A DNA stretch of 33,314 nt from Candidatus Rokuibacteriota bacterium (lineage in GTDB: Bacteria > Bacteroidota > Bacteroidia > Flavobacteriales > Flavobacteriaceae): the NCBI GenBank assembly GCA_900299425.1, contig OMJU01000157.1, positions 1-33,314 of the forward strand, read 5' to 3'. Made by a program: the position numbers and the translations under genes. This document shows, piece by piece, positions 1 to 33,314 of this stretch; position 1 is the first letter of the stretch, and the number at the start of each line of letters is the position of its first letter. The notes under the pieces are model-generated. The model had not been told where the DNA came from, searched no databases, and saw only the letters and a list, made by a program, of their open reading frames with translations.

Positions 1-117
1 ATGTATGAGTTGGCACCAGAGGATTTTGCACTTACTGAATTTGTTTGTGTATCAAAACAACCGCACCAGCGCATCATTCGAGAGGGATTGGATCTTATGT
101 ATAATGAAATAGGATAG
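1..117 (+). CDS. nqrA: Na(+)-translocating NADH-quinone reductase subunit A, C-terminal end (5' truncated by window)
   Basis: Frame 1 translates to MYELAPEDFALTEFVCVSKQPHQRIIREGLDLMYNEIG*, an NqrA-like C-terminus, directly followed by nqrB. Confidence 0.9.
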   Translation: MYELAPEDFALTEFVCVSKQPHQRIIREGLDLMYNEIG

Positions 118-119
118 CT

Positions 120-1349
120 ATGGCACTTAAAGAAACTTTACATAACTTAAAAGAAAAGTACAAAGGGCAAAAAATGGCTCCAGCCTTTAATGCCATACAC
201 ACTTTTTTATACGCTCCAAATGAAACCACTCATGGTGGGACACATATAAAAGGAGCAGACGATCTAAAGCGTACCATGAATACGGTCATTATGGCCTTGG
301 TGCCCTGTCTTTTATTCGGAATTTTTAATGCTGGCTATCAGCACTACACGGCTTTAGATCCCAATGCTGTAAAAGCCAGCGGTGATTTTTTCAGTACCGC
401 ATTTTGGAATTGGGATAATTTAGTGTTTGGTGGATGGAAAGTATTGCCACTCGTAGCCGTTTCATACATCGTCGGATTGACCGTCGAATTTATTTTTGCC
501 GTCATTAAAGGACATGAGGTTGAAGAAGGTTATCTGGTAACAGGGATGCTTGTGCCGCTCATTGTACCTGTAGACATACCCCTTTGGATGCTTTCTGTAG
601 CCGTTGTTTTTGGTGTTGTAATAGGAAAGGAAGTCTTTGGTGGAACAGGAATGAATATCCTTAATCCAGCACTAACTATTCGTGCCTTTTTATTCTTCGC
701 TTATCCTACCTGGATGAGTGGAGATAAAGTTTGGGTAGCAGGAGCGCAAGAACGTGCGAGTCAAATCGCCTCTGGGCTTGAATTAGACTCGATTTCTGGT
801 GAAACCATACTCGGGACTTTAGCCCAGAACAAAGCGGTAGGCTATGACCTATGGGATATGTTCTTAGGATTTATTCCAGGGTCGGTCGGAGAAACCTCTA
901 CGGTATTGATACTTATTGGCGGTTTATTTTTAGTATTTACCAAGATTGGTAGCTGGCGCATTATGCTCTCGGCGGTGCTAGGAGCACTTGTCATGGGCAT
1001 GATGTTTAATGGTGTGGTAGATGCTGGTTGGATTGACTCCTCAAGCAAGTTTTATAGCTTGATGAGTACACCTTTTTGGGTGCATTTGATCATCGGTGGA
1101 CTTGCCTTTGGTATTGTTTATATGGCTACGGATCCGGTAACAGCCTCTCAAACCAATAAAGGAAAATGGATTTATGGATTCTTGATTGGTTTAATCTCTG
1201 TTTTGATCCGCGTGTTCAATCCGGCCTATCCAGAAGGGGTCTTCTTGGCCATTTTGTTGATGAACGTATTTGCCCCGACTATTGATCATTATGTGATTCA
1301 AGGCAATGTCAAGAGAAGAATGAATCGTTTAAAAGTTAAAAACGCATAA
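120..1349 (+). CDS. nqrB: Na(+)-translocating NADH-quinone reductase subunit B
   Basis: 409 aa multi-TM protein with NqrB/RnfD-family features (GKEVFGGTGMNILNPAL, GSVGETSTVLILIGG); operon position. Confidence 0.96.
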   Translation: MALKETLHNLKEKYKGQKMAPAFNAIHTFLYAPNETTHGGTHIKGADDLKRTMNTVIMALVPCLLFGIFNAGYQHYTALDPNAVKASGDFFSTAFWNWDNLVFGGWKVLPLVAVSYIVGLTVEFIFAVIKGHEVEEGYLVTGMLVPLIVPVDIPLWMLSVAVVFGVVIGKEVFGGTGMNILNPALTIRAFLFFAYPTWMSGDKVWVAGAQERASQIASGLELDSISGETILGTLAQNKAVGYDLWDMFLGFIPGSVGETSTVLILIGGLFLVFTKIGSWRIMLSAVLGALVMGMMFNGVVDAGWIDSSSKFYSLMSTPFWVHLIIGGLAFGIVYMATDPVTASQTNKGKWIYGFLIGLISVLIRVFNPAYPEGVFLAILLMNVFAPTIDHYVIQGNVKRRMNRLKVKNA

Positions 1350-1350
1350 G

Positions 1351-2097
1351 ATGGCGATCAATACAGAGAAAAACAGTTATACCGTAATTTTTGCCATCGT
1401 GATGGTGGTGATTGTGGGCTCAATTCTGGCCGGTCTATTTATGTTGTTTAGACCACAGATCGAGGCTAATGAGCGATTTGAAAAGCAACAGAACATCCTC
1501 TATGCCATGGGGATTAATAACAATCAAGGTGCCAATGATGTGGTATTTATTCCTACGACCGAGGTAGAGAATGAATTCAAAAAATACATTACGCGTCAGG
1601 TGGTCATCCAAGGTGATGAGGTTAAAGTGGACAACGAGGCATTTTTGATTGACATAAAGAAAGAGGCTACAAAAGCTGCTGATCCGGATTACAAAAGACG
1701 TTTGCCTTTATTTGAAGGTCAAGTGGCCGGAAAAGAGGTCTATGTGGTTCCCGTGCGCGGAAAAGGATTATGGGATGCGATTTGGGGCTTTGTTGCTATG
1801 GATAAAGACATGGTAATCCAAGGGGTATACTTTGATCATAAAGGAGAAACGCCTGGTCTTGGAGCCGAAATCAAACAGCGTTATTTTATGGATGATTTCC
1901 AAGGAGAAGGCTTTCTCGTGGACGGACAATTTGCGCCAATCAATGTGGCCAAGGGAAACAATGATCCAAAAAATAGCAACAAGAACGATCAAGAAGTTGA
2001 TGCTTTAGCGGGTGCTACCATTACCGGAGATGGTCTATCGGCCATGCTCAAAAAAGACATTCGCTTGTACGTGCCTTACTTTAAAACATTAAACTAA
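1351..2097 (+). CDS. nqrC: Na(+)-translocating NADH-quinone reductase subunit C
   Basis: N-terminal TM helix, FMN-binding domain with DALAGATITG motif; operon position. Confidence 0.95.
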   Translation: MAINTEKNSYTVIFAIVMVVIVGSILAGLFMLFRPQIEANERFEKQQNILYAMGINNNQGANDVVFIPTTEVENEFKKYITRQVVIQGDEVKVDNEAFLIDIKKEATKAADPDYKRRLPLFEGQVAGKEVYVVPVRGKGLWDAIWGFVAMDKDMVIQGVYFDHKGETPGLGAEIKQRYFMDDFQGEGFLVDGQFAPINVAKGNNDPKNSNKNDQEVDALAGATITGDGLSAMLKKDIRLYVPYFKTLN

Positions 2098-2103
2098 AAT
2101 CTT

Positions 2104-2751
2104 ATGGGACTGCTCTCGAAAAAAGATTCTAAACTCATTTTTGATCCGCTTGCGGATAATAATCCGATCACGATACAGGTACTGGGTATCTGTTCTGCAC
2201 TAGCGATTACTGCCCAATTGAAGCCTTCTATAGTTATGGCGCTTTCGGTAATTTTCGTATTAGGCATGGGTAATGTGGTGATTTCACTCATGCGTAACAT
2301 TATTCCATCAAAGATTCGCATCATCGTGCAACTTATTGTTGTGGCCACTTTGGTAATTATTGTAGATCTGGTATTAAAAGCATTTGCCTACGAACTCAGT
2401 AAGGAACTCTCTGTTTTTATTGGACTGATCATTACGAACTGTATAATTATGGGACGTTTTGAGGCATTTGCCTTGGGTAATGGCCCATGGCGTTCATTTC
2501 TCGATGGGGTAGGTAATGCACTAGGTTATGGTATTATCCTTGTTATTGTTGGATTTTTCCGTGAATTATTGGGCTCTGGAACCCTATTCGGATTTAAAGT
2601 TCTCGGGGATTCAGTTGAAAAAACTGGGCTTTATGCTTTAGGATATGAAAACAACGGATTCATGGTATTGCCTCCTATGGCGCTAATCGTGGTGGGGATA
2701 ATCATCTGGGTACAGCGTTCACGCAATAAAGAATTGATTGAAGAACTATAA
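2104..2751 (+). CDS. nqrD: Na(+)-translocating NADH-quinone reductase subunit D
   Basis: NqrD/RnfE-like TM protein with LGICSALAIT and TNCIIMGRFEAFAL motifs. Confidence 0.96.
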   Translation: MGLLSKKDSKLIFDPLADNNPITIQVLGICSALAITAQLKPSIVMALSVIFVLGMGNVVISLMRNIIPSKIRIIVQLIVVATLVIIVDLVLKAFAYELSKELSVFIGLIITNCIIMGRFEAFALGNGPWRSFLDGVGNALGYGIILVIVGFFRELLGSGTLFGFKVLGDSVEKTGLYALGYENNGFMVLPPMALIVVGIIIWVQRSRNKELIEEL

Positions 2752-2797
2752 AATAGCCTATTGATTCGGGTATGACCCGGTCAAAATCAAAAGATAT

Positions 2798-3541
2798 ATG
2801 GAACATTTAGAATTATTTTTTAAATCGATTTTTGTAGACAACATGGTGTTTGCCTACTTCCTTGGGATGTGTTCTTATTTGGCGGTTTCCAAGAAAGTAA
2901 GTACTGCAGTGGGCTTAGGGGCCGCTGTAATTTTTGTGTTGACGGTAACTGTGCCACTAAACTGGCTTTTAGATCAGTATATCCTGCAACGCGGAGCGCT
3001 CGTTTGGTTAGGTCCTGAATACGCAGATTACGATTTGAGCTTTTTATCCTTTATACTATTTATCGCGACTATCGCGACCATGGTTCAGCTTGTAGAAATC
3101 GTCGTTGAGAAGTTTTCTCCATCGCTCTATAACTCACTGGGTATATTCTTGCCCCTTATTGCCGTGAACTGTGCGATTCTTGGGGGTTCATTATTTATGC
3201 AGTCTCGCGAAATTGAAACTTTGGGATTAGCACTGAACTACGGATTTAGCTCTGGAATCGGCTGGTTCTTAGCAATTTTGGCCATCGCTGCCATCAGAGA
3301 GAAAATCCGTTATTCAAATGTTCCTGCTCCACTGCGCGGATTGGGGATCACCTTTATCATCACTGGACTTATGGCCATCGGGTTTATGAGTTTTGGTGGA
3401 ATGCTGACCGGTGGTGATGATGCGGCTCAAGAAGTTGAAGTGGCTGCTGCAGTCACACAAGAAAATGAAATGTCTAATACTGTGCCTTCTGAAGTGGTAT
3501 CACAAGAGACCCAAGCAGAGGTAAATGAAACGATAGAATAA
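2798..3541 (+). CDS. nqrE: Na(+)-translocating NADH-quinone reductase subunit E with acidic C-terminal extension
   Basis: NqrE/RnfA-like core ([20 protein letters not shown]) followed by about 45 extra residues. Confidence 0.95.
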
Positions 3542-3542
3542 G

Positions 3543-4850
3543 ATGATATTAGCCAGTACACTTGGAGTAATTTTAGCAACAGTCGCTGCCTTTTTGGTTT
3601 TAGTGCTTTTGCTGGTAGCCTTATTGTTGTTTACCAAAGAAAAATTATCGCCTTCGGGACCAGTGACCATCACCATCAATGGTGAAAAAAAGATAGAAGT
3701 CGCTTCAGGCGGAACCCTTTTGTCTACACTCGGAAATCAAAAGGTATTCTTACCATCTGCTTGTGGTGGTGGAGGAACCTGCATCCAATGTGAGTGCCAT
3801 GTGCTCGAGGGTGGAGGTGAGGCCTTGCCGACTGAGACACCACACTTCACCCGTAAGGAATTACAGCACGGAGCGCGTTTGGCCTGTCAAGTTAAGGTCA
3901 AGCAAAATATGTCTATCCAAATTCCAGAAGAGATTTTTGGAATCAAGAAGTGGGATGCCACTGTGGTGCGTAACTTTAACGTTGCCTCGTTCATTAAAGA
4001 ATTTGTGGTCGAGATTCCAGAGGACATGAATTACAAAGCAGGGGGCTATATTCAAATTGAAATTCCTCCATGTGAAATAAAATACTCAGATATAGATATT
4101 ACCGCACACCCAGAAGAGCATGAGACTGCCGATAAGTTTCAAGCAGAATGGGACAAGTTTGGGCTATGGCCGCTTGTGATGAAGAATACGGAGAGTGTAG
4201 AGCGTGCTTATTCTATGGCTTCTTACCCTGCAGAAGGTCGAGAAATTATGCTGAACGTGCGTATTGCCACCCCACCATGGGATCGTGCAAAAAATGGATG
4301 GATGGATGTGAATCCAGGAATTGCGTCTTCTTATATTTTTGCGCAGAAGCCTGGAGATAAAGTGACTATTTCAGGACCTTACGGTGAATTCTTTATCAAT
4401 GAGTCTGATGCCGAAATGCTTTATGTGGGTGGAGGAGCCGGTATGGCACCGATGCGCTCCCATTTATACCACTTGTTCAAAACACTTAAAACAGGCCGTA
4501 CAGTGACCTACTGGTATGGTGGCCGTTCAAAGCGCGAACTTTTCTATTTAGATCACTTTGAGCAACTCGAGAAAGAATTTAAAAACTTTAAGTTTTTCCT
4601 AGCGTTGTCTGAGCCATTACCCGAGGATAACTGGAAGGTTAAAAAAGACATTCACGATGCAGATGGGGATGGATTCGTCGGATTCATTCACCAAGTGGTG
4701 ATTGACAATTACTTAAATCATCACGATGCTCCAGAGGATATCGAATTGTACTTCTGTGGACCGCCATTGATGAACCAAGCCGTCCAAAAAATGGGAGAAG
4801 ATTTTGGTATCCCAGATGAAAATATTCGTTTCGACGATTTCGGAGGATAA
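3543..4850 (+). CDS. nqrF: Na(+)-translocating NADH-quinone reductase subunit F
   Basis: N-terminal TM, [2Fe-2S] ferredoxin motif [24 protein letters not shown] reductase domain ([22 protein letters not shown]). Confidence 0.97.
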
Positions 4851-4854
4851 AGAC

Positions 4855-4884
4855 AAAAAAGACCAGCCCGCTGGTCTTTTTTTT
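4855..4884 (+). terminator. Rho-independent terminator downstream of nqrF
   Basis: Perfect stem GACCAGC(4861-4867)-CC-GCTGGTC(4870-4876), preceded by an A-run and followed by 8 T. Confidence 0.9.
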
Positions 4885-4906
4885 AATTTTAAGGCATGAG
4901 ATTTCT

Positions 4907-5263
4907 ATGGAGTTGACCCAGCAAGAGATGCATTATTTGGCCATGAATATCGTGGGTGAGGAGCTCAAAGAGCAGGGTTATGAGTTTTTGGGCGTTAATT
5001 CAGACCTTAAAAAGAACCCTCAATTCGTGGCTTTAAAAGATAAGACCATTCATTTTGTTTTGGTGCGCGCGGTGCAGTTTCCTGATGATCCTGCTTTATT
5101 TGACCAGGGATTAATCAATAAAATGATCGACCATGCCAAAGCACGCGAGGCGAAATTAGCCTATGCTGGTGTGGGGTTAGGACACGGTGCAGATTATGGA
5201 AAACCGCCCCTTAAGGACCAGGCATATACTCAAGTTTATTCTGGATTGAAATGGCTATTATGA
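4907..5263 (+). CDS. Uncharacterised 118 aa NQR-locus-associated protein
   Basis: Full-length ORF between nqrF and apbE; stop overlaps the apbE start; no domain I can name with confidence. Confidence 0.8.
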   Translation: MELTQQEMHYLAMNIVGEELKEQGYEFLGVNSDLKKNPQFVALKDKTIHFVLVRAVQFPDDPALFDQGLINKMIDHAKAREAKLAYAGVGLGHGADYGKPPLKDQAYTQVYSGLKWLL

Positions 5264-6264
5264 GATTCTTTGTTTGCTTGGTAGTGCTTTTAACTGTAAT
5301 TGGTTGCGGGCCTAAAGAGGAATTACGTGTGTTATACGGCAATGCATTTGGGACGACTTATGCCATTAAATGTTATAGTTCGCTCGAAGCACCCTCTTTG
5401 CAACGCGAGGTAGATAGTTTGGTGCAAGGGGTGAATGCTTCCATCAGTACTTATGATCCTCAGAGTATAATTTCTCAAATAAATCGCGGCGATTCCACGG
5501 TTGTTGCAGACCACTACTTTAAAGAGGTCTTGTACCTCTCGCGCGAGGTAAATAGAGCGACTTTTGGATTTTTTGATCCTACTGTGGGTAGCATTGGAAA
5601 TGCGTTAGGCTTTGGTCCTAAACGAATTATGAGTATTCCTGAAGACCGTGTTTTAGACAGTTTATGTCAATTTGTAGGCCTAGAACTGGTTTCTATAAGC
5701 GAGCAAACGGGGGTTATTAAAATTGAGCCTGGTGTTTATTTAGATTTTAATGCTATTGGAAAGGGGTATGGCATAGATGTTATCGGTCGTCATTTAGAGC
5801 AATTGGGGATCAAAGATTATATAGTCGAGGTGGGCGGAGAAATCCGTGCTATGGGCCAAAATAATGGCAAAAAAAAGCCTTGGATTATCGGAATAGAATC
5901 TCCTGAGGTGCAGCAAGATGGTCGAAGTATCGATAAAGTCCTTGCCATAGAAAATCAAAGCCTTGCCTCATCAGGAAATTATCGAAAGTTCAGGGTAGAT
6001 TCGATTACAGGGAGAAAATTTGTCCACACCATCAATCCTTTGACTTGTCGCGCCGAAGAAAATTCAATTACCAGCGCGAGTGTATGGGCCTCTACCTGTG
6101 CCCAAGCCGATGCCTATGCCACGGCGATTATGGCCATGGGGCTTGAGCGAGCAAAAGATCTTATTGATGCGCGACCTGACCTTACAGTATATTTTACTTA
6201 TCACGATGTGAATCATCAGCCTCAGTGGTTTGCAACCCCAGATTTGTTAACGCGATTTCAATAA
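5260..6264 (+). CDS. apbE: FAD:protein FMN transferase, predicted lipoprotein (track start 5251; ATG at 5260 gives an ATGA overlap)
   Basis: Lipobox VIGC near N-terminus; ApbE-family features (AFGTTYAIK, DFNAIGKGYGID, VEVGGEIRAMG, SSGNYRKF). Confidence 0.93.
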   Translation: MRFFVCLVVLLTVIGCGPKEELRVLYGNAFGTTYAIKCYSSLEAPSLQREVDSLVQGVNASISTYDPQSIISQINRGDSTVVADHYFKEVLYLSREVNRATFGFFDPTVGSIGNALGFGPKRIMSIPEDRVLDSLCQFVGLELVSISEQTGVIKIEPGVYLDFNAIGKGYGIDVIGRHLEQLGIKDYIVEVGGEIRAMGQNNGKKKPWIIGIESPEVQQDGRSIDKVLAIENQSLASSGNYRKFRVDSITGRKFVHTINPLTCRAEENSITSASVWASTCAQADAYATAIMAMGLERAKDLIDARPDLTVYFTYHDVNHQPQWFATPDLLTRFQ

Positions 6265-6320
6265 ATGCTACCACTCTAGATGCAGTGGGAGTGGGTTCAA
6301 TCAATTTTGATAGGAGTCCA

Positions 6321-7088
6321 TTAATCCTTAAAGGCCAGAGGAATGAGTTCACCAGGGGCCAAGCCGTATTGTTCAATTTCCGTGGGAGTAAGCTCGTGAG
6401 CGATATCAAAGGCCTCAACTCTGAACCCCACTCGTTTTAGCCGATCAAAATAGTCCATGCCATAAACACGCACATGGTCGTACTGACCAAATATTTCAGC
6501 CCGTTGTTTGGGATCAGTAATGCTGTCGTCTTGAAAAGTTTTAGTGCGATCAGCCTGATAAGGAACTTGAAGTATTGCCTGCCCTCCTGGCTTGAGTACC
6601 CGAAGTAATTCGCTCATGGCTTTTTGATCATCAGGGATATGTTCTAAAACATGATTGCAAATAATGAGGTCATAACTGTTGTCCGAAAAGGGAAGGGCAC
6701 AAATATCGGCCTTAACATCGGCCAAAGGGGAGTTTAAGTCGGTAGTTGTATAATCTAGGTTTTTTAGCTTACGGAATCTTGAATAAAAGGCTTGCTCGGG
6801 GGCAAAGTGTAAGACTTTTAATGGATCGGTAAACAATTTGGTATGTCGCTTAAGGTACAGCCAGCAAAGTCTATGGCGCTCAAGGGAGAGCGTCCCCGGA
6901 GAGAGCACATTGGCCCGCATACTGCCATAACCATAGGGTAAAAATTTTCGATAGGATTTTCCATTGATGGGGTCGCTGTAATTATTTCCACGCCAGTAAA
7001 GGTCGAGCAATGGGCGCACCCACAGACTTACAGAAATCAACCAAGGCCGGGGTATGGTATTGAGTATGTATTTAAAGACACCGCTCAT
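6321..7088 (-). CDS. Class I SAM-dependent methyltransferase (Methyltransf_11-like)
   Basis: DICALPFSDNSYDLIICNHVLEHIPDDQKAMSELLRVLKPGGQAILQVP. Confidence 0.88.
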   Translation of the reverse strand: MSGVFKYILNTIPRPWLISVSLWVRPLLDLYWRGNNYSDPINGKSYRKFLPYGYGSMRANVLSPGTLSLERHRLCWLYLKRHTKLFTDPLKVLHFAPEQAFYSRFRKLKNLDYTTTDLNSPLADVKADICALPFSDNSYDLIICNHVLEHIPDDQKAMSELLRVLKPGGQAILQVPYQADRTKTFQDDSITDPKQRAEIFGQYDHVRVYGMDYFDRLKRVGFRVEAFDIAHELTPTEIEQYGLAPGELIPLAFKD

Positions 7089-7141
7089 TTATGGGAAATT
7101 TATATTCAATCTTTTGGTGCTTTATTCATTTGATTATTTAA

Positions 7142-7951
7142 TCAGTCTTTTGAACTGAAAGGGGCCTCTTCATTAGTTTTGATACCCAAGGCCTGATAAA
7201 CATAATCAAAAGTGCTCAGCAGTAGGGGCATTCCATTAACAATAGCCACATTGTGCTCAAAATGCGCGCTGGGCTTCCCGTCTTGAGTGACTATCGTCCA
7301 TCCGTCTTCAAGTTGTTTAACCTTAGGCGTCCCCATATTGATCATTGGTTCTATGGCAATGGTCATGCCTTCTAGTATTTTTTTACCGCGTCCGCGTTTA
7401 CCGTAGTTAGGGACTTCAGGATCTTCGTGCAAAGTTTTGCCAAGTCCATGGCCTACGAGCTCGCGAACAACACCATAACCATGCGACTCACAAAATTGTT
7501 GCACTGCGAATCCAATATCACCTATCCGGTTGCCAACTTTAAAGGCCTCAATGCCTTTATAAAGTGATGCCTTGGTCACATCTAGAAGCTCAATAGTTTC
7601 TTTTGCAACATTACCAACTTGAAATGTATAGGCGTGGTCTCCGTAATAACCATTCATGAACACGCCACAATCAATGGCGACAATATCACCATCCTCAAGG
7701 GGTTTGTCAGTAGGTAGGCCATGGACTACAGCCTCATTAACTGAAGTTAAAAGGGTAGAAGGGCAACCGTAAAGACCCAAAAAACCGGGTTTGGCATTGT
7801 GATCGCGAATAAAGGATTCGGCTAGAGCGTCTAAGGTCTTGGTGGTAACCCCTGGTTTGACTTCTTTAGCCAACATGCCTAAGGTTTGAGACACTAAGCG
7901 CGCACTTAGGCGCATGAGTTCTATTTCTTCAGAAGTTTTTAATTGAATCAT
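7142..7951 (-). CDS. map: Type I methionyl aminopeptidase
   Basis: GYYGDHAYTF, GHGLGKTLHEDPEVPNYG, TIAIEPMINMG motifs. Confidence 0.96.
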   Translation of the reverse strand: MIQLKTSEEIELMRLSARLVSQTLGMLAKEVKPGVTTKTLDALAESFIRDHNAKPGFLGLYGCPSTLLTSVNEAVVHGLPTDKPLEDGDIVAIDCGVFMNGYYGDHAYTFQVGNVAKETIELLDVTKASLYKGIEAFKVGNRIGDIGFAVQQFCESHGYGVVRELVGHGLGKTLHEDPEVPNYGKRGRGKKILEGMTIAIEPMINMGTPKVKQLEDGWTIVTQDGKPSAHFEHNVAIVNGMPLLLSTFDYVYQALGIKTNEEAPFSSKD

Positions 7952-7957
7952 GGTGCG

Positions 7958-8458
7958 TTAAGCCTTGTTTTGTGGAAATTGGGCGATGTACTTGGTGAGT
8001 TCCTCAATGCGTTGACTCCCAATGAGAAATTTCTTGCCCGATTTGAGTCGGATCGCAAGTCCTTTGGCCCCACGCATATTGTAAACGGTACCATATTCTG
8101 TAAAAAGACGAATGCCCCAACCTCCTACAAATCCGTAATGCACGACCTGAATCGATTCAATTTCCTCCCAAGAGTGCTGCTTTGTTTTAAATGGGACAAA
8201 ACGCATATAAATCCCCTTGTCGTCAATTCGGGTATCCAGACGCATCCATTTAAAAAACAGCAGCATGCCTAAGTTAAAGAAGTTAAAACCCAAAATACCA
8301 ATGTTGTTCATGGGCTTTGAACCAAAGGGAATGTCTAGGATTAATTGTTGGATCAGCCCATAAAAGCCAACTGAAAAAATAGCCAATAGTAAGGCCCAAA
8401 GCCACCATTGGTTGAATTGCTGCGATTCAATAAATTCCTGATCTGCTTTATTCTGCAT
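7958..8458 (-). CDS. Putative membrane protein with bacterial-PH-like C-terminal region
   Basis: Two hydrophobic stretches, then a domain with SWEEIESIQV...GLAIRLKSGKKFLIGSQRIEEL. Confidence 0.7.
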   Translation of the reverse strand: MQNKADQEFIESQQFNQWWLWALLLAIFSVGFYGLIQQLILDIPFGSKPMNNIGILGFNFFNLGMLLFFKWMRLDTRIDDKGIYMRFVPFKTKQHSWEEIESIQVVHYGFVGGWGIRLFTEYGTVYNMRGAKGLAIRLKSGKKFLIGSQRIEELTKYIAQFPQNKA

Positions 8459-9068
8459 AGGCAGGGGTGTAGGGTTGTTGTTTTAGAATTTTAAGTACGT
8501 CTTGTTCTAAGGATTCTTGGGTGTATTCCACGATGCGATTGAGCTCCGCCCCATCTTTAAAAAATATTATGGTGGGAATAAATTCGATTTCGTAATCGGC
8601 CTCATAATTTTCTGGAGTGTCCTTATCATGGGTCATGGCAATGATTTCCAGCTGATTTCTATCGAACTCAGTCAATTTGAGCAATTTAAACAGGGCGGGA
8701 ATTTCACGCTGACTGTCTTCACACCAGGAGCCCATAAATACTTTGATGTAACAGGTCTTTATGAGTGGTTTGATCTGCTCAACTAAAGCCATGTCTGGCG
8801 TATAAGCCTTACTATTTTCTTCAAACCAAACCGAATAGGGCTCTTGATTTAATCCCTCCTCATTGATCGGACCCAATAGCATCATGCCACCATCGATGGT
8901 GTCCGCCACTTGTCTGTTAATGTTCAACTCAGAAGACGCTAAGTTCTCTGCTGATTTTTCAAGAGTGACATTATCTTGAGTTATTTCATTTTCTGCGTCT
9001 TGATTTGGGTTTTTACAGCCAAAAAACAAGATGCTGAATACCGTTAAGGAAAATACAATAGTCTTCAT
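8448..9068 (-). CDS. Thioredoxin-fold family lipoprotein (CxxS-type) (track start is TTG at 9080; ATG at 9068 more likely)
   Basis: Lipobox FFGC; thioredoxin-like FMGSWCEDSQREIPALFKLL, cis-Pro region FIPTIIFFKDG. Confidence 0.83.
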   Translation of the reverse strand: MKTIVFSLTVFSILFFGCKNPNQDAENEITQDNVTLEKSAENLASSELNINRQVADTIDGGMMLLGPINEEGLNQEPYSVWFEENSKAYTPDMALVEQIKPLIKTCYIKVFMGSWCEDSQREIPALFKLLKLTEFDRNQLEIIAMTHDKDTPENYEADYEIEFIPTIIFFKDGAELNRIVEYTQESLEQDVLKILKQQPYTPAYAE

Positions 9069-9072
9069 GTTT

Positions 9073-10611
9073 TTAATCAATTAATGGGGGTTGTGTCATG
9101 GCAATGGGTTTTTCGATACCCATCAATTTTAAAATGGTTGGGGCAATATCCCCCAAAACACCCGAGCGAATATATTTAATGCTCTTGTCTACTAAAATTA
9201 GCGGCACTGGATTAGTGGTGTGGGCTGTATTGGGACTGCCATCGGGATTAAGCATGGTCTCGCTATTGCCGTGGTCGGCGATGATCAAAGTGCTGTATCC
9301 ATGGTCAAGAGCCAGAGGTACAATTTGCGCCACACATTGGTCCACGGTTTCACATGCTTTAATGGCCGCGTTTAAATCGCCGGTATGACCCACCATATCA
9401 GGATTAGCAAAATTCAAACAAATGAAATCTGCCGTCTCATGCTCAATTTCAGGCATAATTTTGTCCCGAATATCGAACGCACTCATTTCGGGTTTTAAAT
9501 CGTAGGTGGCGACTTTAGGAGAAGGGCAAAGAATGCGATGCTCGCCGTCAAAGGGCAATTCGCGTCCTCCATTAAAAAAGAAGGTAACATGAGGGTATTT
9601 CTCTGTTTCCGCAATACGGATCTGCTTTTTACCTGCTTTTGCTATGGTCTCTCCTAAGGTGTCATGCAGGTTATCTTTGTCATATACGACCTTCACCCCC
9701 TTAAAGGTGTCGTCATAATTAGTCAAAGTACAGTAATAAAGATCTAGCGGCTGCATATCCCACTGATCAAATGCCGACTGACTGAGGACTTGAGTCAATT
9801 CTCTACCGCGATCTGTTCTGAAGTTGAAAAAGATCACTACATCACCAGGTTTGATTAGATTGTTCGATGACTCCATATTTTCCGGTAGATCTGTCGAATT
9901 TTGAATGAGCATCGGTTCGATGAATTCATCGGTGATGCCTTTTGCGTAGGACTCTTTCAGTGCTGCTACAGGATCTATAGTTGTCTTGCCGATGCCACGA
10001 ACCAAAAGGTCGTATGCTTTTTTTACACGCTCCCATCGTTGATCGCGATCCATAGCGTAATAACGCCCTATGAGACTTGCTAATTTTGCCCCTGTTGCTG
10101 CCAGGGTAGGTTGTAATGATTCAAGATAAGTCGGTGCGCTTTTTGGGTCCACGTCGCGTCCATCTGTAAAGCCATGAACAAAAACATTTGATACCTCGGC
10201 CAAGGATGCGGCCTTGATTAAGGCTTTGAGATGATCGATGTGGGCATGAACACCACCATCTGAGAGCAGTCCCAAGAAATGGACACTTTTGTTGTTTTCT
10301 TTGGCATAGTCAAAGGCCCTGATAAGCTCCGGCTCCTGACTTATAGTTTCTTGTGCTACCGCTCTATTGATTTTTGCTAGATCTTGATAAACAATGCGTC
10401 CTGCTCCCAAGTTCATATGACCCACTTCACTATTGCCCATTTGCCCTTCAGGAAGGCCGACATTGGGTCCGTGTGTGAGCAATTGTGCATTGGGATATTG
10501 ATGCGGCAAGGCATCCATAAACGGGGTATTTGCTTGAGCGACTGCAGAGACTACAGGATTTTGGGTCATTCCCCAACCATCTAAAATCATCAAGAGTACC
10601 TTTTGGGACAT
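9073..10611 (-). CDS. gpmI: 2,3-bisphosphoglycerate-independent phosphoglycerate mutase
   Basis: 512 aa; LMILDGWG, GNSEVGHMNLGAGR, FVHGFTDGRDVDP, IADHGNSE motifs. Confidence 0.97.
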   Translation of the reverse strand: MSQKVLLMILDGWGMTQNPVVSAVAQANTPFMDALPHQYPNAQLLTHGPNVGLPEGQMGNSEVGHMNLGAGRIVYQDLAKINRAVAQETISQEPELIRAFDYAKENNKSVHFLGLLSDGGVHAHIDHLKALIKAASLAEVSNVFVHGFTDGRDVDPKSAPTYLESLQPTLAATGAKLASLIGRYYAMDRDQRWERVKKAYDLLVRGIGKTTIDPVAALKESYAKGITDEFIEPMLIQNSTDLPENMESSNNLIKPGDVVIFFNFRTDRGRELTQVLSQSAFDQWDMQPLDLYYCTLTNYDDTFKGVKVVYDKDNLHDTLGETIAKAGKKQIRIAETEKYPHVTFFFNGGRELPFDGEHRILCPSPKVATYDLKPEMSAFDIRDKIMPEIEHETADFICLNFANPDMVGHTGDLNAAIKACETVDQCVAQIVPLALDHGYSTLIIADHGNSETMLNPDGSPNTAHTTNPVPLILVDKSIKYIRSGVLGDIAPTILKLMGIEKPIAMTQPPLID

Positions 10612-10629
10612 TGGCTAAGAATTAAAGTG

Positions 10630-10637
10630 CAAAGATA
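10630..10637 (-). promoter_or_regulatory. Bacteroidota-type -7 element (TATCTTTG) for gpmI
   Basis: CAAAGATA on + strand matches TAnnTTTG on minus, 18 nt upstream of gpmI ATG; a TTG lies 16 nt further upstream. Confidence 0.6.
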
Positions 10638-10652
10638 AGCATTCAGCGGCGT

Positions 10653-11399
10653 TCAATCTAACAGTATGGGGTTGATATCCATGATATGGTTTTTTCTGTA
10701 TTGTTCAAGAAAATTACCAGTAATTACCGAGGCGCCGAGCAAGTCCTCATCATTTAAAACCTCTGCTAAATCTAACTTTGCGAAAGCTTTTAGCATCGGA
10801 ATTGAAACAGGAGCATAACTGTAGTGCCAGGGCTCATGAGCGAAGCCTTTTCTGTCAGGGTGGTTGGTATAAACCTGATAAAAACCATAAGTTGCTGCAT
10901 GTGCATCAAGCCACTCCCTAAGTTTACAAAACGCACCATTACCATAGAAATGCCGCGCTTCTAAAACGGATTCAGGGGCCTTTACTGCCCCATCGATTAA
11001 ATCTAAATCAGTGCCCCAGTGGTGGCGGGAAGTACCGGGAATTGTGGAATACTCAATGATGCGATTAACGGCATCTAGCGGTGTAGCACCTTCGGCGGTG
11101 AATTTTTTGTATTTGCGCTCAAAAATTTCTTTTTGACGGTCAAAACTGCGAAATGCAGAAACCACTTCTATCATGATGCCCTCTTTTTTGGCTGACACTT
11201 GCATTAAGTTTAAGGCAACCGAAGTATCTCGTTGCATGGTGGTTAAATAACTATCCCCAACTAAATCTTTGGGTGATTTTCCAATGAGCTGGTCTCGACT
11301 ATAGTCTTGATCTAAGACAACTTTAGCACCGAGCTCTGAGGGTAACAGCATTCCTGTGGTCCCTATTGCCGCTAATTTCAAAAAAGTTTGTCTTTTCAT
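10653..11399 (-). CDS. M15 family metallopeptidase (D-Ala-D-Ala carboxypeptidase-like)
   Basis: SRHHWGTDLDLI (SxHxxGxxxD) and EPWHYSY zinc-site motifs; N-terminal signal MKRQTFLKLAAIGTTGML. Confidence 0.9.
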   Translation of the reverse strand: MKRQTFLKLAAIGTTGMLLPSELGAKVVLDQDYSRDQLIGKSPKDLVGDSYLTTMQRDTSVALNLMQVSAKKEGIMIEVVSAFRSFDRQKEIFERKYKKFTAEGATPLDAVNRIIEYSTIPGTSRHHWGTDLDLIDGAVKAPESVLEARHFYGNGAFCKLREWLDAHAATYGFYQVYTNHPDRKGFAHEPWHYSYAPVSIPMLKAFAKLDLAEVLNDEDLLGASVITGNFLEQYRKNHIMDINPILLD

Positions 11400-11420
11400 A
11401 ATGTTTTAAGCAATAGTTAG

Positions 11421-12122
11421 TTAGAGGTCCAAAATTGAGTCTGAATCGACCTCAAAGCGTGTTTCATCCGGCTTGAAAACCACTGCCGGGTGTTGTCCTC
11501 TGACATAAATTTCAGAGTCGCTAACCCTAAGCCAGGTCCCTTCGGGAAGACCGACAACGGTTATTTTTTGCTGACACTGAAACTCTCTAATTCGCGTCTC
11601 ACGTGTCTCTCCCATATGGGTACTGTTTTTATCAGGCTCAATATAATGCGCGTTAAGGTTAAAGGGCACCCTGCCCAAGGTCATAAGTGAACTTGGGTGA
11701 ACGATAGGCATATCATTAGTGGTGTGCATCCCCAGTCCACATATATTCGAACCTGCACTTGTGCCGAGATAAGGGACGCCTCGATCCAAGGCAAGATTTA
11801 ATGAATCCATGAGCTTTAAATCATAAAGCCTTTTAACCAGTAAAAAAGTATTGCCTCCACCGGTAAAAATGCCCTGAGCATGGTCTAAAGCGGCCCTAGG
11901 GTCTGAGACTTCGTCCAGCCCGATTACATCGATATTGATTTGCGCAAAAGCCTTGCGCACTTTTAAAGTATACTCGTTTTCACTGCAGCCCCCTGGTCTG
12001 GCGTAGGGCACGAATAGGATGCACTGAACCCCGTGAAAAAAAGTTTTTAGTTCAGGTAGCAGATATGATAAATAGGGTTGACCAAAAAGTGTTGAAGTAC
12101 TGGCCAGTAAAAGCTTATTCAT
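11421..12122 (-). CDS. pepE: Dipeptidase E (peptidase S51)
   Basis: GTSAGSNI nucleophile motif, FTGGGNTFLLVKRL, NAHYIEPD. Confidence 0.92.
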   Translation of the reverse strand: MNKLLLASTSTLFGQPYLSYLLPELKTFFHGVQCILFVPYARPGGCSENEYTLKVRKAFAQINIDVIGLDEVSDPRAALDHAQGIFTGGGNTFLLVKRLYDLKLMDSLNLALDRGVPYLGTSAGSNICGLGMHTTNDMPIVHPSSLMTLGRVPFNLNAHYIEPDKNSTHMGETRETRIREFQCQQKITVVGLPEGTWLRVSDSEIYVRGQHPAVVFKPDETRFEVDSDSILDL

Positions 12123-12294
12123 GGATTATTAATTTTTTGAAACCAGATTACCATAGCAGTACACTGAAGGTGGTTATCGGCACTGCAAATAGCAGATCAT
12201 TGTTTCATGGTTGTTAAAGTTAAACTTAATAAAGTAATGCAGCGCCCAAGAATTGTACTTAATTCCTTAGGTTTGTGTTGTTGCCAAAAATTCT

Positions 12295-12831
12295 ATGTTC
12301 CAAAAGTTAAATCTTTTATTCTTAAGCACGGGCTTGATCCTTTCGAGCTTAACTGATTTTGGCCAGTCGCGGGTAAATCTAATTGAGGCCCATAAATTTT
12401 ACGTCAGCACGGCCAATATTGAATACAATTCCACTTCAGGTAATTTAGAAATCATCCAACGCATATTTATTGATGATTTAGAAGCAGTCTTACGCGCGCG
12501 CTACGGCGATGAAATAAAACTCGCCGCTTTGAATGAACCCACCCAAAACGCTACGCTTATTAAAAAATACATACTGAATCAATGGCAGATAAAAAACAAT
12601 AACAAGGACTTAGAATTGAAATACTTGGGACACAAGTACGACATTGATCAAGTGAAAATTTACATTGAGGTTCCGCTGACCCAAGCCCCAGAAATTCTTT
12701 TTTTTGAAAATAAAACACTCTTTGACTTGACTTCGGACCAACAAAATATCATTCATGTCAAAGTAGAGGATCAGCGCAAGAGTTTATTGCTCTTTTCTCA
12801 GAATCCTAATGGAGTGTTAAACTTTAAATGA
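12295..12831 (+). CDS. DUF6702-like secreted protein
   Basis: Signal peptide, HKFYVSTANIEYNSTSGNLEIIQRIFIDDLE. Confidence 0.75.
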   Translation: MFQKLNLLFLSTGLILSSLTDFGQSRVNLIEAHKFYVSTANIEYNSTSGNLEIIQRIFIDDLEAVLRARYGDEIKLAALNEPTQNATLIKKYILNQWQIKNNNKDLELKYLGHKYDIDQVKIYIEVPLTQAPEILFFENKTLFDLTSDQQNIIHVKVEDQRKSLLLFSQNPNGVLNFK

Positions 12832-12887
12832 GTATTTTCACAACCCACAGAAAAAGGTAAATTTAACGCAGATTTAAACTAAAACTT

Positions 12888-15200
12888 ATGCATGCTAAAT
12901 TCGGATTCATTGCCGCGTTTTTCCTTTCAATGACCATTGTACTGGGTACTCATGCGCAGGAGCAGGAAGCAAAACCAGAGCGTAAGCCTGGTCATTACAA
13001 CAACAACAGGTTCAAACAGCTCTATGAAGAGTTTTCGACCCCTAATCAATATCGCTCAGCAAATGGCGCTCCTGGTCCCGCTTACTATCAGCAACAGGCC
13101 GATTACAAAATGTCCATTACGCTCAATGATGCGCTGTCTCAGATTTATGGCGAGGAAACCATTACCTATACCAATAATTCACCGGATCATCTGGAATATC
13201 TTTGGGTACAATTAGACCAAAACAAACGTGCACGAGACAGTAAAAGTCCATTGATTGAAGCTTCTGGGGCCTTTCCTGCAAAGATGGCCAGTAGTTTTGT
13301 CAGTGAATACATGGGCGAAGGTTTTGACGGTGGATTCAAAATAGATTGGGTACGCGATGAAAAAGGCAAGCCACTGCCGCATACTGTAAACCGTACTATG
13401 ATGCGCGTGGAAATGCCACAGGCCCTAAAGCCGGGTGATAAGTTTGTCTTCTCAATTAAGTGGTGGTATAACATTCCTGAACATACTGTAGATCGTGCTC
13501 GTAGCGGATACGAGACGTTCGAAGACGGAAACAAGGGTTATGTTATTGCCCAGTTCTACCCGCGAATGGCGGTTTATTCCGATGTTGAGGGTTGGCAAAA
13601 CAGTCAGTTTTGGGGTAGAGATGAGTTCGCACTCCCATTTGGGAATTTTGAGGTTGCCATCACGGTTCCTTCAGACCACGTACTGGATGCCACCGGTGAA
13701 CTAGTAAACCGCAAAGAAGTGTTTTCTAAAGAAATGTTGGGCCGATTTGAATTGGCCAAAAAGAGTTATGACAAACCTGTAATGATTGTCACTCAAGATG
13801 AAGCAGAGCGCGCCTCTAAGGGGTTTGCCACTGGCAGTAAGACCTGGAAGTTCGATGCTAAGATGGTACGCGATTTTGGATTTGCTACTTCTCGTCGCTA
13901 CATATGGGATATGATGGCCGTACGTATTGGCGATCGCGATGTTATGGCTGTATCTGTTTATCCACCAGAAGGCAACCCGCTTTGGGAGGATTGGTCCACA
14001 CGGGTGGTAGCCAGTACCTTAAAGTCTTATTCGCGCATGACTTTTGACTATCCATACCACAAGGCAATTTCTGTTCATGCTAAAAATCAGGGTATGGAAT
14101 ACCCAATGATTTGTTGGAATTATGGGCGTCCTGAAAAAGATGGGACCTATAGTGATCGTGTAAAGTACGGCATGTTCGGGGTGATTATTCACGAAGTAGG
14201 CCATAACTTTTTCCCCATGATTGTAAACAGTGATGAGCGTCAATGGACGTGGATGGACGAAGGCATCAATACTTTTGTGCAATACGTTGCCGAACAAGAT
14301 TTTGGTGCGGCATATCCTGAGGCGATTGCACCCAATGAAACTTATCCCTCACGACGAGGACCAGCAAAATCTATAGTCAGTTATATGGCTGGTGATCAGG
14401 ACCAGCTGGCCCCAATCATGACCAAAGGATTAAACACCTTTAATTTTGGAGCTAATGGATATTCAAAACCGGCTACAGGATTAAATATATTGCGTAAAAC
14501 CATAATGGGGGAGGATTTATTCGACTATGCCTTCAGAACTTATGCCCAAAGATGGATGTTCAAACACCCAAACCCAGAAGACTTTTTCCGCAGTATGGAA
14601 GACGCCTCAGCTATTGATTTAGATTGGTTCTGGCGCTCCTGGTTCTACACCACCGACTATACCGATATTGGTGTGGCTGAGGTCAAAAAATATTATGTAA
14701 CTTCTAAAATGAATTCTGCGATTCGCGAAATGATGCAAGCGCGTGGCATGAGCGAAAGTGATTTGCCGCCACTAGTTTATTTAGTAGAGGAGGGTAGTGA
14801 AGATTTTGAGGAGGATATGCGCACTCAGACTTTAAATGACGTGGTAACCCTGCAAGAGTTCATTATGGATCGTATGACTCCAGAAGAGCGCTCTAAGCTA
14901 AAAATGCCAAAGTACTTCTATGAAGTGACTTTCGAAAAGCCAGGAGGTATTCCTATGCCGATAATTGCTGAATACACTTATGCAGATGGAACCAAAGAAC
15001 GTATTACATACCCGGCACAGATTTGGCGCCTAAACGATGCCTCTGTAGGTAAAATTATCGCCTCAGAAAAGGAAATCGTAAAAATTGAGGTAGATCCGGA
15101 TGAGGAGACCGCCGACATTGACACTTCAAATAATGCATGGCCAGCTCAAAAGACGGTAGGGGAGTTCCAGACTTTTAAAAGCAATATTAAAGGTCAGTAA
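12888..15200 (+). CDS. M1 family zinc metallopeptidase
   Basis: HEVGHNFFPMIVNSDERQWTWMDEG (HExxH-18-E), upstream GMEYPM; signal peptide. Confidence 0.94.
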   Translation: MHAKFGFIAAFFLSMTIVLGTHAQEQEAKPERKPGHYNNNRFKQLYEEFSTPNQYRSANGAPGPAYYQQQADYKMSITLNDALSQIYGEETITYTNNSPDHLEYLWVQLDQNKRARDSKSPLIEASGAFPAKMASSFVSEYMGEGFDGGFKIDWVRDEKGKPLPHTVNRTMMRVEMPQALKPGDKFVFSIKWWYNIPEHTVDRARSGYETFEDGNKGYVIAQFYPRMAVYSDVEGWQNSQFWGRDEFALPFGNFEVAITVPSDHVLDATGELVNRKEVFSKEMLGRFELAKKSYDKPVMIVTQDEAERASKGFATGSKTWKFDAKMVRDFGFATSRRYIWDMMAVRIGDRDVMAVSVYPPEGNPLWEDWSTRVVASTLKSYSRMTFDYPYHKAISVHAKNQGMEYPMICWNYGRPEKDGTYSDRVKYGMFGVIIHEVGHNFFPMIVNSDERQWTWMDEGINTFVQYVAEQDFGAAYPEAIAPNETYPSRRGPAKSIVSYMAGDQDQLAPIMTKGLNTFNFGANGYSKPATGLNILRKTIMGEDLFDYAFRTYAQRWMFKHPNPEDFFRSMEDASAIDLDWFWRSWFYTTDYTDIGVAEVKKYYVTSKMNSAIREMMQARGMSESDLPPLVYLVEEGSEDFEEDMRTQTLNDVVTLQEFIMDRMTPEERSKLKMPKYFYEVTFEKPGGIPMPIIAEYTYADGTKERITYPAQIWRLNDASVGKIIASEKEIVKIEVDPDEETADIDTSNNAWPAQKTVGEFQTFKSNIKGQ

Positions 15201-15253
15201 ACCTAAGATTATAGGATATATAACACACCATAAAAAACTGAGTTAAAGTTTTC

Positions 15254-15281
15254 AATGCTCCGATGAATTCATCGGAGCATT
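15254..15281. terminator. 28-bp perfect palindrome, probable terminator of the M1 peptidase gene
   Basis: AATGCTCCGATGAATTCATCGGAGCATT equals its own reverse complement; followed by TTGTTT. Confidence 0.6.
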
Positions 15282-15305
15282 TGTTTAAGGTCCTATGAAC
15301 TTTAA

Positions 15306-15313
15306 TATCTTTG
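15306..15313 (+). promoter_or_regulatory. Bacteroidota-type -7 element (TATCTTTG) for tatA
   Basis: TATCTTTG ends 5 nt before tatA ATG (15318); TTG about 22 nt upstream. Confidence 0.65.
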
Positions 15314-15317
15314 CAAC

Positions 15318-15590
15318 ATGATATTCCCAGTGCTTTTTATCAGCGGTGCTGAAATAGCTTTCATCGTCTTTATCGTCCTGATGGTTTTTGGGGCAGATAA
15401 GGTCCCTGAAATGGCGCGTGGCTTGGGTAAAACCATGAAGCAAATTCGCCATGCGACTGATGATATTAAAAAAGAAATTACCAAAAGTGCGGACAAACAG
15501 GGTATCGACGTTAAGGACTTCAAAAAGAGCATCGATCAGGTCAAAGAAGATGTAGACCAAATAACCGGGCCAATCAAACGTCAGTTTTAA
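15318..15590 (+). CDS. tatA: Twin-arginine translocase subunit TatA
   Basis: Short N-terminal TM, FGADKVPEMARGLGKTMKQIR amphipathic helix. Confidence 0.92.
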   Translation: MIFPVLFISGAEIAFIVFIVLMVFGADKVPEMARGLGKTMKQIRHATDDIKKEITKSADKQGIDVKDFKKSIDQVKEDVDQITGPIKRQF

Positions 15591-16232
15591 TTATTTTTTT
15601 CGCGCCAAAGAAAGCCCATCACGAATGGGTAAAAGCACAGTCTGATAATCAGGGTGTGTTTTGAGTTCTTTGTTGAATTCCTGTAAGACTTGGGTATCTA
15701 GATCCTCTGCTTTAGCTTCTTGAGTTACTTTTCCACTCCATAGTACATTGTCGCTGATCAACAATCCACCGGAACGCAACTTAGGGGTAACTAGGTTTAA
15801 ATAGTTGAGGTAGTTTGACTTATCAGCGTCGATAAATACCAAATCAAATTTTTCGTCAATTTGGGGTAAAATTTCGGTTGCGTCCCCTAGATGGGCAATG
15901 ATTTGATGGGTTTTACCCGAGAGATCAAAATATTTTTGTTGCAGGCTGCGAAGCTCTGCATTGCGATCAATGGTATGCAATACGCCATCCGCTGTGAGCC
16001 CCTCTGCTAGACACAAGGCGGAATAGCCCGTATAGGTCCCAATTTCGAGTATGGCTTTGGGTCTTTTGAGTTGCGCAATTAAACTCAACAATCGTCCTTG
16101 GAGCGGACCACTGAGCATGCGGGGGGCCAGCACGGTTTGCCAAGTTTCAAGATTTAGATCTTTTAAGAGTTGAGGTTCATCTTGTGTATGCTCCTGAGCA
16201 TACTGCTCTATATCTTGGGGTAAAAAATCCAT
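15591..16232 (-). CDS. Class I SAM-dependent O-methyltransferase (CCoAOMT-like)
   Basis: AILEIGTYTGYSALCLAEGL, FDLVFIDADKSNYLNYL, SDNVLWSGKV. Confidence 0.92.
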   Translation of the reverse strand: MDFLPQDIEQYAQEHTQDEPQLLKDLNLETWQTVLAPRMLSGPLQGRLLSLIAQLKRPKAILEIGTYTGYSALCLAEGLTADGVLHTIDRNAELRSLQQKYFDLSGKTHQIIAHLGDATEILPQIDEKFDLVFIDADKSNYLNYLNLVTPKLRSGGLLISDNVLWSGKVTQEAKAEDLDTQVLQEFNKELKTHPDYQTVLLPIRDGLSLARKK

Positions 16233-17314
16233 TACGCCAATATTTTATTTATCAGCTCTGATTTTGCCTTTTGATCGTCTCCAAAGAGCCATTGTAATAC
16301 ATTGTCTTCCCAAATTGCATCACATTCTTGCTCATTTAAAAGGCCTTGTTTTTGGGCCAAATCAAGAATTTTACCCGGATAGGAAGATTGTGCGGCACAT
16401 TCCATTTCACCCAGAGGGTAGGGGTCGTCTAGGCCCATGAGCACCTGCTTACTGCCTTGATTTTTTATCAAAAGTTCCAAAGAGCCTGTGTCGTGGACTA
16501 AAGTGTCAAAAAATATGTTCTTGTGCCCTACACTTTTGCGTGGGTGGATTTTGCCTTCAAAGAGGTCTGGACGGCCATCAAAGCCCTGTATTCTGCGCCC
16601 TAGATTTATTTGGGCCAATTGACCACCATGAGCAAAACAGGTACGCATTCCAGGAAATTTGTCAGCATAACCATTTAGCGTATAAAAGTGGTAGGCATCG
16701 GCACATTGTGCAAGCATCCAAATCAAGTGAAATCTCCATGCAGTATTTTGGAGTTTGATGAATTTTTCACCGTCATAAGGATGAATTTCCACCGCCAAAT
16801 TATACGATGAAGCCAATTCAAAAATTGGCTCATTTTCAGCATCAAAAATACTGCGCCAAGTCCCAATAGTATCCATATAATGCGTGGGTAGACAGAGTAA
16901 TTTAAGGCCCATCTCTTCGACACAGCGTTCAATCTCCCACAATGCGCCACGCACAAAGCCCGGGTGCACCACAAAACCACAAGAGAATTTATCGCTGTGA
17001 TCATGCTGTATACGGGCATTAAAATCATTTTGAAAACGCAGTGCTTGTTTCATTTCCTCTAAACGCAAACCATTGCCATATAGCTGGGATAAATTCAATA
17101 CAACGGCGTGATCAATCTTATAGCGCTCCATCCACTGTAATTTCTCATCCAGAAAAAAACTCGAATCGGTCACAGGACGACTCCATTCCTTTTGCAGCAT
17201 AAATTTTCTATCCTTATCTACCCAGAAAATTCCTTTGTCTTTCATAAAGGCGGGAATCTCCTCTGGATAAGGAAGTAAATGAGAGTGGCCATTGATGCGC
17301 AATTTTCTTTTCAT
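16232..17314 (-). CDS. Amidohydrolase, probable 2-amino-3-carboxymuconate-6-semialdehyde decarboxylase (ACMSD)
   Basis: HSH metal motif, VEIHPYDGE, CFAHGGQLAQINLGRR, GLDDPYPLGE; kynurenine operon context. Confidence 0.87.
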   Translation of the reverse strand: MKRKLRINGHSHLLPYPEEIPAFMKDKGIFWVDKDRKFMLQKEWSRPVTDSSFFLDEKLQWMERYKIDHAVVLNLSQLYGNGLRLEEMKQALRFQNDFNARIQHDHSDKFSCGFVVHPGFVRGALWEIERCVEEMGLKLLCLPTHYMDTIGTWRSIFDAENEPIFELASSYNLAVEIHPYDGEKFIKLQNTAWRFHLIWMLAQCADAYHFYTLNGYADKFPGMRTCFAHGGQLAQINLGRRIQGFDGRPDLFEGKIHPRKSVGHKNIFFDTLVHDTGSLELLIKNQGSKQVLMGLDDPYPLGEMECAAQSSYPGKILDLAQKQGLLNEQECDAIWEDNVLQWLFGDDQKAKSELINKILA

Positions 17315-17367
17315 GATAAAAACCGTTAGTCTGGGATATGCATGGGGTTTGTATTACCGTTTCTAAG

Positions 17368-18153
17368 TTACAAAGATTTTGTCCGCCCGCCATCGATGGG
17401 TAAATTGATTCCATTGATATAGCCAGCTGAGGGACTGCATAAAAAGGCAATGCCGTAAGCAATTTCCTGAGCCTCAGCAAAGCGACGAGCAGGTACCACT
17501 GAGGTCATAAAATCACGGGCTTGTTGGGGCGTTTTATTCATCCGCTTGGCTGCGCTATTGACAATGTCTTCTAAACGATCGGTGGCGGTAAATCCAGGAA
17601 GCACATTATTTACTGTAATTCCAAACGGACCCAATTCCACAGATAAGGTTTTACTCCAATTGGCTACAGCACCGCGTATGGTATTGCTTACCCCAAGGTT
17701 TTCGATGGGTTGTTTTACCGAGGTGGAGATTACATTGACAATTCGACCAAAATGAGCTTTTTTCATCCCCGGAACCACGGCTTGCACAAGGATTTGATTG
17801 CATAAAAGGTGCTGAGCAAAAGCCGCTGCATATTGGGCGGGGTCTGCCTCAAAGGCTGGGCCCGCTGCTGGGCCACCTGTGTTGTTGATCAAAATATGAA
17901 ATTGATGTTTTTGGGCTAATGCCGCGATAGCGGTTTCAAAGCCGGCAGTGTCACTGAAATCGACGGCCATTGAGTCGTGCTTTTCATCAAAGTCCCGTGG
18001 TAATTCCCGCAAGGTTTGCTCGAGTTTTTCTGGATTGCGGGCCAGAAGCACAATTTGTGCGCCAAGCTGGGCCAACTCTAGGGCGGTGGCTTTACCGATT
18101 CCCGCTGTACTGCCGCAAACCAATGCTGTTTTTCCGGTAAGATTTAATTCCAT
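17368..18153 (-). CDS. SDR-superfamily protein with non-canonical catalytic tetrad
   Basis: Rossmann CGSTAGIG, NNTGG, GITVNNVLPGF; ISTS...SNTIRGAVANWSKTL where YxxxK is expected. Confidence 0.9.
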   Translation of the reverse strand: MELNLTGKTALVCGSTAGIGKATALELAQLGAQIVLLARNPEKLEQTLRELPRDFDEKHDSMAVDFSDTAGFETAIAALAQKHQFHILINNTGGPAAGPAFEADPAQYAAAFAQHLLCNQILVQAVVPGMKKAHFGRIVNVISTSVKQPIENLGVSNTIRGAVANWSKTLSVELGPFGITVNNVLPGFTATDRLEDIVNSAAKRMNKTPQQARDFMTSVVPARRFAEAQEIAYGIAFLCSPSAGYINGINLPIDGGRTKSL

Positions 18154-18217
18154 TTTAAGTTGTTTCTAAGTTTGTTGCTGCAAACATGCCATTCTGGTTG
18201 TTCAATGCTTGCTGAAC

Positions 18218-19663
18218 TTATGGTTTATAACTGATACAAATATTTTTAGGTTCGGTAAAAAAGCGCAAAGCTTCAAATCCACCTTCACGCCCCACACCGC
18301 TTGCCTTAACTCCGCCAAAAGGAGTTCTCAGGTCTCGATTAAGCCAAGTATTTACCCAAACGATGCCTGATTCAAGTTGCTGACCAAAGCGCATAGAACG
18401 ATCTAAATCAGAGGTCCATAGGCTGGCCGAAAGACCATAAGGAACACTGTTAGCCATTTCGATGACCTGGGCCTCAGAATCAAAAGGCATTATGGTAACT
18501 ACAGGGCCAAAAATTTCTTCTTGATTTACACGACACAAATGGTCATTTACTTCGATTACTGTGGGTTCTAAATAATAACCCTCGGGATGTTGAGGCACAT
18601 CGGCTTTATTGCCACCACAGAGCAATAAGCCTCCCTGGTTTTGGGCCAGGTCGATATAATTCAAGATTTTTTGGCGATGCTCCTTTGAAATGACAGCACC
18701 CAAATCTACCTCATGGTTGGGTGGCCCCACCCGAAGTTGGGTAACTCTGCTGACAAAGTCTTCTTTAAATTTCGCGTAAATCGAACGCTCTACAAAAATA
18801 CGGCTGCCGCACAGACAAATCTGTCCTTGATTGGCAAATGATGACTTTAATGTGATTTCCAGCATGCGCGGATAATCACAATCGGCAAAAATGATATTGG
18901 GGTTTTTCCCGCCTAATTCTAGGGATAATTTTTTTAACATGGGCGCTGCGACTTTGGCAATATGAGCCCCTGTGGCAGTACCTCCGGTAAACGAAATGGC
19001 CTTAATTTCTGGATGGGCGATTATGGCTTGCCCCGCACTAGCACCGGTCCCATGGACAATGTTCAATACCCCCGCAGGCAGTCCTGCTTGCTGACATAAT
19101 TCAGCCAGTAAATGCGCAGTTACAGGAGTGAGTTCACTGGGTTTGGCCACTACCGTATTGCCTGCCGCTAGGGCTGGGGCAATTTTCCAAGTAAATAGGT
19201 AAAGAGGAAGATTCCAAGGGGAAATACAACCCACTACACCTATTGGATGCCGCAGCGTAAAGTTAATGGTGTTCTGGCCAACACTCTCATGGGCTTCGCT
19301 AGAAAATTGAGTCAAGGCATGGGCAAAAAATCGAAAATTACTTGAGGCCCGAGGAATGTCAATGGTTTTGGCCAAGGACAGCGGCTTGCCGCTGTCTTTT
19401 GATTCGGCTTGTGCCAAGCGCTCTAGATTTTCATCTATTAGGTCCGCTATACGAGCCAATAGAGCGCTGCGCTGCTCTAAGGTAGTTTGTCGCCAAGTTA
19501 TAAACGCATTTTTGGCCGCTTGAAATGCCAGTGCTACGTCGTTATCTGAACTTTGCGGTAGACTTCCATAAATCTGCCCCGTCGCCGGCTCAATATTATC
19601 CAGACGCTCCCCCGATAGAGCGTGTTGTAATGTGCCGTTAATATAATTGAGCACCTGAGCCAT
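18218..19663 (-). CDS. Aldehyde dehydrogenase, probable 2-aminomuconic/2-hydroxymuconic semialdehyde dehydrogenase
   Basis: ISPWNLPLYLFTWKIAPALAAGNTVVAKPSE, LELGGKNPNIIF, NQGQICLCGSRIFVE; context. Confidence 0.9.
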   Translation of the reverse strand: MAQVLNYINGTLQHALSGERLDNIEPATGQIYGSLPQSSDNDVALAFQAAKNAFITWRQTTLEQRSALLARIADLIDENLERLAQAESKDSGKPLSLAKTIDIPRASSNFRFFAHALTQFSSEAHESVGQNTINFTLRHPIGVVGCISPWNLPLYLFTWKIAPALAAGNTVVAKPSELTPVTAHLLAELCQQAGLPAGVLNIVHGTGASAGQAIIAHPEIKAISFTGGTATGAHIAKVAAPMLKKLSLELGGKNPNIIFADCDYPRMLEITLKSSFANQGQICLCGSRIFVERSIYAKFKEDFVSRVTQLRVGPPNHEVDLGAVISKEHRQKILNYIDLAQNQGGLLLCGGNKADVPQHPEGYYLEPTVIEVNDHLCRVNQEEIFGPVVTIMPFDSEAQVIEMANSVPYGLSASLWTSDLDRSMRFGQQLESGIVWVNTWLNRDLRTPFGGVKASGVGREGGFEALRFFTEPKNICISYKP

Positions 19664-20091
19664 TAGTTCATTGGTTTATAGGCCGTAGCTTTGATTTCAA
19701 TAAGCAGCAGTGGATGAGGCAATTGATGCACAGCAACTGTAGTTCGTGCAGGGCCACTTTGGGCATTAAAATACTGTGCGTAAACCGCGTTATACCCTGC
19801 AAAGTCATTCATATTGACCAAAAATGTAGTCAAATCCACTAAGTCTTCTAAACCTGCGCCTTCCGTTTCAAGATAGTCTTTGATGTTATCGAGTACCGCT
19901 ATGGTTTGTTCTTTGATGTCAAGCCGCATACTGCCCATGGCATCCACCTTATGAGCGCCTGCTATTGTATTGTCTGGTTTTCGCGCACTGGTCCCAGAAA
20001 TATACAGATAGTCTCCCACACGTTTGATATGGGGATAAGCGCCTCGGGGAGTAGCTTTGCCTTCGACAAGTTTATTGTTTGATTGTGCCAT
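19663..20091 (-). CDS. RidA-family protein, probable 2-aminomuconate deaminase
   Basis: RidA signature region [25 protein letters not shown]; context between kmo and ALDH. Confidence 0.85.
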
Positions 20092-20100
20092 AAATACCGT

Positions 20101-21516
20101 TTAATCGTTAGGTTCTTTTTGTTCCAAAAGGGCATTTGTATGCCCTTGAATGAGCAAGAGCTGCTCATCAAGTTCTTGTGATTCGTTTAATTTGTTTTGT
20201 CGCAAAAGCTGTTCAATGGCCCTATCTTGCGCCCGACCTCTAGTCATGGCTTGATGATAGGTGAGCTCAGGACTGAAGGTTACCATGGAGTATTTACTTT
20301 GGTATTGCTCTGATCGCTCTTGTTCCAAACGGACCTCAATTCCTCTTTTGCGCTGAAAAATAGGATCAGCGGTATGCTCTTTCATTTCGTGGAAATTATC
20401 CAAAGCGAGATCAGCGATGGCATCAGCATCCTTTTTGCGTTTTTGTGCAAACTGATCAAAAAGCGCGCTCCACTCTGTAATTCCTGAATCCATGAGTTGA
20501 TCCAGTACCAGAACATCTTCAAAAGAGGCATTCATGCCTTGCCCGTAAAAAGGAACAATGGCATGGGCTGCGTCTCCTAGTATCAGGACATTTCCTTTGG
20601 CATTCCAGGGGCCGCACTTTACCGTTCCTAAGGGTCCTGTAGGATTTTCTTGATACTGCTCGATAAGATCGGGGATCAATTGCAGTAACTCTGGATATTT
20701 TTCCTCAAAATAGTGGCGAATTTGCGGGGCACTTTCTATATGATCGAAGCCATGCGGATACTCGGTGTGACTCATGAATAAGGTCACTGTAAAACTATGA
20801 TCTAAATTGGGTAGTGCGATAATCATATCCTGTCCACGAGGCCAAATATGAAGTGCATCAGCCCTGAGTTGAAATGAGCCATCAGCCCCTGGGGCGATAG
20901 ACAACTCTTTATAGCCATGGCTGAGCCAGTCCAAAGAAAACTTAAAATCTGCGCCATTTTGCTCCTGAAGGGTTTTCCTGACCACAGAACCAGCACCATC
21001 GCAGCCAAAAATCACATTGGCCTGGATTTCAAGAACGGATTTGTCCTGCTGCTCTGGATCGGATGAATTTTGCTCAAATTGGGCAGCACAAGTTTCTAGG
21101 TCAAGACCGATACAGGGGGCATCAAAATATAAATTTACCTTGCCCAATGCTTCAATGGCATCAAGCAGGAGTGCATTGAGCCCTGGCCGTGAGATAGAAT
21201 TGATTGCGGTATTTGGATTGCCACTGTAGGGGCTGAAAAATGGATCCCGCTGAAGTTGATGAATCATGCGACCGTGCATGGGCAGACTAATGGCTAGTGC
21301 TTTTTGGTCCATCCCGGCCATTTTGAGCGCGTTTAATCCGCGATCACTCAAGGCCAAATTTATAGAGCGGCCAGCGTCTAGACTCTGGCGTCGCAAATCG
21401 GGACGCTTCTCCACAAGAGTGACTTGATGTCCTCTTTGAGCCAGTCTTAAGGCCAAAAGGCTGCCACATAAACCAGCGCCAATGATTAATATTTTGTCAT
21501 TTTTGTTCAAGGACAT
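20101..21516 (-). CDS. kmo: Kynurenine 3-monooxygenase (track start 21525; ATG at 21516 overlaps the kynU stop as TGATG)
   Basis: GAGLCGSLLALRLAQRGHQVTLVEKRPD, RSINLALSDRGLNAL, LGDAAHAIVPFYGQGMNASFED. Confidence 0.95.
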   Translation of the reverse strand: MSLNKNDKILIIGAGLCGSLLALRLAQRGHQVTLVEKRPDLRRQSLDAGRSINLALSDRGLNALKMAGMDQKALAISLPMHGRMIHQLQRDPFFSPYSGNPNTAINSISRPGLNALLLDAIEALGKVNLYFDAPCIGLDLETCAAQFEQNSSDPEQQDKSVLEIQANVIFGCDGAGSVVRKTLQEQNGADFKFSLDWLSHGYKELSIAPGADGSFQLRADALHIWPRGQDMIIALPNLDHSFTVTLFMSHTEYPHGFDHIESAPQIRHYFEEKYPELLQLIPDLIEQYQENPTGPLGTVKCGPWNAKGNVLILGDAAHAIVPFYGQGMNASFEDVLVLDQLMDSGITEWSALFDQFAQKRKKDADAIADLALDNFHEMKEHTADPIFQRKRGIEVRLEQERSEQYQSKYSMVTFSPELTYHQAMTRGRAQDRAIEQLLRQNKLNESQELDEQLLLIQGHTNALLEQKEPND

Positions 21517-22775
21517 CACAGACATTGGTTTAAGCGTTGAACAAAATTATAGACATCCTGGTAGCTATTATAAAGTGGGGCAGGGGCCACGCGTATAACA
21601 TCTGGTTCCCGCCAATCACTGACTACGCCTAGATCGGTTAAGGCATCATGGAGTGAGCGGTCGCTGTCTTTAATCTGTAAAGAGAGTTGTGCCCCCCGTT
21701 GCCCAGGATCAAGTGGAGTCATTATTTTTATTTTATCGGTATTCAAATTGGTCAGTAATTCTGCCAAGTAGGCCGTGAGTTGAACTGATTTGTCCCGAAT
21801 CGCTTTCATTGTGGCACGATCAAAAATATCTAAAGAAGCGCGTATGGCGGCCATGGATAAAATAGGTGGATTACTCAGTTGCCAGCCCTCAGCTCCTTCA
21901 ATGGGCTCAAAAGCATCGCGCATTTTGAATCGGGTGACTTTATCATGCCCCCACCACCCTGTAAATCTCGGAAGGTCATGAGCCTTTGCATGCCTTTTAT
22001 GGACAAATACACCACCCAAACTTCCTGGTCCGCTATTGAGGTATTTGTACGTACACCATACACCAAAATCTACATTGTTGTCATGCAGGTCACAAATGAT
22101 GTTACCAGCGCCATGTGCAAGATTAAACCCAACCTTTGCCCCGTAGTGATGCCCAAGTTCGGTGATGGCTCCTATGGGATAAACTTGGCCTGAGTAATAA
22201 TTAGAATTCCCTAACATGATCAGGGCGACGCTATCTTTGTGCTGCTCCATTAATGCTTTTAGACTGGCCATTTGGCAAAGCCCAGTTTCTGGATCAGGCT
22301 TCCACAGCAATAAACTCTGGTTAGGATCATAGCCATGAAATTTTATTTGGCTCTCAACAGCATAACGATCACTTGGAAAAGCATCGGCCTCGATAATTAT
22401 TTTATGACGCTGCCCCGTGGGCCTGTAAAAGGAAACCATCATCAGATGCAAATTTACCGTCAGGGTATTCATGACCACAACTTCTTGGTCTTGGCCTCCC
22501 ACAATTTTTGCCATTTGATGGGTTAAAAGCTCATGGTAAGGCAGCCATGCGTTGTGCCCTTGGGTATGACCTTCGACGCCCCATTTAGCCCAGTGCTCTA
22601 ATTCGTCACTGATGAATTTTTTTGTCTGCTTGGGTTGCAGCCCCAGAGAATTGCCGCAGAGATAGACTAAGGGATTCCCCTTTACATCATTTGGCATTTC
22701 AAATTCTTGGCGATAGGTGGCCAAAACATCGCTTTGGTCGAGCAATTTGGCCTTATTTAGTGCTTGATCGTTCAT
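21516..22775 (-). CDS. kynU: Kynureninase
   Basis: YLCGNSLGLQPKQ, EGHTQGHNAWLPYHELL, CTYKYLNSGPGSLGGVFVH PLP-Lys region. Confidence 0.96.
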   Translation of the reverse strand: MNDQALNKAKLLDQSDVLATYRQEFEMPNDVKGNPLVYLCGNSLGLQPKQTKKFISDELEHWAKWGVEGHTQGHNAWLPYHELLTHQMAKIVGGQDQEVVVMNTLTVNLHLMMVSFYRPTGQRHKIIIEADAFPSDRYAVESQIKFHGYDPNQSLLLWKPDPETGLCQMASLKALMEQHKDSVALIMLGNSNYYSGQVYPIGAITELGHHYGAKVGFNLAHGAGNIICDLHDNNVDFGVWCTYKYLNSGPGSLGGVFVHKRHAKAHDLPRFTGWWGHDKVTRFKMRDAFEPIEGAEGWQLSNPPILSMAAIRASLDIFDRATMKAIRDKSVQLTAYLAELLTNLNTDKIKIMTPLDPGQRGAQLSLQIKDSDRSLHDALTDLGVVSDWREPDVIRVAPAPLYNSYQDVYNFVQRLNQCL

Positions 22776-22905
22776 CCGTTGATTAAAGTGGAAACTTCAA
22801 TCCCTAAATTTACGGAATATGCCCTAGTCCTCCTATAATTTACTATTTTTAAGTCTAGAAAAAATTAATCCCCAAGCGACAAACGCTTGAACCTAATAAA
22901 ATGCT

Positions 22906-23085
22906 ATGACTACAGAACACGTTACTCAAGTAAATTTAATCGAAAACGGCCCGGTAGTGGTCGTTGGAACCATTGACCTGCATCATCCCGATGGCACTGT
23001 GGAACGCCGTGAGCGGCGCAGTTCTTTTTGTCGTTGTGGTAAAAGCGCGAGCATGCCACTTTGCGACGGAAGCCACAAAAACTAA
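22906..23085 (+). CDS. CDGSH iron-sulfur domain protein, 59 aa (absent from supplied ORF track)
   Basis: ATG at 22906, TAA at 23083-23085; MTTEHVTQVNLIENGPVVVVGTIDLHHPDGTVERRERRSSFCRCGKSASMPLCDGSHKN with full CxCx2Sx3PxCDGSH signature. Confidence 0.93.
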   Translation: MTTEHVTQVNLIENGPVVVVGTIDLHHPDGTVERRERRSSFCRCGKSASMPLCDGSHKN

Positions 23086-23096
23086 AGCAGCTACTT

Positions 23097-23786
23097 TCAT
23101 GGTTTAAATAGCTGTGGCAGTTTTGCCATGACGCGTTTTAATCGCGGGATAGAGGTATTGACAATGTAGGGGTGATAAGGGTGGTTGGCCTCATAATCCT
23201 GATGATAATCTTCTGCAGGCCAAAATTTATCAAAAGCCATAACCTGTGCAGCCACTTTGCCTTTGCCTAATTCTTGTTCTAAGTCACTGATTTGCTGCGC
23301 TATAATATTGGCCTCTTCCTTATTTTGGTAGAATAGAATACTGCGGTATTGATTGCCTTGATCGGGTCCTTGACCATTAAATTGACTTATATTTTGCGAG
23401 GCGAAATAAACCTGAATTATGGTTGCGAAATCGATGAGGTTTGGATCGTAGTAAACTACCACAGCCTCAGCATGGCCAGTCAGTCCAGTATTGCTGGCGC
23501 CATAAGTAGGATATGGGGTATGGCCTCCAGCATAACCAGAAATGACTTCTTGGACGCCGGTAAGTCTTTCATAAATCGCCTCAACACACCAGAAACATCC
23601 ACTGGCTAAATAAGCTTTACTGAGTCCTGTTTGGTCCATCTTCTCAATATGCTCAATACTCTGTGTGAAGTCTGCGGCATTATAACCTGTATTGATGGTT
23701 GTTTTGTTTTGACAACTAGCTAGGTTTGGGGTCAAAAGTGCTATTGTCACAAAATATCGAAAGAGTCTTTTTAAATTCATAAGCAT
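23097..23786 (-). CDS. msrA: Peptide-methionine (S)-S-oxide reductase, predicted lipoprotein (track start TTG at 23795; ATG at 23786 or 23780 more likely)
   Basis: ASGCFWCVEAIYERLTGVQEVISGYAGG, TGHAEAV; lipobox LASC in the N-terminus. Confidence 0.95.
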   Translation of the reverse strand: MLMNLKRLFRYFVTIALLTPNLASCQNKTTINTGYNAADFTQSIEHIEKMDQTGLSKAYLASGCFWCVEAIYERLTGVQEVISGYAGGHTPYPTYGASNTGLTGHAEAVVVYYDPNLIDFATIIQVYFASQNISQFNGQGPDQGNQYRSILFYQNKEEANIIAQQISDLEQELGKGKVAAQVMAFDKFWPAEDYHQDYEANHPYHPYIVNTSIPRLKRVMAKLPQLFKP

Positions 23787-23806
23787 ATTTTTCAAGAATA
23801 AAGGTC

Positions 23807-23835
23807 AAAAAAAACGCCTTCGAAGAAGGCGTTTT
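23807..23835 (-). terminator. Rho-independent terminator for the 23840-24622 gene
   Basis: CGCCTTC-GAA-GAAGGCG stem flanked by A/T runs; minus strand ends in 8 T. Confidence 0.88.
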
Positions 23836-23839
23836 GAGA

Positions 23840-24622
23840 TTATTTTAACTTAGCAAATAAGGCTTCCATTTTCTCGCGCTCTTCATCGGCAAGATTTGGA
23901 TCAACCAAGATTCGTCCGCTGTGCTCGTCTGTAATAATTTTTTTTCTGGCAGCAATTTCCATCTGTACTTGTGGCGGAATCGTAAAGAACGACCCTCCTG
24001 AAGCACCGCGCTCAATGGCCACTACGGCAAGTCCGTTTTTCACATTGCCACGGATGCGTTTGTAGGCGTTATAAAGGCGCTCTTCGATGTCTTGTGCATA
24101 TTTTTCAGATTCCTTTAAAAGTGCTTGTTCCTCTTTTTCAGTTTCTGCAAGAATTTCATCGAGTTCCCCTTGTTTGTGCTTAAGGTGCTCTTCACGCTTT
24201 GCCAAGCGCTCTTTGGTTTCCTCGATAATGAGGTTCTTTTGTTCAATCTGAGCCTGATGCTCGCGAATTTGCTTTTCGGCCAATTGAATTTCTAGCTCTT
24301 GGAATTCGATTTCCTTGCTCAAGCTATTGTATTCACGATTGTTACGTACTTTATCTTGCTGACCTGTGTATTTTTTAATCAGGGCTTTGGCCTCCTCGAT
24401 CAGATTTTTGCGATCTTTAATACCATCTTGAATCATTTCAAGATCAGCATTGAGTTTTTCCAAGCGTGTATTTAAGCCAGCCACTTCATCGGCCAAGTCT
24501 TCTACCTCAAGGGGTAACTCTCCGCGGACATTGCGAATTTCATCAACTCGAGAATCGATGAGTTGAAGATCGAACAATGCGCGCAACTTTTCTTCTACCG
24601 TGGTTTCTGTTTTCTTTGCCAT
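23840..24622 (-). CDS. C4-type zinc-ribbon family coiled-coil protein lacking the zinc cysteines
   Basis: Long coiled coil; VAIERGASGGSFFTIPPQVQMEIAARKKIITDEHSGRILVDP aligns with the family C-terminus. Confidence 0.85.
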   Translation of the reverse strand: MAKKTETTVEEKLRALFDLQLIDSRVDEIRNVRGELPLEVEDLADEVAGLNTRLEKLNADLEMIQDGIKDRKNLIEEAKALIKKYTGQQDKVRNNREYNSLSKEIEFQELEIQLAEKQIREHQAQIEQKNLIIEETKERLAKREEHLKHKQGELDEILAETEKEEQALLKESEKYAQDIEERLYNAYKRIRGNVKNGLAVVAIERGASGGSFFTIPPQVQMEIAARKKIITDEHSGRILVDPNLADEEREKMEALFAKLK

Positions 24623-24627
24623 ACAGT

Positions 24628-25743
24628 TTAGTAGTAACTTATAGGATTGGTCTTAACGTTTGATTTTTTCACCTTGACCGTGGGCAAGGAGGGTGCAAAA
24701 TTAGTAAATTTTTTGCTAAGGTAATCAACAATTAGGTCTTTTGTGAATTGTTCACTTTCATAATGACCGATGTCCATCAAGGCAAAGTCCTTTTGGCCCT
24801 TAAAAAAATCGTGATATTTAAGATCAGCGGTGATATAGACTTGAGCGCCAAGAGCTTTGGCCTGATCTATAGCAAAACTTCCGCTGCCCCCTAAAACCGC
24901 TACCGAGGTGATTTGCTTTAATTCATTATTGCTGTGTTTGATGCATCCACAGTTAAAATCAGATTTAACTTTTTTCAACAGGGCATCAAAGGACAAAGCA
25001 CTGGGCAGAGTGCCAATAAGTCCCATGCCGACCTCGGGACAAGTTTGATCCAACGGAACAATGTCAAAGGCTACTTCTTCATAGGGATGAGCCTGTTTCA
25101 AAGCTGCTATTATGGCCCGTTTTTGATGCTGCAAAAACGTCATTTGAATTTGGGTCTCTTGTTCAGAATGCCGCAATCCAAGTTTACCGAGTTTAGGCTC
25201 TGCTCCGTCCATGGGTTTGAATGTTCCCGTGCCCTCAAGGTTAAAACTGCACTCCTGATAATTGCCAAGTGCTCCGCCGCCCGCCTCAAAGAGGGCTGTC
25301 CTGAGGGCTTCTGCATCTTTTTGGGGTACATAGGTAACGAGCTTAAACATTACCTGCTGTTTGGGCATGAGTACCTTTGTATTTTTCAAGCCTAAAACTT
25401 GGGCCATACCAGCGGAAACTCCGTGTGGCATATTGTCTAAAGCAGTATGTAATGCGATTATGGCGATATCATTTTTAATGGCCTTGACCACTGTGCGAGA
25501 GACATAGTCTATGGGTTGGAGTGATTTTAGCCCAGAAAAAATAATCGGATGAAAGCTGACAATAAGGTTACAATCCTCTGCTAAGGCCTCATCGACCACG
25601 CTTTCTAATGTGTCTAAACTGACCAGTACGCCAGTGATCTCAGTCTTGGGATCACCCACCAGCAATCCTGTATTGTCAAAGTCCTCGCTGTAAGTTAGTG
25701 GCGCCCATTGATCCAAAATCCTTAATACGTCTGCTACCTGCAT
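24628..25743 (-). CDS. Nif3-like dinuclear metal centre hexameric protein
   Basis: SFHPIIFSGLKSL, HTALDNMPHGVSAGMAQVLGL, GGSGSFAIDQAKALGAQVYITADLKYHDFF, DIGHYESE. Confidence 0.93.
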   Translation of the reverse strand: MQVADVLRILDQWAPLTYSEDFDNTGLLVGDPKTEITGVLVSLDTLESVVDEALAEDCNLIVSFHPIIFSGLKSLQPIDYVSRTVVKAIKNDIAIIALHTALDNMPHGVSAGMAQVLGLKNTKVLMPKQQVMFKLVTYVPQKDAEALRTALFEAGGGALGNYQECSFNLEGTGTFKPMDGAEPKLGKLGLRHSEQETQIQMTFLQHQKRAIIAALKQAHPYEEVAFDIVPLDQTCPEVGMGLIGTLPSALSFDALLKKVKSDFNCGCIKHSNNELKQITSVAVLGGSGSFAIDQAKALGAQVYITADLKYHDFFKGQKDFALMDIGHYESEQFTKDLIVDYLSKKFTNFAPSLPTVKVKKSNVKTNPISYY

Positions 25744-25824
25744 AAGTGAAATTTTATGGTAAAGATAAAAAAGTATACTTTCGTTGTGATGACAGCGTTT
25801 ACTTTAGCCCTAGTTAGCCATTGA

Positions 25825-26835
25825 ATGAAATTTATCACAGCGCCATTTTCTTTGTTTTACGGCAGTGTGCTTGCACTGCGAAACTGGGCTTTTGACCGTG
25901 GTATATTGCCGCAGCACGAATTTAACATTCCTGTGATTTGTGTAGGCAATCTCAGCGTGGGGGGAACTGGCAAGTCTCCTATGATTGAATACTTGGCCGA
26001 TTTACTTTCGCAAGAATATACAGTGGGTATCGTGAGTCGGGGCTATGGCCGCAAAACCAAAGGTTATATTGAAGTTACGGATCAGCATACTGCTATTGAG
26101 GTCGGTGATGAGCCTCTTCAGTTCAAACGTAAATTCCCAAAATTGACTGTTGTGGTTTGTGCCGATAGAGTAGAGGCCATAAAATCAATAGAAAATCACT
26201 GCGAAGTGATCCTCTTAGATGATGCTTTTCAGCATCGATATGTGCGTCCGGCCATAAATATACTCTTGACTCAATATCATTTGCCTTATTACAAAGATCG
26301 GGTGCTGCCTTGGGGCAGGCTGCGCGAATGGGCCTCTGGCGCAAAACGTGCTGACCTAATCTTAATGACCAAATGTCCAGAGAACCTGGCCTACGCCCAA
26401 GGACAATCCTTGCAATTTGATTTAAGGCTCAGCGAGGACCAAAGTTTTTATGCCACAACTATCGACTACAGCGACCAATGTATTGGCCCCCATGAAAAAA
26501 TAGAACTCGATGAATTTGTCAAATTACCATTTACATTGGTTACGGGCATAGCCCGTCCAGAACCTTTGGTCGCTCAGCTCGCGAAAAAAGGTGCAAAGTT
26601 TGCGCATTTTGCCTTTGCGGATCATCATAATTTTACCAAGGCGGAAATCGAAAAATTAAGGCAACAGGACCTTATTCTTACCACAGAAAAGGACTTTCAA
26701 AGGCTAGGAGACCAGCTCCAAAAACGCGCCATTTATTATTGGCCGATCAAAACTAAATTTCTCTTTGATCGCAAGCAGGCTTTTGATTTAGAAATTTTAA
26801 GACGTGTAGCGCATCACCGATCATTTGCTGGCTGA
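25825..26835 (+). CDS. lpxK: Tetraacyldisaccharide 4'-kinase
   Basis: VGNLSVGGTGKSPMIEYL P-loop, VSRGYGRKTKGYIEV, GDEPLQFKRKFP, LLDDAFQHRYV. Confidence 0.95.
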   Translation: MKFITAPFSLFYGSVLALRNWAFDRGILPQHEFNIPVICVGNLSVGGTGKSPMIEYLADLLSQEYTVGIVSRGYGRKTKGYIEVTDQHTAIEVGDEPLQFKRKFPKLTVVVCADRVEAIKSIENHCEVILLDDAFQHRYVRPAINILLTQYHLPYYKDRVLPWGRLREWASGAKRADLILMTKCPENLAYAQGQSLQFDLRLSEDQSFYATTIDYSDQCIGPHEKIELDEFVKLPFTLVTGIARPEPLVAQLAKKGAKFAHFAFADHHNFTKAEIEKLRQQDLILTTEKDFQRLGDQLQKRAIYYWPIKTKFLFDRKQAFDLEILRRVAHHRSFAG

Positions 26836-29073
26836 AGTATCCTGTGTTAGAGTACGGTGAATCTTTTCGAAAAACTCCTCTGTTTTAAATGGTTTTAGGA
26901 TTATTTCACTGAAACCAACTCTGTAGAATTCATCTAAATTTTCTTCTATGGTTACTGCGGTTAACGCAATAATCGGAAGATCGGGCTTGAATTTTCTTAT
27001 CTCCTGGGTTGCTTCGATACCACTAATACCAGGCATATGTATGTCCATGAGCACCACATCAAAATCGTTTGACTCAACTAATTTAATGGCATCCATACCA
27101 TTGTCTGCGACTTGACATATGATATTGCGCTTCTCCAAAATTTTACGTGTGATCATTTGGTTGATCTTATTGTCTTCCACCACGAGTATGTGACGGTTTT
27201 CTAAAACGCTGTATTCATTTTCAGCTAATTGTTTTGCTCCTTGCTCTTCGGTTGCCCCCTGGGTGGAAATTTCTAGGGCCAAATCAAACCAAAATTTGGA
27301 TCCTTTACCCAGTTGACTCTCGAGCTGTATACGGCTGCCCATGAGCTCTAAAAGACTTTTTACAATGGAAAGGCCAAGGCCTGTACCCCCAAATTTTCGG
27401 TTAATCTGAAGAGAGGCCTGTGAAAAGGACTCGAAAATACTTTTTTGCTTCTTCTTTGAAATTCCGACTCCATTGTCTTCAATCTCAAAGTGGAGTGTGA
27501 TTTTGTTGTTCTTTTCTCCAAGTTTACTCACGCGCACAATAACGTCCCCATTTTGGGTAAACTTCAAAGAATTCCCGATGAGGTTGATTAAAATTTGGGA
27601 CAGTTTTACTGAGTCGCCTTCGAGTTTTTCGGGTATTTCATCGTCATATTCAAGACGTAAATTGTTTTTGCGATCTACTGCTATTTTATTTAAGGCAATC
27701 AGTACATCGTTAAGGCGTTTTTTGAGGTTAAAGGTGGTTTTTTCAATTTCAACCTTATTGGCCTCAAGTTTGTTGAGATCCAAAATATTATTGATCAAAT
27801 TTAACAGGTATTCTCCCGAGAATTGAAGGGAGCGCAGATGTTCTTTTTGTTCAGGTTTTGGGTTTTCTTCTAAGAGTAAATGTGTGAGTCCAGTAACAGC
27901 ATACATGGGTGTCCGTAATTCATGGGTAATGGTCGACAGAAATTCTGCCTTTACCATGGAGGCCTTTTCAGCTTTCTCTTTGGCCAATTGAAGCTCGCTA
28001 TTTTTATCCTGAAGCAGGATATTTGCCTTGGCACGCAGGTTATTGTTTTTATAAAGGGATAAGGTGAGCAAGGACAGTATTATGATCAGTGCAATGCTCA
28101 ATCCAGTAGTAATTTTACTAAAACTAATGGAGCGCTGCTGTCGGTCTAAATCACTCTTTTGCTGATTGATGATTTGATTTAAACTGGCCAAATCACCGTT
28201 ATCGGCGCCAGATTGGGCAATAATGGTATTTAAGTAATGCTGGTGTAGGGAATCACTCTTTTGTTCATAGCGAGTGAGAAATTCCTCTGCTTCGTTAAAT
28301 TTATTGGCTCTTAATGACAAATAAGATTCCAATCTTAGGCCTTCAATTCCAATGCTGACAAAGCCATTTTCTGAGGCTAAATTAAGCGCTTTAGCTAGAG
28401 CATCTTTTGCTTTATTTAATGAATTGGGCAAGAGTTCAGGATCGATTTTAATTGAGGCCTCTGCAAGCAACAATTCTGTTTTAGCCAGTTTTGACAAATC
28501 CTGTTGATTGTTAAAAGTGTTCTTAGCGGCTTCCAAATAGTTTATGGCCTCACTAAATTGCTTCTGCTTTATTGACAGCGCACCATAGCCTAAAAGCACT
28601 TGAGCTCTTGATTCAATGGCTCCACTATTTAAAAAATACTGATCGGCCAGATGCAGAAAGATTTCCGCCTCTTCCCATTTGCCATTTTCGACATAGATAT
28701 AGCCAAGTAAAGTCTGGGCCTGAGCAATCAATGCTGTATTGTTTTGATCGCGCAACAATTCTATGGCGCTATGGACCTGAAGGGCGGCCTGATCAAAGTT
28801 ATGTATGTTATAATGCAGCTGGGCTAAGCTCAGTTGAATAGAGGCTTGAGCGACTTTATTTTCGGCAGCAGCCGCCTCTTGTATGGCCAGTGACAAGCTA
28901 ATTAAGGCCTCTGGATAATTATTTTGCTCCAGCGCCAAAACACCCTGTTCATGAAGTCGGCTATACTCCTTTGCGCTCTGTGCAGTTTCCTGAGACCAGG
29001 AATGTGCAGGGAGGGCAATTATAAAGAATAACATCAGCGAGATGGACCGCAGTGTAAACAAAGTGTATTGCAT
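26821..29073 (-). CDS. TPR-repeat hybrid sensor histidine kinase with C-terminal receiver domain
   Basis: Signal peptide, TPR-like helices, TM, H-box STITHELRTPMYAVTG, DNGVGISK, GTGLGLSIVKSL, REC VVEDNKINQ...VVLMDIHMPG...ALTA...LKPF. Confidence 0.95.
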   Translation of the reverse strand: MQYTLFTLRSISLMLFFIIALPAHSWSQETAQSAKEYSRLHEQGVLALEQNNYPEALISLSLAIQEAAAAENKVAQASIQLSLAQLHYNIHNFDQAALQVHSAIELLRDQNNTALIAQAQTLLGYIYVENGKWEEAEIFLHLADQYFLNSGAIESRAQVLLGYGALSIKQKQFSEAINYLEAAKNTFNNQQDLSKLAKTELLLAEASIKIDPELLPNSLNKAKDALAKALNLASENGFVSIGIEGLRLESYLSLRANKFNEAEEFLTRYEQKSDSLHQHYLNTIIAQSGADNGDLASLNQIINQQKSDLDRQQRSISFSKITTGLSIALIIILSLLTLSLYKNNNLRAKANILLQDKNSELQLAKEKAEKASMVKAEFLSTITHELRTPMYAVTGLTHLLLEENPKPEQKEHLRSLQFSGEYLLNLINNILDLNKLEANKVEIEKTTFNLKKRLNDVLIALNKIAVDRKNNLRLEYDDEIPEKLEGDSVKLSQILINLIGNSLKFTQNGDVIVRVSKLGEKNNKITLHFEIEDNGVGISKKKQKSIFESFSQASLQINRKFGGTGLGLSIVKSLLELMGSRIQLESQLGKGSKFWFDLALEISTQGATEEQGAKQLAENEYSVLENRHILVVEDNKINQMITRKILEKRNIICQVADNGMDAIKLVESNDFDVVLMDIHMPGISGIEATQEIRKFKPDLPIIALTAVTIEENLDEFYRVGFSEIILKPFKTEEFFEKIHRTLTQDTSASK

Positions 29074-29245
29074 TCTAAGAAGCTACTTAGTGAATAAATA
29101 TAATTAATTTGAGACTAATTGAATTGGCTTTTGCATTATTCTAGACCAATGACACCATCCTCCTGAGAAAAGAAGGCCCAGCAATACGTCGATAAATCCA
29201 TATTTGTGGACCTAAAAATCAATAAAAATATAAAAGACTTGTTTT

Positions 29246-29274
29246 CAGAATCACAGCAAATACGGCTGATTCTG
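29246..29274 (-). terminator. Possible weak hairpin terminator downstream of lipA
   Basis: CAGAAT-(CA)-CAGC ... GCTG-ATTCTG inverted repeat; minus strand continues into AAAACAAGTCTTTTATATTTTT. Confidence 0.4.
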
Positions 29275-29289
29275 GTCAGAAATTATGGC

Positions 29290-30162
29290 TTAGAGGATAT
29301 GTTTCTGTGCTTTGTAGGACGAGCGCACTAAGGCACCGCTCTCAACATGGCGAAATCCCATCTCCAGGCCTATTGTTTCGAATTTTTTAAATTGCTCCGG
29401 TGTGATGAACTCCTTGACAGGCAAGTGCTTTTTTGAGGGTTGCAGATATTGCCCAAGTGTCACAACATCGACCTGCGCCTCACGCAAATCCTTCATGGTT
29501 TGTATGACTTCCGCCTCGAGTTCACCGAGGCCTAACATGATACCGCTTTTGGTGCGGTTAATGCCCTGCTGCTTAAGGTAAGCCAGTACCCCTAAACTGC
29601 GGTCGTATTGGGCTTGAATGCGCACTTCACGCGTGAGCCTTCTTACAGTTTCCATATTATGGGATACCACCTCGGGAGCCACCTTAACAATTCGATCGAG
29701 TGGTTTTGTCTCTCCTTGAAAATCAGGGATCAGCGTCTCAAGGGTTGTCTCAGGATTCATGCGGCGGATGGCTTTTATAGTTTCTGCCCACATGATTGAA
29801 CCCATATCTTTTAAATCATCGCGATCGACAGAGGTAATTACCGCGTGCTTGATGTTCATGAGTTTTATGGAACGTGCTACTTTTTCTGGTTCATCCCAAT
29901 CGACATCTTGTGGTCGTCCGGTTTTTACCCCGCAAAATCCACAAGAGCGCGTGCAAATGTTGCCTAAGATCATGAATGTAGCCGTACCTTCAGTCCAGCA
30001 TTCTCCCATATTTGGGCAGCTTCCAGAGGTACAAATGGTATGCAGCTTGTACTGATCCACAAGAGCGCGTAATTCAGTGTATTTCTTACCTGTCGGAAGT
30101 TTGACTCTAAGCCATTTTGGCTTTGGGGCTGGTTTAGCAATAGGGGTCTCAATCTCGCTCAT
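29290..30162 (-). CDS. lipA: Lipoyl synthase
   Basis: [41 protein letters not shown]: both 4Fe-4S motifs. Confidence 0.97.
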
Positions 30163-30189
30163 GGCTCAAGTCCAAATTTTTGACTCATG

Positions 30190-30197
30190 CAAAGATA
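30190..30197 (-). promoter_or_regulatory. Bacteroidota-type -7 element (TATCTTTG) for lipA
   Basis: CAAAGATA on + strand, 27 nt upstream of lipA ATG. Confidence 0.55.
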
Positions 30198-30211
30198 AAA
30201 CATTCTGCGCC

Positions 30212-31420
30212 TTAAAGTGTCGACAAATACCACAAACTGAACCCGATTAACAGGACAATGGCTGTCAGGCTCAAAAATTTGACAAGAGGACTTGGATGGA
30301 ATGCTTTATCCAAGCTGGGGCCTGTCACCACACGATAAATAATGATGGCGTAAAAGGGCGCTGAAATAAACGAGAGCACTGTACCAAAGGCAATTAAGGT
30401 GCCCATTTGGTCGGTAAGTCCCAGATAGACCAGCACACTGCCAATGACCAAGATAATCAGCCACGCCAGGTAGCCTATGCGATATCCAGGGGCAAAAAGT
30501 AAGTTCGAGGTTTTAGCCATGACCCTGGGAGATCCATCCAAGGTGCTCAATGAAGTGCTGAACATGGTCGTAAATGCCGCAATACCAATAAACACTTTGG
30601 ACCACTGGCCTAAACTATCGGTATACATACTGATGAGTTGATTGGCAAAAATGGCCCCACTGTTTGAAAATTCTTGGCCTTGATCAAACATGACTATGCC
30701 GCCCAATAAAATAAAACTTAGGCCAATAATAATGGTCGTTGAATAACCAATATTAAAATCCCAGCGCACTTGACTGGATTTAAGCTCTGGATCCAGTTGT
30801 TTTTTTTCAACGGCCCAGAGTGATTGCCAAATGGCCAAATCTAGAGGGGCTGGCATCCAGCCCATAAAAGCTATTAAAAATGCAATTCCAGCCGTGGTAG
30901 TGGGAACGGTTTGAGCCCAGCTCGGCGAAGATGTAGTGTTGGACCAGGCAAATATTAAGGCCATTACAGTAGTGATAGTCAAGGCCAAAACCACATATTT
31001 CATGACCGTATCGAGTACCGCAAATCTCCCGCGCAACAATATCATAAAACAGGCCAGAAGAATTAAGCCGGCCCAAAGAACAGGAGTGCCAATCCCTGTC
31101 AAAGAAGTGGCAATACCAGCAGTGACAATGGTTACTGCTGTTTGAAACGTGAACATGGTGCACAGTGTAAGCATAAAAAACACCACCAATACCCAGCGCC
31201 CCATTTTGCTAAAAGCAGTCAATAAATCTTCGCTAGTGCGACTTGTATAATGCACACCAAAGGCAAAAAAAGGATACTTGATCAGGTTAATTAACAATAA
31301 GGCCCAAATAAGTCCGAAACCATAATCCGCCCCTGCTCGAGTGGATTGAACTAAATGTGAGACGCCAATAGCCGCACCCGCAAACATAATTCCGGGGCCT
31401 AATTTTTTAAACCACTGCAT
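30212..31420 (-). CDS. Nramp-superfamily transporter-like protein with non-canonical motifs
   Basis: 11-TM-like; LGPGIMFAGAAIGVSHLVQSTRAGADYGFGLIWALLLINLIKYPFF; AFMGWMPAPLDLAIWQS. Confidence 0.85.
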   Translation of the reverse strand: MQWFKKLGPGIMFAGAAIGVSHLVQSTRAGADYGFGLIWALLLINLIKYPFFAFGVHYTSRTSEDLLTAFSKMGRWVLVVFFMLTLCTMFTFQTAVTIVTAGIATSLTGIGTPVLWAGLILLACFMILLRGRFAVLDTVMKYVVLALTITTVMALIFAWSNTTSSPSWAQTVPTTTAGIAFLIAFMGWMPAPLDLAIWQSLWAVEKKQLDPELKSSQVRWDFNIGYSTTIIIGLSFILLGGIVMFDQGQEFSNSGAIFANQLISMYTDSLGQWSKVFIGIAAFTTMFSTSLSTLDGSPRVMAKTSNLLFAPGYRIGYLAWLIILVIGSVLVYLGLTDQMGTLIAFGTVLSFISAPFYAIIIYRVVTGPSLDKAFHPSPLVKFLSLTAIVLLIGFSLWYLSTL

Positions 31421-31992
31421 TATAATTCTCGATTTTGCTGTATGAGTTCTGCCATTAATTTTTTGGCCCTGAGCAGGCGCACCTTAATATTGGTGAGGGG
31501 TTCGCCCAGTTGCTCTGCCATATCAAGATAGGGCATTTCTTGAAAGTATCTCAATTGAAGTACCTCACGATACATGGGTTTGAGCATTTTCATCATTGTT
31601 TGTAATTGCACTAAATTTTGCTCTTGAATCAGCGCGTCCTCTTTCGTGGGACTGTCGTCTACCACTGTATTTCCCTGATCCTCTTGTTCTTCCAAAGGCC
31701 CCGTCACAATTGAATTTCGCTTTTTGCGATATTGATCAATTTGAATGTTTTTTGAAATGGTGATGACCCATGAGCTGAAGTTGTAATTTGGGTCAAATTG
31801 CTCGATTTTATCGAAGGCTTTGGCAAAGGCCTCTATAGTAATGTCCTCTGCATCGGATTCGTTGTGTACGCGTTTGAGCTGAAAACCAAAAACCATATTC
31901 CAATAGTGATCCAAAAGTTGTTTATAGGCCTTTTGATCCCCTGATTTAGCTTTGGCGATGACTTGGAGAATGTCCTCTGGGCTTAGTTCCAA
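31420..31992 (-). CDS. RNA polymerase sigma-70 factor, ECF type (track start TTG at 32073; likely TTG at 31992 or 32019)
   Basis: Sigma2 AYKQLLDHYWNMVFGFQLKRVHNESDAEDITIEAFAKAFDKI...FSSWVITISKNIQIDQYRKKR; sigma4 YREVLQLRYFQEMPYLDMAEQLGEPLTNIKVRLLRAKKLM. Confidence 0.92.
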   Translation of the reverse strand: MELSPEDILQVIAKAKSGDQKAYKQLLDHYWNMVFGFQLKRVHNESDAEDITIEAFAKAFDKIEQFDPNYNFSSWVITISKNIQIDQYRKKRNSIVTGPLEEQEDQGNTVVDDSPTKEDALIQEQNLVQLQTMMKMLKPMYREVLQLRYFQEMPYLDMAEQLGEPLTNIKVRLLRAKKLMAELIQQNREL

Positions 31993-33107
31993 TGGATAGG
32001 TTTTGAAAAGCGATTCCAAACAAATATAAATAATTGCAGGCAAATAAGTAGTGGCTCGAGAAGGGGAATCCAAGGCAGGAGGTCTGCTGTCTGTAGCCTT
32101 CGGAACAAGGACGCCATTTGACCGATTAAATAGGCTGAGCGCAAGAATAATAACACTAAAACTGCTTGAAAAATCGCAGAATTCCAGGCCAGAAGTATGC
32201 CCAAAGTTACAACACAGGTGTAAAATAGCATCAGACTCCCAGAATATAAGCCTAGCATTAATTTGGTGCTTTTACGGTAATAGTGTGCAGTGCTTTGGTG
32301 CCTTCTTTTTTGCCGAACAAGACTCCACCAAGATTCCTTGGGCGCAGACCACGTAAAGGCTTTTGGCTCAATGACCACAGCAGTGTCCACAGCATTAGCC
32401 CCGTGATTAATCAAAAGATCATCATCCCCAGACGGGATATGTTCGTGCGATTTAAATCCATTTTGAGTGTAAAAAAAGTCTTTACGGTAAGCTAAATTGC
32501 GTCCCACACCCATATAGGGTCGACCTGAGAGTGCTTGACCTAAGTACAAGCCTGCGGTTAAGGAAGTTTCAAAGCGTATTAAGGCATTTAAAATTCCAGG
32601 TTGTTTAAGATAAGCTCCATAACCCAATACTATTGATTTTCCATAAACAAAGGGGGTGGTCATCGCGCTGATCCAATGTTCTGAACCAGGAGTACAATCC
32701 GCGTCAGTGAGCAACAGCAGTTCATATTTGGCCCTATTGATGCCGTAACTCAAGGCGGCTTTTTTGCCCTGAACTGCCTCATTTTTTCTGTCGAATTTCA
32801 CACACTGCACTCTGGAGTCTATTTTTTTCCAGTAAGTCAACACCTGCTGAGTGCGATCGCTTGAATGATCATCAACGATCAAAAGTTCAAAGCAAGGATA
32901 GTTTTGATTGAGTATTTGAGGAATCAGAACATCGAGTCGCTCTGCTTCATTTTTAGCACAAACAATCACGGAAATCCCCGGCTGACTGAAATCTGCCTCA
33001 GGATATACTGCACTGCTCTTTGTAACTGAGCGCATGCGTGCGATAAAAAATGCGTGGATTAAGGCGGCGCCTAGAGCAATTAACAATAAGCTCCAGGACA
33101 AAATCAT
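31983..33107 (-). CDS. Membrane-associated family 2 glycosyltransferase
   Basis: GISVIVCAKNEAERLDVLIPQILNQNYPCFELLIVDDHSSD, LLTDADCTPG, GDDDLLINH, RQKRRHQ; flanking TM helices. Confidence 0.92.
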   Translation of the reverse strand: MILSWSLLLIALGAALIHAFFIARMRSVTKSSAVYPEADFSQPGISVIVCAKNEAERLDVLIPQILNQNYPCFELLIVDDHSSDRTQQVLTYWKKIDSRVQCVKFDRKNEAVQGKKAALSYGINRAKYELLLLTDADCTPGSEHWISAMTTPFVYGKSIVLGYGAYLKQPGILNALIRFETSLTAGLYLGQALSGRPYMGVGRNLAYRKDFFYTQNGFKSHEHIPSGDDDLLINHGANAVDTAVVIEPKAFTWSAPKESWWSLVRQKRRHQSTAHYYRKSTKLMLGLYSGSLMLFYTCVVTLGILLAWNSAIFQAVLVLLFLRSAYLIGQMASLFRRLQTADLLPWIPLLEPLLICLQLFIFVWNRFSKPIHWN

Positions 33108-33310
33108 TAGGCCTGTTCAGTGCCTTTACATTCTGAAAATTGATCAGGGGTTTTCCCGCAAAAACTACATGAGTCACCCTCTTTATTTAAAAAAGGGCTT
33201 TGTGAGGCACAGGTTCCTGCAAATTTTCCGTCTTTTTTGCCCCATATTTTTATGGCGATGCCTGCAAAAGCGAGAATCAAAAGTCCGATAGTAAGCAGTA
33301 ATAATTTCAT
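33107..33310 (-). CDS. Small single-TM protein with four-cysteine C-terminal motif
   Basis: 67 aa, N-terminal TM then CASQSPFLNKEGDSCSFCGKTPDQFSEC; TAATG coupling to GT2. Confidence 0.78.
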   Translation of the reverse strand: MKLLLLTIGLLILAFAGIAIKIWGKKDGKFAGTCASQSPFLNKEGDSCSFCGKTPDQFSECKGTEQA

Positions 33311-33314
33311 GGCA

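Follow-up and report, generated by a model that had tools for sequence, protein, structure and literature searches.

The stretch of DNA analysed here (the window, 33,314 nucleotides of contig OMJU01000157.1) carries within a kynurenine operon a gene for a short-chain dehydrogenase/reductase (SDR) whose product lacks the catalytic Tyr and Lys. What reaction might such a protein catalyse in kynurenine breakdown? The kynurenine route is drawn via 2-aminomuconate, 2-oxoadipate and glutaryl-CoA, and the step named "2-aminomuconate reductase" or "oxalocrotonate reductase" is listed without a gene (PMC12899273). In a fungal study, reduction of 2-oxo-3-hexenedioate to 2-oxoadipate was regarded as possible, and an SDR was drawn near the fungal gene cluster (PMC7842363). 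No gene was assigned to the reduction that forms 2-oxoadipate in the literature searched, which covered few subscription journals, such that a prior assignment is possible.

The kynurenine operon of the window

The operon lies on the minus strand and runs from kynureninase through the probable kynurenine 3-monooxygenase (KMO), a RidA-type protein, an aldehyde dehydrogenase (ALDH), the SDR and ACMSD to an O-methyltransferase (Table 1). The neighbours of the SDR were tested by profile and PDB matches, and its placement in an earlier note on this DNA, between the ALDH and ACMSD genes of a kynurenine operon, is upheld. The KMO gene matches the VioC family at 173 bits, under the cut-off, and takes its name from ORF similarity and operon context only. 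The aldehyde dehydrogenase reaches 552 bits with TIGR03216, likewise under the cut-off. The O-methyltransferase occupies the operon end in close relatives only (neighbour cluster 32, four loci).

Table 1. Genes of the kynurenine operon, listed in operon order.
Gene	Positions	Strand	Predicted product or feature	Basis
Kynureninase	21516-22775	minus		TIGR01814, 431 bits (cut-off 246)
Probable kynurenine 3-monooxygenase	20101-21525	minus		FAD monooxygenase similarity; orthologues adjoin kynureninase in relatives
2-aminomuconate deaminase, RidA family	19663-20091	minus	2-hydroxymuconate/4-oxalocrotonate	PDB 6izh, 8e-51 (next match 6e-20)
2-aminomuconate 6-semialdehyde dehydrogenase	18218-19663	minus	2-aminomuconate	PDB 7bzv/4i1w, E ~1e-131
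SDR	17368-18153	minus	261 aa; Ser156/Arg160/His115 instead of Tyr/Lys/Asn	Translation
Divergent ACMSD	16232-17314	minus		PDB ACMSD, 1e-23 to 1e-10; orthologues 76-87% identical in relatives
SAM O-methyltransferase (operon end)	15591-16232	minus		PF01596, 164 bits

3-Hydroxyanthranilate dioxygenase (HAAO) was not found in the window or in its own assembly, which is 83% complete. In six relatives (loci L081, L087, L088, L090, L093 and L097), the HAAO gene lies exactly between the SDR and ACMSD genes, a place taken in the window by a 53-base gap (17315-17367). The divergent type of ACMSD is found in the window's family; other Bacteroidota and Lysobacterales have an animal-like ACMSD that matches solved ACMSD structures at about 1e-146. 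Elsewhere in the window (120-6264) are ordinary genes for subunits of an Nqr/Rnf-type Na+-translocating NADH:quinone reductase, followed by ApbE.

Active site, family and cofactor site of the SDR

The plus strand at the SDR locus is full of stops, and the SDR reading frame is that of the minus strand. Counted along the protein, Ser138, Tyr151 and Lys155 of FabG (spacing +13 and +17) correspond to Ser143, Ser156 and Arg160 of the SDR, while FabG Asn110 corresponds to His115; the catalytic Ser (Ser143) is the only member of the Asn-Ser-Tyr-Lys tetrad that is retained. The Rossmann motif reads C-GSTAGIG, in which the GxxxGxG glycines are intact and Cys replaces the preceding Thr only. Both the degenerate tetrad and the motif CGSTAGIG had been read in this way in the earlier note, and both readings stand, the tetrad now as an invariant subfamily pattern (apart from His115, at 91/99). 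The altered Rossmann motif matters little, as its three glycines are invariant and Thr alone is replaced by Cys.

The protein has the classical SDR fold, with matches to PF13561 (134 bits) and PF00106 (121 bits) and an invariant GxxxGxG motif and N91. Its AlphaFold model has a pLDDT of 94.4 and aligns with SDR structures at a TM score of 0.9. An identity as FabG (3-oxoacyl-ACP reductase) was rejected: the scores do not exceed 135 bits against listed FabG cut-offs of 222-332, and Tyr and Lys are absent.

G14, G18, G20, R39, N91, S143, S156 and R160 are each present in all 93 of the distinct subfamily proteins compared, and H115 in 84. The substitutions are therefore neither a sequencing accident nor decay. 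A set of 99 subfamily members drawn from two phyla again shows S143, S156, R160 and R193 to be invariant; position 147 is Lys or Arg in 98, and the cofactor-site residues G14, G18, G20, R39 and N91 occur in every protein. Judged from these alignments, the Ser156/Arg160 substitutions are the mark of a conserved subfamily under strong constraint. The sole Tyr kept at 90% across the subfamily is Tyr245, in the C-terminal part, and it is therefore unlikely that a replacement catalytic Tyr is supplied from elsewhere in the protein.

An Arg that ends the second strand is a usual sign of NADP preference, and R39, which closes the second strand of the SDR, is invariant in the subfamily. The ten closest solved structures found by Foldseek all belong to proteins that are said to bind NADP(H) or to depend on NADPH, the nearest being 5va8 (NADP), 5idy (NADP), 5vps (NADPH), 6jha (NADPH), 6jhb (NADPH and 4-hydroxyphenylpyruvate) and 3u4c. 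Several of these relatives have also lost the catalytic pair, with Ser/Arg at the Tyr/Lys positions in 5va8, Ser/Asn in AerF and Asn/Asn in BacG. Since solved relatives lacking Tyr and Lys bind NADP(H), loss of these residues does not equate to loss of redox chemistry. We infer from the sequence that the SDR uses NADPH as its cofactor.

The SDR shares with the degenerate group that includes BacG and AerF the loss of Tyr and Lys, the retention of an NADP(H) site and the presence of K147 and R193. The last two residues are common to the subfamily, BacG and AerF, and R193 is missing from the SDRs with Tyr in the comparison, Escherichia coli FabG among them; BacG and AerF have Lys at position 115. 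In the tree, a branch with support of 91/80 separates the degenerate SDRs from the others, a grouping that is suggestive only. A placement of the subfamily nested with BacG and AerF was rejected, as the tree puts these two on a separate outer branch.

Distribution in Bacteroidota and Lysobacterales

The survey of Bacteroidota covered 395 genomes, with the window's own left out. SDRs of class A (about 41-60% identity) were found in 63 genomes and a strong HAAO match (PF06052) in 86. Most class A proteins form a core clade (support 99/96); five from family f33, none of them accompanied by HAAO, fall outside it and were split off, and the idea that all class A proteins share one function was abandoned. 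HAAO is present in 49 of the 58 core-clade genomes (Fisher p 9e-30 over the 395 genomes), a count of genomes rather than of independent events, so that this and the following p values overstate the association and replication in Lysobacterales is the better control. At 34 of 55 core loci the SDR has a kynurenine gene no more than 9 kb away, as against none of 27 sister-clade loci; at the other 21 core loci such a gene is absent over that distance. Either of the two types of ACMSD was found in 45 of 49 genomes having both HAAO and the SDR, compared with 5 of 16 tested genomes having HAAO without the SDR (p 5e-6). The SDR therefore tracks the catabolic branch and not the quinolinate branch to NAD.

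Replication came from 250 genomes of the proteobacterial order Lysobacterales, in which the SDR occurs in 139, HAAO in 175 and both in 132 (p 2e-23). Many loci (e.g., L205-L210, L214 and L215) have the order SDR-ALDH-RidA-HAAO-ACMSD-KynU-KMO, which differs from that of the window's family, and in 36 of the 111 genomes listed for both, no more than 6 kb separates the SDR from HAAO. The HAAO loci of genomes that lack the SDR (L226-L231 and L236) consist of HAAO-KynU-KMO only; ACMSD, the dehydrogenase and the deaminase were not found in the 16 kb read at each. In both groups the SDR often adjoins the genes for ACMSD, 2-aminomuconate semialdehyde dehydrogenase and 2-aminomuconate deaminase. Both phyla thus link the SDR to the HAAO-ACMSD branch, as would be expected of a kynurenine enzyme acting after ACMSD, with exceptions. 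The linkage to kynU, kmo and ACMSD raised in the earlier note proves to be conserved.

The exceptions are nine near-complete core-clade genomes (G007, G033, G122, G126, G150, G190, G250, G254 and G301) that have neither HAAO nor either type of ACMSD. In four of them the SDR adjoins kynureninase, and these sequences are nested in the tree beside relatives with the full operon. The SDR-kynureninase pairs stand at L089, L096, L103 and L109. Retention of the SDR in such genomes may reflect a recent loss of the other genes, leaving a remnant, or another use of the protein, and it is the main weakness of the ene-reductase reading set out below.

Two further clades were observed alongside. In the sister clade f33 (L121, L122, L124, L128 and L137), the motif near the catalytic Ser is altered in several members (e.g., TSIGAKQP), and no kynurenine genes are nearby. 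Another degenerate SDR clade (LALSNTIRAAV...VLTGYFDT) directly follows a gene for a 120-aa cupin (L139:8692-9054; also L140 and L142).

In bacteria, 4-oxalocrotonate is known to be decarboxylated by DmpH, and the Burkholderia pathway has a decarboxylase/hydratase/aldolase branch. A convincing 4-oxalocrotonate decarboxylase (DmpH; TIGR03218) was not found in the 64 genomes carrying the SDR, the window's own included, apart from one weak 56-bit match (G030). Two of the five Bacteroidota genomes with ACMSD and no SDR (G128 and G368) have DmpH/DmpE-family gene pairs, one of which adjoins HAAO in G128; in G368 (L164) the order RidA-ALDH-ACMSD-O-methyltransferase is retained and the SDR is missing from its usual place. 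In the other three (G053, G085 and G294), neither the SDR nor the decarboxylase was found. Two loci from genomes that lack the SDR (L162:9393-10310 and L163:7024-7890) also have, next to ACMSD, genes for uncharacterised proteins of 290-305 aa with comparable D(I/L)SIP motifs, for which an NCBIfam match was not found. A DmpH-family gene is absent from 129 of the 132 Lysobacterales genomes with HAAO and the SDR and present in three. The SDR and DmpH are thus distributed like alternatives, although few genomes of the surveyed groups have DmpH in any case, and its absence alone is weak evidence.

The window's genome has a glutaryl-CoA dehydrogenase (L037), and this gene lies three to seven genes from the SDR at L096, L103 and L110. 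As a marker of the route it was discarded, since it is present in all 80 genomes examined, controls included, and is uninformative.

Proposed reaction, alternatives and known relatives

From these observations we infer a substrate, a reaction, cofactor use and roles for the basic residues. The SDR is probably an NADPH-dependent ene-reductase that converts 4-oxalocrotonate (or 2-aminomuconate) to 2-oxoadipate. It seems somewhat more plausible than otherwise that its subfamily is the missing bacterial gene of the reductive kynurenine branch to 2-oxoadipate, carrying out conjugate C=C reduction with Ser/Arg in place of Tyr/Lys. ACMSD and the aldehyde dehydrogenase would yield 2-aminomuconate, which the RidA-type deaminase would convert to 2-hydroxymuconate/4-oxalocrotonate (2-oxo-3-hexenedioate); this deamination may also be spontaneous (PMC7842363). 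With NADPH as hydride donor, the SDR would then reduce the C=C bond conjugated with the 2-keto acid of 4-oxalocrotonate, and the resulting 2-oxoadipate would pass through a 2-oxo acid dehydrogenase to the glutaryl-CoA dehydrogenase route. In a conjugate reduction of this kind, Tyr and Lys would not be needed to protonate a reacting carbonyl, and carboxylate binding and enolate stabilisation would fall to Arg160, Arg193, Lys/Arg147 and His115. The opposite order, in which the SDR would reduce 2-aminomuconate and the deaminase would hydrolyse the enamine or imine, is the less likely of the two but still quite conceivable. If the ene-reductase reading is true, the SDR is a testable enzyme for the reductive step. 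It would explain how the pathway is completed without a 4-oxalocrotonate decarboxylase in many Bacteroidota and Lysobacterales, and would assign a role to some members of a large SDR group that is usually dismissed as degenerate.

The SDR could instead be a non-redox enzyme of the same branch, a tautomerase, hydratase or decarboxylase acting on 2-hydroxymuconate or 4-oxalocrotonate, with NADP(H) absent or structural only. The loss of Tyr and Lys would suit such an enzyme, and some enzyme is needed where the genomes have almost no 4-oxalocrotonate decarboxylase and none of the annotated genes of the operon is a tautomerase. It is quite improbable, however, given the invariance of every cofactor-site residue, the NADP(H)-bound or NADPH-dependent nature of the ten closest solved structures and the fact that the characterised relatives without Tyr and Lys are reductases (PMC9147277). 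The earlier note had called redox chemistry doubtful and favoured a hydratase, tautomerase, hydrolase or scaffold in aminomuconate breakdown. The pathway role is borne out by neighbourhood and co-occurrence in two phyla, whereas the non-redox kind of role gives way before the same cofactor site and before BacG and AerF, NADPH-dependent C=C reductases of 2-keto acids that do without Tyr and Lys.

An NADPH reductase working elsewhere in or near the pathway, such as a carbonyl or aldehyde reductase that clears semialdehydes or an enzyme acting on a kynureninase-derived product, would equally have an intact cofactor site and would explain why the SDR is kept beside kynureninase in four genomes without HAAO and ACMSD. 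Against this, the SDR tracks ACMSD and not HAAO alone, the Lysobacterales HAAO-KynU-KMO loci that show no ACMSD across the 16 kb read are also without the SDR, and the missing Tyr is normally needed for carbonyl reduction, all of which make this explanation unlikely. Much the same low probability attaches to the view that the SDR is a generic member of a broad degenerate SDR group that has a housekeeping or other role and whose place in the operon is inherited. Class B and the f33 sister clade, which belong to the wider clade, are indeed common and unlinked to kynurenine genes, and the 21 core loci without such a gene nearby would be natural for a protein of this kind. Against it, the genes cluster in both phyla although their order differs, and co-occurrence at the genome level is strong.

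Among known systems, the mammalian step called "2-aminomuconate reductase" or "oxalocrotonate reductase" is the same reaction as that proposed for the SDR; no gene or protein sequence was found with which to compare it. TM1169 (PDB 1o5i), a FabG by annotation only, has the Ser/Arg pair and R193 as the SDR does, but is without K147 and His115. The closest solved proteins are Burkholderia SDRs from structural genomics (5va8, 5idy and 5vps; 36-37% identity, TM 0.90-0.93, NADP(H) bound), which have the same Ser/Arg pair, although 5va8 has Asn where the SDR has His115; their entries name no function. AerF (PDB 6jh7, 6jha and 6jhb), for which NADPH and 4-hydroxyphenylpyruvate complexes have been solved, resembles the SDR in K147, R193 and the Ser that takes the place of Tyr. 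It differs in having Asn at the Lys position, belongs to cyanobacterial secondary metabolism, shares 31-32% identity with the SDR and lies outside the subfamily.

BacG/YwfH of bacilysin biosynthesis (PDB 3u49 and 3u4c) is an NADPH-dependent reductase that, like the SDR, lacks the catalytic Tyr and Lys, has K147 and R193, and is basic at position 115. Its target is a C=C bond conjugated to a 2-keto acid, which it reduces. Compared with the SDR (phmmer E 2e-34), BacG has Asn/Asn rather than Ser/Arg and Gly rather than Ser143, acts on a cyclic C9 substrate and falls outside the subfamily in the tree. The reaction turns a dihydro-hydroxyphenylpyruvate derivative into a tetrahydro one (PMC9147277). 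4-Oxalocrotonate contains a 2-oxo-3-ene acid unit, as does the substrate of BacG.
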